DNA from: Streptomyces seoulensis
GTDB lineage: Bacteria; Actinomycetota; Actinomycetes; Streptomycetales; Streptomycetaceae
Length of the DNA stretch: 64,000 bases
NCBI RefSeq assembly: GCF_022846655.1
Contig: NZ_AP025667.1
Location: 5,617,001 to 5,681,000 of the forward strand
Direction of reading: 5' to 3'
Shown here: positions 1 to 64,000 of the stretch, piece by piece
Layout of the letters: each line of letters opens with the position of its first letter
How positions within the stretch are numbered: position 1 is the stretch's first letter
Notes under the pieces: model-generated
What the model saw: the letters and a program-made list of their open reading frames with translations, nothing else
What the model was told of the DNA's origin: nothing
Database searches by the model: none
Position numbers and translations under genes: made by a program

Positions 1-765
1 GCGCGGTACGGCGGCGAGGAGTTCACGGGTGTACGCCTGCTCGGGTGCGGCCAACACCTGCCGCAGCGGACCGTGTTCGATTGCGCGGCCGTGCCGCATG
101 ACGAGCACGTCGTCGGCGCTCTCGGCGGCGACGCCCACGTCATGGGTGACGAGCAGCAGCCCGAGACCGTCGTCCTGGCGCAGGGTGTGCAGCAGGTCGA
201 GGATCTGGGCCTGCACGGTGACGTCGAGCGCGGTGGTCGGCTCGTCCGCGATCAGCAGCTCCGGTTCGCACGCCAACGCCATGGCGATCAGCGCCCGTTG
301 GCGCATGCCCCCGCTGAACTCGTGCGGCCGGGACCGGGCGCGCCGGGCGGCGTCGGGGATGCCGACCCGGTCCAGCACCTCGACGGCACGCGCGCGTGCG
401 GCCCGCCGGGAGGCGCGGGTGTGCACGCGGTACACCTCGGCGATCTGGTCGCCGACCGCGTAGTACGGGTCGAGGGACGACAGCGGGTCCTGGAAGACCA
501 TCGCGGCCTTGGCCCCGCGCAGCCTGCGCAGCTCGGTGTCGGAGGCGGCGGCCACGTCGGTGCCCGCGACCAGGACCGACCCGCCGACCCGTGCCCCGGT
601 GTCCCGGTGCAGGCCCAGCAGGGCGCCCGCGACGGTGGACTTGCCGGAGCCGGACTCCCCCACGAGGGCCAGCGCGGCCCCCTTCTCCAGGGTGAAGGAG
701 AGTCCGTCCACGGCACGCAGGGCGCCGAACTCGACGGTGAGATCGGTGACTTCGACCAGGCTCAT
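1..765 (-). CDS. peptide/nickel ABC transporter ATPase (3' end cut)
   Basis: Cytoplasmic ATPase of an oligopeptide/nickel-type importer; it would energise the two permeases encoded just upstream. Seen: Walker [10 protein letters not shown] near residue 35, signature FSGGMRQR near residue 150, Walker B LLIADEP near 172 and the switch histidine in LVTHDVG near 207. The reading frame is still open at base 1, so the C-terminus is missing. The ATG overlaps the stop of the preceding permease gene (ATGA), which suggests translational coupling in one operon with the three genes to its right. Only one ATPase of the usual DppD/DppF pair is visible; a second may lie beyond the window edge. Confidence 0.93.
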   Translation of the reverse strand, partial: MSLVEVTDLTVEFGALRAVDGLSFTLEKGAALALVGESGSGKSTVAGALLGLHRDTGARVGGSVLVAGTDVAAASDTELRRLRGAKAAMVFQDPLSSLDPYYAVGDQIAEVYRVHTRASRRAARARAVEVLDRVGIPDAARRARSRPHEFSGGMRQRALIAMALACEPELLIADEPTTALDVTVQAQILDLLHTLRQDDGLGLLLVTHDVGVAAESADDVLVMRHGRAIEHGPLRQVLAAPEQAYTRELLAAVPR

Positions 766-1760
766 GCGAGGACCACCCGGCGGTCGGCCAGCGCGTACAG
801 GATGTCCGCGACGGCGTTGGCGATGACGACGAAGAAGGCGACGACCAGGACCATGCCGACGACCACGGGCAGGTCGACGACCTTGACCGCGTGGACCAGC
901 TCCTGGCCGATGCCGGGCAGCCCGAACAGGGTCTCGGTGAGGACCGCGCCGCCGACGGCGGAGCCGACGTTGTTGGCGTTGAGCGCGATGACGGGGGCGA
1001 GGGCGCCGCGCAGGGCGTGCCGTCCGACGATCGCCCGCTCGCCGACGCCGTAGGCGCGGAAGGTGCGGATGTGGTCCTCGGCGAGGGTCTCCAGCATGGC
1101 GGAGCGGGTGAGCCGGGCGAACGCGGCGGCCTCGATCAGGGCCAGCGAGAGCCAGGGCAGCAGCAGGTTCCACGCCCACTGTTCGGGGTCGTCGGCGAAG
1201 CGCACGTACTGCGGGAAGGGCAGCAGTTGGAGTTCGCCGCAGACCACGATCATCAGGACCAGGCCGAGCACGAAGACGGGCGTGGCCCAGCCGGCGAGGG
1301 TGAGGACGGTCAGCACCCGCTCGGAGAGCCGGCCGCGCCGCCAGGCGGAGAGGACGCCGGTGCCGACGCCGATGACCAGCCAGAGCACCATCGCGCCGGC
1401 CACCAGCGAGAGGCTGACCGGCAGCTTGGCCAGCAGCAGCGTGAGCACCTGCTGGTCGCTCTGGTAGGAGAGCCCGAGGCAGGGCGCCGCGCAGTGCTCG
1501 ACCGAGGTGCCGGTGGAGTAGTCCTGGCCGACGAACAGGCCCTGGAGGAAGTGGAAGTAGCGCAGGTAGAGCGGGTCGTCGAGCCGGAGTTGGGCCGCGA
1601 CCTGGTGCACCTGCGCCGGGGAGCAGCGCGGGCCGCAGGTGATCTGGGCGACGTCGCCGGGGGTGGCGTAGAAGACCACGTAGACGAGGACCGAGACGGC
1701 GAGCAGGGTGATGGCCGTGCCCACCGCGCGGCGCAGCAGGAATCCGCCGAAGGCGTTCAC
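762..1760 (-). CDS. ABC permease, DppB/OppB family
   Basis: 332-residue inner-membrane permease of a peptide or nickel importer. It shows the N-terminal transmembrane helix (FLLRRAVGTAITLLAVSVLV), a large external loop, then five more hydrophobic segments and a cytoplasmic EAA-type loop (AYGVGERAIVGRHALRG), as in DppB/OppB. The external loop carries a Cys-containing insert (ITCGPRCSPAQ, SVEHCAAPC). The GTG at 1760 overlaps the stop of the preceding gene (GTGA); the longer open frame to 2105 is a shadow over the neighbouring permease gene. Pairs with the DppC-type permease at 1757-2752. Confidence 0.93.
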   Translation of the reverse strand: MNAFGGFLLRRAVGTAITLLAVSVLVYVVFYATPGDVAQITCGPRCSPAQVHQVAAQLRLDDPLYLRYFHFLQGLFVGQDYSTGTSVEHCAAPCLGLSYQSDQQVLTLLLAKLPVSLSLVAGAMVLWLVIGVGTGVLSAWRRGRLSERVLTVLTLAGWATPVFVLGLVLMIVVCGELQLLPFPQYVRFADDPEQWAWNLLLPWLSLALIEAAAFARLTRSAMLETLAEDHIRTFRAYGVGERAIVGRHALRGALAPVIALNANNVGSAVGGAVLTETLFGLPGIGQELVHAVKVVDLPVVVGMVLVVAFFVVIANAVADILYALADRRVVLA

Positions 1761-2752
1761 GCGGCGCCCTCCTTCCGGGCGCGGCCGGTGCCGACGCGCA
1801 GACGGGAGGCCGCGCGGGGGTCGAGTGCGGTGCGGACGCCGTCGCCGAGGACGGTGAGGGCGAGCACGGTGGTGAACAGGGCACCGGCCGGGAACAGCAG
1901 GTACTGCGGCGCGGCCTGGTACCAGACGTCGGCCGCGGTGATCATCTGTCCCCAGGACGGCGTCGGCGGCTTCACCCCGACACCGAGGAAGGACAGGGCG
2001 GCCTCGGCGGAGATGTTGGTGGGCACCAGCAGCGCGGCGTAGGTGATGACCGGCGCGGCGAGGCCGGGCAGCAGCTCGCGGCGGGCCACCCGCACGGCGC
2101 CCCACCCGCTGAGCCGGGCGGCGGCCACGTAGTCGAGCCCCTTGAGGGTGAGCGTCTGGGCGCGCACGATCTTGGCGACGTTGCCCCAGGCGATCAGCCC
2201 GATGACCAGGGCGACCAGCACCGGGCGGGGGAAGCTCGCCGGGACGATGGCCAGCAGCGCCAGCGCCATGATCATGAGCGGCAGGGCGACGATGATGTCG
2301 GTGACGCGGCTGAGGAGCTGGTCGATCCAGCGGCTGCCCATGGCGGCGGCCACGCCGATGACGACGCCGATGAGCACCTGGATGAGGGTGGCGGCGAAGG
2401 CGACGCCGAGCGAGACGCGGGCGCCCTCCACCAGCCGGGCGAACAGGTCGCGGCCGGTCTGCGGTTCGACGCCCAGCCAGTGCTCGGCGCTGATCCCGCC
2501 GAGCGGCCCGACGGGCACACCGCCGCGCGCGGAGTCGATCAGGCCGGGGTGGTACGTGGTGGGGTCCTGCCCCTCGACGGCGGTGAGCAGCGGCGCGGCG
2601 AGCGCGACCAGCACGAGGAGCGCGACGACGGCCGCGGCGACCAGGGCGGCCCGCTGCGCGCGCAGCCGCCGCCAGAACTGACGGGCCCCCGAGGCCGCCG
2701 GGGCGGCGATGTCCGCCCCGGCGGCCTCGACGGCGACGAGTGCTTCGCTCAC
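1757..2752 (-). CDS. ABC permease, DppC/OppC family
   Basis: 331-residue second permease subunit. The N-terminal OppC-type helix (AALVAAAVVALLVLVALAAPL) is followed by an external loop containing EHWLGVEPQTGRDLFARLV, typical of DppC/OppC, then five helices and the EAA loop (AARLSGWGAVRVARRELLPG). GTG start at 2752, four bases after the stop of the binding-protein gene, so it is the second gene of the operon. The substrate cannot be told from sequence; family members carry dipeptides, oligopeptides or nickel chelates. Confidence 0.93.
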   Translation of the reverse strand: MSEALVAVEAAGADIAAPAASGARQFWRRLRAQRAALVAAAVVALLVLVALAAPLLTAVEGQDPTTYHPGLIDSARGGVPVGPLGGISAEHWLGVEPQTGRDLFARLVEGARVSLGVAFAATLIQVLIGVVIGVAAAMGSRWIDQLLSRVTDIIVALPLMIMALALLAIVPASFPRPVLVALVIGLIAWGNVAKIVRAQTLTLKGLDYVAAARLSGWGAVRVARRELLPGLAAPVITYAALLVPTNISAEAALSFLGVGVKPPTPSWGQMITAADVWYQAAPQYLLFPAGALFTTVLALTVLGDGVRTALDPRAASRLRVGTGRARKEGAA

Positions 2753-2756
2753 CGGG

Positions 2757-4469
2757 TCACTTCACCGAGACCTGGGAGATGTCCAGCACGCCGGTCCAGT
2801 CGCTGATCACGATGTTCTTGACGTCCTTGCCGTACAGGCGCTTGTAGACGGGGTGGAACAGCGGGACGACGAGGGCCTGTCCGGCGATCTTCCTGTCCAG
2901 CGCGCCCCAGCGCTTGGCGGCGGCGTCGAGGTCGGTCAGCTTGTTGATGGCGTCGATCTCGGTGTTGACCGACTTGTCGTCCAGCAGGCCGGTGTTGAAG
3001 TTGGCGCCGTCCTTGACGATCTGGCGGCCGTCGAAGATCGGGGCGAGGAAGGGACCGCCGGAGGGCCAGTCGGCACCCCAGTGGGCGAGGAAGAAGCCGG
3101 GCTCGGTCTTGGTGCTGTGGATCTTGTCCCGGTAGTCGTTGTCCTCCAGGCCCTGGAGCCTGACCGTGATCCCGGCCTTCTTCAGGGCGTCCTGGAGGGC
3201 GGTGGCGATCTCCGGGCTGGTCTCGAAGTCCTTGCTGTTGGAGTGGGTGAGGGTGACGGTCAGCCCGTTCGGGTGCCCGGCCTCCTTCAGCAGTTCCTTC
3301 GCCTTGGCCGCGTTGCCCGACTTGCCGGCCGGGAACAGGTCGTGCGGGGTGTACCCGAAGGACTTCTGGTCGGGCAGGAAGGTGGTGGCGGGCTCGGCGA
3401 GCGCGGAGCCGCCGGCCGCGTTGACCACCGAGGAGCGGTCGACGGCGTAGGAGATCGCCTGGCGCACCTTGGGGTCGTCGAACGGCTTCACCTTCGGGTT
3501 GAAGGCGATGTAGTCCGTATAGCCGAAGTGGCCGGTGCCCACGCGCGCGGCGAGGCTCTTGTCGCCGCTGACGCGGGCGAGTTCGGCCGGGCCGAGGTTG
3601 GTGTCGGTGGTGACGGCGGCGGAGTCGGCGCCCTGGGAGGCGGCGAGCCGCTGGTTGATGACGGAGGAGTCGAGACCGGAGCGCACGTCGACCTTGTCCG
3701 GGTACGCCTTGCGCTCGTCGTCGCCGCTCCAGTGCGGGTTGCGCTCCAGCAGGACGCGCTCGCCGTCGTTCTGGTTCTCGACGACCTTGTACGGGCCGGA
3801 GGAGACCGGGTGCTGCTCGTACTTGGTGCCGGTGTCCTTGGCTCTCGGCACCGGCGCGAACTGCGTCTGGGTGGCGAGGAAGGGGAACTCGCCCTCGGGC
3901 TTGTTCAGATGGAAGACGAGGGTCCGCTCGTCCGGCGTCCCGATCGCCTTCAGGCCCTTCTTGTCCTTGTACGGGCCCTGGTAGTCGGCGGCGCCGCTCA
4001 GCCAGTCCCGCAGGTAGGGCGCGCCACCGGAGAGTTCAGGGGCGAAGGACCGCTCGATGCCGTACTTGACGTCGGCCGAGGTGATCGGGGTGCCGTCCTC
4101 GTACTTCAGCCCCTTCTTCAGGGTGTACGTCCACACGGTCGCGTCCTTGTTGGGGCGGCCGGTGTCGGTGGCGAGGTCGGGGACCACCTCGGCGCCCTCG
4201 GCGCCGTTCTCGCGGTTGCGCGTGGTGAGGGTGCGGAAGACCAGCGAGGGGACGTTGCCGCCGCCGGAGGTGTAGAGGCGGGCCGGGTCGAAGTCGGTCT
4301 GGGCCTCGGCGTTCAGCACGGTGAGGGTGCCGCCCTTGTGGGGCGTGGAGTCGCCACCGGCGCCCTTGGCATCGTTGTCCTCAGGACCGCAGGCGGCGGC
4401 GCCCGCTGCCACGGCCAGGCTGACGGATGCCGCTGCCACGCGGCGCGCTATGACGGACGGTTGACGCAT
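2757..4469 (-). CDS. extracellular solute-binding lipoprotein, family 5
   Basis: 570-residue substrate-binding protein of the same importer and first full-size gene of the operon. The N-terminus is a lipoprotein signal: basic MRQPSVIARR, hydrophobic stretch, then a lipobox ending AAGAAAC, so the mature protein is anchored by Cys about residue 27. The rest fits SBP_bac_5 (KGGTLTVLN at the mature N-terminus, then a KKGLKYEDGTPITSADVKYG segment that is characteristic of the family). A purine-rich RBS (GAGAGG) lies about 12 bases upstream of the ATG. It is preceded by a 185-base leader with two hairpins and a short ORF, described separately. Confidence 0.95.
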   Translation of the reverse strand: MRQPSVIARRVAAASVSLAVAAGAAACGPEDNDAKGAGGDSTPHKGGTLTVLNAEAQTDFDPARLYTSGGGNVPSLVFRTLTTRNRENGAEGAEVVPDLATDTGRPNKDATVWTYTLKKGLKYEDGTPITSADVKYGIERSFAPELSGGAPYLRDWLSGAADYQGPYKDKKGLKAIGTPDERTLVFHLNKPEGEFPFLATQTQFAPVPRAKDTGTKYEQHPVSSGPYKVVENQNDGERVLLERNPHWSGDDERKAYPDKVDVRSGLDSSVINQRLAASQGADSAAVTTDTNLGPAELARVSGDKSLAARVGTGHFGYTDYIAFNPKVKPFDDPKVRQAISYAVDRSSVVNAAGGSALAEPATTFLPDQKSFGYTPHDLFPAGKSGNAAKAKELLKEAGHPNGLTVTLTHSNSKDFETSPEIATALQDALKKAGITVRLQGLEDNDYRDKIHSTKTEPGFFLAHWGADWPSGGPFLAPIFDGRQIVKDGANFNTGLLDDKSVNTEIDAINKLTDLDAAAKRWGALDRKIAGQALVVPLFHPVYKRLYGKDVKNIVISDWTGVLDISQVSVK

Positions 4470-4498
4470 CGGAGATGACGACCTCTCAGGGAACCCTC

Positions 4499-4558
4499 CG
4501 GGATATCCCGAGGGGTGAGACAGGGGGACGAGGAGTGAGACACCTGCGGACAGGTGTC
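4499..4558 (-). promoter_or_regulatory. two leader hairpins upstream of the binding-protein gene
   Basis: Between the leader ORF and the binding-protein gene there are two inverted repeats. One is a perfect 8-base arm pair with a 4-base loop (GACACCTG, loop, CAGGTGTC; 4539-4558). The other is centred on the perfect palindrome CGGGATATCCCG (4499-4510), whose stem can be extended by CCCTC/GAGGG with one bulge. The second ends just before the RBS. Their position between a short ORF and the structural gene fits an attenuation-type leader; that role is inferred. No U-run follows either hairpin. Confidence 0.45.
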
Positions 4559-4653
4559 GGCCCCGGCGTCAGACGTCGAGAGATCCCGCGACAACGGTCA
4601 CGGGCGGCAGGGAGAGAAAGGCACGCATCGACGCGGACGCCAGGAAGGCGGCG

Positions 4654-4749
4654 TCAGCGACAGTCGATGTCGGCCACGCAGAGGGCGGTCACGCCGATGA
4701 GCGCCAGCTCGATGGCGGCGCTGCGGAGGACGGCGTGACGGGACCACAT
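4654..4749 (-). CDS. 31-residue putative leader peptide
   Basis: Short ORF encoding MWSRHAVLRSAAIELALIG and ending CVADIDCR. It is too short for usual gene finders. Support: it begins 7 bases below a promoter with a consensus -35 and a 17-base spacer, so the transcript would start at or next to its ATG (leaderless), and it sits 185 bases upstream of the ABC operon in the same direction. Two Cys codons fall in the last eight residues, reminiscent of actinobacterial cis-acting leader peptides upstream of sulfur-related or ABC-transporter genes. Whether it is translated, and whether it controls the operon, is inference. Confidence 0.5.
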   Translation of the reverse strand: MWSRHAVLRSAAIELALIGVTALCVADIDCR

Positions 4750-4756
4750 GCGCAGA

Positions 4757-4796
4757 AATATGAACGAACATGCGACTCATGTCAATGTGACATGAG
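4757..4796 (-). promoter_or_regulatory. promoter of the left ABC operon with overlapping operator
   Basis: On the minus strand a perfect TTGACA (4780-4785) is followed after exactly 17 bases by CATATT (4757-4762). A perfect 9-base inverted repeat with a 3-base spacer (CTCATGTCA, ATG, TGACATGAG; 4776-4796) covers the -35 box. A protein bound there would block RNA polymerase, so a repressor site is the simplest reading. No regulator gene is adjacent. The promoter drives the leader ORF at 4749 and presumably the ABC operon. Confidence 0.6.
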
Positions 4797-4830
4797 CCGG
4801 CCCCCGTCGACTCCTGCGTCGATCCTCGCG

Positions 4831-6180
4831 TCAACTCTTGGGATACGGCCAGGCGTTGGGCAGGCAGTGGATTCCGTCGTGGTCGAGGAACTTGGTCTGC
4901 TGCTGCATGACCGGGGCGATCTCGCCGTCCTTGTCGCACGTCACGTGCCCGTGGCCGAGCCGGTGGCCGACCTCGTGGTTGATGAGCATCTGGCGGTAGG
5001 CGTGGATCTCGGCGTCCCCGTAGGTGGCGCTGCCCTGCGCCCAGCGGTACGCGTTGATCATCACGCGCTCGGTGGCCGCCGAGTCGCAGGAGACGTTGTC
5101 CTCGGTGGTGTCCAGGCCCGACTTGGCGCACCACTCGGCGGTGGTGCCGGGGCTGGCCAGCGTGATCACGAAGTCCGGCTTGCCGGAGGAGACGCGCTCG
5201 AAGGCGCGCTCACCGCCGTGGGCCCAGCTCCGGTCGTCGTTGAGGGTGCGCTGCACGGCGTCGGCGAACAGCACGCCGTCCAGGCCGAGTCCCTGCTCGA
5301 CGTCCACCCGGTAGGTCAGCTTGCGGCCCTTGCCGGGCGCCTTGGCGGAACCGGGCACCGCCTCGAACCTGCCCGAACCCTTCAGGTCCGCGCCCAGGGG
5401 ATAGAGACGGTCCATCTTCTGGGCGTACGTCAGCGGGACGGCGGCGTTCGGCGGGGCCGAGGGCAACGCCTGGGAGCCGGCCGACGTGCCGCCGGTGGCG
5501 GCCTGGGCCCGCGACTCGCCCTGGGCGCGGCCGTCGGCCACCTGCCCGGCGACGACGACCGCGAGCACGGTGGTCACGGCCGCGGCCGCGACCCCGGTGA
5601 AGGCGCGCCCCCTGCCCCCGTGCCGGGGCGCGGTGCCGGCCGCCGGTGGTGGCGGCGGTGTCCCGCCGTCGTCCGGCGCGGTCCTGGGCCCGGGGACCTC
5701 GGTACGGCGGGGCGCCTGCGGCGCGGCGCCCTCGGCGAAGGCGTCCAGGTACTCCCTGCGGGGGCCGGGACCCGCGTCCACCGGCTCCGCGCTGCGCTGC
5801 CGGGGGAAGGGCGTCGCGGAACGTCGCCCGGAACCCTCGAACTCCCCCCAGCCACCGCCCTCTTCACGTTGCTCGGGGTGACCGCCACGCGCCTGCCCGA
5901 ACCCCTCGGCGAAGGAACCCGGAGCCCGGCCGCGGGCCCCGTCGTCCTCACCCCTGCCCCGGCCGTCCGGGACATGCCGCCCGGCACCGCTGACGGTCGC
6001 GCCGAAGGCACCCGGACCCTGACGTCCGGCACCCCACGACTCACCGCCCTGCGGACGCCGCCGCGCGGCGGAGTCACCCGTGCCGGTGACGCCCTCGGCG
6101 GCCTCGGCCGCCGTGTTCGTGCCTTCTATGGCCGAGGCGTCCCCCTTGGGAGCCGGTCCTCGGCGGCTGTGTCGTCCCAC
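4831..6180 (-). CDS. DUF3152 membrane-anchored metalloprotease-like protein
   Basis: 449 residues. The first ~190 are Pro/Gly/Arg-rich and disordered-looking, then one transmembrane helix (about 193-212, VAAAAVTTVLAVVVAGQVAD), then an extracytoplasmic DUF3152 domain. That domain ends with a zincin-like motif HEVGHRLGHGH (about 402-412) and conserved cysteines that could form disulphides. It is probably a cell-surface protein with metalloprotease ancestry; activity is unproven. GTG start at 6180, 8 bases after the stop of the upstream hydrolase gene, so the two are likely co-transcribed. Confidence 0.88.
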   Translation of the reverse strand: MGRHSRRGPAPKGDASAIEGTNTAAEAAEGVTGTGDSAARRRPQGGESWGAGRQGPGAFGATVSGAGRHVPDGRGRGEDDGARGRAPGSFAEGFGQARGGHPEQREEGGGWGEFEGSGRRSATPFPRQRSAEPVDAGPGPRREYLDAFAEGAAPQAPRRTEVPGPRTAPDDGGTPPPPPAAGTAPRHGGRGRAFTGVAAAAVTTVLAVVVAGQVADGRAQGESRAQAATGGTSAGSQALPSAPPNAAVPLTYAQKMDRLYPLGADLKGSGRFEAVPGSAKAPGKGRKLTYRVDVEQGLGLDGVLFADAVQRTLNDDRSWAHGGERAFERVSSGKPDFVITLASPGTTAEWCAKSGLDTTEDNVSCDSAATERVMINAYRWAQGSATYGDAEIHAYRQMLINHEVGHRLGHGHVTCDKDGEIAPVMQQQTKFLDHDGIHCLPNAWPYPKS

Positions 6181-6188
6181 CCCTGCCC

Positions 6189-7169
6189 TCAGTTCTCCGC
6201 GTTCGTGGCGCCCGATACGGCGCTCTCCGCGAGGAGTTCGCGGAACGCCCTGGCCACCAGCTCCGGATATTCCATCATCGCCACGTGCCCGGCGTCCGGC
6301 AGGGACAGCAGACGTGAGTCCCTGAAGGAGCGGGCGGCCTTGGCGGCCATGCGGAAGCCGACGAGTTGGTCACGGCCACCGTAGACCAGCAGGGTGGGCG
6401 CGAGCACCCGCTCGGCCTGCCGCCACAGTCCCTGCTGCCCGCCCAGGGTGTAGGCGTCGACGATCCCGCGCGCGGAGCGGGTCATCGCGTCCCAGAAGTA
6501 CGGCAGCTTCAGGCGCCGTTCGAGCTCCTCCACCGCGTACTGGAACGCCTCCGGCGACACGCTCCCCGGGTCGCCGTAGCAGAGGGCCGTGACCCCGCGT
6601 ACCCGCTGCTCGGCGGTCCACTCCCTGGTGATCCGGTTGAACAGCGCGGCCACACCGGGCACCCCCAGCAGGGCCGTGGGCGCCGCGCTGCGCTGGATGC
6701 GCAGCTCCGGCAGGGCCGGCGAGACCAGCGTCAGGCTGCGGACGAGGTCGGGGCGGACGGCGGCCACGCGCGTGGAGACCGCGCCGCCCAGGGAGTTGCC
6801 GAAGAGATGGACCGGGCCGCGTCCGGCCGCGTCGAGATGGCGGATGACGGCACGCGCGTGCCCGGTGACGGAGTAGTCGCCGTCGTCCGGCGGCGGGGAG
6901 TCGCCGAAGCCCGGCAGATCGACGGCCTCGGAGTCGACGTCGCTGTCCAACTCGGCCATCAGCGCGGACCAGTTCTGCGAGGAACCGCCCAGGCCGTGCA
7001 CGTACAGCGCGGGTTCCAGGCCGTCCCGTGCGGGCGGCCGGGACCGGACCGACAGGGTGACCCCCGGCAGTCGCACCGACCTCATCCGCTCGCCCTCGCC
7101 CACCCTTACGGGTGCGACCCGAGGGAGCACGCTCGCGGCCGGCACGGAAGGTGACTCGGTCGAAGACAT
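6189..7169 (-). CDS. alpha/beta hydrolase
   Basis: 326-residue alpha/beta-fold hydrolase. Seen: oxyanion region HGLGGSSQNW, nucleophile elbow GNSLGGA, acid residue in YGGRDQL and catalytic His in PDAGHVAM, in the correct order and spacing. Ester or lactone substrates are typical but the substrate cannot be predicted. No Shine-Dalgarno is visible; instead TAACAT (7176-7181) ends six bases before the ATG, as expected for a leaderless transcript. Likely first gene of a two-gene unit with the DUF3152 gene. Confidence 0.9.
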   Translation of the reverse strand: MSSTESPSVPAASVLPRVAPVRVGEGERMRSVRLPGVTLSVRSRPPARDGLEPALYVHGLGGSSQNWSALMAELDSDVDSEAVDLPGFGDSPPPDDGDYSVTGHARAVIRHLDAAGRGPVHLFGNSLGGAVSTRVAAVRPDLVRSLTLVSPALPELRIQRSAAPTALLGVPGVAALFNRITREWTAEQRVRGVTALCYGDPGSVSPEAFQYAVEELERRLKLPYFWDAMTRSARGIVDAYTLGGQQGLWRQAERVLAPTLLVYGGRDQLVGFRMAAKAARSFRDSRLLSLPDAGHVAMMEYPELVARAFRELLAESAVSGATNAEN

Positions 7170-7366
7170 GCGCCAATGTTACGAGACGATCACACCGCGG
7201 CTCATGTGTTCGCCCTCACAGGGAGGGACCGAAGGGGCGGCGGCCCGTACGCCGACGGCGTGGCGTCGCCGGGGGCGGTCTCCTAGGCTCGTATGACAGC
7301 GCACCCGCGGGGTACCCGCCCGATCCAGAGGTTCCTGGACGGATGCTGGAAGGAAGGGAGGCCGTC

Positions 7367-7591
7367 ATGGCCCACTACCCCACCGAGCCGGACGAGATCG
7401 AGGACCCCGACGACGGCGCGCGGGCGCCGATCGACGTCGAGGCCCCCGAGCACGACGCCGCCGAGCAGCGCGTGCCCCTCACGGACGAGCGGGACGAGCC
7501 GCTGAGCGAGGTGGACCCGGACCGGGGCAGCGAGGGCGATCTGATCGAGCAGGCACGTGTCGTCGGCCCCGACGAGGAGGATTACCGCTGA
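7367..7591 (+). CDS. small acidic hypothetical protein
   Basis: 74 residues, strongly acidic (many Asp/Glu: DEIEDPDDGA, DEEDYR at the end), no hydrophobic segment, so a soluble and probably disordered protein. Start chosen at the ATG at 7367 because a strong RBS (GGAAGGGAGG, 7351-7360) precedes it; the longer open frame upstream has no RBS. A candidate -10 TAGGCT lies about 80 bases upstream. Function not recognised. Confidence 0.7.
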   Translation: MAHYPTEPDEIEDPDDGARAPIDVEAPEHDAAEQRVPLTDERDEPLSEVDPDRGSEGDLIEQARVVGPDEEDYR

Positions 7592-7737
7592 CCGAGCGGG
7601 CACCTGGCCGAGGGCCACGGCTTTCGCCGTCGTCCGGTACGTGAAATTCTGCGCTCGCACCGCGCACACCACGGTTACCGAAAAGTACGATGGCCGCGCG
7701 GCCCGACACCGCATGAGGGACGACATAGGGAGGCGGC

Positions 7738-8379
7738 GTGACAGCCATCGAGCAAACAGAGGCAGCACGCCCGCGCGGCACCCGTCTGCCGCGCCGAGCC
7801 CGGCGCAACCAGTTGCTGGGCGCTGCCCAGGAGGTTTTCGTCGCCCAGGGCTATCACGCGGCCGCGATGGACGACATCGCCGAGCGCGCCGGAGTCAGCA
7901 AGCCGGTGCTGTACCAGCACTTCCCCGGCAAGCTCGACCTCTATCTCGCCCTGCTGGACCAGCACTGCGAGGCGCTGATCCAGGCCGTGCGCGCCGCGCT
8001 CGCCTCGACGACCGACAACAAGCAGCGCGTACGGGCGACCATGGACGCCTACTTCGCGTACATCGAGGACGACGGCGGCGCCTTCCGCCTGGTCTTCGAG
8101 TCGGACCTGACGAACGAGCCGGCCGTGCGCGAGCGCGTCGACAAGGTGACCACCGAGTGCGCCGAGGCGATCTGCGAGGTCATCGCCGAGGACACGGGCC
8201 TGTCCCGCGCGGAGTCCATGCTGCTCGCCTCCGGGCTCGGCGGGCTCGCCCAGGTGGTGGCCCGCTCCTGGCTGCACAGCGACCGCAGCGTGCCGCGCGA
8301 TCAGGCGGTGCAGTTGCTCGCTTCGCTGGCGTGGCGGGGCATCGCGGGTTTCCCGCTGCACGGCACCGACCACCACTGA
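7738..8379 (+). CDS. TetR-family transcriptional regulator
   Basis: 213 residues. The N-terminal TetR DNA-binding domain is clear: RRNQLLGAAQEVFVAQGYH, then MDDIAERAGVSKPVLYQHF and KLDLYLALL (about residues 20-70). The remaining helical part is the ligand/dimer domain (TetR_C-like). GTG start with RBS GGGAGG about five bases upstream. No obvious efflux or enzyme partner is divergent from it, so its regulon is not shown by context. The neighbouring DUF3107 gene follows in the same direction after 120 bases. Confidence 0.93.
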   Translation: MTAIEQTEAARPRGTRLPRRARRNQLLGAAQEVFVAQGYHAAAMDDIAERAGVSKPVLYQHFPGKLDLYLALLDQHCEALIQAVRAALASTTDNKQRVRATMDAYFAYIEDDGGAFRLVFESDLTNEPAVRERVDKVTTECAEAICEVIAEDTGLSRAESMLLASGLGGLAQVVARSWLHSDRSVPRDQAVQLLASLAWRGIAGFPLHGTDHH

Positions 8380-8499
8380 CACGCCGTGTTCGCTGATGGC
8401 GTTCCCGCCGGAAGCATGAGCGTCCCCTCACCGGGCTAATGTGTGCAGCGTACGGCGCGGCAGATCGCGCACATCACTGACCGTCGGAGGGACATAGCC

Positions 8500-8727
8500 G
8501 TGGAGGTCAAGATCGGCGTGCAGCACGCGCCCCGCGAGATCGTTCTGGAGAGCGGTCAGAGCGCCGAGGAGGTCGAGCGCGTCGTGGCCGACGCCCTGGC
8601 CGGCAAGTCGCCGCTGCTGAGCCTCGAGGACGAGCGCGGCCGCAAGGTCGTCATCCCGGCGGACCGTCTGGCGTACGTCGAGATCGGCGCGCCGACCGTC
8701 CGCAAGGTGGGCTTCGGCACGCTGTAG
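8500..8727 (+). CDS. DUF3107 family protein
   Basis: 75-residue protein conserved across actinobacteria as DUF3107 (VEVKIGVQHAPREIVLESGQ at the N-terminus, KVGFGTL at the end). Start is the GTG at 8500, placed nine bases after GGAGG (8486-8490); the upstream extension of the frame has no RBS. Function unknown. A rho-independent terminator follows 14 bases after the stop. Confidence 0.88.
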   Translation: MEVKIGVQHAPREIVLESGQSAEEVERVVADALAGKSPLLSLEDERGRKVVIPADRLAYVEIGAPTVRKVGFGTL

Positions 8728-8741
8728 GCGCGACACCCGTG

Positions 8742-8774
8742 AAGGACCCGGTGGCATCCGCCGCCGGGTCCTTT
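8742..8774 (+). terminator. rho-independent terminator after DUF3107 gene
   Basis: Perfect 10-base stem AAGGACCCGG/CCGGGTCCTT with a 12-base loop, ending in TTT, directly after the DUF3107 gene. Confidence 0.8.
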
Positions 8775-8894
8775 CGTATGCGCGGCGCGCACGGCTCGCG
8801 CACGGGCCGGGCACGGGGGAGGATTGCAACGCGCAGGTCACGGGTATGTCGGACCGTGACCGCATGAGCACGCCGACGTGGGAGGGACCCCCCG

Positions 8895-9161
8895 ATGATC
8901 CTGGAAGTGCTCGGTTCGGCTGTGCTCGGCCTCGTCCTCGCCTTCGCGGCGGCGCACCGTCTGCCGCACCGGCTGCCCGCCCGCCCCCTGGTCTTCGCCA
9001 CCGCCGTCGCGGGCGCCCTCTTCGGGGACTTCGTCACGCACAGCGCCCTGGGCCCGGCCCCGGTCCTGCTCAGCCTGCTGGGCGCGGCCGTCGTGTCCGC
9101 CGCGTCCCTGTCGCTGCTGTTGCGCCCGGCCGGGCGACTGCGCCGGTCCGCACCGGCGTAG
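8895..9161 (+). CDS. small membrane protein, three predicted helices
   Basis: 88 residues with three hydrophobic segments (VLGSAVLGLVLAFAAA, LVFATAVAGALFGDF, LLSLLGAAVVSAASLSLLL) and a basic tail (RPAGRLRRSAPA), predicting a small integral membrane protein with a positively charged cytoplasmic end. RBS GGGAGGG lies 8-14 bases upstream of the ATG. Family not recognised. It ends 22 bases before the convergent ferritin-like gene. Confidence 0.72.
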   Translation: MILEVLGSAVLGLVLAFAAAHRLPHRLPARPLVFATAVAGALFGDFVTHSALGPAPVLLSLLGAAVVSAASLSLLLRPAGRLRRSAPA

Positions 9162-9183
9162 CCGCCCCTGACCGGCGGGGGTC

Positions 9184-9939
9184 TCAGGCCGCGAGGCCCA
9201 GAGCGGCCATCCTCTTGGTGTGCGCCTCGGTGATCCGGGTGAACATCCGGCCGACCTCCGCGAGGTCGAAGCCGTCCGCGACCCCGCCGACCAGCATGGT
9301 CGACAGCGCGTCCCGGTCCGCCACGACCCGCTGCGACTGCGAGAGCGCCTCGCCCATCAGCCGCCGCGCCCACAGCGCGAGCCGTCCGCCGACGCGCGGG
9401 TCGGCGTCGATGGCCGCGCGGACCTTCTCCACCGCGAACTCCGCGTGCCCGGTGTCGTCCAGGACGGCGAGGACGAGTTCACGGGTGTCGGTGTCCAGGC
9501 GGGCCGCGACCTCGCGGTAGAAGTCACTGGCGATCGAGTCGCCGACGTACGCCTTGACCAGGCCCTCCAGCCAGTCCGAGGGGGCCGTCTGCTTGTGGAA
9601 GCTCTCCAGCGCGGCGACGAAGGGGTCCATCGCGGCGGTGGGCTCCGCGCCGATCTCGGTCAGCCGGTCGCGCAGCCGCTCGAAGTGGTGGAACTCCGCC
9701 GAGGCCATCTTGGCCAGCTCCGCCTTGTCCGAGAGGGTCGGCGCCAGCTTGGCGTCCTCCGCGAGCCGCTCGAACGCCGCCAGCTCGCCGTACGCGAGCG
9801 CGCCGAGCAGGTCCACGACAGCCGCGCGGTACTGCGGCTCCGTCGCGGCTCGCGCCCAGTCCTGGGCTGCGACTCCGGTGGGGCCGTCGGTGGCGGCGCC
9901 TGCGTTCTCAGGGGTCTCAGGCTTGTCAGAGCTAGTCAT
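9184..9939 (-). CDS. ferritin-like domain protein
   Basis: 251 residues, all-helical after a 40-residue disordered start. Carries carboxylate/His motifs expected for a di-iron four-helix bundle (EFHHFERL about residue 95 and DDTGHAEFAVEKV about 180). Similar actinobacterial proteins are annotated as ferritin-like or tRNA-hydroxylase-like; which applies here is not decidable. Start chosen at the ATG at 9939 (MTSSDKPE): TATTGT (9947-9952) ends seven bases before it and no RBS is present, so the mRNA is probably leaderless. Divergent from the DEAD-box helicase gene. Confidence 0.82.
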   Translation of the reverse strand: MTSSDKPETPENAGAATDGPTGVAAQDWARAATEPQYRAAVVDLLGALAYGELAAFERLAEDAKLAPTLSDKAELAKMASAEFHHFERLRDRLTEIGAEPTAAMDPFVAALESFHKQTAPSDWLEGLVKAYVGDSIASDFYREVAARLDTDTRELVLAVLDDTGHAEFAVEKVRAAIDADPRVGGRLALWARRLMGEALSQSQRVVADRDALSTMLVGGVADGFDLAEVGRMFTRITEAHTKRMAALGLAA

Positions 9940-10352
9940 GAGCCGCACAATAGCCCGCTCACCCTGTCCCGGAAGCCCCTGGTCAAACACTGTGACCACC
10001 ACTACGTGACCAATTCGGCCATCGCGTGTGCGTCAATCCGGGGTATGATGGTATTGCGCCTGCTGAGCGCGCCGACGGTGTTCGGCGTGTTCCGACGCGG
10101 GCGCACGCATGAGGATGCCCGGTCGGTGGCCCGATCGGCTCCGACCTGACAGCCCTCCCCGGCCGTACCGCAGCACGCGTACGACGAGCGGAGGGACATC
10201 CTTAGCGGTTCGAGCGCTAGAGCGTCGGCAGAGGTCCCGTGTCATACGGCTTGCCCCGGTTGGGTCGCCCGTACGGCGGCCGACGTCCCCGGCACGGTCA
10301 GACATGATCCCCGCGCTCGCCTCGCACCGCACACACAGAAGAGGCAAAGCTC
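9940..10352. other. intergenic region between ferritin-like and helicase genes
   Basis: 413 bases with no credible gene. It holds the -10 of the ferritin-like gene at its left end, a good -10 hexamer TATGAT on the plus strand (10044-10049) without a convincing -35, and the RBS of the helicase gene at its right end. If TATGAT is used, the helicase mRNA has a leader of roughly 300 bases, which would leave room for post-transcriptional control; nothing else recognisable is seen. Confidence 0.5.
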
Positions 10353-12755
10353 CTGACTACGACATTTCGTGACCTCGGCATCCTTTCCGAGACCGCCGAG
10401 GCGCTGGAAGCCGTCGGCATCGTCAATCCCTTCCCCATCCAGGAGATGACGCTCCCGGTGGCCCTCTCGGGCTCCGACGTCATCGGCCAGGCCAAGACCG
10501 GCACGGGCAAGACCCTCGGCTTCGGTCTGCCGCTCCTGGAGCGCGTCGTCGTCCCCGCCGACGTCGAGGCCGGCCGCGCCGCCCCGGAGGCACTGACCAG
10601 CGCGCCGCAGGCGCTCATCGTCGTGCCCACCCGCGAGCTGTGCACCCAGGTCACCAACGACCTGCTGACCGCCGGCAAGGTGCGCAACGTGCGCGTCCTC
10701 GCCATCTACGGCGGCCGTGCCTACGAGCCGCAGGTCGAGGCCCTGAACAAGGGCGTCGACGTCGTCGTCGGCACCCCCGGCCGGCTGCTGGACCTGGCGG
10801 GCCAGAAGAAGCTGGATCTCAGCCACGTCAAGTGCCTGGTGCTGGACGAGGCCGACGAGATGCTCGACCTGGGCTTCCTTCCCGACGTCGAGAAGATCGT
10901 CAACATGCTGCCGGTCAAGCGCCAGACCATGCTGTTCTCGGCCACCATGCCGGGCGCGGTCATCGGTCTCGCCCGCCGCTACATGTCCCGCCCCACGCAC
11001 ATCCGCGCCACCGCGCCGGACGACGAGGGCGCCACGGTCGCCAACATCAAGCAGTTCGTCTACCGCGGCCACTCCATGGACAAGCCGGAGATGATCGCGC
11101 GCATACTGCAGGCCGACGGCCGCGGTCTCGCGATGATCTTCTGCCGCACCAAGCGCACCGCCGCCGACATCGCCGAGCAGCTCCAGCGCCGCGGCTTCGC
11201 CTCCGGCGCGGTCCACGGCGACCTCGGCCAGGGCGCCCGCGAGCAGGCGCTGCGCGCCTTCCGCAACGGCAAGGTGGACGTGCTGGTCTGCACCGACGTG
11301 GCCGCGCGCGGCATCGACGTCAGCGGCGTGACCCACGTCATCAACTACCAGTCCCCCGAGGACGAGAAGACCTACCTGCACCGCGTCGGCCGCACCGGCC
11401 GCGCCGGCAACAAGGGCACGGCCGTCACGTTCGTCGACTGGGACGACATCCCGCGCTGGCAGCTCATCAACAAGGCGCTGGAGCTGGACTTCAACGAGCC
11501 GGTGGAGACGTACTCGACGTCCCCGCACCTGTTCTCCGACCTCAACATCCCCGCGGGCACCAAGGGTGTCCTGCCCCGCTCGGAGCGCACGCGTGCCGGT
11601 CTGGACGCGGAGGTCGTGGAGGACCTCGGCGAGACCGGTGGCCGTGGTGCGCGCGGCGGCGGCCGGTCCGGCCGTGGCGGACGCCCCGAGGCCACGCCGG
11701 AGCGGGAGCGTACGGAGCGCTCGGAGCGTTCGGAGCGCACCCCGCGCCGTCGCCGCCGCATGCGCGGCGGTGCCCCGGTGGAGGCCGGTGCCGCCGCCCC
11801 CGCGGCGGAGACCACCGCAGTCGAGGAGCCGCAGGCTCCCCGTACCCCCCGCCGTCGTCGCCGTACGCGCGGCGCTGCGGCCGGCGAGCCGGTGACGGCC
11901 GCCGTGGAGACGGTCACCGAGACCCCGGCGCCCGCGGCTGCCGCCGTCGCCGTGGTGGAGGTCCCCGAGGCGCCGGAGGTTCCGGCCCAGCCGCGCCGCC
12001 GCACCCGCAAGCGGGCGGAGGCGGCTCCGGTCGTGGCCGAGGCCGTCGTCGAGGCGCCGGCCGTGGTCGTGGAGCCGGTCACCGAGGCCCCGGCCCCGAA
12101 GCGCCGCACCCGCAAGGCGGCCGCCCCCGCCGAGGCGGTCGTGCACACCGTCGAGGCCCCCGTGGCCGAGACGAAGCCCCGCCGCACGCGCAAGGCCGCT
12201 GTCGCAGCCGTCGAGACGGCCGAGGCCGTGGAGACCAAGCCGCGCCGCACCCGCAAGGCCGCCGTGACGGAGCCGGTCGAGACCCCCGAGGCCGAGACCA
12301 AGCCGCGCCGCACGCGCAAGGCCGCCGTCACGGAGCCGGTCGACGCCCCCGAGGCCGAGACCAAGCCCCGCCGCACCCGCAAGGCCGCCGCTGCCCCCGC
12401 CGTCGAGACGGCCGAGGTGACGGAGACCAAGCCGCGCCGCACCCGCAAGGCCACCGTGACGGAGCCGGTCGAGACCCCCGAGGCCGAGACCAAGCCCCGC
12501 CGCACCCGCAAGGCCGCTGTCGCAGCCGTCGAGACGGCCGAGGCCGTGGAGACCAAGCCGCGCCGCACCCGCAAGGCCGCCGCGACGGAGCCGGTCGAGA
12601 CCCCCGAGGCCGAGACCAAGCCCCGCCGCACCCGCAAGACGGCCGCCGCCAAGGCCGTCGCGACGGAGATCCCGGCTCAGGCCACCGAGGAGCCGGAGGC
12701 CAAGCCGCGCCGCCGCACCCGCAAGGTCGCCGCCGTGGAGCCCACCGAGGCGTAA
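10353..12755 (+). CDS. DEAD-box RNA helicase with basic repeat tail
   Basis: About 800-residue ATP-dependent RNA helicase, RhlE/CsdA-like. Motifs in order: Q motif (NPFPIQ, residues 25-30), AKTGTGKT, PTRELCTQ, DEAD in LDEADEML, SAT in FSATMP, IFCRTKR, TDVAARGID and HRVGRTGRAG. After about residue 430 comes an Arg/Ala/Glu-rich tail with eight KPRRTRK copies and several variants, probably RNA-binding. The start is decided by the Q motif: the first ATG (10446) would remove it, there is no ATG/GTG/TTG in frame up to the stop at 10305, but a CTG at 10353 follows RBS AGAAGAGG (10337-10344) by 8 bases. Such helicases remodel rRNA or mRNA structures. Confidence 0.93.
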   Translation: MTTTFRDLGILSETAEALEAVGIVNPFPIQEMTLPVALSGSDVIGQAKTGTGKTLGFGLPLLERVVVPADVEAGRAAPEALTSAPQALIVVPTRELCTQVTNDLLTAGKVRNVRVLAIYGGRAYEPQVEALNKGVDVVVGTPGRLLDLAGQKKLDLSHVKCLVLDEADEMLDLGFLPDVEKIVNMLPVKRQTMLFSATMPGAVIGLARRYMSRPTHIRATAPDDEGATVANIKQFVYRGHSMDKPEMIARILQADGRGLAMIFCRTKRTAADIAEQLQRRGFASGAVHGDLGQGAREQALRAFRNGKVDVLVCTDVAARGIDVSGVTHVINYQSPEDEKTYLHRVGRTGRAGNKGTAVTFVDWDDIPRWQLINKALELDFNEPVETYSTSPHLFSDLNIPAGTKGVLPRSERTRAGLDAEVVEDLGETGGRGARGGGRSGRGGRPEATPERERTERSERSERTPRRRRRMRGGAPVEAGAAAPAAETTAVEEPQAPRTPRRRRRTRGAAAGEPVTAAVETVTETPAPAAAAVAVVEVPEAPEVPAQPRRRTRKRAEAAPVVAEAVVEAPAVVVEPVTEAPAPKRRTRKAAAPAEAVVHTVEAPVAETKPRRTRKAAVAAVETAEAVETKPRRTRKAAVTEPVETPEAETKPRRTRKAAVTEPVDAPEAETKPRRTRKAAAAPAVETAEVTETKPRRTRKATVTEPVETPEAETKPRRTRKAAVAAVETAEAVETKPRRTRKAAATEPVETPEAETKPRRTRKTAAAKAVATEIPAQATEEPEAKPRRRTRKVAAVEPTEA
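12172..12733 (+). repeat. coding tandem repeats, KPRRTRK units
   Basis: Inside the helicase gene, eight copies of a segment encoding ETKPRRTRKA or close variants recur every 16-22 codons, followed by a ninth variant. A higher-order duplication is present: a nearly 70-base stretch starting AAGGCCGCTGTCGC occurs at 12192 and again at 12510, 318 bases (106 codons) apart. Such a tract is prone to copy-number change by slippage or recombination. It is coding throughout, so it is not a CRISPR or extragenic repeat. Confidence 0.9.
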
Positions 12756-12768
12756 GCGGAACCCGCAC

Positions 12769-12820
12769 GACAGCAGGAAGGCCCGGCCCCCGTCGAAGGG
12801 GACCGGGCCTTCCCGCTGTC
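12769..12820. terminator. bidirectional terminator, helicase/NYN genes
   Basis: Long inverted repeat GACAGC..AAGGCCCGG..CCCC, loop GTCGAA, GGGG..CCGGGCCTT..GCTGTC lying between two convergent genes; it can terminate both and overlaps the last bases of the NYN-domain gene. Confidence 0.85.
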
Positions 12821-13712
12821 AGTACTGCGTCTGCAGGTGCTCCCAGAAGCCGTCCCGCAGGGCCCGGCGCAGGTCGGCCTGGCCGCGCAGGGAGTACTGG
12901 AGCAGGCCCTCCGCCTCCACCAGGAGGTCCTGGTCGACCGAGCCGGGCAGGTACGGGTGACCGGGCAGGAGTTCCATCAGGCTGTCCCGGCCCCGCGAGA
13001 CCAGCCACTTCGCCGCGATCTGGGCGCCGACGAAGCGCACGTCCTCGCGGGTCGGCCGGTTGCCCGTCGCCTCGTAGGCGGCGGCCGTGCGGCGCGAGAC
13101 GTACGGCTTGCAGAACTCCAGGTCGAAGGTGCGCTGACTGTCGACCTCCCACAGCAGCGGCTCGGCCTGGTTGCGGCCCTCGGGCGCCTCGATGCCCCAC
13201 AGGTGGACGCGCGCCCCGTACCCCTGCGCGGCCTCGACCGCCGACACGAGGTCCTCGTCACCGCCCAGGAGCGCCGCGTCGCTGATGGCGCGGTGGCGGG
13301 CCAGGGACTCCAGGTCGGTGCGGATCAGGGAGTCGACGCCCTTCTGCTGGTTGTGGGCGTTGAGGTTGCCGAGGCGGACCTTGACGTCGGGCAGCTCGGC
13401 GATCGACTGCTGCTCGGCGGTGTGGATGCGGCGCCGGGCGCCGTCGTACCAGTACACGCGCAGCAGACGGCTGTCGGCGAAGATCGAGCGGGCCTTGTCG
13501 ATGAGCGCGTCGATCAGGCCCTCGGCGTCGAGGTCGAAGGCGCGGCGGTCCTCGGTCCCGGCCACCAGACGGCCCGCGGCCGCGTAGAGATAGCCCGCGT
13601 CGACGAAGATCGCGTGGGTGGAGGGTGTTTTCGCCACTTCCGCGAGCATGCGTTGTAGCAGCTCGTTCGTGTGGTCGATGCGGGCGCCGAGTGCCGCCAG
13701 GTCGTCGTTCAT
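12819..13712 (-). CDS. NYN-domain (PIN-like) nuclease protein
   Basis: About 297 residues. The N-terminal half is a NYN domain, a PIN-like RNase fold: acidic residues in AIFVDAGYL, TDLESLARHR and GGDEDLV match the expected metal-binding positions. The C-terminal half (after about residue 190) is helical and of unknown role. Suggested role: RNA processing or tRNA/rRNA quality control, by family only. Start chosen at ATG 13712 (MNDDLAALGARID), the point where homologues I remember begin; ATG 13721 and GTG 13736 are possible and none has a strong RBS. A good promoter lies upstream at 13779-13807. Convergent with the helicase gene. Confidence 0.85.
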   Translation of the reverse strand: MNDDLAALGARIDHTNELLQRMLAEVAKTPSTHAIFVDAGYLYAAAGRLVAGTEDRRAFDLDAEGLIDALIDKARSIFADSRLLRVYWYDGARRRIHTAEQQSIAELPDVKVRLGNLNAHNQQKGVDSLIRTDLESLARHRAISDAALLGGDEDLVSAVEAAQGYGARVHLWGIEAPEGRNQAEPLLWEVDSQRTFDLEFCKPYVSRRTAAAYEATGNRPTREDVRFVGAQIAAKWLVSRGRDSLMELLPGHPYLPGSVDQDLLVEAEGLLQYSLRGQADLRRALRDGFWEHLQTQY

Positions 13713-13778
13713 CGGGTCCATTGTCCCGGCCGTCACGCTGCGAACACAACCGGTCCCCGTCAGTCCCCTTGCGAGGTT

Positions 13779-13807
13779 GTTTTACCGGACAGTAATTAGC
13801 CCGTCAA
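13779..13807 (-). promoter_or_regulatory. promoter of NYN-domain gene
   Basis: On the minus strand TTGACG (13802-13807) and TAAAAC (13779-13784) are separated by exactly 17 bases in a locally AT-rich stretch, a vegetative-type promoter. The expected start site is near 13772, giving a leader of about 60 bases. Confidence 0.65.
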
Positions 13808-13932
13808 AAAATTTCCTTAGCGTAGGGAATGTTTGCGGTAGGCCGTTCGTTGTCTACACATGTGACACCGCGACAACGCGTCGCACACCAGTAGTTCTCC
13901 GCAGGAGGATGACCAGACGAAGGGAGAAGCCG

Positions 13933-14088
13933 ATGCGCTTCGAAATCATGCGACTCGACGAGGTCGACGGCAGCACCGTGGACAGCACCGTCGTGGACGC
14001 CGCCTCCGTCAACCGGATCGTGCAACAGGCGGCCGCCATCGGCCAGCGCCTGTGGATCCGCCCGGCCGACACTCGCCCGGCCTCATAG
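13933..14088 (+). CDS. 51-residue hypothetical protein
   Basis: Small soluble protein starting MRFEIMRLDEVDG and ending WIRPADTRPAS. The ATG follows a clear RBS (GAAGGGAGAAG, about 7 bases upstream), and the gene ends 22 bases before a strong terminator, so it looks like a genuine monocistronic small gene. The frame upstream of this ATG lacks an RBS. Family not recognised; no cysteine or membrane segment. Divergent from the NYN-domain gene. Confidence 0.68.
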   Translation: MRFEIMRLDEVDGSTVDSTVVDAASVNRIVQQAAAIGQRLWIRPADTRPAS

Positions 14089-14109
14089 GGCGCACGACAC
14101 TCAAGCCTT

Positions 14110-14144
14110 CCGGGGGAGCCGAGGCCGAGTCTCAGCTCCCCCGG
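14110..14144. terminator. bidirectional terminator, small gene/marC-type gene
   Basis: Perfect 10-base stem CCGGGGGAGC/GCTCCCCCGG with a 15-base loop between convergent genes; it includes the stop codon of the MarC-family gene. Confidence 0.75.
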
Positions 14145-14737
14145 ATCACCTGAGTGACCCCGTTGATGATCTGCTGCACGGCGATCGCGGAGAGCATCAT
14201 GCCCGCGAGCCGTGTCACCAGGACGACACCGCCGTCCTTGATGACCTTGATGACCAGCAGCGAGTAACGCATCACCAGCCATAGCACGACATGGATGGCG
14301 AGGATCGCCGACCAGACCGAGACCTGCGTGGCGACACTTCCGGCCTTCTGTACGGCCAGGATCACCGAGACGATCGCGCCGGGACCGGCGAGCAGCGGCA
14401 TGCCCAGCGGCACGAGGGCGACATTGACGTCCTTGGTCTGCTTGGGCTCGTCGGTCTTGCCGGTGAGCAGGTCGAGCGCGATCAGCAGGAGCAGCAGCCC
14501 GCCCGCGATCATCAGCGCCGGGACCGAGACGTGCAGGTAGTCGAGGATCTGGTGGCCGAGGAGGCCGAAGACGGTGATGACCCCGCCCGCCACACAGACG
14601 GCCTGGAAGGCCATCCGCTTCTGGACCTTGGCGGGCCGCCCCGCGGTGAGGGCGAGGAAGATCGGGGTGATCCCCGGCGGGTCCATGATGACGAAGAGGG
14701 TCAGGAACAGGGAGCCGAAGACGGCGAGGTCGAACAT
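14132..14737 (-). CDS. MarC family integral membrane protein
   Basis: 201 residues with six hydrophobic helices; the start MFDLAVFGSLFLTLFVIMDP followed by PGITPIFL is the hallmark of the MarC/NAAT family (UPF0056). Despite the name it is not a proven multidrug exporter; some archaeal relatives move neutral amino acids. RBS AAGG lies close to the ATG. It follows the PHP-domain gene by 136 bases in the same direction and could be co-transcribed. Confidence 0.92.
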   Translation of the reverse strand: MFDLAVFGSLFLTLFVIMDPPGITPIFLALTAGRPAKVQKRMAFQAVCVAGGVITVFGLLGHQILDYLHVSVPALMIAGGLLLLLIALDLLTGKTDEPKQTKDVNVALVPLGMPLLAGPGAIVSVILAVQKAGSVATQVSVWSAILAIHVVLWLVMRYSLLVIKVIKDGGVVLVTRLAGMMLSAIAVQQIINGVTQVIRGS

Positions 14738-14873
14738 GATGTGCCTTGCGTGATGGAACTACCGCCGCGAGACGCCCGTGACTCCCTTACGGGCATGCGG
14801 CGGGCGCGCACGGCGGACGTGCGGGTGATCGGGTGGGGGGAAAAGCTGGAGAGGGCGCGGGGCGCCGGGGGCT

Positions 14874-15731
14874 TCAGGCTCCGCCGGTGCCGGGGACGGG
14901 GAACGCGCCGGTCGCACGGCGGATGATCTCGCCGTAGACCTCGGGATCGGTGGTGTTCTCGCCGAGGGCGACGGTCTTGCGGGTGCCGTGGTAGTCGGAG
15001 GAGCCGGTGACCAGCAGGCCCAGGTCCTGGGCGAGGCCGCGCAGCCGGGTCCGGGTGGCCTGGTCGTGCTCGGTGTGGTCGGCCTCGATCCCGTCGAGTC
15101 CGGCGGCGGCCATGGCGGCGATCGCGTCCTGCGGCACCGTGCGGCCGCGCTTGGCGGCGGCGGGGTGGGCGAGGACGGCCACGCCGCCCGCGTCCTTCAC
15201 CAGCCGGATCGCCTCCAGGGGATCGCTCTCGTGCTTCTCGACGAAGGCCCGGCCGCCGTCGGCCAGCCACTCGGGCGTGAAGGCGTCGCTCACGGTCGGT
15301 ACGACACCCAGCTCCACCAGCGCGGAAGCCAGGTGCGGACGGCCCACCGTGCCCCCGGCGGCGATCCGCTCGACCTGTTCCCGGGTGACCGGGACGCCGA
15401 GCGCGTTCAGCTTGGCGATCATCGCGTGGGCGCGGGGCACCCGGTCGTCCCGGACCAGCTCGCGCTCGGCGAGCAGGGCGGGCTCCTCGGGGTCGAAGAG
15501 GTAGGCCAGCAGATGCAGCGAGACGCCGTCGGTCCGGCAGGAGAGTTCGGCGCCGGTGACCAGGGTGAGGCCCTCGGGCAGCGCGGCCCGCGCCTCGGCG
15601 TACCCGCGGGTGGTGTCGTGGTCGGTCAGCGCGACCACGTCCAGTCCGGCGCCGGCGGCCGCGCGCATCAGCTCGGCGGGGGTGTCCGTGCCGTCGGAGG
15701 CGCTGGAGTGGCAGTGCAGGTCGATGCGCAC
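14874..15731 (-). CDS. PHP-domain metal-dependent phosphoesterase
   Basis: 285 residues. PHP domain with the first metal motif HCHSS (residues 5-9), then LTDHDT (about 36-41), a GAELSC motif, VAVLAHPAA and a final SSDYHG, which together supply the His/Asp cluster for a trinuclear metal site. Stand-alone PHP proteins of this type are 3',5'-nucleotide or RNA/AMP phosphatases (TrpH/RNase AM-like). GTG start with RBS CTGGAG. It heads a possible unit with the MarC-family gene. Confidence 0.9.
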   Translation of the reverse strand: MRIDLHCHSSASDGTDTPAELMRAAAGAGLDVVALTDHDTTRGYAEARAALPEGLTLVTGAELSCRTDGVSLHLLAYLFDPEEPALLAERELVRDDRVPRAHAMIAKLNALGVPVTREQVERIAAGGTVGRPHLASALVELGVVPTVSDAFTPEWLADGGRAFVEKHESDPLEAIRLVKDAGGVAVLAHPAAAKRGRTVPQDAIAAMAAAGLDGIEADHTEHDQATRTRLRGLAQDLGLLVTGSSDYHGTRKTVALGENTTDPEVYGEIIRRATGAFPVPGTGGA

Positions 15732-15831
15732 GGCTGCTCCAGGAGGCTAGGGGGACGGCGGGGACCACCTAAGGATAGCCGCGCCGAAGGCATGCCCTGT
15801 CACCCCCGCACCCCGGAGGCGCCCCCTACAC

Positions 15832-15870
15832 CTCAGGGCTGCATCAGCTACGTCTCAGGGCTGCATCAGC
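15832..15870. repeat. 22-base-period tandem duplication
   Basis: The 17-base sequence CTCAGGGCTGCATCAGC occurs twice, at 15832-15848 and 15854-15870. The right copy contains the stop codon and last codons of the DUF6758 gene (read on the minus strand), so the gene's tail has been duplicated just downstream of its own stop. Confidence 0.85.
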
Positions 15871-16496
15871 CGGGGCGAGAGCGCCCCGCAGGGCACCAGG
15901 TCGACCTCGGGGCCCGCGTCCCGGAGATCCGTCAGCACCAGTTCGTCGTACATCAGCAGGCCGGACTGCGCGGGCCAGGTGACCGCCCACAGCCAGACAC
16001 CGAGGGCCTCGCCGGCGAAGACCGCGCGGTCGTCCGGGGTGTCACTGACGTGCCAGAGCGGGGTGGGGCGGCCGGCGGCCAGCACCTTGGCCTGCGGCGG
16101 CTTCTCGACGTCCAGGCAGGGGCCCGGGTCGGGGCCTTCCAGGCCCGCGTACCGCGCGCCGAGGCCGACGCCCAGCTCCTCGGCGACGAGGACCAGCTCG
16201 CCGGGACCGCCGAGCGGGCCGGGACCGGAGCAGGCCACGACGGTGGCCCGGCCGCCGCCGGGGGCGTCCCCCGCGTAGGCGACGCCCGTGAACAGCCAGC
16301 CGACCGGCAGCGGCCACGGCATCCACAGCGGGACACCGGTGCGCTGCACCACGGCGGTGAGTGCCTCGACGCTGGGCGGGATCGCGGGCTGCAGCGGGTA
16401 CACCGCGCCGTGCGCGTCGCACTGCCACGTGTCGGCGAAGAGGCCGGGAGCCCGGACCCGGCCACCGCACCTCGGGCAACTGGGTTCGCCCCTCAT
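15855..16496 (-). CDS. DUF6758 family protein with zinc ribbon
   Basis: 213 residues. A short N-terminal zinc ribbon-like motif (CPRCGGRV ... WQCDAHG, Cys at about 7, 10, 26 with His 29) is followed by a soluble alpha/beta domain (PLWMPWPLPVGWLFTGVAYA, LWAVTWPAQSG). This matches a conserved Streptomyces family, DUF6758, of unknown function. The C-terminal codons lie in a small tandem duplication. The upstream SuFu-domain gene is 118 bases away in the same direction. Confidence 0.8.
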   Translation of the reverse strand: MRGEPSCPRCGGRVRAPGLFADTWQCDAHGAVYPLQPAIPPSVEALTAVVQRTGVPLWMPWPLPVGWLFTGVAYAGDAPGGGRATVVACSGPGPLGGPGELVLVAEELGVGLGARYAGLEGPDPGPCLDVEKPPQAKVLAAGRPTPLWHVSDTPDDRAVFAGEALGVWLWAVTWPAQSGLLMYDELVLTDLRDAGPEVDLVPCGALSPRLMQP

Positions 16497-16614
16497 AGAG
16501 CCCCACGGTCCTACCCCGGCCGCCGCACGTCAAGGACGATCACCCGTACGGCCCCGGCGCTCCCCTCGGCGTCCGACCAACTCCCCGCCCATCAAGGGCA
16601 CTTGGTGAGCTTGC

Positions 16615-17211
16615 TCACTCGGGCGCCGGTCCGAGCGGGACGGAGACGCGGTGGGGATCGCGCAGGTCGGTGCCGTTGACCAGCCAGCGCTCCTGGAGGG
16701 CCTCCGCGCCGTGCACCCGCTTCCAGGCGGCCTCGTTCGGCGTCATCGGCAGCAGCGGCAGGAAGCGCACGGGGTCCAGCGGGGCGTCCAGCTCCAGGTC
16801 CTCCACCAGTCCGCCCGGCTCCCCCACCAGTACCGAGGTGAAGGGTGCGCCGGGCCACAGCGGCTCCCCCACGTCCAGTGAGGCGCCGGGGGCCACGACC
16901 ACTCCCTCGACCTGCGGGGAAGCGGCCAGCACGGCGAGCGGCCGGAGCACCGGGCCGGTGTCGGCGAGCCCGGCGCGGACGGAGAGGACCAGCTCGGCAC
17001 GCGGGCCCTCGACGGGGTCGGCGATCATCGCCGTGGGGTCGGTCATGGGGTGCGCCGACATACCCAGCGTGGCGTACCGGACCACGTCCCCCTCCTGGAA
17101 ACGGAGCACCTCGATGCGGTCCGCGCCGAGAAAGGTGACGGAGGCACGCGCATCCGGTTCACCGAGCGCCGAGTTCAGCCGCGCCTCGACCAGAGGAAGA
17201 ACATCAACCAT
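16615..17211 (-). CDS. suppressor-of-fused (SuFu) domain protein
   Basis: 198-residue soluble protein fitting the bacterial SuFu domain: DVVRYATLGMS near the middle of the N-terminal half, ELVLSVRAG and, toward the end, LPLLPMTPNEAAWK. Bacterial members have no established function and occur among immunity or unknown genes. Start chosen at ATG 17211: TATGCT (17218-17223) ends six bases before it and there is no RBS, pointing to a leaderless mRNA. An in-frame TTG at 17244 is possible but less likely. Divergent from corA. Confidence 0.75.
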   Translation of the reverse strand: MVDVLPLVEARLNSALGEPDARASVTFLGADRIEVLRFQEGDVVRYATLGMSAHPMTDPTAMIADPVEGPRAELVLSVRAGLADTGPVLRPLAVLAASPQVEGVVVAPGASLDVGEPLWPGAPFTSVLVGEPGGLVEDLELDAPLDPVRFLPLLPMTPNEAAWKRVHGAEALQERWLVNGTDLRDPHRVSVPLGPAPE

Positions 17212-17253
17212 GCGGTGAGCATAGAACTCGTCAGTGGCAGGCAAAGCTGCGCC

Positions 17254-17479
17254 TTGACACCGAAGGCTGCTGCTACGCTGAGCCGGTGGTTCGGGGCCGC
17301 GTGCACATGCTCGCCGTCGAGTCCCCGACGCCGATGAGACTCCCTTACGAGGGACCGGCCGGAGGAGGTGGGGCTGTCATGGATCGAAGTCGACCGTGCA
17401 GTACCACTCGCTCTTCCGGCTGTTGATGTCATTCCTGGCTGGCTGCCACCTTCCCGTTCGCTTCGCCGTCCGGAAGAGC
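17254..17479 (+). promoter_or_regulatory. corA upstream leader with hairpin
   Basis: The 459-base gap (17212-17670) before corA holds a TTGACA (17254-17259) with TACGCT 14 bases further (short spacing), a short ORF with very strong RBS (17379-17426), and a perfect 10-base inverted repeat GCTCTTCCGG (17410-17419) / CCGGAAGAGC (17470-17479). The left arm lies inside the short ORF's last codons, so a ribosome there would prevent the hairpin. The right arm is followed by a pyrimidine-rich run. This geometry suits translation-dependent attenuation of corA; that is inference. I do not see a conserved M-box core. The rest, 17480-17640, shows only a GCCTGATCT direct repeat. Confidence 0.45.
17379..17426 (+). 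CDS. 15-residue leader ORF upstream of corA
   Basis: Encodes MDRSRPCSTTRSSGC. Evidence is the exceptionally strong RBS GGAGGAGGTGGGG (17361-17373) at proper spacing from its ATG, and its position overlapping one arm of the leader hairpin. Arg and Ser codons are abundant. Probably a regulatory uORF, not a functional protein. Confidence 0.45.
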   Translation: MDRSRPCSTTRSSGC

Positions 17480-17670
17480 ACTTCGTTTCGCTTTGCCTGA
17501 TCTGCCTGATCTGACTCAGTCCTGCATCAGTAGCGAAGTCGCCACCGCGACGGTGCGGTGCTCCCCGCTTTGTGGACGTGCCAAACACATGCAGTCCGAA
17601 CGTCCCCATTCCGGGTAGTTCCACCCGTCGCAGGCGCACTTTCGTTGCCCGCCCGCGAAGGAGCCTGCCC

Positions 17671-18789
17671 ATGTCGATGATCCGCGACCTGCGAGCCGTG
17701 GTCCGTCCGTCCTCCCGCCCCGCCCCGCGCAAGGACGCGGCCGCCCCTTTCGAGGCCGACCCCACCGCCTCCTCGGCCGTGGTCGACTGCGCGGTCTACC
17801 GCGACGGCGCCCGCGTGGAGAGCGGACGCACCCTCAGCCCGCAGGAGGCGATGCGCGAGGTCCGCAAGGACGGCGGGTTCGTGTGGATCGGCCTGCACGA
17901 GCCGACCGAGGCCGAGTTCGCGGGCATCGCGGGCGTGTTCGGGCTGCACCCGCTGGCCGTGGAGGACGCGGTCCAGGCCCACCAGCGGCCCAAGCTGGAG
18001 CGCTACGACGACTCGCTGTTCACCGTGTTCAAGACCGTGCACTACGTCGAGCACGACGAGCTCACCGCCAACAGCGAGGTCATCGACACCGGTGAGGTCA
18101 TGTGCTTCACCGGCCGGGACTTCTTCATCACCGTGCGGCACGGCGGGCAGGGCTCGCTCCGGGCACTGCGCCACCGGCTCCAGGACGACCCCGAGCTGCT
18201 CGCCAAGGGTCCCTCGGCGGTGCTCCACGCCATCGCCGACCATGTGGTGGACGGCTACATCGCGGTCGCGGACTCGGTGCAGGACGACATCGACGAGGTG
18301 GAGACGGAGGTCTTCTCCCCCGGCCGCAACGGCGGTGTCTCGCGCGGTGTCGACTCGGCCCGGATCTACCAGCTCAAGCGCGAGGTACTGGAGTTCAAGC
18401 GCGCGGTCGCCCCGCTGCTGCGCCCCATGCAGTTGCTGAGCGAGCGGCCGATGCGGCTGATCGACCCCGACATCCAGAAGTACTTCCGCGACGTCGCCGA
18501 CCACGTGGCCCGCGTCCACGAGCAGGTCATGGGCTTCGACGAACTGCTGAACTCCATCCTCCAGGCCAACCTGGCGCAGGCGTCGGTCGCGCAGAACGAG
18601 GACATGCGCAAGATCACCGCCTGGGCCGCGATCATCGCCGTGCCCACCATGGTGTGCGGGGTCTACGGCATGAACTTCGACCACATGCCCGAGCTGCACT
18701 GGAAGTACGGCTACCCGGTGATCATGTGCGTCACGGTCGCCCTCTGTCTGGGCATCCACCGCACGCTGAAGCGCAACGGCTGGCTCTGA
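17671..18789 (+). CDS. corA: CorA-family magnesium/cobalt transporter
   Basis: 372 residues. Large cytoplasmic N-terminal domain (FVWIGLHEPTEAEFAGI, HPLAVEDAVQAHQRPKLERYDD), long stalk helix, then two C-terminal transmembrane helices joined by the signature loop YGMNFDHMPEL (GMN motif). These are the features of the pentameric CorA divalent-cation channel for Mg2+ (also Co2+/Ni2+). ATG at 17671 follows RBS GAAGGAG by seven bases; the longer open frame upstream is not coding. The long leader described above suggests regulation after transcription start. Confidence 0.94.
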   Translation: MSMIRDLRAVVRPSSRPAPRKDAAAPFEADPTASSAVVDCAVYRDGARVESGRTLSPQEAMREVRKDGGFVWIGLHEPTEAEFAGIAGVFGLHPLAVEDAVQAHQRPKLERYDDSLFTVFKTVHYVEHDELTANSEVIDTGEVMCFTGRDFFITVRHGGQGSLRALRHRLQDDPELLAKGPSAVLHAIADHVVDGYIAVADSVQDDIDEVETEVFSPGRNGGVSRGVDSARIYQLKREVLEFKRAVAPLLRPMQLLSERPMRLIDPDIQKYFRDVADHVARVHEQVMGFDELLNSILQANLAQASVAQNEDMRKITAWAAIIAVPTMVCGVYGMNFDHMPELHWKYGYPVIMCVTVALCLGIHRTLKRNGWL

Positions 18790-18812
18790 GCGCGCCTGGA
18801 TAGGCTGGGCGC

Positions 18813-19343
18813 ATGACCAGCGAGCCGCCCGCCCAGGCCCTTTTCGACCAGGCCCTCATCGAGGAGGCCACCAAGAAGTCCGGCCTGATCTGGGTCCGGG
18901 GCGCCGAAGCGCCCGCCGCGCGCCCGCTGTGGCACGTCTGGCACGACGGCGCCGCCTGCCTGGTCGGTGACGGCCCCGGCGAGCAGCCGCTGCCCGCTCT
19001 CACCGACGGCGGCGCGGCCGAGGTGGCGGTGCGCAGCAAGGACAAGGGCGGCCGGCTCGTCACCTGGCCGGCGACCGCGCACCGGCTGGCCCCCGGGTCG
19101 GCCGAGTGGGAGGCGGCCGTCGCGGAGTTGAAGGGCAAGCGGCTCAACGCCCCCGGCGGCGAGGAGATCGCGGCCCGCTGGGCACGCGAGTGCACGGTGC
19201 TGCGCCTGGTGCCCACCGGCACCGTGGCCCCACCGCCCACCGGCAGCCTGGCCGAGCCCCCGCTGCCCACCCCGGCCACCACCCGCGCACCCGTACCGCC
19301 CGCGCTGCCCAAGCTGCTGGCGCGGCGACGCAGGCGAGGCTAG
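18813..19343 (+). CDS. conserved hypothetical protein
   Basis: 176 residues, 23 bases downstream of corA in the same direction. The central part (PLWHVWHDGAACLVGDG, LVTWPATAHRL, EWEAAVAELKGKRLN) looks like a split beta-barrel of the pyridoxamine-oxidase/flavin-reductase type, but I cannot confirm cofactor residues. The last 40 residues are Pro-rich and end in a run of Arg. The TAG stop is formed by the CTAG end of the MITE-like element that begins at 19340, so the native C-terminus may have been altered by the insertion. Confidence 0.75.
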   Translation: MTSEPPAQALFDQALIEEATKKSGLIWVRGAEAPAARPLWHVWHDGAACLVGDGPGEQPLPALTDGGAAEVAVRSKDKGGRLVTWPATAHRLAPGSAEWEAAVAELKGKRLNAPGGEEIAARWARECTVLRLVPTGTVAPPPTGSLAEPPLPTPATTRAPVPPALPKLLARRRRRG

Positions 19344-19567
19344 GCCCTGCCTTCCGGATCTTGCCGCGGTCGCGGGGTCTGGCACGCACATCTGCGGCGT
19401 TGTCGTCACTCTCCCCCAAGCTCTCGCCTCCGCTCGAGCAGGGGGGACCCCCACCGCTCCGCGTCGACTCCCTCCTCCGCCTTGCAGCCGCACGCACCAG
19501 ACCCCGCTCGGGTCGGCCGGAAGGAGCCGTAGGTCCGAGTCGGCCTGATCCGGAAGAAAGGTCCTAG
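19340..19567. mobile_element. 228-bp MITE-like element with CTAG ends
   Basis: Non-coding 228-bp block exactly filling the space between two convergent genes. Its ends are imperfect 21-base inverted repeats: left CTAGGCCCTGCC then TTCCGGATC, right (reverse complement) CTAGGACCTTTC then TTCCGGATC, 16 of 21 matching. A nested pair GGGGTCTGG / CCAGACCCC sits further in, so the whole can fold into a long hairpin. The internal part (CTCCCCCAAGCTCTCG ... GAGCAGGGGGGACCCCC) resembles a dispersed extragenic repeat that I recall from other Streptomyces chromosomes. No transposase gene, so it would need to be mobilised in trans. The outer CTAG provides the TAG stop of both neighbours. Confidence 0.7.
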
Positions 19568-20310
19568 GCCCCCGGCAACTGGCCGCCGTAGTCGACCGTC
19601 TCGGACTTGTCGGGTTCGGCGGCGGAGAAGTCCTTGCCCCACTCCGAGAAGGTGAGCGTCCCGCCGCCGCCGCCGCGCACCAGGCGCAGCGGGTAGGGCT
19701 TGCCCTCCAGGGAGACGTCGAGGGTGCCGCCGGGGCCGCCGTCGCCGGTGACGCGGATCGTGCGGGTGCCGGCCTGCTCGTGGTGGCCGACGGTGGCGAG
19801 CTTGCCGTGCAGGGTGAGCAGGGCGGGCAGCAGCGCGTCCTTCTCGGTGAAGCCGCTGAACTTCTTGTACGCCGGGTCCTCCTGGGGGACCTTCACGTAC
19901 TTGCCGTCGAGCTTGCCCGCGGCCGAGGTGTCCCCGCCGTGGTTCCAGAAGGCGGCGTCGGCCTTCAGGTAGAGCTGCTCGCCGACCCGCAGCAGCCGGA
20001 AGCTCGAACCCTTGGAGGTCACCGAGCCGCTGCTGCCGCCGGACTTCAGCCGCATGTCCAGCGTGAAGGTGACGCCGCCGGTGACCACGGTCCCGGCCAG
20101 GTGCACCGCGGGTGCCGCGTCGGCCGCCGCGAGGCTGCGTGTCTGGATCTTCTGCGCGGGCAGCCGGCCCACCCCGTTGGTCCCGGCGTCCGGGTCCTCC
20201 TCGCCGCATCCCGTCAGCATCGTCAGCGCCGACACGGCCAGCACGCACAGCGCGGTCGCCCGCACGGTTCGCGCTGTTCTCCAGGTGCGTGCCTGGGGAA
20301 TCGCAGTCAC
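19564..20310 (-). CDS. secreted lipoprotein, LppX/LolA-like
   Basis: 248 residues. Lipoprotein signal peptide ending in lipobox MLTGC (Cys about residue 35), then a beta-rich domain (VHLAGTVVTGGVTFTLDMRL, LRVGEQLYLKADAAFW, YPLRLVRGGGGGTLTFSEW) like the LppX/LprG/LolA fold, which binds lipids or hydrophobic ligands outside the membrane. Exact role unknown. Start is the GTG at 20310 with RBS AGAGAGG; the much longer open frame upstream is antisense to the MgtE-like gene. Its TAG stop lies in the CTAG of the MITE-like element. Confidence 0.85.
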   Translation of the reverse strand: MTAIPQARTWRTARTVRATALCVLAVSALTMLTGCGEEDPDAGTNGVGRLPAQKIQTRSLAAADAAPAVHLAGTVVTGGVTFTLDMRLKSGGSSGSVTSKGSSFRLLRVGEQLYLKADAAFWNHGGDTSAAGKLDGKYVKVPQEDPAYKKFSGFTEKDALLPALLTLHGKLATVGHHEQAGTRTIRVTGDGGPGGTLDVSLEGKPYPLRLVRGGGGGTLTFSEWGKDFSAAEPDKSETVDYGGQLPGA

Positions 20311-20514
20311 AGGTGGGGCTGCCTCTCTGCCGGTTCCGATTGGGCGTACGGCAGCGTACCGGGGGCACGCGCCCCGAGCGGAGCCCGTCCGTCCGGACCG
20401 TCCGCCGGGGCGTTTCCTATCGGTACGGGCTAGCCTGAAGCGCACGGACGTGGCCGTATCAGAGCGAATCCGCACCAATCCCGACGCATCCCGAGCACGG
20501 CAAAGGAAGCACAG

Positions 20515-21819
20515 ATGGCAGCCGGAGTTCCCCGGATCTTCGTCTCGCACCTCGCCGGGGTCCCCGTCTTCGACCCGGCGGGGGACCAGGTCGGCCGGGT
20601 CCGCGACATCGTCGTCATGCTGCGCGTCGGCCGCCGCCCGCCCCGCGTGCTCGGCCTGGTGGTGGAGCTGTCCACCCGGCGCCGGATCTTCCTGCCCATG
20701 ACCCGGGTGACCGGTATCGACTCCGGCCAGGTCATCTCCACCGGCGTGGTCAACGTCCGCCGCTTCGAGCAGCGGCCCACCGAGCGGCTGGTCTTCGGGG
20801 AACTGCTGGACCGGCGGGTGAAGCTGGTGGAGACCGGCGAGGAGGTCACCGTCCTCGACCTGTCCGTGCAGCAACTGCCCGCGCGCCGCGAGTGGGAGGT
20901 GGACCGGGTCTACGTCCGCAAGGGCAGGAAGGGCGGCGCCTTCCGGCGGGCCAAGGGCGAGACGCTGACCGTGGAGTGGTCGGCCGTCACCGGGTTCTCC
21001 CTGGAGGAGCACGGGCAGGGCGCGGAGAGCCTGCTCGCCACCTTCGAGCAGTTGCGCCCCGCCGACCTCGCCAACGTCCTGCACCACCTCTCCCCCAAGC
21101 GGCGCGCGGAGGTGGCCGCCGCCCTCGACGACGACCGGCTCGCCGACGTGCTGGAGGAGCTGCCGGAGGACGACCAGATCGAGATCCTCGGCAAGCTCAA
21201 GGAGGAGCGCGCCGCGGACGTCCTGGAGGCCATGGACCCCGACGACGCCGCCGACCTGCTCGGCGAGCTGCCGGAGGAGGACCAGGAGCGCCTGCTGAGC
21301 CTGATGGAGCCCGAGGACGCGGCCGACATGCGGCGCCTGATGTCGTACGAGGAGCACACCGCGGGCGGGCTGATGACCACCGAGCCGATCGTGCTGCGCC
21401 CGGACGCCACGGTCGCCGACGCGCTCGCCCGGGTCCGCAACCCCGACCTCTCCCCCGCGCTCGCCGCCCAGGTCTACGTCTGCCGGCCCCCGGACGAGAC
21501 GCCGACCGGCAAGTACCTGGGCACCGTGCACTTCCAGCGGCTGCTGCGCGACCCGCCCTACACCCTGGTCAGCTCGCTGGTGGACGACGACCTGCTGCCG
21601 CTCGACCCCGACGCCACGCTGCCCGTCATCGCCGGGTTCTTCGCCACCTACGACATGGTCGCCGCGCCCGTGGTGGACGAGTCCGGGTCGCTGCTGGGCG
21701 CGGTGACGGTGGACGACGTGCTGGACCACATGCTGCCCGACGACTGGCGCGAGACGGAGTTCCACCTGGACGAGGTGCCGGACGCGGGCGCCGGGCGGGA
21801 AGCGGGCACGCATGGCTGA
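20515..21819 (+). CDS. PRC-barrel / MgtE N-domain / CBS protein without channel
   Basis: 434-residue soluble protein. Domains: PRC-barrel (about 1-85, HLAGVPVFDPAGDQVGRVRD), MgtE N-terminal superhelix (about 170-270, repeats such as VLEELPEDDQIEILGKL and DAADLLGELPEEDQERLL), then two CBS motifs (about 275-400). It is the cytoplasmic Mg2+-sensing half of MgtE, but the transmembrane channel domain is absent. The next gene, overlapping by 8 bases, encodes a DUF1003 membrane protein, which suggests the two form one membrane complex. Role in Mg2+ sensing is inferred from the domains. It lies near corA. Confidence 0.92.
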   Translation: MAAGVPRIFVSHLAGVPVFDPAGDQVGRVRDIVVMLRVGRRPPRVLGLVVELSTRRRIFLPMTRVTGIDSGQVISTGVVNVRRFEQRPTERLVFGELLDRRVKLVETGEEVTVLDLSVQQLPARREWEVDRVYVRKGRKGGAFRRAKGETLTVEWSAVTGFSLEEHGQGAESLLATFEQLRPADLANVLHHLSPKRRAEVAAALDDDRLADVLEELPEDDQIEILGKLKEERAADVLEAMDPDDAADLLGELPEEDQERLLSLMEPEDAADMRRLMSYEEHTAGGLMTTEPIVLRPDATVADALARVRNPDLSPALAAQVYVCRPPDETPTGKYLGTVHFQRLLRDPPYTLVSSLVDDDLLPLDPDATLPVIAGFFATYDMVAAPVVDESGSLLGAVTVDDVLDHMLPDDWRETEFHLDEVPDAGAGREAGTHG

Positions 21820-22432
21820 GCGCGACGGCGGCCGCGAGGGCCGCGACCGTCCCCCGGTGGGCGCCACGGCATCCCGGCCGCGCGGGTTCCGGCTGGACCA
21901 GCCGCGCCCGCCCCGCCGCCGGGTGGTGCCCGAGTGGGACCCGGAGGCGTTCGGCCGGCTGTCGGAGAAGATCGCCCGGTTCCTCGGCACGGGACGCTTC
22001 ATCGTCTGGATGACGGTCGTCATCATCGTCTGGGTGCTGTGGAACATCGCGGCACCGGACGTGGTGCGCTTCGACTCCTACCCGTTCATCTTCCTCACCC
22101 TGATGCTGTCCCTCCAGGCGTCCTACGCGGCGCCGCTGATCCTGCTCGCGCAGAACCGGCAGGACGACCGCGACCGGGTCAACCTGGAGCAGGACCGCAA
22201 GCAGAACGAGCGGTCCATCGCGGACACCGAGTACCTGACCCGCGAGATCGCCGCGCTGCGCGCGGGACTGGGCGAGGTCGCCACCCGTGACTGGATCAGG
22301 TCCGAGCTGCAGGACCTCGTCCGGGAGCTGGAGCTGGAGCGGCGCCAGGAGGGCACGGGCCGGCCCGGTCAGTACGTATTCCCGGCAGAACGCGCGAACC
22401 GCCCGCCGGGGCGTGACGCAGACGACCGCTGA
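21812..22432 (+). CDS. DUF1003 membrane protein
   Basis: 206 residues. Two closely spaced transmembrane helices (FIVWMTVVIIVWVLWNI about 63-79 and PFIFLTLMLSLQASYAAPLI about 89-108) followed by a charged cytoplasmic coiled coil (QNRQDDRDRVNLEQDRKQNE). This is the DUF1003 architecture. The start overlaps the stop of the MgtE-like gene by 8 bases (ATGGCTGA), so translation is coupled and the proteins are likely partners. Function unknown. Confidence 0.92.
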   Translation: MAERDGGREGRDRPPVGATASRPRGFRLDQPRPPRRRVVPEWDPEAFGRLSEKIARFLGTGRFIVWMTVVIIVWVLWNIAAPDVVRFDSYPFIFLTLMLSLQASYAAPLILLAQNRQDDRDRVNLEQDRKQNERSIADTEYLTREIAALRAGLGEVATRDWIRSELQDLVRELELERRQEGTGRPGQYVFPAERANRPPGRDADDR

Positions 22433-22474
22433 GGGGCTACCCGAAGGCCCCCGGCGGCGCCGTACCATCGTCCT

Positions 22475-23608
22475 ATGGCTACGGAAGACGCGGTGCGCGA
22501 GGCACTGGCGACGGTGAACGACCCCGAGATCAACCGCCCCATCACCGAACTCGGGATGGTCAAATCGGTGGAGATCGGCGCGGACGGAGCGGTCGCGGTC
22601 ACGGTCTACCTGACGGTCTCCGGCTGCCCGATGCGCGAGACGATCACCCAGCGCGTGACCGACGCGGTCTCCGGCGTCGAGGGCGTCACCCGCGTCGACG
22701 TCACGCTGGACGTGATGAGCGACGAGCAGCGCAAGGAGCTGGCCAACGCGCTGCGCGGCGGGCAGGCCGAGCGCGAGGTCCCCTTCGCCAAGCCCGGCAG
22801 CCTCACCCGGGTCTACGCGGTCGCCTCCGGCAAGGGCGGTGTCGGCAAGTCCTCGGTGACGGTGAACCTGGCGGCCGCGCTGGCCGCCGACGGCCTGAAG
22901 GTCGGTGTCGTGGACGCCGACATCTACGGGCACAGCGTGCCGCGCATGCTGGGCGCGGACGGCAAGCCCACCCAGGTCGAGAACATGATCATGCCGCCGT
23001 CGGCGCACGGCGTGAAGGTCATCTCCATCGGCATGTTCACCCCGGGCAACGCCCCGGTCGTCTGGCGCGGCCCCATGCTGCACCGGGCGCTCCAGCAGTT
23101 CCTGGCGGACGTGTACTGGGGCGACCTGGACGTGCTGCTGCTGGACCTGCCGCCGGGCACCGGTGACATCGCCATCTCGGTGGCGCAGTTGGTCCCGAAC
23201 GCGGAGATCCTGGTGGTCACCACCCCGCAGCAGGCGGCGGCCGAGGTGGCCGAGCGCGCGGGTTCCATCGCGGTGCAGACCCACCAGAAGATCGTCGGCG
23301 TGGTCGAGAACATGTCCGGTCTGCCCTGCCCGCACTGCGACGAGATGGTGGACATCTTCGGCACCGGCGGCGGCCAGTTGGTCGCGGACGGCCTGACCCG
23401 CACCACGGGTGCGACGGTCCCGGTGCTCGGCAGCATCCCGATCGACGTGCGGCTGCGCGAGGGCGGCGACGAGGGCAAGCCGGTCGTGCTGAGCGACCCC
23501 GACTCCCCCGCGGGCTCGGCGCTGCGCGCCATCGCGGGCAAGCTGGGCGGCCGTCAGCGCGGCCTGTCGGGGCTGTCGCTGGGAATCACCCCGCGCAACA
23601 AGTTCTGA
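22475..23608 (+). CDS. mrp: Mrp/NBP35-type Fe-S cluster carrier ATPase
   Basis: 377 residues. N-terminal MIP18/DUF59 domain (about 5-85, NDPEINRPITELGMVKSV, with SGCPMR), then a ParA/MinD-type P-loop domain with deviant Walker A GKGGVGKSS (about 119-127), DADIYGHSVPRML, and the C-x2-C pair LPCPHC that holds a bridging 4Fe-4S cluster. Role: transfer of Fe-S clusters to apoproteins in the cytoplasm. ATG start; 43 bases after the DUF1003 gene, probably the same transcript. In mycobacteria mrp also lies near tatB and sigE. Confidence 0.95.
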   Translation: MATEDAVREALATVNDPEINRPITELGMVKSVEIGADGAVAVTVYLTVSGCPMRETITQRVTDAVSGVEGVTRVDVTLDVMSDEQRKELANALRGGQAEREVPFAKPGSLTRVYAVASGKGGVGKSSVTVNLAAALAADGLKVGVVDADIYGHSVPRMLGADGKPTQVENMIMPPSAHGVKVISIGMFTPGNAPVVWRGPMLHRALQQFLADVYWGDLDVLLLDLPPGTGDIAISVAQLVPNAEILVVTTPQQAAAEVAERAGSIAVQTHQKIVGVVENMSGLPCPHCDEMVDIFGTGGGQLVADGLTRTTGATVPVLGSIPIDVRLREGGDEGKPVVLSDPDSPAGSALRAIAGKLGGRQRGLSGLSLGITPRNKF

Positions 23609-23613
23609 GCCCG

Positions 23614-23667
23614 GACACGGGAAGAGGGGGCGCCGGCGGATTCGCCGGCGCCCCCTCTTCCCGTGTC
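23614..23667. terminator. 25-bp-stem bidirectional terminator after mrp
   Basis: Perfect 25-base stem with a 4-base loop (left arm begins GACACGGGAAGAGGGGG; loop GATT) exactly filling the gap between the convergent mrp and the following gene; works in both directions. Confidence 0.93.
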
Positions 23668-24339
23668 TCAGGCGTAGGCGCCAATGTCCTTCACGACGGC
23701 GAAGCCGAGGCCGTAGGCGCTCATGCCCCGGCCGTACGCGCCGACGTGGACGCCCGCCTCGGTGGCACCGGCGAGGACCCAGCCGAACTCCGACTCCCGG
23801 TAGTGGAAGGGCGTGGCGACGCCGTCCACCGGCAGGGAGAGCATGGACCACTCCGCGCCGTCGAGGTCGTCGGCCAGCGCCCACGCGGTCTCGGTCTGCT
23901 GGTCCAGCCAGTCGTCGCGCAGGGTGTGGTCCATCTGGCCGGGCCAGGTGACGGACAGCAGCCCGACCCCGGCCAGCCAGGCCGCCGAGGAGACCGACGT
24001 GGCCTCCAGCAGCCCGGTGCCGTCCGCACTGCGGCGGGACGGGTTCACCGGCACGGTGACGACGACGGCGAACTTCTCCCTCGGCTCGTCCGAGGAGTTC
24101 GCGCTGTGCTCGTTGCGCACGGAGGGCTCGTCGCCGTGCCCGATCGAACCGTGCTCCACCGCCCCGTCGGCGGCCGTGCCGACCTGCAGCAGCCAGCGCG
24201 GGCCCGTGAACGCCTCGTCGAGGCCGTACCAGGGGAAAGGCGCCCGCAGATAGCCGTCGACCGTCCGGCCCCCGAGGTGGCCGCGCCGGCCGCTCTCACC
24301 GGCCGGCGTCTGCGCGCTTACCCGACTTGTGGTCTCCAT
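23668..24339 (-). CDS. conserved hypothetical protein
   Basis: About 223 residues, soluble, without signal peptide. Visible segments: RAPFPWYGLDEAFTGPRWLL near the N-terminus, LLSVTWPGQMDHTLRDDWLD, and a Gly/Tyr-rich end (GVHVGAYGRGMSAYGLGF). Not assigned to a family. Start chosen at ATG 24339 (METTSR) because GAGGAGG lies about 11 bases upstream; the in-frame GTG at 24438 has no RBS. Convergent with mrp. Confidence 0.75.
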   Translation of the reverse strand: METTSRVSAQTPAGESGRRGHLGGRTVDGYLRAPFPWYGLDEAFTGPRWLLQVGTAADGAVEHGSIGHGDEPSVRNEHSANSSDEPREKFAVVVTVPVNPSRRSADGTGLLEATSVSSAAWLAGVGLLSVTWPGQMDHTLRDDWLDQQTETAWALADDLDGAEWSMLSLPVDGVATPFHYRESEFGWVLAGATEAGVHVGAYGRGMSAYGLGFAVVKDIGAYA

Positions 24340-24521
24340 CTGCCCGGACGCCTCCTCGTTCTCGTCGGACCGGGGCAAGGCCCGCCCCCCTTCGGGCGTA
24401 CGCGCCCGGTCCGCACAACAACTCGGCAGCATATCCACACCGCTGAGGGCAGCCCGGAAGGCGGCGGGCGCGTGGGGCTCCGGGGACGGCCGATCACGCG
24501 ATGTTCGGCTGGTACACGCAC

Positions 24522-24549
24522 CGAAACCCGCCTCGAGGGGCGGGTTTCG
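24522..24549 (-). terminator. terminator downstream of tatB
   Basis: Perfect 11-base stem CGAAACCCGCC/GGCGGGTTTCG with a 6-base loop, 64 bases beyond the tatB stop and upstream of the next leftward gene. Confidence 0.7.
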
Positions 24550-24612
24550 TGGCGTGTCGTGATCTGTCGGCGCGCTGCGGGGCCGACCGGGTGACGTCTT
24601 CCGGTACGGGCG

Positions 24613-25065
24613 TCAGGTGGCGTCGGCGTCGAAGGGCGGGCGGTCGTCCTGCGACGGCTCGGGCTTCTTGGTCATGTCGACCCGGCCGCCGGACACCGCG
24701 GGGGCGGCCGAGGTGGGGCCGGGCAGCGCCGAGGAGGCGGTGTCGTGGCCGTTCACGGAGTCCGTCAGGTCGGCCATCTCCCGCTTGAGGTCGAAGCCGC
24801 TGCGGATCTCCTTGAGGCCCAGCTCGTCGTTGTCGAGCTGCTTGCGCAGGAACGCCTTGGGGTTGAGGTCCTCGAACTCGAAGTCCTTGAACTCCGGGCC
24901 CAGCTCGCTGCGGATGTCCTGCTTGGCGTTGTCCGAGAACTCCCGGATCTTGCGCAGCGTGCGCGTCACGTCCTGGATGAACTTGGGGAGCTTCTCCGGA
25001 CCGAAGACGAGCACGGCGAGGACGATGAGCGTGACGAGCTCAAGCGGCCCTATGTCATTGAACAC
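24613..25065 (-). CDS. tatB: Sec-independent translocase subunit TatB
   Basis: 150 residues. One N-terminal helix that begins right at the start (FNDIGPLELVTLIVLAVLVF) followed by FGPEKLPKF, the TatA/B hinge, and an amphipathic helix (VTRTLRKIREFSDNAKQDI). The acidic EFKDFEFEDLNP segment and length separate it from the shorter TatA. TatB forms the twin-arginine receptor with TatC in the membrane. GTG start at 25065 with RBS AAGGAG. It lies 84 bases downstream of the HtrA-like gene, as in mycobacteria, so sigma-factor-linked expression is plausible. Confidence 0.93.
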   Translation of the reverse strand: MFNDIGPLELVTLIVLAVLVFGPEKLPKFIQDVTRTLRKIREFSDNAKQDIRSELGPEFKDFEFEDLNPKAFLRKQLDNDELGLKEIRSGFDLKREMADLTDSVNGHDTASSALPGPTSAAPAVSGGRVDMTKKPEPSQDDRPPFDADAT

Positions 25066-25149
25066 CTGAAAGCTCCTTGCGTGTCCTCGGTCGCTCAACG
25101 GTACCCGGCACACCCGCGGGACCGGTACCGCCCCGAGGTGAGACTTGCG

Positions 25150-26823
25150 TCAGTTCTGTCCGGACGCCGCCCCCAGCTTCAGCGTGACGGTCCGCTCGGC
25201 ACCGGGGCGGCCCACGGTCAGGCGGAGCCGGTCGCCGGGACGGTGGGCGCGGATCCTGACGATCAGCTCCTCGCCCGAGTGGACGGGGTGGCCGTCGACG
25301 CCGGTGATCAGATCGCCCGGCTTCAGCCCGGCCCGGTCGCCGGGGCCGCCCTTGAGCACGGCGGGGCCGCCCGCGCCGCCCCTGGTGTCGATACGGGCGC
25401 CGTCACCGGAGTAGTCCATGTCGAGGGTCACGCCGATCACGGGGTGGTTCGCGTGCCCGGTGTTGATCAGTTCCTCGGCGACCCGGCGGGCCTGGTTGAC
25501 CGGGATGGCGAAGCCGAGGCCGATGGAGCCGGACTGGCCCTCGGCGGAGTCGGCCTCCCGGCCGGCCGAGCGGATGGCGGAGTTGATGCCGATCACGCGG
25601 GCGTGGGAGTCGAGGAGGGGGCCGCCGGAGTTGCCGGGGTTTATCGGCGCGTCGGTCTGGAGGGCGTCGACATAGCTGACGTCGCTGCCGTCGCCCCTCT
25701 CGCCGCCCGCCGTGATGGGGCGTTCCTTGGCGCTGACGATGCCGGAGGTCACGGTGTTGGCGAGGTCGAAGGGGGCGCCGATGGCCACGACCGGGTCACC
25801 GACCCGTACGCCGTCGGAGTCGCCGAGCGGCAGCGGGGTGAGGCCCTGGACGCCCTTGACCCGGACGACGGCCAGGTCGTAGCCGCTGTCCCGGCCGACG
25901 ACCTCGGCCTCGGCGGTGTCGCCGCTGCTGAAGGTCACGGTGATGTCGCCGCCGGTGGAGGCGGGGGCGACGACGTGGTTGTTGGTGAGGATGTGCCCGC
26001 GGCCGTCGAGCACGAAGCCGGTGCCGGTACCCGCCTCGTCGGCGCCCCGCACGTGCAGGGTGACCACGCTGGGCAGGGCGCGGGCGGCTATCCCGGCCAC
26101 GCTGTCCCGGTCCCGCCCGTCGGGCACGGCACCGGCCTGCGGCAGGCGGACCTCGGTGGTCCCCTCCCGCTCGATCCAGGCCCCGGCGAACCCGCCGATC
26201 CCGCCCGCCAGCAGCGAGATGCCCAGGAAAGCGCCGACGAGCCTCCCCCAGGCCCGCCGATCGCGCGGCGTCCGGGTGAGGGCGACGGCGAGGGGGGCGC
26301 CGGTGTGCTGGAGCGGAGCGCCCTGCTGGGAGGGGGGCGCGGGGTTCCAGGGGTCGTAGCGGGGGGTGGGGGGCGCTGCGGGGTCCTGCGAGGGTGCCGG
26401 GTCCAGGAGGGCGTCCGGGGACCGGGCGGGGGCCGGGACGGTGGGCTCCGGGGCGGCGGGGGCCACGGCTCCGGGGTGGCTCGGCGGGGCGGGGACGGGC
26501 GCCTTGACCGACGGCGTGCCGTGGGCCGGGGTCGCCATGGGGTGCTGGACGGGCGGTGCGGGGGCCCAGGGGCCCGGTCCGCCGTAGGGCGGGGTGCTGT
26601 AGGGGTCGGGGTCGTGCAGCGGCCTGGGGCGCCCGGTGGCGCCTCGGTCCGCACCCGGTTCGGCTCGACGGTCCTCGGCGCTCTCGTCGCCGGGGGCCGT
26701 CCCCTCCGGCACACCGCCCGCCTCGGTCCCGGTCGGGCCGGGAGCAGCCCCCGGCCTGGCCAGTTCGAAGTCGCCGTCGGTCCGGGACGGGGACGGGTCC
26801 GCCGTCGGGTTCCCCTCGTTCAT
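25150..26823 (-). CDS. HtrA/DegP-like membrane serine protease with PDZ
   Basis: 557 residues. A ~210-residue Pro/Gly-rich cytoplasmic N-terminus precedes one transmembrane helix (FLGISLLAGGIGGFAGAWI). The trypsin-like domain has the catalytic triad: His in NNHVVAP, Asp in YDLAVVRVKG, Ser in NPGNSGGPL. A single PDZ domain ends the protein (GDRAGLKPGDLITGVDG). Family role: degradation of damaged envelope proteins and, in some actinobacteria, regulation of the neighbouring anti-sigma/sigma pair. RBS GGGGAG just before the ATG. Gene order sigma, anti-sigma, protease, tatB supports an envelope-stress module. Confidence 0.95.
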   Translation of the reverse strand: MNEGNPTADPSPSRTDGDFELARPGAAPGPTGTEAGGVPEGTAPGDESAEDRRAEPGADRGATGRPRPLHDPDPYSTPPYGGPGPWAPAPPVQHPMATPAHGTPSVKAPVPAPPSHPGAVAPAAPEPTVPAPARSPDALLDPAPSQDPAAPPTPRYDPWNPAPPSQQGAPLQHTGAPLAVALTRTPRDRRAWGRLVGAFLGISLLAGGIGGFAGAWIEREGTTEVRLPQAGAVPDGRDRDSVAGIAARALPSVVTLHVRGADEAGTGTGFVLDGRGHILTNNHVVAPASTGGDITVTFSSGDTAEAEVVGRDSGYDLAVVRVKGVQGLTPLPLGDSDGVRVGDPVVAIGAPFDLANTVTSGIVSAKERPITAGGERGDGSDVSYVDALQTDAPINPGNSGGPLLDSHARVIGINSAIRSAGREADSAEGQSGSIGLGFAIPVNQARRVAEELINTGHANHPVIGVTLDMDYSGDGARIDTRGGAGGPAVLKGGPGDRAGLKPGDLITGVDGHPVHSGEELIVRIRAHRPGDRLRLTVGRPGAERTVTLKLGAASGQN

Positions 26824-26881
26824 GCTCTCCCCAGGGCCGGCCGCGTCCGCGTCGTTCGGCGGGGGTCGCGGCGTGTCGATC

Positions 26882-26914
26882 CCGTGCCCGGCGTCGGTGG
26901 CGCGGCGGGCACGG
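26882..26914 (-). terminator. hairpin between anti-sigma and htrA-like genes
   Basis: Perfect 9-base arms CCGTGCCCG/CGGGCACGG around a 15-base loop in the 141-base gap. No T-run; it may be a partial terminator or a processing hairpin that separates the two transcription units. Confidence 0.45.
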
Positions 26915-26964
26915 CCTCACAGGATTCAACCAGGTCCGCCGGTCCCGCCGCAGGGATCGGGCCG

Positions 26965-27906
26965 TCAGGGTGCCGAGGAGGAAGGGGAGTTCGTCGGCGC
27001 GGCGGCCACGGTGGTCCCGGCGGCCTGTGGTGCGAGGGGCCAGGAGTCCAGGGAGAAGGGGGTGGTCTCGCCGAGCGGGCGTATCAGCGGGGAGACGGCG
27101 GCCGCGCCGGCCATCACCGGCATGGCCAGGTCCCGCGCGGTGTCCTGCACCCGCGCGTCCACCGGGGCCGCAATGCCCGGCAGCAGGGGCGCGGAGGCGG
27201 AGACGGGCGCCGCCGGGGTCCGGTCGGGCGCACCCCCGCCCTGCGCGAGCAGCGGGGCGGCAGAGCGGCGCCGCTGGTTGTCGGGGGCCGCCGTGCCGGT
27301 ACCGGCACCCGTGCCCGTGCCCGTGCCCGCCGAGCGGGACGGGGCGACGTTGCTCCCGGCGCCGGAACCGCCGCGGGCGTCGGCGCTGAGGTCGCCGGGC
27401 AGGGCGGTGGTGACGCCGCCGAGGGCGACGGCGGCGAGGGACACCGCTCCGGCGGCCGCGGCGGCGAACCGCAGCCCGCGCGAGGAGGGCCGGTCGGCGA
27501 CGGGGTGGATACGGAAGCCGCGCTGCTCGGGGGCGTGCGCGGAGGCGGCCGGTACGTAGCCGAACGCGAACCGCTCACCGTCGCCCACGCCGAAGACGCC
27601 CTCGCCGGAGCCGCGGCCGAAGGAGCCGCCGGGGCTCGTGGGGCCGTCGGCGTCGCCGCCGGGGAGGCCCTGGAGGCGGGCGAGGAAGGATTCGGAGGGC
27701 GGGGGCGGGGCGGCCTCCGCGAACACGTTCTTCAGCCGGCGCTGCGCGTCGGCCTCCGCCCGGCACCGGCAGCAGGTGGCCAGGTGGGCGAGGACGCGGT
27801 CGCGCGAATCATGACCCAGTTCTCCGTCCACGAGGGCGGAGAGGCGGTCTCCCAGGTGCTGTTCCGCGAGGTGGGCCTCCGCGGGGTTCGGTCCGGTTCC
27901 ACTCAC
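26965..27906 (-). CDS. zinc-associated anti-sigma factor (RseA-like)
   Basis: 313 residues. N-terminal ZAS domain with the H-x3-C-x2-C motif HLATCCRC (about residues 41-48), which binds the sigma factor and may sense redox through zinc. A central helix ([19 protein letters not shown]) is probably membrane-spanning, and the C-terminal part is Ala/Pro-rich and outside. The GTG at 27906 overlaps the sigma-gene stop (GTGA), so the two are translationally coupled, typical for sigma/anti-sigma pairs. The longer frame upstream is a shadow of the sigma gene. Confidence 0.9.
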
Positions 27907-28685
27907 GCGGGTGTGCCCCCTCCTCCCAGCGCGGGCACCCGAGGCATGAACGAACGGCGCTCGGCCTTGCGGGCCTCGGGAGAGCGGTGGGCGAGAGCCT
28001 TGCGGAGCTGCGAACGGCCCCGGTGGATACGGGAGCGGACGGTGCCGAGCTTGACGCCGAGGGTCGCGGCGATCTCCTCGTACGACAGGCCCTCGATGTC
28101 GCACAGCACCACGGCGGCGCGGAACTCCGGCGCGAGGGTGTCCAGGGCCTGCTGGACGTCGGCGTCGAAATGGGCGTCGTTGAAGACCTGCTGCGGGGAG
28201 GGCTCGCGGCTGGGCAGGCGCTCGGCCGCGTCGTCGCCCAGGGCGTCGAAGCGGATGCGCTGCTTGCGGCGGACCATGTCCAGGAACAGGTTGGTGGTGA
28301 TGCGGTGCAGCCAGCCCTCGAAGGTGCCCGGCGAGTACGTCGACAGCGAGCGGAAGACACGGACGAAGACCTCCTGGGTGAGGTCCTCGGCGTCGTGCTG
28401 GTTGCCCGTCAGGCGGTAGGCGAGGCGGTAGACGCGGCCGCTGTGGGTGCTGACGATCTCCTCCCAGGTGGGCGGAGTCCACGCCTGTCCGTCCGCGTCG
28501 GTGGCGAAGGTCGCGGTCTGGGCCTCGCCTGCGGCGGAACCGGCGGCGTGGTGGTCAGCAGCGGTGTCGGTCACGGATTTCGGCCTGCCCGACCCGAGGA
28601 AGCGCCGCAGCACTCCAGCCCGGTCCTCGGGTGCGGCCGCACCTCCCCTGTCGGCTCTGGTGGTGTCCAGTGGAGCCCCTACCAT
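27903..28685 (-). CDS. ECF RNA polymerase sigma factor, mycobacterial SigE-like
   Basis: 260 residues. Region 2 is clear ([20 protein letters not shown], then [20 protein letters not shown]) and region 4 has the helix-turn-helix ([36 protein letters not shown]). Gene order with the ZAS anti-sigma, HtrA-like protease, tatB and mrp matches the sigE locus of mycobacteria as I remember it, so a cell-envelope stress role is likely. Start chosen at ATG 28685 (MVGAPLD), which has RBS CGAGGTG; the open frame to 28790 runs over the promoter region. Probably released when the anti-sigma is inactivated. Confidence 0.93.
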
Positions 28686-28924
28686 AGCCACCTCGCCCGT
28701 TAGCTCCGGATAAGCGGTTTTACGAAAATTTGACACCCGCTGACCCGGCTCATCCGTCCGCGTCAGCATGTGCGCCGCACCCTGAGTCACCCCTCACCCC
28801 CCGTCCCGTACCCGCCGCGCGGTCCGCACGTCGGCTCTCCTCTGTGAACGCTCGGTCCCATCAGCGGGTTCCCGGCGCAACGGATACAGTCACGCCGAGG
28901 CAATCACGGGGACAGGAGAGGGTC

Positions 28925-29557
28925 ATTACCGGCAACCGGCAGACGAGCTGGGCGTTCGCCGACGCCTTTGTCGCCGAGGACGAAGCACTGCGCTGGGCCC
29001 GCGACCGTGCCCGCGACGCGGGACTGCGCTCGGTGGCCCCCAGCACGGGTGCCGCACTGCGACTGCTCGCCGCCTCCGTGGACGCCAAGGCCGTCGCGGA
29101 GATCGGTACCGGCTGCGGGGTGTCCGGAATCCACCTGCTGCACGGAATGCGCCCCGACGGGGTCCTGACCACCGTCGATCCGGAGCCGGAGCACCAGCAG
29201 TTCGCCCGGCAGGCGTTCCGCGCCTGCGGCTTCGCCAGCAACCGGGCCCGGTTCATCCCGGGCCCCGCCCTCGACGTCCTGCCCCGCCTCGCCGACTCGG
29301 GCTACGACCTGGTCTTCTGCGACGGTGACCGGCTGGAGTACTCGGACTACCTCGCTGAATCGTTGCGCCTGCTGAGACCCGGCGGGCTGGTGGTCTTCGA
29401 GGGTGTCTTCGCCAGCGGCCGCACGGTCGACTCCGGCCCGCAGCCCACCGAGGTGGTCCGGCTGCGCGAACTGCTGCGCACGGTGCGCGAGAGCCCGGAG
29501 CTGGTGACCTCGCTCCTGCCGGTGGGCGACGGCCTGCTCTGCGCCGTCAAGCGCTGA
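28925..29557 (+). CDS. O-methyltransferase, SAM-dependent, likely ATT start
   Basis: About 210 residues, class I methyltransferase: AEIGTGCGVSGIHLLHGM (SAM-binding motif I), LTTVDPEPEH, DLVFCDGDR and LLRPGGLVVFEGVF. It resembles the catechol-type O-methyltransferase found beside sigE in mycobacteria. The natural protein probably begins ITGNRQTSWAFADAF: an ATT at 28925 follows the RBS AGGAG (28914-28918) by six bases, while no ATG/GTG/TTG lies within 80 bases upstream; the nearest in-frame start is GTG 28844 without an RBS. Divergent from the sigma-factor gene, 239 bases apart. Confidence 0.88.
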   Translation: MTGNRQTSWAFADAFVAEDEALRWARDRARDAGLRSVAPSTGAALRLLAASVDAKAVAEIGTGCGVSGIHLLHGMRPDGVLTTVDPEPEHQQFARQAFRACGFASNRARFIPGPALDVLPRLADSGYDLVFCDGDRLEYSDYLAESLRLLRPGGLVVFEGVFASGRTVDSGPQPTEVVRLRELLRTVRESPELVTSLLPVGDGLLCAVKR

Positions 29558-29599
29558 CCCCGCCGCACCCCGAGACCGCCGGAAAGAGCACCGGACACG

Positions 29600-29636
29600 C
29601 GACTGCCCCGGCACCTCGCGGGTACCGGGGCAGTCG
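29600..29636. terminator. bidirectional terminator, methyltransferase/DUF3117
   Basis: Perfect 12-base stem CGACTGCCCCGG/CCGGGGCAGTCG with a 13-base loop between convergent genes. Confidence 0.85.
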
Positions 29637-29657
29637 GAAGGAAAAGATCGCGGCGCG

Positions 29658-29825
29658 TCAGACGACGACCTTCTTCAGGGCGTCACCCAGTGCTTCTGCC
29701 TCGTCGGGGGTCAGCTCGACGACGAGTCGACCGCCGCCTTCGAGCGGAACGCGCATGACGATGCCCCGCCCCTCCTTGGTCACCTCGAGCGGGCCATCAC
29801 CCGTCCGCGGCTTCATGGCCGCCAT
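29658..29825 (-). CDS. DUF3117 family protein
   Basis: 55-residue protein (MAAMKPRTGDGPLEVTKEGR ... DALKKVVV), a highly conserved actinobacterial family, DUF3117, of unknown function; it appears in the same neighbourhood in mycobacteria. The RBS GGAAGGGG lies about 10 bases upstream of the ATG. Convergent with the methyltransferase gene. Confidence 0.92.
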   Translation of the reverse strand: MAAMKPRTGDGPLEVTKEGRGIVMRVPLEGGGRLVVELTPDEAEALGDALKKVVV

Positions 29826-30199
29826 GCTCGTACCCCTTCCTGAAACCAGGCTCATCGTCTGCCGACGACCCCACGGAGGGCACCCGCGGTCCAGGAGGGA
29901 CGCGCGACACCGGCATCGAACACATTGCTTCCAAGCCATTATCCCGCATCTCAGGACCCGATGACCAACATCGGTCCGCATCGCTTGGGACACGCGCACG
30001 AGCAAAACCACTCAATTCGGGGATGTGCCTGCGATACTGCGCCACCCTCGGCACACTCCTCGGCCACCTCCGTAGTGGTTTTGTTAGACGCAGGTCACAC
30101 GTCCGGTGCGCGTGAAGGGCCAGGATCTCCGCCATGCTGTCCCCGGACAGCGGCGTACCGACCGGTACGTCGTCAGCCGCGAAACGGAGGGGACGCGCC
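29826..30199. promoter_or_regulatory. intergenic region with DUF3117 promoter
   Basis: 374 bases between divergent genes, no gene seen. On the minus strand a good -10 GATAAT (29938-29943) with TTGGTC 19 bases upstream (29963-29968) is a candidate promoter for DUF3117, with a leader of about 105 bases. On the plus strand only the RBS of the crotonase gene (CGGAGGGG) is recognisable. Confidence 0.45.
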
Positions 30200-31006
30200 A
30201 TGGCCGACACCGTGCTCCACGAGGTGAACGACGGGCTCGCCACGATCACGCTGAACCGCCCCGAGGCGATGAACGCGCTGGACATCGCCACCAAGAACGC
30301 CCTGCGCGAGGCCGTCGAGGCCGCGGCGGCGGACGACTCGGTACGGGCGATCCTGCTGACCGCTGCGGGCGAGCGGGCGTTCTGCGTGGGCCAGGACCTC
30401 AAGGAGCACATCGGGCTGCTCGCCGCCGACCGGCAGGGCGAGGGCGGCGGGAAGACGATGAGCACCGTCAAGGAGCACTACAACCCGATCGCGCGGGCGC
30501 TGGCCGGAGCGAAGAAGCCGGTGATCGCCGCGGTCAACGGCGTGGCGGCCGGGGCGGGCTTCGGCTTCGCGCTCCTCGCCGACTACCGGCTGGTGGCGGA
30601 CACGGCCGCCTTCAACACCTCGTTCGCGGGCGTGGCGCTCAGCGCGGACTCCGGAATCTCCTGGACGCTGCCCCGCGTGGTCGGGCCGGGCCGCGCCGCC
30701 GACCTGCTGCTCTTCCCGCGCACCGTCGGCGCCCAGGAGGCGCTGGAGCTGGGCATCGCCAACCGCGTCGTCCCGGCCGCCGAACTGCGCGCCGAGGCGG
30801 AGAGGACGGCGCGCGCGCTGGCCGAGGGGCCGACCGTGGCGTACGCGGCGATCAAGGAGGCGGTGGCCTACGGGCTGACGCACTCGCTCGACGAGTCGCT
30901 GGAGAAGGAGGACGAACTCCAGACCCGCGCGGGCACCTCCGAGGACCACACCATCGCCGTACAGGCGTTCGTCAACAAGGAGAAGCCCAAGTACCTGGGC
31001 CGCTGA
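30200..31006 (+). CDS. enoyl-CoA hydratase/isomerase (crotonase), PaaG-like
   Basis: 268 residues. Crotonase features: RAFCVGQDLKEH (oxyanion hole), AAVNGVAAGAGFGFALLADY (second oxyanion Gly and CoA pocket) and DSGISWTLPRVVG. The DSG-x-W-x-LPR form is typical of PaaG, 2-(1,2-epoxy-dihydrophenyl)acetyl-CoA isomerase, in which the hydratase glutamates are absent; yet no paa cluster is near, so substrate is open. ATG at 30200 follows CGGAGGGG; the upstream frame extension has no RBS. It converges on the tag gene. Confidence 0.88.
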   Translation: MADTVLHEVNDGLATITLNRPEAMNALDIATKNALREAVEAAAADDSVRAILLTAAGERAFCVGQDLKEHIGLLAADRQGEGGGKTMSTVKEHYNPIARALAGAKKPVIAAVNGVAAGAGFGFALLADYRLVADTAAFNTSFAGVALSADSGISWTLPRVVGPGRAADLLLFPRTVGAQEALELGIANRVVPAAELRAEAERTARALAEGPTVAYAAIKEAVAYGLTHSLDESLEKEDELQTRAGTSEDHTIAVQAFVNKEKPKYLGR

Positions 31007-31059
31007 ACTCCGCGGACGGCCGGGCGTGGCGGACCGGGCCCCGCGCCGGCCGGCCGCCG

Positions 31060-31656
31060 TCAGACGCGCGCGGCGGCACCCCGGCTGACGCAGGCTTCGA
31101 GGTGGTCGTCCACCAGGCCGCACGCCTGCATCAGCGCGTAGGCAGTGGTGGGGCCGACGAACCTGAGGCCCCGCTTCTTCAGCGCCTTGGACAGCGCGGT
31201 GGACTCCGGGGTCACGGCGGGCACGTCGGCCAGCACCTTCGGGACCGCGCGTGCGGCCGCGTCGGGGGCGTGGGACCAGATCAGCTCGTCCAGCTCGCCC
31301 TCGGACCACCCGGCGAGCACGCGCGCGTTGGCGAGCGTGGCGTCGACCTTGGCGCGGTTGCGGATGATGCCCGGATCGGCGAGGAGACGCTCGCGGTCCT
31401 CGTCGGTGAAGGCGGCGACCTTCTCGATCCGGAAGTCGGCGAACGCGGTCCGGAACGTGGGCCGGCGGCGCAGGATCGTGATCCAGGACAGGCCCGACTG
31501 GAACGCCTCCAGGCTGAGCCGTTCGAACAGGGCGTCGTCCCCGTGCACCGGGCGGCCCCACTCGTCGTCGTGGTACGAGACGTAGTCCTCGGTGGACAGC
31601 GCCCAGGGGCAGCGCAGCGCGCCGTCCGACCCGGCGAGGGCATCCCCGGTGCTCAT
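31060..31656 (-). CDS. tag: DNA-3-methyladenine glycosylase I
   Basis: 198 residues. Starts with the Tag signature CPWALSTEDYVSYHDDEWG and continues with FERLSLEAFQSGLSWITIL (base-recognition pocket), RRRPTFRTAFADF and FVGPTTAYALMQACGLVDDH; the Cys/His zinc ligands are in place. It excises 3-methyladenine from alkylated DNA. The ATG overlaps the stop of the DivIVA-like gene (ATGA) and has RBS GGGGAGGA, so it is co-translated with that gene. Confidence 0.95.
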   Translation of the reverse strand: MSTGDALAGSDGALRCPWALSTEDYVSYHDDEWGRPVHGDDALFERLSLEAFQSGLSWITILRRRPTFRTAFADFRIEKVAAFTDEDRERLLADPGIIRNRAKVDATLANARVLAGWSEGELDELIWSHAPDAAARAVPKVLADVPAVTPESTALSKALKKRGLRFVGPTTAYALMQACGLVDDHLEACVSRGAAARV

Positions 31657-32000
31657 CGGCCGTCCTCCCCGCCGGGCTCGTCCGGCCGGGGGTGGGCGGC
31701 GCGGGCACCGGCCAGCGCGGTCTGGAGGTCCGCGATCCGGGCGTCCCGCTCGCCGAGTTCGGCGGCGAGGCGGCTGAGCGCCTCGTCGACGTCGGCCATG
31801 CGGTAGCCGCGCGCGGCGAGGGGGAAGCGCAGGCTCTCCACGTCGGTGCCGTGCAGCGGGCGGTCCGCGGGCAGCGGGTCCTGGAGCCGCTCGGGCGCGG
31901 CGTCCTGGAGCGGGGCGCTCTCGCCGCCGCCCACCACGGCGAGTGTCACCGCGCCGACCACGACGGCCAGCGCGAGGACCAGGAACAAGAACATCAGCAT
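31653..32000 (-). CDS. membrane protein with DivIVA-like motif
   Basis: 115 residues: one N-terminal transmembrane helix (LFLVLALAVVVGAVTLAVV) then a cytoplasmic segment with the DivIVA N-terminal motif LRFPLAARGYRMADVDEALS (about 57-76) and a short coiled coil. DivIVA-type motifs bind curved membranes at poles or septa, so it may act in polar growth; the role is inferred. Overlaps tag by 4 bases. A similar DivIVA-like gene lies between folP2 and tag in mycobacteria. Confidence 0.82.
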   Translation of the reverse strand: MLMFLFLVLALAVVVGAVTLAVVGGGESAPLQDAAPERLQDPLPADRPLHGTDVESLRFPLAARGYRMADVDEALSRLAAELGERDARIADLQTALAGARAAHPRPDEPGGEDGR

Positions 32001-32155
32001 CGCCAGGGTTCCCCAAGCTCGATGTGCCGGACGTCAGGTCTTCGCGACCTCGTGCCGGAAGCCGGATGTGTCTGGGTCCGATCGTGCCATGCGAGGCTGA
32101 CAGTCCGGGCCCTCAGGGCACCGGACGTCCGAGGTACGAGGAGAGGTCACAGGGG

Positions 32156-33016
32156 ATGCTCAGGCTGGGCAAGCGGGAATTCGGGGCGCACGAACCGGTG
32201 GTCATGGCGATCGTGAACCGGACCCCTGACTCCTTCTACGACCGGGGCGCGACGTTCGCCGACGAGCCGGCCCTCGCGCGCGTGGAGCGGGCGGTGGCCG
32301 AGGGCGCGGCCATCGTGGACATCGGCGGGGTGAAGGCCGGGCCGGGCGAGGAGGTCACCGCCGAGGAGGAGGCCCGGCGCACGGTCGGCTTCGTGGCGGA
32401 GGTCCGGCGCCGCTTCCCCGACGTGATCATCAGCGTGGACACCTGGCGGGCCGAGGTCGGCGCGGCGGTGTGCGAGGCGGGCGCGGACCTGCTGAACGAC
32501 GCGTGGGGCGGCGTGGACCCCGCTCTGGCGGAGGTCGCCGCGCGCTACGGGGTGGGCCTGGTGTGCACGCACGCCGGGGGCGCGGAGCCCCGTACGCGAC
32601 CGCACCGGGTCGCCTACGACGACGTGATGGCCGACATCCTGGACGTGACCGTGGGGCTGGCCGAGCGTGCGGTGGCGCTGGGGGTGCCGCGCGAGTCGGT
32701 GCTGATCGATCCGGGGCACGACTTCAACAAGAACACCCGGCACAGTCTGGAGGCGACCCGGCGGCTGGACGAGATGGTGGCGACGGGCTGGCCGGTGCTG
32801 GTGTCGCTGTCCAACAAGGACTTCGTCGGGGAGACGCTGGACCGGCCGGTGAAGGAGCGGCTGATCGGCACGCTGGCCACCACGGCGGTGTCGGCGTGGC
32901 TCGGGGCGCAGGTGTACCGGGTGCACGAGGTCGCGGAGACCCGGCAGGTGCTGGACATGGTGGCGTCGATCGCGGGCCACCGGCCCCCGGCGACCGCCCG
33001 GCGGGGCCTGGCCTGA
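32156..33016 (+). CDS. dihydropteroate synthase-like protein (FolP2 type)
   Basis: 286 residues, TIM-barrel of the DHPS family: VMAIVNRTPDSFYDRG, VDIGGVKAGPGE, ISVDTWRAEV, LIDPGHDFNKNT and VSLSNKDF. Standard DHPS has VDIGGESTRPG in the second loop, where this has VDIGGVKAGPG, so the pABA-loop motif (STRPG) is missing. In mycobacteria the second copy, FolP2, has this kind of change and lacks DHPS activity, and it sits in the same gene order. Thus a function other than folate synthesis is likely. ATG with RBS GAGGAGAGG. Divergent from the DivIVA-like gene. Confidence 0.88.
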   Translation: MLRLGKREFGAHEPVVMAIVNRTPDSFYDRGATFADEPALARVERAVAEGAAIVDIGGVKAGPGEEVTAEEEARRTVGFVAEVRRRFPDVIISVDTWRAEVGAAVCEAGADLLNDAWGGVDPALAEVAARYGVGLVCTHAGGAEPRTRPHRVAYDDVMADILDVTVGLAERAVALGVPRESVLIDPGHDFNKNTRHSLEATRRLDEMVATGWPVLVSLSNKDFVGETLDRPVKERLIGTLATTAVSAWLGAQVYRVHEVAETRQVLDMVASIAGHRPPATARRGLA

Positions 33017-33023
33017 GCGGCTT

Positions 33024-33060
33024 CTCCCCAGGGACGGCACCGCGGGCCGCCCCTGGGGAG
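33024..33060. terminator. bidirectional terminator, folP2-like/LOG genes
   Basis: Perfect 10-base stem CTCCCCAGGG/CCCTGGGGAG with a 17-base loop between convergent genes. Confidence 0.78.
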
Positions 33061-33064
33061 GGGT

Positions 33065-33823
33065 TCAGCGGGCCGCCTCCTTGGAGACCAGGGCGACCGC
33101 CTCGTCCACGTCGTCCGTGACGTGGAACAGCATCAGGTCCTTCTCGGACGCCTTCCCCTGGGCGACCAGCGTGCCCCGCAGCCAGTCCATGAGCCCGCCC
33201 CAGTACTCGCTGCCGAACAGCACGATCGGGAAGCGGGTCACCTTCTGGGTCTGCACCAGGGTGAGCGCCTCGAACAGCTCGTCCAGGGTGCCGAGCCCGC
33301 CGGGCAGGACGACGAAGCCCTGCGCGTACTTCACGAACATCATCTTGCGGACGAAGAAGTACCTGAAGTTCAGGCCGATGTCGACGTACTGGTTCAGCCC
33401 CTGCTCGAAGGGCAGCTCGATGCCGAGGCCGATCGAGAGGCCGCCCGCCTCCAGCGCGCCCTTGTTGGCCGCCTCCATGGCGCCGGGACCACCGCCGGTG
33501 ATCACCGCCCAGCCGGCCTCGACCAGACCGCGCCCGAGCCGCACACCCGCCTCGTACTCGGGCGAGTCGACCGGGGTCCGCGCCGAGCCGAACACGCTGA
33601 TCGCGGGCGGGATCTCGGCGAGGGTGCCGAAGCCCTCGATGAACTCCGACTGGATGCGCAGCACCCGCCAGGGGTCGGTGTGCACCCAGTCGGTGGGTGC
33701 ACGCTCGTCCAGCAGCCGCTGGTCGGTGGTGCTGGACTGGACCTGGTCCCGTCGCCGGAGCACCGGGCCGAGACGCTGCTCGTCCGGTGGGCGCTTCTTC
33801 CCCTCGGGGTTTCCGGTAGCCAT
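33065..33823 (-). CDS. LOG family protein (TIGR00730)
   Basis: 252 residues with the LOG signature PGGLGTLDELFEAL and the preceding VITGGGPGAMEAANKGA nucleotide-binding loop. LOG proteins hydrolyse nucleoside 5'-monophosphates at the N-glycosidic bond (cytokinin-activating type) and were often mis-called lysine decarboxylases. RBS GGAGGG before ATG 33823 (MATGNPEG). The preceding 50 residues are charged and probably flexible. It follows dapE in the same direction. Confidence 0.9.
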   Translation of the reverse strand: MATGNPEGKKRPPDEQRLGPVLRRRDQVQSSTTDQRLLDERAPTDWVHTDPWRVLRIQSEFIEGFGTLAEIPPAISVFGSARTPVDSPEYEAGVRLGRGLVEAGWAVITGGGPGAMEAANKGALEAGGLSIGLGIELPFEQGLNQYVDIGLNFRYFFVRKMMFVKYAQGFVVLPGGLGTLDELFEALTLVQTQKVTRFPIVLFGSEYWGGLMDWLRGTLVAQGKASEKDLMLFHVTDDVDEAVALVSKEAAR

Positions 33824-33929
33824 GTGCGCTCCCTCCGCTTGCCGGTAGTTCGTCCTCAGCCTAGATCCGCATCCGTTACGGAGGGGGGACGTGAGCATGT
33901 CCGGAACGCGGCGCCGCGTGGTGCGGGCG

Positions 33930-35009
33930 TCACGCGGTGAGCCAGGCGCGCAGCCGCTCCTCGCCCGCGAGGATCTTCGCCACCTCGACCCGCTCGTCCC
34001 GCTTGTGCGCCAAGTGGGGGTTTCCGGGGCCGTAGTTGACGGCCGGGATGCCGAGGGAGGCGAAGCGGGAGACGTCCGTCCAGCCGTACTTGGGCATCGG
34101 GGTGCCGCCGACCGCCTCGATGAAGGCCGCGGCGGCGGGGTGGGACAGGCCGGGCAGGGCGGCGCCGCTGTGGTCGTCGATCACGAACTCCTCGACGCCG
34201 CAGTCCGCGAACACCTCGCGGACGTGCGCGACCGCCTCCTCCTCGGTGCGGTCGGGGGCGTAGCGGAAGTTGACGGTGACCACGCACTCGTCCGGGATGA
34301 CGTTGCCGGCCACTCCCCCGCCGATGCGGACCGCGTTCAGCCCCTCGCGGTACTCCAGCCCGTCGATCACCGGCCAGCGGGGCTCGTAGGAGGCGAGGCG
34401 GGCGAGGATCGGGGAGGCCGCGTGGATGGCGTTGGAGCCCATCCAGCCGCGCGCGGAGTGGGCCCGCTCGCCCTTGGTCCTCAGCAGCACCCGGAGCGTG
34501 CCCTGGCAGCCGCCCTCGACCTCGCCGTCGGAGGGCTCCAGCAGGACCGCGAAGTCGCCCTCCAGCCACTCGGGGCGGGCCTCGGCCAGGTGCTTGAGGC
34601 CGTTCAGCTCGGCGGCGACCTCCTCGTTGTCGTAGAAGACGAAGGTGAGGTCGCGGTTGGGCTCGGGCACGGTGGCCGCGATGCGTAGCTGGACCGCGAC
34701 GCCGGACTTCATGTCGCAGGTGCCGCAGCCCCACAGCACGCCGTCCTCGTCGAGCCGGGAGGGGACGTTCTCCGCGATCGGGACGGTGTCGATGTGTCCG
34801 GCGAGGATGACGCGTTCCGCGCGGCCCAGTGCGGTGCGGGCGATCACGTTGTTGCCGAAGCGCTCCACCGCGAGGTGGGGCAAAGCGCGCAGGGCGGTCT
34901 CGATCGCGTCCGCGAGGGGCTGCTCCGTGCCGCTCTCCGACGGGATGTCCACGAGCCGGGCGGTGAGTGCGGCGGCGTCCAGCGTGAGGTCAAGGGTGGT
35001 GTCGGCCAT
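33930..35009 (-). CDS. dapE: succinyl-diaminopimelate desuccinylase
   Basis: 359 residues, M20 metallopeptidase family. Di-zinc motifs: [17 protein letters not shown], the catalytic pair YDNEEV, and near the C-terminus [11 protein letters not shown]. The order and length fit actinobacterial DapE, which makes LL-diaminopimelate from the N-succinyl form for lysine and peptidoglycan (Streptomyces has LL-DAP). dapC is 1.8 kb away in the same direction, supporting the assignment. Start at ATG 35009; the RBS is weak. Confidence 0.92.
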
Positions 35010-35104
35010 GCTCGTGACCCTAACGCCCACCGGGCCGGGCCCCGCCGCGTCGCCGGGCGCGGGCCCGGGGCGAGGGCGATCACGCACTCCAGTACCTTGT
35101 ACGC

Positions 35105-36112
35105 GTGTCAGAGCCGTCCCCATCTCGCCCCAAGCGTCGCGGCCGTGTGTTCCGGATCTGCGCGGCCCTGCTCGTCCTCGCCGGTGTCGGCGCCTACCTC
35201 GTGGTCCAGTACGTGACCGGAGGCGGCGGCGCGCGCGGCTGCACGGTGGTCTCCGTGAAGGGAGACGAGAAGTCGTACGCGTTCACACCCGAGCAGGCCG
35301 TGAACGCGGCCACCATCGCAGCCGTCGGCACCGGGCGCGGCATGCCCCAGCGGGCGGTGACCATCGCGCTCGCCACCGCCCTGCAGGAGTCGGGGCTGCG
35401 CAACATCACGCACGGGGACCGGGATTCGCTGGGCCTGTTCCAGCAGCGGCCCTCGCAGGGCTGGGGCACCGAGCGGCAGATCATGGACCCGGCGTACTCG
35501 GCGGGCATCTTCTACGCGCACCTGGCCCGCGTGCCGGGGTACACCGGCCTCCCGCTCACCGTCGCGGCGCAGAAGGTGCAGCGCAGCGGCTTCCCGGAGG
35601 CGTACGCCAAGCACGAGCCGGACGCCACGCTGCTGGCCTCCGCCCTCACCGGCCGCTCGGCGGCCACCCTGACCTGCGACGGCCGCACGTCGCGCGCCAC
35701 CGAGGCGGCCGGCCCGGACGCGGTACGGGCGGCGCTGGTGCGGGACTTCGGGCGCGACGCGCTCCAGGAGACCGGCGCGGAGGTGGGCGGTACGGCCGTC
35801 CCCACGCCCTCCCCCTCGCCCAGCGTGACCGCCACGGCGCGGGGGCGGACGGTGACCGTGCCGGTGCCGCAGGGCACGGTCACGGACGCCCACGGGCGCA
35901 GCGAGCGGCAGCGGGGGTGGCAACTGGCCCAGTGGGCGGTGGCCAACTCCTCGGCGCTGCGCATCGCCCGGGTGACCTACGAGGGGCGCGAGTGGACCGC
36001 GTCGAACGGCGGCGGGGACTGGCACCCGGTGCGGAGTCCTGCGTCGGGCACGGCGGGGGCGGCCGGGGCGGAGTCGTCGCTGGCGTCCGTCCGGATCGTC
36101 ACGGGGTCCTGA
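35105..36112 (+). CDS. membrane-anchored lysozyme-like (transglycosylase-fold) protein
   Basis: 335 residues. N-terminal anchor helix ([20 protein letters not shown]) and an external domain with [13 protein letters not shown] followed by [15 protein letters not shown]: the Glu-Ser pair and the GLFQQ motif are the active-site hallmark of SLT/Rpf-type lysozyme-like domains. The C-terminal part is Pro/Ser/Thr-rich. Often annotated in Streptomyces as hypothetical or 'heavy metal transporter', for which I see no support. GTG start; TACCTT (35093-35098) ends six bases before it, so probably leaderless. Divergent from dapE. Confidence 0.8.
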
Positions 36113-36425
36113 GAGGGCGCACAGGGTCCTGAGAAGGCGGCGGACGCTTGTGCGGGGACACCCTCGTACGGGTTGCGGGGGTTGTCGGGGGGCGCGTGCG
36201 GGGGCACGTGGCGGGGTACGGCCCCGAGCCCTTGCGCATCAAGGGGTGTAAGGATTCTGCGGGGCTGCTCCTGGACGGTCTTTGCCCGTTTTTATCCACA
36301 CCTGATAATGCGATGCGTTATCGAGTCTTTACCTTCGGCGTCCGCAACCTTCGGCGGGTTCGAGCGGTAGTCAGTGCGTCCGGGCTCGGACACCACACCG
36401 TTCTCACCTCTCCGAATGGAGCATC
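36113..36425 (+). promoter_or_regulatory. intergenic region with promoter and palindromic operator
   Basis: 313 bases. On the plus strand TTGCCC (36282-36287), spacer of 16 bases, GATAAT (36304-36309) form a likely promoter for the next gene, with a leader of ~110 bases. A 19-base imperfect palindrome GATAATGCGATGCGTTATC (36304-36322) covers the -10 and the start site, a likely operator. The left half of the region, 36113-36240, holds no recognisable feature. Confidence 0.5.
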
Positions 36426-36710
36426 ATGTCCCTCCCCCTGACTCGCCGGATCACCACGGCCGCGCTGCTCGTCGCCGCCGGGGCGGCCGCCGGGGTCGGC
36501 GCCGCCGGCACCGCCGGTGCGGCCACCAACCAGCCCGCCGTGCCGGACCTCGGTGGTCTGACCAAGCTGGACGGTGCGCACGTGGACAAGGCCGTGGGCG
36601 GGCTGGCGGACAGCAAGGCCGTGAAGAAGGCCGTGCCGGCGCCCGCGGCGGGCAAGGCGGCGGGGAGCATGCTCGGCGGTCTCCCGCTGAAGGGACTGCC
36701 GCTCGGCTAG
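36426..36710 (+). CDS. small secreted protein
   Basis: 94 residues. Signal peptide of about 34 residues (RRITTAALLVAAGAAAGVGA, then AGTAGAATN likely cleavage). The mature ~60 residues are rich in Ala, Lys, Gly and Pro with repeated DKAVGGLADSKAVKKAV and GGLPLKGLPLG at the end. It resembles small secreted Streptomyces proteins near dapC. Function unknown. RBS TGGAGC before the ATG. Confidence 0.75.
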   Translation: MSLPLTRRITTAALLVAAGAAAGVGAAGTAGAATNQPAVPDLGGLTKLDGAHVDKAVGGLADSKAVKKAVPAPAAGKAAGSMLGGLPLKGLPLG

Positions 36711-36719
36711 GCACCGCAC

Positions 36720-36761
36720 GACGAAGGGGTCCGGGGCGTGCGTGCCCCGGACCCCTTCGTC
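36720..36761. terminator. 18-bp-stem bidirectional terminator
   Basis: Perfect 18-base stem (left arm GACGAAGGGGTCCGGGGC) with a 6-base loop between the small secreted-protein gene and dapC, which converge. Confidence 0.92.
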
Positions 36762-36767
36762 ATGTGC

Positions 36768-37865
36768 CTACGCGGTCAGGCGTGCCACCGCTTCGTCGAT
36801 GCGCTCGTCCGTCGCGGTCAGCGCGACGCGGACGAACTTCTCGCCCGCCTCGCCGTAGAAGTCGCCCGGCGCCACCAGGATGCCGAGCTCGGCCAGGTGG
36901 GCCACCGTGTCCCAGCAGGACTCGTCCCGCGTGGACCAGAGGTAGAGGCTGGCCTCGCTGTGCTCGATGCGGAAGCCGTGGGACAGCAGGGCCGCGCGCA
37001 GGCGGTCGCGGCGGGCGGCGTAGCGCTCGCGCTGGAGGCGTACGTGCTCGTCGTCGCCGAGGGCGGCCACCACCGCGGCCTGGGTCGGCGCGGAGGTCAT
37101 CATGCCGCCGTGCTTGCGGATCTCCAGCAGCGGCATCAGCACCGCCGGGTCGCCCGCGAGGAAGGCCGCGCGGTAGCCGGCCAGGTTGGACCGCTTGGAG
37201 AGGGAGTGGACGGCCACGATGCCGTCGTAGGAGCCGCCGTTGACGTCCGGGTGCAGGACCGAGACCGGGTCGGCCTCCCAGCCGAGCTCCAGGTAGCACT
37301 CGTCGGAGACGATCAGGACGCCGTGCTCGCGGGCCCAGGCCACGATGCCGGTCAGTTCCTCCTTGGAGAGGACCTTGCCGGTCGGGTTGGACGGCGAGTT
37401 GAGCCAGAGCAGCTTCAGGTTCGCCGGGTCCAGCTCGCGCGGGTCGTCGTAGACCACGTGGTCCGCGCGGGCGAGGCGGGCGCCGACCTCGTAGGTCGGG
37501 TAGGCCAGGCGCGGGTAGGCGACCTCGTCGCCCGGGCCGAGACCGAGCTGGGTCGGCAGCCAGGCGACCAGTTCCTTGGAGCCGACGATCGGCAGGACGT
37601 GCCGGTGGGTGACGTCACGGGCGCCGAGGCGGCGCTCCAGCCAGCCGGTGATCGCGTCGCGCAGCGCGGGCGTGCCCCAGACCGTCGGATAGCCCGGCGA
37701 GTCGGCGGCGTCGACCAGCGCCTTCTGGATCAGCTCGGGAACCGGGTCGACCGGGGTGCCCACGGAGAGGTCGACGATGCCGCGCGGGTGCGCGGCTGCG
37801 GTCTTCTTGTAGGGCTCCAGCTTGTCCCAGGGGAAGGCGGGGAGCCGGTCGGAGACTGCGGACAC
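36768..37865 (-). CDS. dapC: succinyldiaminopimelate aminotransferase
   Basis: 365-residue PLP aminotransferase, fold type I. The pyridoxal lysine is in HSLSKRSNLAGYR, with NSPSNPTGK upstream and LPAFPWDKLEPYK at the start, a pattern shared by actinobacterial DapC next to the ferredoxin gene. Role: transamination of N-succinyl-2-amino-6-ketopimelate in the succinylase branch of lysine synthesis, complementary to dapE here. GTG start at 37865. The same fdx-dapC arrangement occurs in mycobacteria. Confidence 0.9.
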   Translation of the reverse strand: MSAVSDRLPAFPWDKLEPYKKTAAAHPRGIVDLSVGTPVDPVPELIQKALVDAADSPGYPTVWGTPALRDAITGWLERRLGARDVTHRHVLPIVGSKELVAWLPTQLGLGPGDEVAYPRLAYPTYEVGARLARADHVVYDDPRELDPANLKLLWLNSPSNPTGKVLSKEELTGIVAWAREHGVLIVSDECYLELGWEADPVSVLHPDVNGGSYDGIVAVHSLSKRSNLAGYRAAFLAGDPAVLMPLLEIRKHGGMMTSAPTQAAVVAALGDDEHVRLQRERYAARRDRLRAALLSHGFRIEHSEASLYLWSTRDESCWDTVAHLAELGILVAPGDFYGEAGEKFVRVALTATDERIDEAVARLTA

Positions 37866-37910
37866 GGGACGTGCTCTCTTTCCTGCGTGCGGCACTGGTA
37901 CGGCGAACGC

Positions 37911-37961
37911 CTCGGTCCCGTACGGCCGCGGTCGGGGTCGACCGGGCCGCACGGGACCGAG
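37911..37961 (-). terminator. hairpin between fdxA and dapC
   Basis: Arms CTCGGTCCCGT/ACGGGACCGAG (11 perfect bases) around a GC-rich 29-base loop that can fold further; it lies 38 bases beyond the fdxA stop and 45 bases upstream of dapC. Terminator or partial terminator. Confidence 0.6.
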
Positions 37962-37999
37962 GCGGCGCGCTCAAGCGGGCCGCTGGGCCGGCTTGACGG

Positions 38000-38323
38000 T
38001 CACTCGCCCACCTGCGGCGGGAGCGCGGCGATGAAGGGGTGGTCGCGCTCGATCAGACCCAGCTTGCTGGCGCCACCGGGAGAACCCAGATCGTCGAAGA
38101 ACTCGACGTTCGCCTTGTAGTAGTCCTTCCACTCCTCCGGAGTGTCGTCCTCGTAGAAGATCGCCTCGACCGGGCAGACCGGCTCACAGGCACCACAGTC
38201 GACGCATTCGTCCGGGTGGATGTACAAGGACCGCTGGCCCTCGTAGATGCAGTCGACCGGGCACTCTTCGATGCACGCCTTGTCCTTCACGTCGACACAA
38301 GGCTGCGCGATGACGTAGGTCAC
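38000..38323 (-). CDS. fdxA: 7Fe ferredoxin (3Fe-4S/4Fe-4S)
   Basis: 107 residues. Cys pattern: C8 in QPCVDVKD, then ACIEECPVDC, and CVDCGACEPVCPVEAI, matching the 3Fe-4S plus 4Fe-4S ferredoxin of mycobacterial/streptomycete FdxA/FdxC. The remaining half (IFYEDDTPEEWKDYYKAN) is the usual C-terminal extension. Electron donor in the cytoplasm. GTG start with RBS GAGGAGGAA. Gene order fdxA-dapC is conserved in actinobacteria. Confidence 0.95.
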   Translation of the reverse strand: MTYVIAQPCVDVKDKACIEECPVDCIYEGQRSLYIHPDECVDCGACEPVCPVEAIFYEDDTPEEWKDYYKANVEFFDDLGSPGGASKLGLIERDHPFIAALPPQVGE

Positions 38324-38463
38324 GCTGTCGTTCCTCCTCGATAGGGCGCTGGCGGGCCTCCTCAGGCTCCGCCGCCTGGCGCGCGGGAGCGCGGCGTCGT
38401 CGATGCCCGCACCTAGTATCTCCGTTCCGGAGCGTGATCCGAACAGGAGGGGTGGAGCGACCC

Positions 38464-39483
38464 GTGGAAATCTCGGTGACAGGACTGCTCAAGGTCCTCA
38501 TCACCCCAGCAGACGTGGGCAAAAGGGTATCCGTACGGCAGTTGACGGGATCGGGTGCGGCGGGCGAGAAGTTCACCGACACGGTAGGTGTTCTCACATC
38601 CTGGGACGACGACGGCGTGCTCATGATCACACGTCGGGACGGCCGGGTGGTGAGGATCGATGCGTCGTCTCTGGTCGCGGGCAAGGTCGTCCCGTCGGTC
38701 CCGGCGCGTCGCCGGGGCCCGTCGGCGGGGTACGAGGAGCTGGCGAGGGTCGCCGCGCGGGCGTGGCGGCCGGTGGAGAGCGAGCGGCTCGGCGAGTGGG
38801 AACTGCGGGCGGCCGGGGGCTTCACCCGGCGTGCCAACAGCGTGCTGCCGCTCGGTGAGCCGGGGCTTCCGCTCGACGCGGCCCTGACTTCCGTAAGAGG
38901 CTGGTACGGCGAGCGCGGACTGCCCGCCTACGTCCAGACCGCCACCGGTGCCGAGGGCACGCAGGAGCTGCTGTCGGCGGAGCTGGAGCGGCGCGGCTGG
39001 ACGCGGGAGGTCACGGCGGAGCTGTGGACCGGGGCGCTGGCGCCGGTCGCGGACCGGGCCGGGGGTGCCGGTGTGGTGCTCTCCCGCGCGGCGGACGAGG
39101 CGTGGCTCGCGCGGTACGGGCGCGAGGGAGTGAGCGAGGTGGCCCTGCGGGTGCTCGGCAAGGGAGCGTCGGTGTGGTTCGCGTGCGTGCCTGGCGCGGA
39201 CGGCGAGCCGCCGGCGGCGATCGGGCGGTGCGTGGTGGACGGCCGCTGGGCCGGTTTCGCCGCCGTCGAGGTCGACCCGGCCCGGCGGCGGCAGGGGCTG
39301 GCCACCGAGGTGATGGCCGCGCTGGCCCGCCGGGCACTCGACGAGGGCGCCTCGGCCGCGTGGCTCCAGGTCGAGGAGGACAACGCGGGCGCGCGGCGGC
39401 TGTACGACGGGCTCGGCCTCGCCGCGCATCACGCCTACCACCACTACCGGGAGCCGGACGCGACCGGCTCCGGGCGGTCGTAG
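38464..39483 (+). CDS. GNAT-family N-acetyltransferase
   Basis: 339 residues. An N-terminal beta-barrel-like domain (about 1-80, VLTSWDDDGVLMITRRDGRV), then a GNAT domain with the acetyl-CoA loop RRRQGLATEVMAAL and GARRLYDGLGL near the C-terminus. Substrate unknown. The GTG at 38464 (VEISVTGLL) was chosen since the RBS GGAGG/GGAG lies inside the longer frame; TAGTAT (38414-38419) is a possible -10. The next gene starts 10 bases after its stop, so they are co-transcribed. Confidence 0.85.
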   Translation: MEISVTGLLKVLITPADVGKRVSVRQLTGSGAAGEKFTDTVGVLTSWDDDGVLMITRRDGRVVRIDASSLVAGKVVPSVPARRRGPSAGYEELARVAARAWRPVESERLGEWELRAAGGFTRRANSVLPLGEPGLPLDAALTSVRGWYGERGLPAYVQTATGAEGTQELLSAELERRGWTREVTAELWTGALAPVADRAGGAGVVLSRAADEAWLARYGREGVSEVALRVLGKGASVWFACVPGADGEPPAAIGRCVVDGRWAGFAAVEVDPARRRQGLATEVMAALARRALDEGASAAWLQVEEDNAGARRLYDGLGLAAHHAYHHYREPDATGSGRS

Positions 39484-39492
39484 GAGCCCGTC

Positions 39493-40377
39493 GTGGACGC
39501 TCAGGAACCGGCCAGGCGCCCCGCTTTCCCGCCCCCGTACCCGCCGCCGTCGGCACGGTCGGCGGAGCTGCGGCGGCGGTTCGCGGAGGAGTCGCGGTCG
39601 CAGTGGCCCGACCTGTCCGCGCTGTGCCTGCTGATCGGCGCCGAGGCGGACGGCACGCTGGACGAGGCCGGGATCGACGCGGCCCAGATCGAGCTGGACG
39701 AACTCGCCGGGCAGTTGCCGTACCGGCCGGGCGGGCCGCTGGAGTGGGCGCGTGCGGTGGGCCGGCTGCTGGGCGGGACCCACGGGTTCTGCGGGACCGG
39801 CGGGGAGTACGAGCGGCTGGAGTCCTCGTTGCTGCACTCGGTGCTGCGGCGGCGGCGCGGGCTGCCGATCCTGCTGTCGGTGGTGTGGATGGAGGTGGCC
39901 CGGCGGGCGGGCGCCCCGGTGTACGGGGTCGCGCTGCCGGGGCACTTCGTGGTCGGGTTCGGCACGGCCGGCGACCGGGTCCTGGCCGACCCCTTCGACG
40001 GCGGCCGGGTCCTCAGCGGCATGGACACCGAGCTGCTGGTGGCCGGGGCGACGGGCGCTCCCCTGGAACCCTCGATGCTGGTCCCGGCGGCCCCCCTCCA
40101 GGTCATCCAGCGCATCCTGAACAACATCCGCGCCTGGGCCACGGTCCGCCCCGAGCGCTCCGACGTGGCCCTCTGGGCCGTCGAGCTGGCGATGCTCCTG
40201 CCCTCCCGCCCGGCCCGCCTGCGCTACGAACGCGCCCGCCTGCTGGTCCAGCGCGGCGAGTTCACCGAGGGCGCGGCGGAGCTGGAGGCGTACGCGGAAC
40301 TGGTGTCGGTGGTCGACCCGACGGCCGAGGAGAAGGCCCGCGCCCAGGCCCACGCGGCGAGGGCGCTGCTCAACTGA
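39493..40377 (+). CDS. SirB1-type transglutaminase-like / TPR protein
   Basis: 294 residues. The first ~200 form a transglutaminase-like fold of the SirB1 family (LLHSVLRRRRGLPILLSVVW, VALPGHFVVGF: His of GHFVVG is the conserved one). The ~80-residue tail is TPR-like helices (YERARLLVQRGEFTEGAAEL). Not known to be an active protease. GTG start; RBS TAGGAG overlaps the stop of the GNAT gene, indicating coupling. Confidence 0.85.
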   Translation: MDAQEPARRPAFPPPYPPPSARSAELRRRFAEESRSQWPDLSALCLLIGAEADGTLDEAGIDAAQIELDELAGQLPYRPGGPLEWARAVGRLLGGTHGFCGTGGEYERLESSLLHSVLRRRRGLPILLSVVWMEVARRAGAPVYGVALPGHFVVGFGTAGDRVLADPFDGGRVLSGMDTELLVAGATGAPLEPSMLVPAAPLQVIQRILNNIRAWATVRPERSDVALWAVELAMLLPSRPARLRYERARLLVQRGEFTEGAAELEAYAELVSVVDPTAEEKARAQAHAARALLN

Positions 40378-40383
40378 CCGACC

Positions 40384-40409
40384 GGGCCCGGCGAACCGGC
40401 TCCGGGCCC
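40384..40409. terminator. bidirectional terminator
   Basis: Stem GGGCCCGG/CCGGGCCC with a 10-base loop between the SirB1-like gene and the convergent response-regulator gene. Confidence 0.65.
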
Positions 40410-40426
40410 CTGCGCCGGAGGCAGGC

Positions 40427-41041
40427 TCAGAGCCAGCCCTTCTCCCGTGCGATGCGGACCGCTTCCGCCCTGTTGCGGACCGCGAGCTTCTGGATCGCGG
40501 TCGAGAGGTAGTTGCGGACCGTGCCCTGGGAGAGGTGGAGGGTCCGGGCGAGCTCGGCGTTGGTGGAGCCGTCGGCCGCGGCGCGGAGGATCTCGCGTTC
40601 GCGGTCCGTGAGGGGGTTCGCGCCGTCGGCCAGGGCGGCGGCCGCCAGGGTGGGGTCGATGACGCGTTCCCCGGCGAGCACCTTGCGTACGGCGGCGGCG
40701 AGTTGGGCCGCGGGGGCGTCCTTGACGAGGAAGGCGTCGGCGCCCGCTTCCATGGCGCTGCGGAGGTAGCCGGGGCGGCCGAAGGTGGTGAGGACGACGA
40801 GCTTCACGCCGGGGTGCGCCCGGTGGACCCGCGCGGCGGCCTCGATACCGGTGCAGCCGGGCATCTCGATGTCGAGCAGGGCCACGTCCACGCCGTGCTC
40901 GGCGACGGCGGCCAGCACCTCGTCACCGCGCGCGACCTGCGCGACGACCTCGATGTCGTCCTCCAGCCCGAGCAGCGCGGCGAGCGCCTCGCGGACCATC
41001 GACTGGTCCTCGGCCAGGAGGACCTTGATCGTGCTCGTCAT
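40427..41041 (-). CDS. response regulator, NarL/LuxR type
   Basis: 204 residues. Receiver domain with the acidic pocket AEDQ, phospho-Asp in LLDIEMPG (about residue 55), Thr in LTTF and Lys in VKDA, then a LuxR-type helix-turn-helix (LTDREREILRAAADGSTNAE, LHLSQGTVRNYL). Partner of the histidine kinase whose gene it overlaps (ATGA). With the ABC-2 transporter genes it forms a four-gene operon like Bacillus lnr/yfi and DesKR-type systems that sense membrane-active compounds. Confidence 0.93.
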   Translation of the reverse strand: MTSTIKVLLAEDQSMVREALAALLGLEDDIEVVAQVARGDEVLAAVAEHGVDVALLDIEMPGCTGIEAAARVHRAHPGVKLVVLTTFGRPGYLRSAMEAGADAFLVKDAPAAQLAAAVRKVLAGERVIDPTLAAAALADGANPLTDREREILRAAADGSTNAELARTLHLSQGTVRNYLSTAIQKLAVRNRAEAVRIAREKGWL

Positions 41042-42231
41042 GACCCGGATACTACGTCCGCGACGGCGGCCGACGGGACGCGGGCGACCAGCCGGAAGCC
41101 CTTGGCGGACCGGCCCGCCTCCAGGGTGCCGCCCGCCTTCTCGAGCCGTTCGGCGAGCCCGGTCAGGCCGTTGCCCGGCCCCTTCCCCGAGCCGCCCGAG
41201 CCGTTGTCCTCGACCGAGAGCTCCAGCACCGGCCCGTCCAGGGTGTGCCGGTGCAGCAGTTCCACCGCGCACCGCTCGGCCCCGCTGTGCCGGACCACGT
41301 TGGTGACCGCCTCGCGCAGGGTCCACGCGAGCGCGGCCTCGGCCTCCTCGGGCAGCCCGGCGAGGTCGGGCTCGCCGGGGATCTCGGCGATGACCCCGGC
41401 GGCGGTCAACGCGACCTGCGCACCGGCGAGTTCGGCCGCGAGCCGGGGCCGCCGGTAGCCGGTGACGGCCTCGCGCACGTCGACCAGGGCCTGCCTGCTG
41501 ACCCGCTCGATGTCGGCGACCTGCTGGGCCGCCTTCTCGGGCTGTCCGGGCAGCATCCGTCCCGCCAGCTCGCTCTTGAGCGTGATCAGGGACAGGGAGT
41601 GCCCCAGCAGGTCGTGCAGGTCACGGGCGAGCCGCAGCCGCTCCTCGTTGGCGGCGAGCTGTGCCACCGTGGCGCGTGCCTTGCGCAGCTCCACGGTGGT
41701 GCGGACCAGTTGCCGTACGCCCGTCATGGCGAAGCCGATCAGCACCACCAGCAGGATCAGGTTCCGCGCCTCCTCCTCGCCGGAGTGCAGTCCGACCAGG
41801 TACATCACGGCCGCCGACGCCGGGATCGCCCAGTAGGTGGCCCGCGTCGGCAGGGTCGCCCCGCAGGCCACCGAGAGGTAGACGAACAGGCCGAGCCAGG
41901 CGCTGCCGAGGGTGTAGGCGAGGAGCGGCGCGAGGATGCCGAGGGCCAGCAGGTGCAGGACCACGGCCGGACCGGAGAACCGCCTCCCCATGTTCCGGAA
42001 GACCAGTCCCAGGTACACCGCGACGAACGCGGCGAGCCCCGCCGCTCCGGCCCAGGTGGCCGCCGTGCCGTGGTCCCCGCTCACCAGGTCGTGGACGGGC
42101 GAGCTGAGGAAGACCAGCCAGACGCCGATCCACAGCACCTTCGCCCACAGCTCGCGCCGGCCCCGCGGCGGACGCCCCACGGGGGTGTCCGTCTCTGTCC
42201 CTGCCCACCGGTCCTCGGTCATCGCGCTCAC
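41038..42231 (-). CDS. DesK-type sensor histidine kinase
   Basis: 397 residues. Four to five N-terminal transmembrane helices (about 30-180), then HisKA_3 with the phospho-acceptor His in RDLHDLLGHSLSLI, and an HATPase domain (LREAVTNVVRHSGAE, VEDNGSGG). The short external parts and the HDxxGH form place it with the DesK/LiaS-like kinases that sense membrane state. The GTG at 42231 overlaps the stop of the permease gene (GTGA); the longer frame upstream is a shadow. Confidence 0.92.
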   Translation of the reverse strand: MSAMTEDRWAGTETDTPVGRPPRGRRELWAKVLWIGVWLVFLSSPVHDLVSGDHGTAATWAGAAGLAAFVAVYLGLVFRNMGRRFSGPAVVLHLLALGILAPLLAYTLGSAWLGLFVYLSVACGATLPTRATYWAIPASAAVMYLVGLHSGEEEARNLILLVVLIGFAMTGVRQLVRTTVELRKARATVAQLAANEERLRLARDLHDLLGHSLSLITLKSELAGRMLPGQPEKAAQQVADIERVSRQALVDVREAVTGYRRPRLAAELAGAQVALTAAGVIAEIPGEPDLAGLPEEAEAALAWTLREAVTNVVRHSGAERCAVELLHRHTLDGPVLELSVEDNGSGGSGKGPGNGLTGLAERLEKAGGTLEAGRSAKGFRLVARVPSAAVADVVSGS

Positions 42232-42986
42232 GCCTTCAGCGTGTCCTTCCGGTACAGCCAGGCCGCGCCGCCCGCGAAGAGGACGAAGTACACGGCGAGG
42301 ACGGCGACGTCCCGCGCCTGCGGGGCCTGGCTCTGCTCGACCGCGCGTCCCAGGGCAGCGTACGCGTAGGTCGGCAGCCACTCGGCGATGTCCTGGAGCC
42401 ACTTCGGGAACCCGGCCGAGGGCATCCACAGGCCGCCGAGGAGGGACAGCGCGAAGTAGACGATCATCGTGATGGGGCGTACCGCGTCCCCGGAGGCGAG
42501 GTAGCCGATGGCGACGCCGAGCGCGGCGAAGACGAGGCTGCCCGCCCAGATGACGCCGGTGAGGGCGAGCCACTGCCAGGCGTCGAGGCGTACGTCCTTC
42601 ACGACGGCGGCCACGATGAACACCATGACGATGGACGGCAGGCTGACCACGGCAGCGCCGGCCGTCTTGGCCAGGACGTACCCGTGGCCCGGCAGCGGGG
42701 TCAGCCGGAGCTGGCGCACCCAGCCGCTCTCCCGCTCCTTGGCGATGCGCTCGCTGTTGCCCATGAGCACGGCGGTCAGGGCGCCGAAGGAGGCCATGGA
42801 GACCATCAGGTAGGTGGCGACGGTCAGGCCGGTGCCGTCCACCTTCTCGTCGGTGCCCGAACTCCCCGCGAAGATCAGGAAGATGATCGAGGGGTAGAGC
42901 ACGGAGAAGAACAGGAACTTGCGGTTGCGCAGGGCGCGGGTGAGTTCGAGCTTGATCAGGGCCCGTGAGGCGAGGATGCCGGTCAT
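42228..42986 (-). CDS. ABC-2 type permease
   Basis: 252 residues with six hydrophobic helices in the ABC-2 exporter pattern (FLFFSVLYPSIIFLIFAGS, YLMVSMASFGALTAVLMG, VVSLPSIVMVFIVAAV, ALSLLGGLWMPSAGF). Probable exporter of a peptide antibiotic, lipid or other hydrophobic compound. Overlaps the ATPase gene upstream and the kinase gene downstream by 4 bases each. Confidence 0.9.
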   Translation of the reverse strand: MTGILASRALIKLELTRALRNRKFLFFSVLYPSIIFLIFAGSSGTDEKVDGTGLTVATYLMVSMASFGALTAVLMGNSERIAKERESGWVRQLRLTPLPGHGYVLAKTAGAAVVSLPSIVMVFIVAAVVKDVRLDAWQWLALTGVIWAGSLVFAALGVAIGYLASGDAVRPITMIVYFALSLLGGLWMPSAGFPKWLQDIAEWLPTYAYAALGRAVEQSQAPQARDVAVLAVYFVLFAGGAAWLYRKDTLKA

Positions 42987-43927
42987 GCGCGCTTGGCCTC
43001 CTCGGCCTCGGTGATGGCGACGAAGGCCTGCTCCAGGCCCAGCCCGGCGACCTCCAGATTGCGGGGGTACAGGCCGAGCCCGTACACGGCGTGCACGGTG
43101 GCGTCGGCGTCGGACGACTGGATACGGACGGTCTGTCCGGAGACGTCCAGGGAGGTGAGCGCGGGCAGGGCGGCCAGCGCGGTCTCGTCGATGGTGCCGT
43201 CCAGGTCGAAGGCGACCCGGCGGGCGCCCGCGCGGGCCTTGATCTCGGCGGCGGTGCCGTCGGCGAGGAGCCGGCCGCGGTGCAGGACGAGCACCCGGTC
43301 CGCGATGGCGTCGGCCTCTTCGAGGTAGTGGGTGGCGAAGAGGACCGTACGGCCCCGGTCGGCCTGCTCGCGCATGGTGGCCCAGAACGCCTGGCGGGCG
43401 GTGACGTCCATGCCGGTGGTGGGCTCGTCCAGCACGATCAGGTCGCTGTCCCCGGCGGTGGCCAGGGCGAAGCGGACGCGCTGGGCCTGGCCGCCGGAGA
43501 GCTTGTTGACCTTGCGGTCGGCGATCTGCGTGATCCCCGCGCGGGCGAGCACCTCGGAGGCGGGGTAGGGACGCGGGTGCAACGAGCGGGCGAGGCCGAC
43601 CAGTTCGGCGACCGTCACGTCCTCCATCAGCCCGCCGCTCTGCAGCATGGCCCCGACCCGCCCGGCGACGATGGCCTCCCGCGGGCTGGTCCCGAACACG
43701 CTGACCTGTCCGCTGTCGGCCTGCTTGAGCCCCAGCAGCAGATCGAGGGTGGTGGACTTGCCCGCCCCGTTGGGCCCGAGCAGCGCGACGGTCTCCCCCG
43801 GCCGCAGCGCGAGCGACAGCCCGTCAACCGCCCGCACCTCCCCGTACACCTTGCTCACCTGATCGAACCCGGCCACCACGGGCGTGGTGGTGGCGGGCGC
43901 TGCCGCTGTCGTCGTCATGCCGTCCAT
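42983..43927 (-). CDS. ABC-2 exporter ATPase, DrrA-like
   Basis: 314 residues. Walker A LLGPNGAGKST (about 50-60), Q loop region, signature KLSGGQAQRV, Walker B LIVLDEPTTGMD and switch His in FATHYLEEA. A ~90-residue C-terminal extension is typical of DrrA-like drug-export ATPases. First gene of the exporter/two-component operon. Start may be ATG 43927 or ATG 43918; neither has a strong RBS. A 14-base palindrome lies 51 bases upstream (43979-43992). Confidence 0.92.
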   Translation of the reverse strand: MDGMTTTAAAPATTTPVVAGFDQVSKVYGEVRAVDGLSLALRPGETVALLGPNGAGKSTTLDLLLGLKQADSGQVSVFGTSPREAIVAGRVGAMLQSGGLMEDVTVAELVGLARSLHPRPYPASEVLARAGITQIADRKVNKLSGGQAQRVRFALATAGDSDLIVLDEPTTGMDVTARQAFWATMREQADRGRTVLFATHYLEEADAIADRVLVLHRGRLLADGTAAEIKARAGARRVAFDLDGTIDETALAALPALTSLDVSGQTVRIQSSDADATVHAVYGLGLYPRNLEVAGLGLEQAFVAITEAEEAKRA

Positions 43928-43978
43928 GCTGGCCGGAAGGGCGGGGCCGGCGGCAGTGCCGACGGTCCTGTGTGCCGG

Positions 43979-43992
43979 ATGACAGATGTCAT
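43979..43992 (-). promoter_or_regulatory. palindrome upstream of exporter/two-component operon
   Basis: Perfect inverted repeat ATGACA-GA-TGTCAT, 51 bases upstream of the ATPase start. Position and symmetry fit a binding site for the operon's own NarL-type response regulator; inferred, not shown. Confidence 0.5.
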
Positions 43993-43999
43993 ACGACGA

Positions 44000-44030
44000 C
44001 GGCCCCCGGACCGGTGAGGTCCGGGGGCCG
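44000..44030 (-). terminator. terminator after VanW-like gene
   Basis: Perfect 13-base stem CGGCCCCCGGACC/GGTCCGGGGGCCG with a 5-base loop, 24 bases beyond the stop of the leftward gene at 44054. Confidence 0.85.
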
Positions 44031-44053
44031 CGGTGACCGCGTGCGGGACGGGG

Positions 44054-46324
44054 TCAGGTGGGCTTGATGTCGATCACGGCGGTGCGCTCGGCCGTGTTCT
44101 TGCCGACCAGGGCCTTGCGCAGGGCGCCCACGACGTCCTGCGGGAGGATGTCGCGCTTGCCGGTGGCGCTCTCCACCTTCACGCCCACGAAGGTGGTGCC
44201 GTACGCCTCCTTGAGCGCCTCGAGGTCGTAGGTGTCGGTGAGCTTGCCGCCCACCGCCTGGAACCTGAGGATCTTCGGCAGCGACTTGGGACCGAAATTG
44301 ATCTTGTGTGCCGCGTCGACCTGGACGGTGACGATGTCCGACATCGCGGGCTCCGCGAACGTCTTCATCTCCCGGTCGACCTCGGCGTTCGGCACCGTCG
44401 GCTGCTTGGTGGTCGTGGGCACCGTGACCGGGGTCGCGGTGCCGGTCTCCACCAGGGTGCGGTACGCCTGCTCGACGGCCTTGCCGGAGGCGGCCGCGTC
44501 GACGGCCTTGCCGGGCTTGCCGTAGACCGCGACGGCCTTGCCGCCCTCGAACTTGATGCCGCCCTCGACGACCGAGCCAGAACCGCCGCCCGCCTGCTGC
44601 AGTGCGACCTGGAGCTTCTCCTCGTCCACCGGGGTGACCGGCTGGACGACGCGCTTCTGCCCGAAGAGGGAGCCGATCACGGAGACCGGGTTGTAGTCGC
44701 TCTTTGCGGCCTCGGCGACCGTGGCCTGGTAGTCGAACTGGAGGCCCGCCTTGTCCGGGGTGAGGGCGACGTTCCCACCGCCCACGGACAACTGGAGCGG
44801 CTTGTTCACCCGGCCCCGGAAGGTGTCGTCGAGCTTCTTGACGGCGTCGTCACGGGTGCCGCCGCCGATGTCCAGACCGAGCACGGTGGTGCCCTTGGGC
44901 ACGTCGGTGCGGTTCATCAGCAGCCCGGCGCCGTAGGCACCGCCCGCGACGACGACCACACCGGCGACCAGCAGCATCAGCTTGCTGCGGCCCTTCTTCT
45001 TGGGCTGCGGCGCGGCCTTCGCCTGCGGGGCGGCCGGCTTGGGGGCCGTCTGCGCCGGACGGTCGGCGGCGGGGCCGAACGGGTCGGCGGCCTCGTCGCC
45101 GGGGAAGACCGGGATGCCGCTGGTGACGGTGTTCCCGGAGACGGCGCTGTGCGGCGGGCGGTTGGCCGTGCCGGGGGCGGCCAGTTGCTGCGGGGTGAGG
45201 ATCGCGGTGTCGTCACCGAGGACGGCACCGGCCTGCGGGGCGCCCTGACGGCCCTGGGGGCTCTGGGGGCCCTGGGTGCTCTTGGGGGCGCCGCCGCCGG
45301 GGGCGCGGAACGCGGGCGGGCCGTCGAAGGGCTCGCCGGGCTCCATGCCCCGCATGCCGGGAGCACCGGGCGCGCCGGAAGCACCGGGGGCACCCGGAGC
45401 GCCGGGGGCGCTGCCGGGGACCGGGCGGGTGGGCAGCGGGCCGTCGCCGGTGACCGGGCCGCCGGTCGGGCCCGCGGGGCCCTTCGGGCCGGGGGCACCC
45501 TGGCCGCCGGGGCCGTTGAAGCCGCTCGGACCGCCGGGGCCGCCACGGCCGTTGGCGCCGGGGGCACCAGGACCGCCGGGGGCACCGGGACCGCCGGCCG
45601 GGGCGCCGCCGTTGTCGGAGAAGAAGGGCAGCTCGTCGCGGGCGGGCTCGCCGGTGCGGGCGCCGCCGCGCGGACCCGAGGACAGCGCCTCGGTCACGTC
45701 GAAGGAGCCGGTGCCGCCGCCGTGGCCCGGCGCGACCGGACCACCGGTGGCGCCGGACATGCCGGAGCCGTTGGTGCCGCCGGGGCGGGGGGCGCCAGGC
45801 GCGGGGGCGGCGGGACGCGGTGCGGGGGCTCCGGTGCCGGGGCCCAGGGCGGGCATGCCGGGACGCGGACCGCTCGCACCGGCGGCCGAACCGCCCGGCA
45901 TTCCGGCGCCGTTGGTCCCGCCGCCGCCCGAACCACCCTTGGGGGCACCGCCCTTGCGGGGAGCGAACCAGTCGCTGGTCTTCTCCTCCGCCTGCGGTGC
46001 GGCCTCGGCGGCCGGTTCGGGGGCGGGCGGGGCGGCGGGCTCGGGGTGCGCGTCGGCGCCCGGCTCGTCGCCGCCGGTCTCGCTTCCCTCGACGGTCTTG
46101 CGCACGACGACCGGCGGAATGGGCCGCGATCCGGGGATGTTGATCCGGATGCGCGTGGTCAGCGTGGTCTCGGTCTTGCGCTCCTCGGGACGCGAGCCCG
46201 GACTTCCCGCGCCGGTCCCGTCGCCGGAAGCCATGGGCGTCCCGTACGGCGGGGTGCCGGAGGGGTATGCGGCTCCGCCGCGCCCGTTGGGCCCGGAGGA
46301 CGGAGTGTCAGTTTCACGACTCAA
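44054..46324 (-). CDS. membrane protein with VanW/PG-binding domains and Gly-Pro-rich region
   Basis: 756 residues. The first ~450 are low-complexity and cytoplasmic, including a collagen-like stretch of GAP/GGP/GPx triplets; one transmembrane helix follows (LMLLVAGVVVVAGGAYGAG). The outside part has two repeats of a putative peptidoglycan-binding domain (PG_binding_4 type: GTTVLGLDIGGGTRDDAVKK, VALTPDKAGLQFDYQATV) and ends IDIKPT. Likely a cell-wall-associated protein. The start is a TTG at 46324 with RBS GGGAGAA about 8 bases upstream; no ATG or GTG nearby fits better. Confidence 0.82.
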   Translation of the reverse strand: MSRETDTPSSGPNGRGGAAYPSGTPPYGTPMASGDGTGAGSPGSRPEERKTETTLTTRIRINIPGSRPIPPVVVRKTVEGSETGGDEPGADAHPEPAAPPAPEPAAEAAPQAEEKTSDWFAPRKGGAPKGGSGGGGTNGAGMPGGSAAGASGPRPGMPALGPGTGAPAPRPAAPAPGAPRPGGTNGSGMSGATGGPVAPGHGGGTGSFDVTEALSSGPRGGARTGEPARDELPFFSDNGGAPAGGPGAPGGPGAPGANGRGGPGGPSGFNGPGGQGAPGPKGPAGPTGGPVTGDGPLPTRPVPGSAPGAPGAPGASGAPGAPGMRGMEPGEPFDGPPAFRAPGGGAPKSTQGPQSPQGRQGAPQAGAVLGDDTAILTPQQLAAPGTANRPPHSAVSGNTVTSGIPVFPGDEAADPFGPAADRPAQTAPKPAAPQAKAAPQPKKKGRSKLMLLVAGVVVVAGGAYGAGLLMNRTDVPKGTTVLGLDIGGGTRDDAVKKLDDTFRGRVNKPLQLSVGGGNVALTPDKAGLQFDYQATVAEAAKSDYNPVSVIGSLFGQKRVVQPVTPVDEEKLQVALQQAGGGSGSVVEGGIKFEGGKAVAVYGKPGKAVDAAASGKAVEQAYRTLVETGTATPVTVPTTTKQPTVPNAEVDREMKTFAEPAMSDIVTVQVDAAHKINFGPKSLPKILRFQAVGGKLTDTYDLEALKEAYGTTFVGVKVESATGKRDILPQDVVGALRKALVGKNTAERTAVIDIKPT

Positions 46325-46476
46325 GGCAGGTTCTCCCGGTTGGCTCCGCCGCCCGTCACGACCTCAGCGGGCATCTCGGCGGCGCGCACCACCATACTGG
46401 CCACTTCTGGCGGGAATCCCACGACCGCCGGGGAAATCCGCACCGGACCCGCACGGGGGCCACGCGAAGTGGTACG

Positions 46477-46893
46477 TCACTTGCCAAGTCGGGTGGAGCC
46501 GCCGTCAGGTTGCCGTCCGGGAGCCAAGGTGGCGCAGATCACAGCCAGTGCCATGCCCCCGAGCAGGAAGACGTACGAGCCGCCGCCCGCGCCGAACAGG
46601 AAGTCACCTTCCGGGCGGCTGGCGGTGAGCAGGATGACGGCGATGATCCAGCCGAGCACCGGCGCCACCGCACCGGACCGCCCGCGCAGCGCGTAGCCCC
46701 CGCCGAGGAACACCCCGCCCGCGCCCGCGAGGGCGAGCAGCAGGCCGAGCGGGAACCAGGCGGCCTGCACCAGCGCCCCGGCGATGCCGACGACCGCGCC
46801 GAGCACGCACAGCCCGAGCAGTGCGGCCATCCGGCCGAAGGAGGGGCGTTGCAGCGGCTGGGCGAGCATCGAGCCGCGTCCGGCGTCGCTCAT
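46477..46893 (-). CDS. DUF6113 small membrane protein
   Basis: 138 residues with four hydrophobic helices ([73 protein letters not shown]), matching the DUF6113 family of actinobacterial membrane proteins. The ATG overlaps the mshB stop (ATGA), so it is translated from the same mRNA; a link to mycothiol metabolism is possible but not shown. Confidence 0.85.
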
Positions 46894-47744
46894 GACGCCA
46901 CCTCCACTCCGGCGAACAGGTCGCTCTCGCCGGGCTCGGCGTGGCCGTGCGCCAACTCGTAGTACTCGGTGGTGAACAGCGGCTGGGCCTGGTCGTTGGA
47001 GAGCGCGAAGTACTCACCGGCGACGGTGATCTGGGTGGCGTGGGCGCGCATCGCGGCGGCCTTGGCGGCGGCGTACGCGCTGCCGTCGACGGCGGTGGTG
47101 ACGCGCTCGTCCGCGACCACGCCGGGCAGGTCGGCGATGTCGGCGCTCTTGCCGAAGGGCAGGCCGGACAGGTCCTCGGCGAGCCGCGTGAAGGCGTCCT
47201 CGACGACCGAGCGGGGCATGCGGTTCCAGTAGACCTTGGCCACCCGGTGGCCGCGTGCGGCGGCCAGCTCGACGGCGCGCATGGCGACCCGGTGGGCCTG
47301 GATGTGGTCGGGGTGGCCGTAGCCGCCGTTGTCGTCATAGGCGACGACGACCTGCGGCCGGACCTCCAGGATCACGTCCACGAGGTGCCCGGCGGCCTCG
47401 TCGAGGTCGGCCTGCCAGAAGCAGGCGGGGTCGTCGTTGTCCGGCAGCCCCATCATCCCGGAGTCCCCGTACCGCCCCGCGCCGCCGAGCAGCCGCACGT
47501 CCGTGACGCCCAGCTCGCCGAGCGCGGCGTCCAGCTCACCGCGCCGGTGGGCCCCCAGCGCGGCCCCGCCCAGATGCCCCAGCTCCGGCGGGATGACCTC
47601 CCCCCGCTCCCCGAGCGTGCAGGTCACCAGGGTCACGTGCGCCCCCTCGGCCACGTACTTGGCCATGGTCGCGCCGTTGTTGATCGACTCGTCGTCCGGG
47701 TGCGCGTGCACCAGCAGCAGACGCCGGGAGGGCAGTTCCGTCAT
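46890..47744 (-). CDS. mshB: GlcNAc-Ins deacetylase, mycothiol biosynthesis
   Basis: 284 residues, LmbE/PIG-L family. Zinc ligands in VHAHPDDES (residues 11-19) and [11 protein letters not shown] (about 140-150); also TLGERGE. This matches MshB, which deacetylates GlcNAc-inositol to GlcN-inositol in mycothiol synthesis. ATG at 47744 (MTELPSRRL): TACGCT (47751-47756) ends six bases before it and there is no RBS, so a leaderless mRNA is likely. Co-transcribed with the DUF6113 gene. Confidence 0.94.
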
Positions 47745-47794
47745 GGGACCAGCGTACGAGGGCGGGCGGACCTGGTCGGGCAAGGGAGCCGACG

Positions 47795-48103
47795 TCAGGG
47801 ACCGTGAAGCTCGGTCTCCCATGCTTCGAACGGGGGCTCCGCCCGGTAGCCGGGATCACAGCACTGGCGTATCCACTGGGCGACGCGGTACTGGGCGTCG
47901 CCGTCGTTGAGCGTCTCCCCGTGATCGTCGACCTCGAGGACGTTGGCGTAGATCGCGAAGATCATCTCCAGGTCCGAGCCGTACTCGAGCAGGCGGGCGC
48001 GGTAGTCGATGCCGTCCAGCAGGTCGACGTCCAGCGTGCCGTTGCCCAGGTAGAAGGCGAAGAACCGCAGGGCTGCGCGTACATCTGTCGGGAGGTGTGC
48101 CAC
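47795..48103 (-). CDS. conserved hypothetical protein (DUF7677-like)
   Basis: 102 residues, soluble. [34 protein letters not shown] and [19 protein letters not shown] recall an actinobacterial family of ~100 residues that I believe is DUF7677; treat the name as tentative. GTG start with RBS GAGGAAGA. Same direction as mshB but 50 bases upstream of it, so not clearly linked. Confidence 0.7.
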
Positions 48104-48133
48104 AGGGTCATCTTCCTCGGGGGACGCGTCCGG

Positions 48134-49066
48134 TCAGCCCGTGGCCGGCTGACCGGTCCGGTGTGAGCTGATGTCCCGGGGTGCGGTTCGGCAGTCTCGG
48201 CAGGGGCCCGGGGCTGGGGCGCGGAAGACGCGCTCGCAGCCGTCGCAGGTCTGGAAGGGGTGCCGCACGGGAGGCGGGGCGGCGGCCGGCGGGGCGAACG
48301 CGGGCGGGGGTGGGAGGAGAGCGGTCAGGCGGTGGGCCAGCAGTGCGGCCGGGCGCCGCAGGGGGGTCTCCGGGAGGCCCTCGGTCAGGGCTCGGCGCAC
48401 CCCCGTCGGAGTGACATCCCGCTCCAGCCAGGCGGCGACGCCGGGGGCGAGGTGGGCCGTGTCGGTGGCGGAGAGCAGCAGACGGGTGTCGTGGCGGCGC
48501 AGGTCCGTGAGGACGTCGGTGGCGGCCTGGAGGAGTGCGGGGGCGGAGCAGGAAGGGGACGGCACGGCGGAGAGGGCCTTGCGACGGGGTCCCGGCGCAC
48601 AGTCGCCGGGGGCGGGTGCGGGGGCGGGCCGCGTCGCCCGGTCGCTCACGCGCTCGCGGTCCGCGCTCTCGTGGCCGGGCCGGTGGCGGCGGGCGGCCGG
48701 GGGCTGGTTGCAGGAGATCGTGCGGGTGACGATGCGGCCGCCGGGGACGCGCAGCCGTTCGCGGCGCAGGTAGCCGTGCTTCTCCAGCTCGCGCAGGGCG
48801 GCGGCGATACGGGCGACACCCTCGGGGAAGCGGGCGGCCAGGCTCTTGATGTCGATACGGGCGCCCGGCGGCAGCGACTGGATGTGCGTCCCGAGCCCGA
48901 TCGCCAGCAGGGAGAGGTCCGCGTGCTGCGCGAGGTGGTTGCCGATCACCGTGAAGCGTTCGGTGTGGCGGGAGTTGTCGTGGATGAGACCGCCCCGGTT
49001 CGGGTGGTCGTGGCCCGCAATGCGGGACCGGGCGCGCGAGGGCGCGCTAGGGTGCTGGATATCCAT
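48134..49066 (-). CDS. winged helix-turn-helix regulator with C-terminal Cys cluster
   Basis: 310 residues. A winged-helix domain (about 30-125: FTVIGNHLAQHADLSLLAIG, GVARIAAALRELEKHGYLRR) resembles MarR/replication-type wHTH proteins common in Streptomyces. The C-terminal part is Pro/Arg-rich and ends with a possible zinc finger (CDGCERVFRAPAPGPCRDC). Start at ATG 49066; RBS AAGGAAG lies inside the longer frame. It lies beside a HATPase, XRE and DUF397 gene set, a familiar regulatory neighbourhood. Confidence 0.75.
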   Translation of the reverse strand: MDIQHPSAPSRARSRIAGHDHPNRGGLIHDNSRHTERFTVIGNHLAQHADLSLLAIGLGTHIQSLPPGARIDIKSLAARFPEGVARIAAALRELEKHGYLRRERLRVPGGRIVTRTISCNQPPAARRHRPGHESADRERVSDRATRPAPAPAPGDCAPGPRRKALSAVPSPSCSAPALLQAATDVLTDLRRHDTRLLLSATDTAHLAPGVAAWLERDVTPTGVRRALTEGLPETPLRRPAALLAHRLTALLPPPPAFAPPAAAPPPVRHPFQTCDGCERVFRAPAPGPCRDCRTAPRDISSHRTGQPATG

Positions 49067-49293
49067 CGGGAAGTTCGGTTCTTCCTTGATGGTCAGGCCC
49101 TCGCACTGGGATGCCACTCCCGGCGGGGGCCGACGTATGTCTGCGGTTGTCGTGCTGAGCGTAGGGCCCGCAGGGGTGGCAATTGCCAGCGGAAACAGCG
49201 ATGTTCACCCACCCGAGTGAGCGAGGCCCTGCGGGCGGCCACGGGCGGGAGGGGTGGGGCTTGGCGGGTTGCTTTCCCCCGGTTCTTTACGTC

Positions 49294-49764
49294 TTATTGG
49301 CCACTCCTGCCACCGGAGCACAACGCCTCGGGTTCCGGTGACAGAAAGACCAGTTCGGCCCAGACGATCTTGCGGGGGAACCGGTCCTCCGAGACTCCCC
49401 AGCGGTCGGCGAGAGCGGCCACCAGGAGCAGCCCCCGACCGCCCTCGTCCTCCGCGCCCGGCTCCCGGCACACCGGGGGACGGTCACCGCGCGTGTCCGT
49501 CACCTCGATACGGAGCGTGCCGTGGACGGCGTGCAGCGCGAGCCGGAAACTCCGTCCCGGCAGGCGGCCGTGGGTGGCGGCGTTGGCGGCCAGTTCGGCG
49601 ACGATCTGGGCGGCCTCCTCCCAGGGCAGCCCCCAGCTCCGGACCTGCTCGGCGGCGAGCAGCCGGGCCAGCCGGGCACCCCGCGGGGTGGAGGAGAGCA
49701 GCACGCTGAATTCGCGCGCACGGGCATCGAGTTGGGCCGCGGCCACGGCGTTTTCCTGATTCAC
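49294..49764 (-). CDS. RsbW-like ATP-binding anti-sigma-type protein
   Basis: 156 residues, one HATPase_c_2 domain: IVAELAANAATHGRLPG (N box), IEVTDTRGDRPP (G1), GRGLLLVAALADRWG (G2). Such single-domain proteins are serine kinases/anti-sigma factors in the RsbW/SpoIIAB class; targets cannot be predicted. GTG start. It faces the WhiJ-like gene pair at 49901-50979, as in many Streptomyces clusters. Confidence 0.88.
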   Translation of the reverse strand: MNQENAVAAAQLDARAREFSVLLSSTPRGARLARLLAAEQVRSWGLPWEEAAQIVAELAANAATHGRLPGRSFRLALHAVHGTLRIEVTDTRGDRPPVCREPGAEDEGGRGLLLVAALADRWGVSEDRFPRKIVWAELVFLSPEPEALCSGGRSGQ

Positions 49765-49900
49765 ATCACCCAGGGTGTCCGCCCGGCCCTACCGTGAAGA
49801 GTGATCGCACCGTTGCGTACGGTCACTGTCGGCAGGTTGTCCGGGGGTGTCCGCGCTGTCGGCAGGAGGTGCGGGCGCGACGAGGGACCGGAGGGTGCGC

Positions 49901-50776
49901 ATGTCGGTGGACGGCGAGTTGGCACGGCTCACGACGGAGACGGACGAGCCCGGCTGGGAGGTGGAACCGGACGACGAGTGGGGCGCGGCGGTGATCGCCA
50001 CGGTCGGACGCCAGTTGAAGCTGCGGCGCGAGACGGCAGGGCTCCGCGCCGCCGAGTTCGGCACGCTGATCGGGTACGGCGAGGACCTGGTCTACAAGGT
50101 CGAGGCCGGCAAACGGATTCCGCGCCAGGAGTATCTGGACAGGGCGGACGAAGTGCTGGACGCGGGCGGTCTGATCGCGGCGGCCTGGGAGGACGTGAAG
50201 AAGGTCCGGTATCCCAGGAAGGTCCGTGAGCTGGGAAAGCTGGAGGCGCAGGCGGTCGAGATCGGGGTGTACGAGTGCAACATCATCGCGGGCTTGTTGC
50301 AGACACCTGAGCATGCGCGGGCGTTGATCGGGGCGGCACAGCCGCCGGAGACGCCGGACGATGTGGAGCGCATGGTGGCCGCCCGGCTGGCCCGACAGTC
50401 GGTCTTCGACCGTGTTCCGGCCCCGCCGATTCACTTCGTGCTGGAAGAGGCTCCCCTGCGCCGCCAGATCGGGGGCACAATGGCATGGCGACGGCAGCTC
50501 GAACGCCTGTTGGAGGTGGGGCAGTTGCACAACGTCACGCTTCAGGTCATACGGACGAACACCGAGGCCCACCCCGGCCTCGACGGCAGGATCGAGTTGC
50601 TGAAGTTCGCGGACGGCACTGCGATGGGCCGCTCCGACGGCGCGTTCAACGGTCGGCCGACCTTGGACCCCAAACAGCTACGCATCCTTGAGCTGCGGTA
50701 TGGCACGATCCGGGCTCAGGCGCTCTCGCCACGGGAGTCGCTGGCTTTCATCGAACAACTGCTGGGAGAGACATGA
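49901..50776 (+). CDS. XRE-family regulator with DUF5753 (WhiJ-like)
   Basis: 291 residues. Helix-turn-helix of the XRE type (LKLRRETAGLRAAEFGTLIG, YGEDLVYKVEAGKRIPRQEY, about 45-90) followed by the DUF5753 domain (EAQAVEIGVYECNIIAGLLQ, QLHNVTLQVIRTNTEAHPG). WhiJ-like proteins of this build regulate development in Streptomyces and work with a small DUF397 partner, encoded here by the overlapping next gene. RBS CCGGAGGG precedes ATG 49901. Confidence 0.92.
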   Translation: MSVDGELARLTTETDEPGWEVEPDDEWGAAVIATVGRQLKLRRETAGLRAAEFGTLIGYGEDLVYKVEAGKRIPRQEYLDRADEVLDAGGLIAAAWEDVKKVRYPRKVRELGKLEAQAVEIGVYECNIIAGLLQTPEHARALIGAAQPPETPDDVERMVAARLARQSVFDRVPAPPIHFVLEEAPLRRQIGGTMAWRRQLERLLEVGQLHNVTLQVIRTNTEAHPGLDGRIELLKFADGTAMGRSDGAFNGRPTLDPKQLRILELRYGTIRAQALSPRESLAFIEQLLGET

Positions 50777-50979
50777 TCCGCAAGACCACTGCCGGGGACG
50801 CCTCCGAGCTGGCGTGGTTCAAGAGCAGCTACAGCGGCGGAACCGACGGCAACTCCTGCGTGGAACTCGCCGTCACCCCCAGCACCATCCACGTCCGCGA
50901 CTCGAAGCACACGGCAGGCCCCCGGCTCGCCCTCGCGCAGGAGACCTGGACGGCGTTCGTCGCGGGCGTACGTGACTGA
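50773..50979 (+). CDS. DUF397 small protein, partner of WhiJ-like regulator
   Basis: 68 residues with the DUF397 hallmarks WFKSSYSGG, NSCVELAV, VRDSKH and a final WTAFVAGVR. Translationally coupled to the XRE gene (ATGA overlap). In related pairs the DUF397 protein modulates the repressor, perhaps as a toxin/antitoxin-like pair; inferred from family. Confidence 0.93.
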   Translation: MIRKTTAGDASELAWFKSSYSGGTDGNSCVELAVTPSTIHVRDSKHTAGPRLALAQETWTAFVAGVRD

Positions 50980-50986
50980 CACCTGA

Positions 50987-51014
50987 CGGCCCCGGCACAG
51001 CCACGCCGGGGCCG
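50987..51014 (+). terminator. terminator after DUF397 gene
   Basis: Perfect 10-base stem CGGCCCCGGC/GCCGGGGCCG with an 8-base loop, 8 bases after the stop. Confidence 0.82.
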
Positions 51015-51034
51015 GCTCTCGTACCGCGTCCCCC

Positions 51035-51303
51035 TTGACGCCACCCCCCGCACGGGTACAGTGCAATGAGCGGCATGCCCCGCGCCCCTTTTTCCGGCGC
51101 CGGTGCCGCGTTCCTCTCCCAGCCCTCGTGCCGATGGTCCTCGACCCGGCCGGGCTTCTCCCGGATCACCTCATGACCAGGGCTTTCACCGCCCCGCGAG
51201 AGGTGTCGTTCCCGTCGCCCGGAGGCAGGCGTGTCCGCCCCTCCGTGATCTGCGGCCCCTTCCTCTTCTCTGCCGTTCCCCGTCCCGAAAGGACACCCCG
51301 ACC
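51035..51303 (+). promoter_or_regulatory. promoter and long C-rich leader of Rho-like gene
   Basis: TTGACG (51035-51040), 16-base spacer and TACAGT (51057-51062) make a plausible promoter, with transcription from about 51069. The ~235-base leader up to ATG 51304 is pyrimidine-rich (CCCCTTTTTCC, CCTTCCTCTTCTC), contains no convincing ORF, and ends with RBS GAAAGGAC. C-rich leaders are used for Rho autoregulation elsewhere. Together with the terminator above, this accounts for the 324-base gap. Confidence 0.55.
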
Positions 51304-52443
51304 ATGACCACCACCCTCGAACCCCCCACCCAGGTCCGGGACACCCCGGCCACCCGGACCGTCACCGGCGTCCTCGACATCGACGCGCACGGGAAGGGCC
51401 ACCTGCGGGCCGCCGCGAGCCTGCTGCCCTCCCCCGCCGACCCGCAGGTGTCACCCGCGCTGATCCGACGGCACCGCCTCCGCAAGGGCGACCTCGTCGA
51501 AGGCGTGAGCGGACCGCAGCGGGCGCTCACCGACGTCACCGCCGTGGACGGCCACGGCCCCGCGGAACATCGCAGAAGCTTCGGCGACCTGACCCCCCTG
51601 CACCCCCACCGGCGCATGCGCCTCGAACACCCCGCGTCCGGCCTGGCCGGGCGTCTCACCGATCTGCTCGCGCCCGTCGGCAAGGGCCAGCGCGGACTGA
51701 TCGTGGCGCCGCCGAAGAGCGGAAAGACCGTCCTGATCCAGCAGTTGGCCGCGGCCGTCGCCGGCAACCATCCCGAGTGCCGCCTGATGGTGCTGCTGCT
51801 GGACGAACGCCCGGAGGAAGTCACCGACATGCGCCGCTCCGTACGCGGCGAGGTGTACGCCTCCACCTTCGACCGGCCCGCCAAGGACCACATCGCCCTC
51901 GCCGACCTCGTCGTGGAGCGGGCCAAGCGGCGGGTGGAGGCCGGGGAGGACGTCGTCATCCTGCTGGACTCGCTGACCCGTCTGTGCCGGGCGCACAACA
52001 ACGCCTCGGCGGCGGGCGGACGCACCCTCAGCGGAGGCGTGGACGCGGGCGCGCTGCTCGGCCCCAAGCGGTTCTTCGGCGCCGCCCGGCAGGCCGAGGA
52101 GGGCGGTTCGCTGACCATCCTCGCCAGCGCGCTGGTGGACACCGGCTCACGCGCCGACGGCTTCTTCTTCGAGGAGCTGAAGGGCACCGGCAACATGGAA
52201 CTCCGCCTGGACCGGGAGCTGGCGGGCCGCCGCGTCTTCCCGCCCGTCGACATCGACCGCACCGGCACCCGCCGCGAGGAACTGCTGCTGGACCCCTACG
52301 AGTTGACGGTCACACGCGGCCTTCGCCGCGCCCTGCGCTCCCACGGGGACGCATCGCTGGAGACCCTGCTGCAGCGGATGCGGGAGACCCCGGACAACGC
52401 CACGTTCCTGCGCCGCGTGCAGCCGACCCTGCCGGCCGCCTGA
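51304..52443 (+). CDS. divergent Rho-factor paralogue
   Basis: 379 residues, much shorter than the main actinobacterial Rho. Motor is intact: Walker A APPKSGKT (about 134-141), catalytic Glu in LDERPEEVTDM, Q-loop SGGVDAGALLGPKRFFGAAR, R-loop KGTGNMEL, arginine finger in GTRREELL. The N-terminal cold-shock-like domain is present but its RNA-binding residues differ: the usual DGFGFLR is HGKGHLR and the tyrosine of YVSP is Gln. So it likely does not grip rut RNA in the standard way. It could be a specialised terminator or an element-associated Rho. A dedicated promoter and long leader precede it. Confidence 0.9.
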   Translation: MTTTLEPPTQVRDTPATRTVTGVLDIDAHGKGHLRAAASLLPSPADPQVSPALIRRHRLRKGDLVEGVSGPQRALTDVTAVDGHGPAEHRRSFGDLTPLHPHRRMRLEHPASGLAGRLTDLLAPVGKGQRGLIVAPPKSGKTVLIQQLAAAVAGNHPECRLMVLLLDERPEEVTDMRRSVRGEVYASTFDRPAKDHIALADLVVERAKRRVEAGEDVVILLDSLTRLCRAHNNASAAGGRTLSGGVDAGALLGPKRFFGAARQAEEGGSLTILASALVDTGSRADGFFFEELKGTGNMELRLDRELAGRRVFPPVDIDRTGTRREELLLDPYELTVTRGLRRALRSHGDASLETLLQRMRETPDNATFLRRVQPTLPAA

Positions 52444-52496
52444 GCGCCGTACCCGGCGGGTGGGGTGGCAGGCCGCGCCGCCACCCCGGGCCCGCG

Positions 52497-52691
52497 TCAG
52501 AACTTGATGCTGCCGATCATGCTGGCGACGTTCGTGGTCAGCTCGCTGATCGTGGGTGCGATGGTCGAGGAGGCGAGATAGAAGCCGAGGAGCATGCAGA
52601 TGGCGGCGTGCCCCCCTTTCAGTCCCGACTTCTTGATCAGCAGGAAGACGATGATCGCCAGCAGCACCACCGCCGAAATCGAGAGTGCCAC
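52497..52691 (-). CDS. small two-helix membrane protein
   Basis: 64 residues: ALSISAVVLLAIIVFLLIKK, then a Gly/His linker, LLGFYLASSTIAPTISEL and a short tail. Two transmembrane helices; resembles small proteins seen near transfer genes of Streptomyces elements, but no other transfer gene is present. GTG start with RBS GGAGGTGAG. Convergent with the Rho-like gene; function unknown. Confidence 0.7.
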   Translation of the reverse strand: MALSISAVVLLAIIVFLLIKKSGLKGGHAAICMLLGFYLASSTIAPTISELTTNVASMIGSIKF

Positions 52692-52906
52692 GGCGGCTCA
52701 CCTCCAATGAATCCCAGGGACACGGGGGGTTCGGACTATGGGGGTTGTGACTCGGTACAGCCCCGGCGGACCGAGCCCGAGAGCCAAGTCCACGCGGACG
52801 CCGCCAGGTTCATACCCACGCAGCGACAGTGATCATAACTATCCGTGCTCGCGCATCGCTCGGCGCACGGCCGCACAAGGGGGCGCATGGCCAATATGGT
52901 CGAGCC

Positions 52907-55027
52907 ATGACGACCCAGACAGTCGACAGCGACTCCTTCCCCCGTCGACACGCCCGGACCCAGCGCTTCTCGCTCGGCGCGCCGCGCGCGTTCACCGTGG
53001 CGCCCGACGGCTCACGTGTCGCGTTCCTCCGCTCGGACTCCGGCACGGACCGCGCCAACTCCCTGTGGATCCTGGACACGACGGACGGCACCGAACGCAT
53101 CGCCGCCGACCCGCGCGCCCTGCTCGCGGGCGCCGACGAGGAACTGTCGCCCGAGGAACGGGCCCGCCGCGAGCGCAGCCGGGAAGGTGGCGCGGGCATC
53201 GTCGGATACGCCACCGACGCGGCCGCCGAACTGGCCTCTTTCGCCTTGTCGGGGCGGCTTTTCACGGCCGAGCTGCGCGCCGGCACCGCACGTGAACTGG
53301 CCGTCCCCGGACCGGTGATCGACCCCCGCCCCTCCCCCGACGGCACGCACATCGCGTACGTGGCCGGGGGCGAGCTGCGGGTCGTCGGCGCCGAGGGAGC
53401 GGACGACCGGCCGCTCGCCACCCCCGAGGGCGACGAAGTGACCTACGGCCTGGCGGAGTTCATCGCGGCCGAGGAGATGGACCGTACCCGCGGCTTCTGG
53501 TGGTCCCCGGAGTCCGACCGGCTGCTGGTGGCGCGGGCGGACGACACGCCGGTGCGGCGCTGGTGGATCGCGGACACATCACACCCCGACCGTGAGCCAC
53601 ACCACGTGCGCTACCCGGCGGCGGGCACCGCCAACGCGGAGGTGACGCTGTTCGTCATCGGCCTGGACGGAGCCCGCACCGAGGTCCGCTGGGACCGTGA
53701 GCGCCACCCCTATCTGGCGCGTGTGCACTGGTCACAGGCGGGTGCGCCGCTGCTCCTGGTGCAGTCGCGGGACCAGCGCGGCCAGGCGTATCTGGCCGTG
53801 GACCCGGAGACCGGCGAGACCCGGACGGTGCACGCCGATGAAGATCCAACTTGGCTGGAACTTTTCGCCGGGGTGCCCGCCTGGACCCCCTCCGGACAGT
53901 TGGTCCGCATCGCGGACGAGGGCGGCGCGCGGGTCCTCACCGTGGGCGAACGCCCGCTGACCGGACCGCAGTTGCACGTCCGCGCGGTGCTGGACGTGTC
54001 GGCCGACGGCATCCTCGTCTCGGCCTCCGCGGGAGAGGCGGCCGAGGACCCTGAAATCGGCGAGATCCATGTGTACAGGGTCAGCGAACTGGGCGTCGAA
54101 CGCGTGTCGCAGGAACCCGGCGTGCACTCGGCGGTGCGCTCGGGCGAGGTGCTGGTCCTGGTCTCCGCGACACTGGACAGCCCCGGCGCCCGTGTCCAGG
54201 TGCTGCGTGACGGAAAACCGGCGCTCGGTGTCCCGTCGTACGCCGAAAATCCCGGTATGTCCCCCCGCGTGACGTTGACCGAGGGGGGCGCACAGCGAAT
54301 TCCGTGCGCCGTGCTTATGCCTACGGACTACCCCGACGACACTCCCCTGCCCGTCCTCCTCGACCCCTACGGAGGCCCGCACGGCCAGCGGGTCGTCGCC
54401 GCCCACAACGCCCATCTGGCCTCGCAGTGGTTCGCCGACCAGGGCTTCGCCGTGATCGTCGCCGACGGCCGGGGCACCCCCGGCCGCTCCCCCGGCTGGG
54501 AGAAGGCGATCCACCAGGACTTCACGCTTTCCCTCGACGACCAGATCGACGCCCTCCAGGACCTGGCGAAGCGCTACCCGCTGGACCTCTCCCGCGTGGC
54601 CGTCCGGGGCTGGTCGTACGGCGGTTACCTCTCCGCCCTGGCGGTCCTGCGCCGCCCGGACGTGTTCCATGCGGGCATCGTGGGCGCCCCGGTCACCGAC
54701 TGGCGGCTGTACGACACCCACTACACCGAGCGCTACCTGGGCGACCCCGAGGCGGACCCGGAGAGCTACGCCCGCAACTCCCTGATCACCGACGAGGGCC
54801 TGTCCGCCCCCGCCGAACCGCACCGGCCCATGATGATCATCCACGGTCTGGCCGACGACAACGTGGTGGCCGCCCACACCCTCCGGCTGTCCTCCGCCCT
54901 GCTGGCCGCCGGCCGCCCGCACGAGGTGCTGCCGCTCTCCGGCGTCACCCACATGACCCCGCAGGAGCAGGTCGCGGAGAACCTGCTCCTGCTCCAGGTG
55001 GACTTCCTCAAGCGCTCCCTGAAGTGA
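52907..55027 (+). CDS. S9-family prolyl oligopeptidase / dipeptidyl aminopeptidase
   Basis: 706 residues. The N-terminal part forms a beta-propeller (repeated strands such as GSRVAFLRSDSG, DGTHIAYVAGGELR); the C-terminal alpha/beta hydrolase has Ser in GWSYGGYLS, Asp in HGLADDNVV and His in GVTHMTP, the DPP IV-type triad. No signal peptide, so cytoplasmic, probably degrading imported or intracellular peptides, in keeping with the peptide importers beside it. TATGGT (52895-52900) ends six bases before ATG 52907, and no RBS is present: leaderless. Confidence 0.93.
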   Translation: MTTQTVDSDSFPRRHARTQRFSLGAPRAFTVAPDGSRVAFLRSDSGTDRANSLWILDTTDGTERIAADPRALLAGADEELSPEERARRERSREGGAGIVGYATDAAAELASFALSGRLFTAELRAGTARELAVPGPVIDPRPSPDGTHIAYVAGGELRVVGAEGADDRPLATPEGDEVTYGLAEFIAAEEMDRTRGFWWSPESDRLLVARADDTPVRRWWIADTSHPDREPHHVRYPAAGTANAEVTLFVIGLDGARTEVRWDRERHPYLARVHWSQAGAPLLLVQSRDQRGQAYLAVDPETGETRTVHADEDPTWLELFAGVPAWTPSGQLVRIADEGGARVLTVGERPLTGPQLHVRAVLDVSADGILVSASAGEAAEDPEIGEIHVYRVSELGVERVSQEPGVHSAVRSGEVLVLVSATLDSPGARVQVLRDGKPALGVPSYAENPGMSPRVTLTEGGAQRIPCAVLMPTDYPDDTPLPVLLDPYGGPHGQRVVAAHNAHLASQWFADQGFAVIVADGRGTPGRSPGWEKAIHQDFTLSLDDQIDALQDLAKRYPLDLSRVAVRGWSYGGYLSALAVLRRPDVFHAGIVGAPVTDWRLYDTHYTERYLGDPEADPESYARNSLITDEGLSAPAEPHRPMMIIHGLADDNVVAAHTLRLSSALLAAGRPHEVLPLSGVTHMTPQEQVAENLLLLQVDFLKRSLK

Positions 55028-55146
55028 CGGCACCGCAGGAGGGGCAAACCCCCGTGAACCGCGTTAACACGCAGGCAACTTCACGGACGCCGCTCCGATA
55101 TACGGACCCGCGAGTCTGATTCGCGTACGGCCGTGCGGGTGCCGTG

Positions 55147-55182
55147 AACGGGCCGGGATACGCCATGTCATCCCGGCCCGTT
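55147..55182. terminator. bidirectional terminator, peptidase/opp operon
   Basis: Perfect 13-base stem AACGGGCCGGGAT/ATCCCGGCCCGTT with a 10-base loop. It contains the stop codon of the last opp gene and lies after the S9 peptidase gene. Confidence 0.8.
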
Positions 55183-56244
55183 GCCGTGCCCCCCGTGCCC
55201 TTCCATGGCCCCCGGCACCACCTGCCGCTCCGCCGCGAACAGACACGCCGACGGATGCGCGACCGGCCCCGCCTCCGCCCCCGGCACCGCCCGGAACACC
55301 TCCGGCACCGCCAGCTCGGGCACCTCCACCGCACACCGCTTCTCCGCCTTCCAGCACCGGGTCCTGAACCGGCACCCGGAGGGGATCGCGGTCGGCGAGG
55401 GCACGTCACCGCTCAGGATGATCCGCTCCCGGTGCGCTCGCGCCTCCGGATCGGGCACCGGCACCGCCGACAGCAGCGCCTGGGTGTACGGATGCGTGGG
55501 GTGCTCGTAGATCTCCGCGTCCGTCCCGGTCTCCACGATCCGCCCTAGGTACATCACCGCGACCCGGTCCGAGATGTGCCGCACGATCGACAGGTCGTGC
55601 GCGATGAACACGTAGGACAGCCCGAACTCCGCCTGGAGCCGCTCCAGCAGGTTGATCACCTGCGCCTGCACGGACACGTCCAGCGCGGACACCGGCTCGT
55701 CCGCGACGATCACCTCCGGGCGCAGCGCCAGCGCCCGCGCGATGCCGATCCGCTGCCGCTGGCCGCCGGAGAACTGGTGCGGATAGCGGTTCAGGAACTC
55801 CGGGTCGAGCCCGACCACCTCCAGCAACTCCTGCACCCTGCGCCGCCGTTCCCCCTTGGGGGCCACCTCGGGGTGGATCTCGTAGGGCTCCCCGACGATG
55901 TCCCCGACCGTCATCCGGGGGTTGAGCGAGGTGTACGGGTCCTGGAAGACCATCTGGATGTTCCGGCGCACCTCCTTCAGCCGGCGCCCGGACGCGCCGG
56001 TGATGTCCTCGCCCCGGAACCGGATCTCTCCCTCGGTGGGCCGCTCCAGATGGCAGAGCAGCCTGGCCACCGTGGACTTGCCGCACCCCGACTCCCCCAC
56101 GATGCCGAGGGTCTCGCCCCGGCCGAGGGCGAAGTCGACGCCGTCGACCGCCTTCACGGCGCCGATCTGCTTGCGCAGGACGATCCCCCGGGTGAGCGGG
56201 TAGTGCTTGACCAGACCGCGGGCTTGAAGGACGGGTTCAGCCAT
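55168..56244 (-). CDS. oligopeptide ABC transporter ATPase, OppF-like
   Basis: 358 residues. Walker [10 protein letters not shown] (about 54-62), signature [10 protein letters not shown], Walker B VIVADEP, switch His in FIAHDLSIV, and the C-terminal oligopeptide-binding-type Cys-containing segment ([15 protein letters not shown]) that in OppD/F/DppD/F binds a 4Fe-4S cluster. Last gene of the opp operon; ATG overlaps the OppD stop by 8 bases (ATGGCTGA). Ends with a His/Gly-rich tail. Confidence 0.93.
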
Positions 56245-57223
56245 CGAGGCACTCCCTGAAGAAGTGGCAGGCGCTCACCCGATCGGGGCCCGCCTGGTAC
56301 AGCGGGGGTTCGTCCGTGCGGCAGACGTCCCGTGCCATCGCGCAGCGCGGGTGGAAGGCGCAGCCGGGCGGGATGTGGGTCAGGCTGGGCGGCAGGCCCT
56401 TGATGGCGTACAGCTCGCGGCCCTTGTGGTCGAGCCGGGGGATGGATTCGAGCAGGCCGCGCGTGTAGGGGTGGGCCGGTGCCTTGTAGATGTCGTGCAC
56501 GGGTGCCGACTCCACGATCCGGCCCGCGTACATCACGGCGATCCGGTCGGCCACGTCCGCGACCACACCGAGGTCGTGGGTGATGAGGACGAGCCCCATC
56601 CGGTACTCCCGGCGCAGCTCCGCGAGCAGGTCCATCACCTGGGCCTGCACGGTGACGTCGAGCGCGGTGGTGGGTTCGTCGGCGATGATCAGCGCGGGTT
56701 CCAGCGCGATCGCCATGGCGATCATGATGCGCTGGCGCATGCCGCCGGAGAACTGGTGCGGATAGTCCCGCACCCGCTGGGCGGCACCGGGGATGCGCAC
56801 CCGGTCCATCAGCTCGACGGCCCGCTTCCGCGCGTCCTTGCGGGACATCCCCCGGTGCACCGTGAACATCTCCCCGAGCTGGTCGCCCACGGAGAGCACG
56901 GGATTGAGGGCGGACAGCGCGTCCTGGAAGATCATCGCCATTCCGGCACCCCGGATCCTCCGCCGCTCCTCCTCCTTCATGCTCAACAGGTCGCGGCCCT
57001 GGAAGAGGATCTGGCCGCCGGTGATCCGGCCGGGCGGCATGTCGAGGATGCCCATCACGGCCTGCGCGGTGACCGACTTGCCGGACCCGGACTCGCCGAG
57101 CACCGCCAGCGTCTCGCCCGCGTCGACCCCGTACGACACCCCGTTGACCGCCTTGGCGACGCCGTCGCGGGTGCGGAACTCCACGTGCAGATCGCGTACT
57201 TCGAGCAGCATGGGCGCCGTCAC
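56237..57223 (-). CDS. oligopeptide ABC transporter ATPase, OppD-like
   Basis: 328 residues. Walker A GESGSGKS, signature [10 protein letters not shown], Walker [13 protein letters not shown], switch His in LITHDLGVV, and the C-terminal Cys cluster ([18 protein letters not shown]). The GTG at 57223 overlaps the permease stop (GTGA); ATG 57211 is an alternative with RBS GAGGTG. Works with the OppF-like subunit as a heterodimeric motor. Confidence 0.93.
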
Positions 57224-58203
57224 CTCAGCTTCGGGTCGAGGGCGTCGCGTACCGCGTCGCCGAGCATGATGAAGGCCAGGACGGTGACCGCCAGCGCACC
57301 GGAGGGCCACAGCAGGGCGTGCGGGGCGTTGCGGATGTAGGGGGAGGCGGCGGAGATGTCGATGCCCCAGGACACGCTGGGCGGCTTCAGGCCGACGCCG
57401 AGGTAGGACAGGGTGGCCTCCAGCGAGATGTAGGTGCCGAGCGCGATGGTGGCCACGACGATCACGGGTGCCACGGCGTTGGGCGCGATGTGCCGCAGCA
57501 GCAGCCGGGCGGGCGAGGCGCCGAGCGCGCGGGCGGCCTGTACGTAGTCGTTCTGGCGGGCGGTGATGACGGAGCCGCGCGCGATGCGGGAGATCTGCGG
57601 CCAGCCGAGCAGCACCATGAACCCGACGACCGGCCAGACGGTGTTGCTGGTGACCACCGACAGCAGCACCAGGCCGCCGAGGACCACCGGGATGGCGAAG
57701 AAGACGTCGGTGATCCGGGACAGCACCGCGTCCCAGGCGCCCCCGAAGAACCCCGCGAGCCCGCCGAGCACCGAGCCGAGCAGGGCCACCCCGAGGGTGG
57801 CGCACACGCCCACCGTGACCGACGTACGGGCGCCGTAGACGGTCCGGGTGTAGACGTCGCAGCCCTGCCCGTCGAAGCCGAAGGGATGGCCGGGCGCGGA
57901 CCCGTCCTGGGCCTTGGCGAGGTCGCAGTCGAGCGGGCTGCCGGAGGTGATGGCCGAGGGCCAGATGGAGATGAAGACCAGGAAGACGATGACGAGCGCG
58001 GACAGCAGGAAGACCGGGTTGCGTCTGAGGTCCCGCCAGGCGTCCGACCACAGCGAACGCGGCCTGCTCTGCGGCCCGCCGCCCTCCGGCCCGCCCGGCA
58101 TCCGCTCCAGGGTGGCGGCCTCACCGGTCGCGAGGTCCATCGCCCCGCCCATGCCGGTCCCGGCGATCGCCCCCCGCGGCTCGTACGACGACGGCTCAGG
58201 CAT
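57220..58203 (-). CDS. oligopeptide ABC permease, OppC-like
   Basis: 327 residues. OppC family: N-terminal helix (FLLSALVIVFLVFISIWP), external loop with PGHPFGFDGQGCDVYTRTVY, then five helices and EAA motif (AARALGASPARLLLRHIAP). A 50-residue Gly/Pro-rich cytoplasmic extension precedes the first helix. ATG overlaps the OppB stop by 8 bases (ATGCCTGA). Confidence 0.93.
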   Translation of the reverse strand: MPEPSSYEPRGAIAGTGMGGAMDLATGEAATLERMPGGPEGGGPQSRPRSLWSDAWRDLRRNPVFLLSALVIVFLVFISIWPSAITSGSPLDCDLAKAQDGSAPGHPFGFDGQGCDVYTRTVYGARTSVTVGVCATLGVALLGSVLGGLAGFFGGAWDAVLSRITDVFFAIPVVLGGLVLLSVVTSNTVWPVVGFMVLLGWPQISRIARGSVITARQNDYVQAARALGASPARLLLRHIAPNAVAPVIVVATIALGTYISLEATLSYLGVGLKPPSVSWGIDISAASPYIRNAPHALLWPSGALAVTVLAFIMLGDAVRDALDPKLR

Positions 58204-59119
58204 AGCGAATCCTCGGGTCGAGTACCGCGTAGAGCAGGTCCACCAGCAGGTTGGCGGCCAGGAAGACCAGGACCAGCACGGTGACGAAGCCGACCACCGT
58301 CTGCGTGTTCTGCCGCAGGATGCCCTGGTAGAGCTGGAAGCCGACGCCGTGGATGTTGAAGATCCGCTCGGTGACGATCGCGCCGCCCATCAGCGCGCCG
58401 ATGTCGGTGCCGATGAAGGTGACGACGGGGATCAGCGAGGTCCGCAGCAGGTGCCGGACGATGACCCGGCGCCGGGGCAGCCCCTTGGCCACGGCGGTAC
58501 GGACGTAGTCGGAACGCCGGTTCTCCGCGATGGAGGTCCGGGTCAGCCGGGTGACGTAGGCGAGCGAGACCGAGGCCAGCACCAGGCCGGGCACGATCAG
58601 CTCGTCGAACGGCGCCTCCGGGGAGACCGAGGGCTTGATCCACCCCCACTCCACACCGAGCAGCAGTTGGAGCACCAGACCGGTGACGAAGGTGGGCACC
58701 GAGATCACCACGAGGGTGAGCAGCAGGACGCCGGTGTCGATCGGCCTGCCCCGGCTCAGCCCGGTGAGCACGCCGAGGGTGATGCCGACGACCAGCTCGA
58801 AGAGGACGGCGACGATGGTCAGCCGGATGGTGACGGGGAAGGCGGCCGCCATCAGCTCGGTGACGGGCTGCCCGTTGAACGCGGTGCCGAAGTCACCGGT
58901 GAAGACGTTCCCCATGTAGGTCGCGTACTGCTGCCAGAGCGGCCGGTCGAGGCCGAACTCGCTGCGGAGCTGGGCCGCGGTGGCGGCGTCGCACTGCCGC
59001 TCCCCGCACAGGCCGGCGATGGGGTCGCCCATCACGTTGACCATGAGGAAGATCAGCAGGGTGGCCCCGACGAACACCGGCACCATCTGCAGCAGTCGCC
59101 GGACGACGTAGCGTCCCAT
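58196..59119 (-). CDS. oligopeptide ABC permease, OppB-like
   Basis: 307 residues. MGRYVVRRLLQMVPVFVG is the typical OppB/DppB start; external loop with LCGERQCDAATAAQL, then five more helices and EAA motif (AVAKGLPRRRVIVRHLLR). ATG lies five bases after the stop of the binding-protein gene. Forms the membrane channel with the OppC-like subunit. Confidence 0.93.
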   Translation of the reverse strand: MGRYVVRRLLQMVPVFVGATLLIFLMVNVMGDPIAGLCGERQCDAATAAQLRSEFGLDRPLWQQYATYMGNVFTGDFGTAFNGQPVTELMAAAFPVTIRLTIVAVLFELVVGITLGVLTGLSRGRPIDTGVLLLTLVVISVPTFVTGLVLQLLLGVEWGWIKPSVSPEAPFDELIVPGLVLASVSLAYVTRLTRTSIAENRRSDYVRTAVAKGLPRRRVIVRHLLRTSLIPVVTFIGTDIGALMGGAIVTERIFNIHGVGFQLYQGILRQNTQTVVGFVTVLVLVFLAANLLVDLLYAVLDPRIRYA

Positions 59120-59124
59120 GGGGC

Positions 59125-60747
59125 TCAGCTCACCTTGATCTCGTTGTACACCGGCACGCTGAACGGGTTGAGCTGGACGCCGGTGAGGCGCTGGGAGTAG
59201 CCGGCGTTGCCGTTCTGGTACCAGAGCGGGATGGCGGCCATGTTGTCCCGGACGACCTCCTCGGCCTGCTGGAAGGTGGAGATGGCCTTGGCCGGGTCGG
59301 TCTCGGCGTTGGCCCGGTCCACCAGCTCGTCGAACTCGGAGTTCGACCACTTGCCGTCGTTGGAGGAGGCGCCGGTGAAGTACAGCGGCTGGAGGAAGTT
59401 CTGGATGAGGGGGTAGTCCATCTGCCAGCCCGCCCGGAAGGGGCCGCTCATCTTGTGCTGGGCCATCTGGTTGCGGAAGTCGGCGAAGGTGCCGACCGGG
59501 TTGCCGACGCAGGCGTTGTCGTCGTCGAGGGCGTGGTTGATGGAGTTGCAGACCGCGTCGATCCACTCCCGGTGCGAGCCGGTGTCCGCGTTGTAGGTGA
59601 GCCTCAGGGAGCCGCCGGGGATGCCCCCGCCCTGCCGGACCAGCCGCTTGGCGGCCGCCGGGTCGTAGGTACAGGCGCGTCCGCACAGGCCCGCCTTGAA
59701 GCCCCCCTCGGCGCCGAGGACGGGTGAGGTCCAGTCGGTGGCGGGGGTGCGGGTGCGCTGGAAGATGGTCTTGGTGATCTGGTCGCGGTTGATGGCCATG
59801 GAGAGCCCGGTGCGGACCTTCTCCATGCCGGGCCGGTTCCAGCGCTCGTCGTAGTACGGGAAGGCGAGGGTCTGGATGATGCCGGCCGGGGTGTTGATGT
59901 ACCGCTCGCCCAGGTCGGTCCTGACGTTCTTGAGCTGGGCGGCGGGGATGTCGTCGGCGAGGTCGAGGTTGCCGGCCATCAGGTCGGTGTAGGCGGTGTT
60001 GTTGTCGGTGTAGACCTTGAGGATCACGCCGTCGTTGAGCGCCTTGTCGGCGCCGGGGTAGCCGTTCCACTTCCGCAGGCTCATCTGGGAGCCCTTGGTG
60101 TAGGACTCGATGGCGTACGGGCCGTTGCCGACCGGGGTCTTCAGCCAGGCGGCGTGGTCGGTGAAGAAGGCGCGGGGCAGCGGGGCGAAGGCGGCGTAGC
60201 CGAGGGTGTCGGGGAAGCCGGAGAACTTCTGGTTGAGCGTGACGGTGAAGGTGCGGTCGTCGACCACCTCGAGCCCCGACAGGGTGGTGGCGCGCTGGCT
60301 CCCCATCTCGGGGTGGACCTGGTCGTAGCCCTCGATGTAGCCGAAGAAGTACGCGTTCTTCTGCTTGTTCTTCAGGCTGGCGCCGTAGTTCCAGGCGTCC
60401 GTGAAGGAGCGGGCGGTCACCTTCTCGCCGTTGGAGAAGGACCAGCCGTCGTTCAGCTTCACGGTGTAGTGCCGGGAGTCCGTGGTCTCGATCGACCGGG
60501 CCAGCATGTTCTGCGCCTCGCCGGTCCTCGGGTCGTACCGCTTCAGGCCCCGGAAGACCATGTCGAGCACCTTGCCGCCCTGCACCTCGTTGGTGTTGGC
60601 CGGCTCCAGCGGGTTCTGCGGGTCGCCCCAGGAGGAGGTGAGCATCCCGCCGTCCGCCGCGCCGCTCGCTCCGCCGCCGCAGCCGGTGGCGGCGAGCGCC
60701 ACCGCCGCAGCGCCGACGAACCATCGGGCGTGCGTGATTCCGCGCAT
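59125..60747 (-). CDS. peptide-binding lipoprotein, family 5
   Basis: 540 residues. Lipoprotein signal with lipobox AATGC (Cys about residue 23), then an SBP_bac_5 domain (SWGDPQNPLEPANTNEVQGG, LNDGWSFSNGEKVTARSFTD). Captures peptides for the opp operon. ATG 60747 has a strong RBS (AAGGAGG). First gene of the opp operon; divergent from the bldK-like operon. Confidence 0.94.
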   Translation of the reverse strand: MRGITHARWFVGAAAVALAATGCGGGASGAADGGMLTSSWGDPQNPLEPANTNEVQGGKVLDMVFRGLKRYDPRTGEAQNMLARSIETTDSRHYTVKLNDGWSFSNGEKVTARSFTDAWNYGASLKNKQKNAYFFGYIEGYDQVHPEMGSQRATTLSGLEVVDDRTFTVTLNQKFSGFPDTLGYAAFAPLPRAFFTDHAAWLKTPVGNGPYAIESYTKGSQMSLRKWNGYPGADKALNDGVILKVYTDNNTAYTDLMAGNLDLADDIPAAQLKNVRTDLGERYINTPAGIIQTLAFPYYDERWNRPGMEKVRTGLSMAINRDQITKTIFQRTRTPATDWTSPVLGAEGGFKAGLCGRACTYDPAAAKRLVRQGGGIPGGSLRLTYNADTGSHREWIDAVCNSINHALDDDNACVGNPVGTFADFRNQMAQHKMSGPFRAGWQMDYPLIQNFLQPLYFTGASSNDGKWSNSEFDELVDRANAETDPAKAISTFQQAEEVVRDNMAAIPLWYQNGNAGYSQRLTGVQLNPFSVPVYNEIKVS

Positions 60748-61218
60748 GCGTGCCTCCTTAGCGATCACCTCACCGTTACCGGTCAATATCGGCCCCTACG
60801 GCACGTCCCGCATGCCCGCCGCCCGATTGCCCCGCCTTTAGAGGGACACGTCAGCCATATGCAGGCAGGTCGGGAACGGCCTCGGTGATCTTGCGGACAC
60901 AACGCAATGGATCGCCGCGCAACGTTGCCGAAACGTTGGATCGTGACGCGTCGATGTACGCATTTCGACACCCTGCCATCCGCATATCGAACCCATTGGT
61001 CGATTTACCCGAATAGTCCGGAGTGAAGCACGGATTGATTACGGTCGCGCTACACGCGTAGCTACGGATGCGTCAAGCAGAAGTAAAGAAGGTAAATAGA
61101 AAACCAAGTCGACCGAGAATTTATTGACCTTGAATGAATTGCGTTGAAAAAGTCCGGCGTAGCCCGTAGGGGAGCGCCCTGCGGAGTCCTCAGACCCTCC
61201 CTCGGGCCAGGAGCACCA
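60748..61218. promoter_or_regulatory. AT-rich divergent control region opp/bldK-like
   Basis: 471 bases between divergent peptide-transport operons, no gene seen. It contains a perfect 7-base inverted repeat CAACGTT-GCCGA-AACGTTG (60920-60938), a second GCTAC-ACGC-GTAGC (61049-61062), and a locally AT-rich stretch (61075-61152) in a GC-rich genome. TTGACC occurs in that stretch, but I see no convincing -10 pair, so promoter positions are not called. Probably bound by developmental regulators; which ones cannot be told. Confidence 0.5.
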
Positions 61219-62247
61219 ATGACCACCCCAACTCCATCTGCGGCTGCCCCGCTTGAGGTGACCGACGAGCCCGTCGAGAAGTCGACCACTTCTCCGGGCC
61301 CGAAGGGCACCGAGAGCAGGTCTCCGGGACAACTGGCCTGGCTCCGGTTCAAGCGGGACCGCGTCGGTGTCGTCTCGGCCGTCATCGTGGTCTTCTTCTT
61401 CGTGGTCAGCCTCGCCGCCCCGCTCATCGCCCACCTCTACGGGAAGGACCCGTACACCACGTACGGGCTCAACACCCCGGGGCTGCTCGGCGACAACGGC
61501 TTCCCGGCGAAGCCGAACGGCGGCATCGACAGCGAGTTCTGGTTCGGCATCGACCCGCAGCTCGGCCGGGACGTCTTCACGTTCCTGCTGTACGCGATCC
61601 GCAACTCGCTGATGATCTCCGTCGCGATCACCGTGCTCACCATGGTCGCCGGCGTGGTCATCGGCATCAGCGCGGGCTACGTCGGCGGCAAGACGGACTG
61701 GTTCCTCGGCCGGGTCATCGACATCCTGCTCGCCTTCCCGCAGCAGCTCTTCTTCGTCGCCTTCACCCCGGTGGTCCTGGCGCTCTTCGTGGCGGACAAC
61801 GAGAACACGCCCACCTGGCTGGTCGTGGTCTGCCTCATCCTGCTGCTCACCATCTTCGGCTGGGCCTCCATCGCCCGGCTGCTGCGCGGCCAGGTACTGG
61901 CCCTGCGCGAGCGGGAGTTCGTCGAGGCGGCGAAGGTCACGGGCGCCTCCCCGGCCCGCATCATCTTCAAGGAGCTGCTGCCCAATCTCTGGACGCCCAT
62001 CCTGATCCAGGGCACCCTGCTGCTCCCGGCGATGGTCACGACGGAAGCGGGCCTCGCCTACCTCGGCGTCGGTATCCAGGACCCGACCCCGGACTGGGGC
62101 ATCATGATCGGCTACGCCGCCCAGTTCTACCAGGACGACTTCACCTTCCTGCTGTTCCCCGGCGTGACGATGGTCGTCTTCGTCCTGGCCTTCAACCTCC
62201 TCGGTGACTCGGTGCGCGACGCGCTCGACCCGAAGACCAACCGCTGA
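61219..62247 (+). CDS. oligopeptide ABC permease, BldKA/OppC-like
   Basis: 342 residues. A ~50-residue cytoplasmic extension, N-terminal helix ([20 protein letters not shown]), external loop with [18 protein letters not shown], five more helices and EAA motif ([19 protein letters not shown]). Its position as first gene before a lipoprotein resembles bldKA-bldKB of Streptomyces coelicolor, the importer needed for aerial mycelium formation. RBS CCAGGAG before ATG 61219. Orthology is inferred from gene order and family only. Confidence 0.85.
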
Positions 62248-62327
62248 CTCCGGCTCGACTCCAGGGCCTCGGCAAGGCTGCCGCGGTGCCGGTTCTCTCT
62301 CATCAACCCACTTCAAGGCAGGATGCG

Positions 62328-64000
62328 ATGTCCTTCTCGCGCAGAAACTTCCTGATAGCCACTGGTGTTGCCGCTGCCTCGGGCTCGGTGCTGACCGCGT
62401 GCAGCAGCGGTAACACGAGCAGCGCGGGGAAGGCCGGCAAGCAGGAAGCGGCCCAGGCCCACGCCAGCACGGTCAAGATCGGCACGGCGGAGGACTCCAA
62501 GGGCCCGGCTCCGGAGGTCTCCGGTGCCAAGAAGGGCGGCAAGGTCTACCTGCTGAACGACGACGACTTCTCGCACCTCGACCCGCAGCGCGTCTACTAC
62601 GCGTGGAACTCGCTCGCCGTCGTCGTCCTCTCCCGTTCGCTCACCGGCTACAAGATCGGTGACGACGGCTCGATGACCCTGGTCGGCGACCTCGCCACCG
62701 ACACGGGCACCATGAAGGACGGCGGCAAGACCTGGACCTTCACCCTGAAGGACGGGATCAAGTGGGAGGACGGCTCCGACGTCACCGTCGACGACGTCCG
62801 CCACGGCTTCGAGCGCGCCTTCGCCAACTTCATCACCGAGGGCGCCGTCTACGCCCAGACCTGGCTGACGGGCACCCAGGAGTACCGCAAGTCGTACTCG
62901 GGCCCCTTCAAGGGCAAGCACCTGAAGTCGATCGAGATCAGCGGCAAGTCCATCACGTTCCACCTCTCCGAGGCGCGTCCGGACTTCAACTACGTCGTGG
63001 CGATGCAGTCGTACGCGCCGACCCCGGTGAAGCACGACAAGAAGCAGGACTACGACAAGAAGCCGTTCTCCAACGGCCCTTACATGATCAAGTCCCACGT
63101 CACGGACAAGTCGATGGTCCTGGTCCGCAACAAGCACTGGGACCCGGCCACCGACCCGATCCGCAACGCCTACCCGGACGAGTTCGACTTCACCTTCGGC
63201 ATCGAGCAGCAGACCGCCGCGGACCGTCTGATCGCCGACTCCGGCAACGACCAGTACGCCGTGTCCTGGCGCACCGTCCCGCAGGACCGCGTCCAGCAGG
63301 CCACCGCCAAGGCCAAGGACCGCCTGTTCGAGGACCTGAGCAGCGGCACCAGCGTCTACTGGATCAACCAGACCCGCGTCACCGACATCAAGGTCCGCGA
63401 GGCCATCATCCGCGCCTGGCCGACGGCCGGCATCCGCCAGCTCCAGGGCGGCACGCACCGCGGTGACTACGCGACCGGCATCATGAGCCCGCTCGTCGCC
63501 GGTTACGAGTCGCAGGACGTGTGGGGCAAGCTGAAGAACCCCGCGGGTGACCCGGCCGCCGCCAAGGCGATCCTGAAGAAGGCCGGCAAGACCGGCACCA
63601 AGGTCGTCTACGCGTACATGAACGACCCGGTCAACGCCAAGGTGAAGGTCGTCGTCGAGAACGCCCTGAAGGCGGCCGGCTTCGACGTCGTCTCCAAGGG
63701 CATCGACTCCACCACCTGGTACGACCAGATCGGCAAGCTCGACAACGGCTACGACATCTACTGGGGCGGCTGGTCCTCGGACTGGCCGACCGGTTACTCG
63801 GTCTTCCAGCCGCTGTTCGACAGCCACAACGTGGTGGATCAGGGCACCAACTACTGCCACCTGAAGAACCCCGACGTGGACGCCGCCATCAAGGCCGCCA
63901 CCGCGGAGCCGGACCAGACCAAGGCCAACGCCATGTGGGCCGCCCTGGACAAGCAGGTCACCGAGCTGGGTGCCTTCATCCCGGACGTCTACATGAAGCG
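62328..64000 (+). CDS. peptide-binding lipoprotein, BldKB-like (3' end cut)
   Basis: At least 557 residues; the frame is open at the window end. N-terminus MSFSRRNFLIATGVA carries a twin-arginine motif (SRRNFLI) and a lipobox LTAC (Cys about 25), so it is probably a Tat-exported lipoprotein. The SBP_bac_5 domain follows (LKDGIKWEDGSDVTVDDVRH, PFSNGPYMIKS). Binds the extracellular peptide for the BldK-like importer, whose remaining genes should lie beyond 64000. RBS AAGGCAGGA. The tatB in this same window is part of its likely export route. Confidence 0.88.
   Translation, partial: MSFSRRNFLIATGVAAASGSVLTACSSGNTSSAGKAGKQEAAQAHASTVKIGTAEDSKGPAPEVSGAKKGGKVYLLNDDDFSHLDPQRVYYAWNSLAVVVLSRSLTGYKIGDDGSMTLVGDLATDTGTMKDGGKTWTFTLKDGIKWEDGSDVTVDDVRHGFERAFANFITEGAVYAQTWLTGTQEYRKSYSGPFKGKHLKSIEISGKSITFHLSEARPDFNYVVAMQSYAPTPVKHDKKQDYDKKPFSNGPYMIKSHVTDKSMVLVRNKHWDPATDPIRNAYPDEFDFTFGIEQQTAADRLIADSGNDQYAVSWRTVPQDRVQQATAKAKDRLFEDLSSGTSVYWINQTRVTDIKVREAIIRAWPTAGIRQLQGGTHRGDYATGIMSPLVAGYESQDVWGKLKNPAGDPAAAKAILKKAGKTGTKVVYAYMNDPVNAKVKVVVENALKAAGFDVVSKGIDSTTWYDQIGKLDNGYDIYWGGWSSDWPTGYSVFQPLFDSHNVVDQGTNYCHLKNPDVDAAIKAATAEPDQTKANAMWAALDKQVTELGAFIPDVYMK

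Follow-up and report, generated by a model that had tools for sequence, protein, structure and literature searches.

The window analysed here, a stretch of 64,000 nucleotides from the Streptomyces seoulensis genome, carries a gene for a short Rho paralogue, rho2, which runs from its ATG to the stop codon at 51304..52443 (+), as delimited by ORF, domain and relative searches. The 379-residue product contains Pfam PF07497 at residues 21-84 and PF00006 at residues 118-318; a Rho_N domain was absent in the Pfam domain search. By sequence, the closest solved structures are those of M. tuberculosis and E. coli Rho. The cold-shock/OB RNA-binding domain (residues 21-84) is encoded at 51364..51555 (+) and has a pLDDT of 90-94 in most blocks of the structure model. 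Alignment with E. coli Rho places the Walker A motif PPKSGKT at 51709..51729 (+), the catalytic glutamate (E. coli E211) at 51805..51807 (+) and the arginine finger (E. coli R366) at 52270..52272 (+). A full-length rho was located elsewhere in the same genome by profile search, and the motor domains of the two proteins are 62% identical. The earlier note on this DNA, which had proposed a 379-residue Rho homologue as a second copy, was right on this point. Among the 120 closest proteins listed the length of Rho2 varies from 373 to 393 residues. Beyond rho2, at 52497-52691 on the reverse strand, lies a gene for a hydrophobic protein of 64 residues, conserved with 98% identity in S. griseoluteus and S. 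bauhiniae, that gave no Pfam match.

Rho2 shares with the TIGR00767 Rho family the RNA-binding domain, the RecA-like motor fold and the catalytic motifs (Walker A, Glu, arginine finger), but its score of 458.8 bits lies below the curated cut-off of 509.45. From E. coli and M. tuberculosis Rho it differs by the lack of Rho_N and of the aromatic YC pocket and by the Q-loop replacements P279A and S281G. The family NF041509 (paralog_Rho2, 'Rho, short form') likewise describes a short paralogue and is matched over its full length. The window protein is not a member, because it scores 457.9 bits against a cut-off of 628 and the main Rho of the source genome scores higher (577-580). Duplicates of rho are frequent in Actinobacteria (a passage of PMC8269248, citing D'Heygere 2013), and one S. 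lividans duplicate is described there as changed in its bicyclomycin- and RNA-binding domains, which may give other RNA-binding modes. Like these duplicates the window gene is a second rho beside a full-length one, the S. lividans protein being compared here by its description in that passage. The view that no such protein had been described has to be given up, since Rho duplicates with RNA-binding changes were already in print (PMC8269248). A clade-wide pocket pattern, a selection contrast and a structured leader go unmentioned where that paper cites D'Heygere 2013. The kind of protein is already known; the pocket pattern, the selection contrast and the leader were found in no report in the open-licence literature searched.

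Distribution and neighbourhood of rho2

Among 392 Streptomyces genomes, 211 gave at least two Rho-like matches, 179 gave one and two (G017, G233) gave none; five candidates were scored per genome, so that a third copy could have escaped notice. In a few of the 211 genomes the second match is of another type (for example G047, G105, G184 and G388), and the single match in G391 is Rho2-like. Genomes with a second Rho are also found among Catenulisporales, Streptosporangiaceae and two further families. In one genome (G339, contig C56, 283404-284542) the Rho2 match is broken up into two pieces that overlap, which may reflect a frameshift or an assembly error, and the Rho paralogue matches of G533 (L129) and G672 (L156) contain one in-frame stop each.

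When only the motor domain was used for the tree, 58 paralogue rows separated from the main Rho with an SH-aLRT support of 93, and an inner group of 55 rows reached 98. This agrees with the expectation of a clade separate from the main actinobacterial Rho. The tree was built by a quick method without bootstrap from 89 rows, 26 of them chosen main-Rho rows; it omits L072, L113, L129, L136, L150, L151 and rows more than 93% identical. The underlying alignment kept 152 of 158 rows after removal of identical and short ones, and L130 was never used. The rows of L113, L116, L125 and L129 were supplied by another alignment, from which a strict motif had excluded 19 loci and which also left out 3 duplicates. 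Three rows (L131, L125, L138) fall outside the 58-row branch; together with L116 they form long branches of unsure placement, and a single clade of all 61 non-main rows was not rejected by the AU test (p 0.145). The data are thus compatible with a single duplication behind all paralogues and equally with more than one.

A same-strand gene for a D-alanyl-D-alanine carboxypeptidase (PF00768) follows rho2 in 76 of 80 named loci, at a median distance of 116.5 nt, and in 17 of 20 others; the 80 are the best of 227 loci found, comprise near relatives only and include some of the same strains as the 20. The gene had also been suggested to be borne by an element. This was ruled out by the neighbourhood common to 76 of the 80 nearest named loci (best 80 of 227) and 17 of the 20 others, and no tRNA was detected in a search of window positions 40000-64000. 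In the window itself rho2 is flanked by an XRE/DUF5753-DUF397 pair on one side and an S9 peptidase gene on the other, a placement found among the best 80 of 227 only in L220 and L221, which are S. griseoluteus and S. bauhiniae; the closest carboxypeptidase homologue in the source genome is encoded elsewhere and is 73% identical. From its distribution and conservation, rho2 looks like an old, selected, chromosomal Rho paralogue of Streptomyces and relatives and not like a broken or mobile gene.

RNA-binding pocket and motor of Rho2

Base recognition in the Rho pocket combines an aromatic enclosure with hydrogen bonds from R66 and D78, two residues which we take to be the base-hydrogen-bonding pair of E. 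coli Rho. In the alignment to E. coli Rho, the window protein has K31, H33 and Q48 where E. coli has F62, F64 and Y80, and its loop corresponding to E108-R109-Y110 is shorter. Shifted aromatic residues were looked for near the pocket positions in this alignment and none was nearby, so an aromatic cleft is probably missing. The equivalents of R66 and D78 are retained (R35 and D46). According to passages of PMC12133298 and PMC1950744, Y80 of E. coli Rho contacts RNA, and F62S and Y80C weaken binding.

The replacements extend to the relatives. Among the 120 closest proteins listed, position 62 is Lys in 118 and Gln in two, position 80 is Gln in 112, and R66 and D78 are present in all 120; the 76 main Rho proteins with a Rho_N domain all have Y80. 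Where 21 Streptomyces genomes carry both proteins, the main Rho (Rho1) has Y/F/Y/F at positions 62/64/80/110 in every case. Rho2 has in these genomes K18 H3 at position 62, H14 Y2 L2 R1 T1 Q1 at 64, Q17 T2 P1 A1 at 80 and Q10 R6 P4 S1 at 110, and both proteins have R66 and D78 in 21 of 21. In 49 near loci K62 is found in 48 and Q80 in 41, with a variability at position 80 that is about average for the domain; positions 64 and 110 vary more than the mean column of the RNA-binding domain. The 20 deeper loci have H (8), N (5) or others at position 62. Catenulisporales-type paralogues still have F64 (87/87) and mostly Y80 (82/87), and the Streptosporangiaceae-type short forms have F64 in 2 of 36 and an aromatic residue at position 80 in 0 of 36, the group names being those of named members. 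Parsimony on the motor tree requires 3, 6, 3 and 2 changes at positions 62, 64, 80 and 110, and the aromatic pocket of the Rho paralogues was thus dismantled stepwise. The claim of an altered primary RNA-binding site is well borne out at the level of aligned residues, with Lys, His and Gln in place of F62, F64 and Y80, aromatics that are not shifted, and a loss of the aromatic pocket in the Streptomyces clade. That the substitutions themselves would be conserved applies to K62 in the nearest clade but not to positions 64 and 110, which vary, nor to the Catenulisporales-type proteins with F64 and Y80.

Rho2 of the window keeps the Walker A motif PPKSGKT, E211, D265 and R366 in alignment with E. 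coli Rho. In the 21 Streptomyces genomes K184, T185, E211, R212, D265 and R366 are present in 21 of 21 Rho2 proteins, and the catalytic residues are invariant in the 120 closest Rho2 proteins listed. The loops of the central channel are present in changed form. The Q-loop, VVPASGKVLTGGVD in E. coli, is ASAAGGRTLSGGVD in Rho2 (P279A, S281G), and the R-loop DTGSKMDEV of E. coli reads DTGSRADGF. P279, S281, M327 and E329 are present in the main Rho of the source genome. Of the 120 closest proteins listed, 118 have Ala at position 279 and 117 have Gly at position 281; all 76 main Rho proteins with Rho_N have P279 and S281. In Rho2 of the 21 Streptomyces genomes M327 is replaced by Ala without exception, and E329 mostly by Asp or Gly. 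The E. coli Rho mutants P279S and P279L are described as termination-defective in a passage of PMC1950744. Thus the intact motor proposed earlier stands for the Walker A motif, the catalytic glutamate and the arginine finger and fails for the Q- and R-loops, and the central channel, which had been expected to be normal, is not quite so in view of P279A and S281G. The Q-loop changes argue against termination in the usual manner of Rho and favour a motor whose coupling is altered. Because Y80 is lost and Ala279 occurs in 118 of 120 close relatives listed, Rho2 may not terminate alone.

Pairwise Nei-Gojobori comparisons over the 21 Streptomyces genomes gave a median dN/dS for the RNA-binding domain of 0.468 in Rho2 versus 0.026 in Rho1, and for the motor of 0.215 versus 0.068. 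The motor of Rho2 is under purifying selection, and the RNA-binding domain is the part of the protein that has been freed or re-tuned.

Promoter and leader RNA

A promoter motif, TTGACG-16-TACAGT at 51035..51062 (+), which we take to be of the sigma-HrdB-like type, is the sole promoter-like match in 50980-52760 (shuffles mean 0.0) and substantiates the suggestion that rho2 has its own promoter. A terminator scan of the same region detected no intrinsic terminator. The strict pattern TTGAC-N-TA...T occurs in 12 of 64 leaders, the window included, and in 11 of these 12 (the window and ten others) the pattern lies 267-297 nt before the start and ends in TATAGT or TACAGT. The 240-nt leader of the window contains 43.8% C and 26.7% G. 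The mean of C minus G is 0.161 over 64 Rho2 leaders versus 0.023 over 69 control regions (Mann-Whitney p 2e-17), the controls being regions upstream of predicted genes and not proven leaders. The long C-rich leader noted before holds up in its overall composition, since a C minus G of 0.17 as in the window is equalled by only 2 of the 69 controls (2.9%), but its best 80-nt C-over-G stretch is matched by 23% of them.

Just 3' of the -10 box, at 51067..51109 (+) and close to where the transcript is predicted to begin, lies a hairpin, H1, with two covarying helices (29.4 bits with covariance model R1). Over 43 leaders and nine pairs, 96.9% of 387 cells are paired, with two-sided changes in five of the nine pairs and 22 cells. 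This covariation was reached by 0 of 500 shuffles, and slid versions of the pairing gave at most 8 two-sided cells. There are 12 G-U cells versus 3 A-C cells and 9 other mismatches, and the loop varies from 4 to 13 nt. The pattern fits a sense-strand RNA more than a DNA operator, because G-U cells outnumber A-C cells and the loop length varies.

Model R1 was searched against 41 genomes. Its best match lies directly upstream of rho2 in all 14 other Rho2-bearing Streptomyces genomes (E 1e-11 to 1e-6), of which 11 contributed, with the window, to the training alignment and three (G001, G007, G023) were outside it. In the source genome the window leader is found with E 6e-4 and the next match with 0.0068, a gap of about tenfold, and the other 26 genomes gave nothing better than 0.004. 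Among the 80 named loci (best 80 of 227), 79 have a match upstream of the gene at E<=0.01 and one, L289, has none; an additional match away from the gene occurs in L227. An exact training sequence is contained in 15 of these loci and not in the other 65. Deeper Streptomyces paralogues give weaker matches, with E 9e-5 in L073 and 0.1-0.6 in L071, L072, L075, L076 and L081, all six ending 152-169 nt before the start; L074 gave no match. In 11 main-Rho loci no sense-strand match was found, only two antisense ones. For 12 Catenulisporales and Streptosporangiaceae loci the hairpin was rejected, as the three weak matches are misplaced: that of L151 lies on the opposite strand, and those of L132 and L133 stop 25 nt short of the probable start. 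R1 matches are present in the window, L220 and L221 at their divergent location, and because the hairpin is found at this other location too, rho2 and its leader appear to have moved together in the lineage of the window, S. griseoluteus and S. bauhiniae.

The leader looks like a multi-part structure, with two further stems at 51167-51244. The putative stem H2 (CACCTC...GAGGTG, 51167..51205, +) can form standard pairs at six of its seven positions in 34-42 of 44 leaders and at the remaining one in 28, and a candidate stem H3 (GGAGG...CCTCC, 51221..51244, +) was recognised by eye on the alignment. A short stem, GTCC-CGAAA-GGAC at 51282..51294 (+), covers the Shine-Dalgarno sequence and occurs once in the window, against a mean of 0.01 in shuffles. 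Its four pairs are kept in 44 of 44 leaders with two U-G cells; the stem hardly varies and its covariation is uninformative. The leader alignment also contains a pyrimidine tract before the Shine-Dalgarno sequence. Searches against Rfam 15 gave no family match, the best E values being 0.59 (window leader) and 1.1 (L257 leader). According to a passage of PMC12133298, autoregulation of E. coli rho operates through rut sites. Like the E. coli leader, that of rho2 is C-rich and precedes a rho gene; unlike it, it has near its 5' end a covarying hairpin without an Rfam match, which is not on the sense strand of the 11 main-Rho loci. The own promoter and the structured C-rich leader suggest RNA-level dosage control of rho2, and by analogy with E. 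coli rho the leader may mediate feedback by a Rho.

Possible roles of Rho2

In view of the above, we give an even chance to the reading that Rho2 is an active Rho motor in an auxiliary role, which loads RNA in an altered way and whose gene is controlled at the RNA level; the Q-loop changes lower our confidence in it. The protein would form a hexameric RNA-dependent ATPase, with RNA still threaded through the central channel. Its crown would no longer select YC dinucleotides, because the aromatic enclosure is gone and the R66/D78 pair stays, so that the specificity of Rho2 for RNA would be relaxed or different, or a protein partner or an RNA structure would recruit it. Alongside the main Rho it could serve as a motor for RNA release, presumably in termination, that is made only under certain conditions; control at the RNA level, plausibly exerted by Rho2 itself (autoregulation) or by Rho1, would set its amount. 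The specialised terminator that the earlier note had in mind agrees with the separate branch, the kept catalytic residues and the lost pocket, but the Q-loop changes speak against termination of the ordinary Rho-like kind.

Bicyclomycin, a Streptomyces product, suggests another role, in which Rho2 is a drug-insensitive spare that keeps up Rho function when the main Rho is inhibited. We regard this as possible but unlikely. It is attractive in that Ser is found in most paralogues of four groups at E. coli position G337, where the exchange G337S was, we believe, among the first bicyclomycin-resistance substitutions: in 95 of the 120 closest Rho2 proteins listed, 79 of 87 Catenulisporales-type, 18 of 32 deeper, mostly Streptomyces paralogues, and 36 of 36 Streptosporangiaceae-type proteins. 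It occurs in 0 of 76 main Rho proteins with Rho_N and in none of the 65 loci that have F64 and Y80; a larger main-Rho group of 82 includes six short proteins without Rho_N, the source of its one Ser337. Passages of two papers point the same way, as the S. lividans duplicate is altered in its bicyclomycin-binding domain (PMC8269248) and the ATPase of S. lividans Rho is bicyclomycin-sensitive in vitro (PMC6934819). However, the window protein has Gly337, a residue also present in 25 of its 120 closest listed relatives, and the site changed 12 times on the tree; Ser337 is for these reasons a property of many relatives and not of Rho2 in the window. Its other compared positions, 208, 219, 266 and 320, are also as in E. 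coli; with 337 they represent a subset of the bicyclomycin contacts, and 208, 219, 266 and 337 are presumably the relevant sites of Rho. Position 320 is given as such a site in PMC8828861. Moreover, 179 of 392 genomes gave just a single Rho match, although the genus is said to be insensitive, and a spare Rho leaves the lost RNA pocket and the leader unexplained.

Rather unlikely, in our judgement, is a mixing of Rho2 subunits into main-Rho rings that would tune their RNA specificity or activity. The 62% identity of the motors and the kept catalytic residues make such rings conceivable. They would carry fewer crown sites, Rho2 being without the N-terminal helix domain and the aromatic pocket, and the Q-loop changes, because of which we rate this possibility higher, would suit a subunit that slows or alters the ring. 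However, a poison subunit needs no purifying selection on all catalytic residues, and the own promoter and leader suggest an independent dosage. That rho2 is a decaying duplicate without a job is very improbable, for although the relaxed RNA-binding domain (dN/dS 0.468), the missing second match in 179 of 392 genomes, the split copy in G339 and the in-frame stops in the paralogues of G533 and G672 would suit decay, the motor dN/dS of 0.215, the catalytic residues in 120 of 120 and the length of 373-393 residues in the closest proteins listed, and the compensatory changes in the leader hairpin do not. Even with an active auxiliary motor, part of the pocket change may be decay of a function no longer needed, because only K62, and less so Q80, is held, and only in the nearest clade.

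Rho is usually regarded as one protein per cell. A broader proposal, which we put forward tentatively and consider improbable as a whole, is a second Rho class, evolved in actinomycetes, that would be loaded by a cue other than pyrimidine-rich rut sites (an RNA structure or a protein partner), mostly protected from bicyclomycin, and in Streptomyces self-dosed via a leader recognised by Rho2. A widespread Rho2 with a rebuilt crown pocket and kept catalytic residues offers a natural test of the purpose of the primary site, and of whether the ring works without YC recognition, which the E. coli mutants suggest it does not. The G337S pattern bears on why Streptomyces withstand bicyclomycin, and the rho2 leader is a new candidate cis-regulatory RNA with a defined target gene.

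Other short Rho forms were noticed in the survey. G388 encodes a second main-type Rho (L079, 1471-2817, -) that is short (448 residues), has an intact aromatic pocket and carries Asn in place of Ser266 (LLDNITR), a position which we take to be a bicyclomycin contact. In L075, L076 and L081 (G105, G047 and G184) a short Rho of 427-433 residues adjoins, as judged by eye, a Clp-type ATPase gene; this form has GN(N/H)GFLR...DVQVP, a longer linker and a weak leader-hairpin match. Seven short Rho paralogues (P0249 and P0272-P0277, those with a name being from Microbispora, Acrocarpospora and Herbidospora) are without an RNA-binding domain in their precomputed Pfam annotation.
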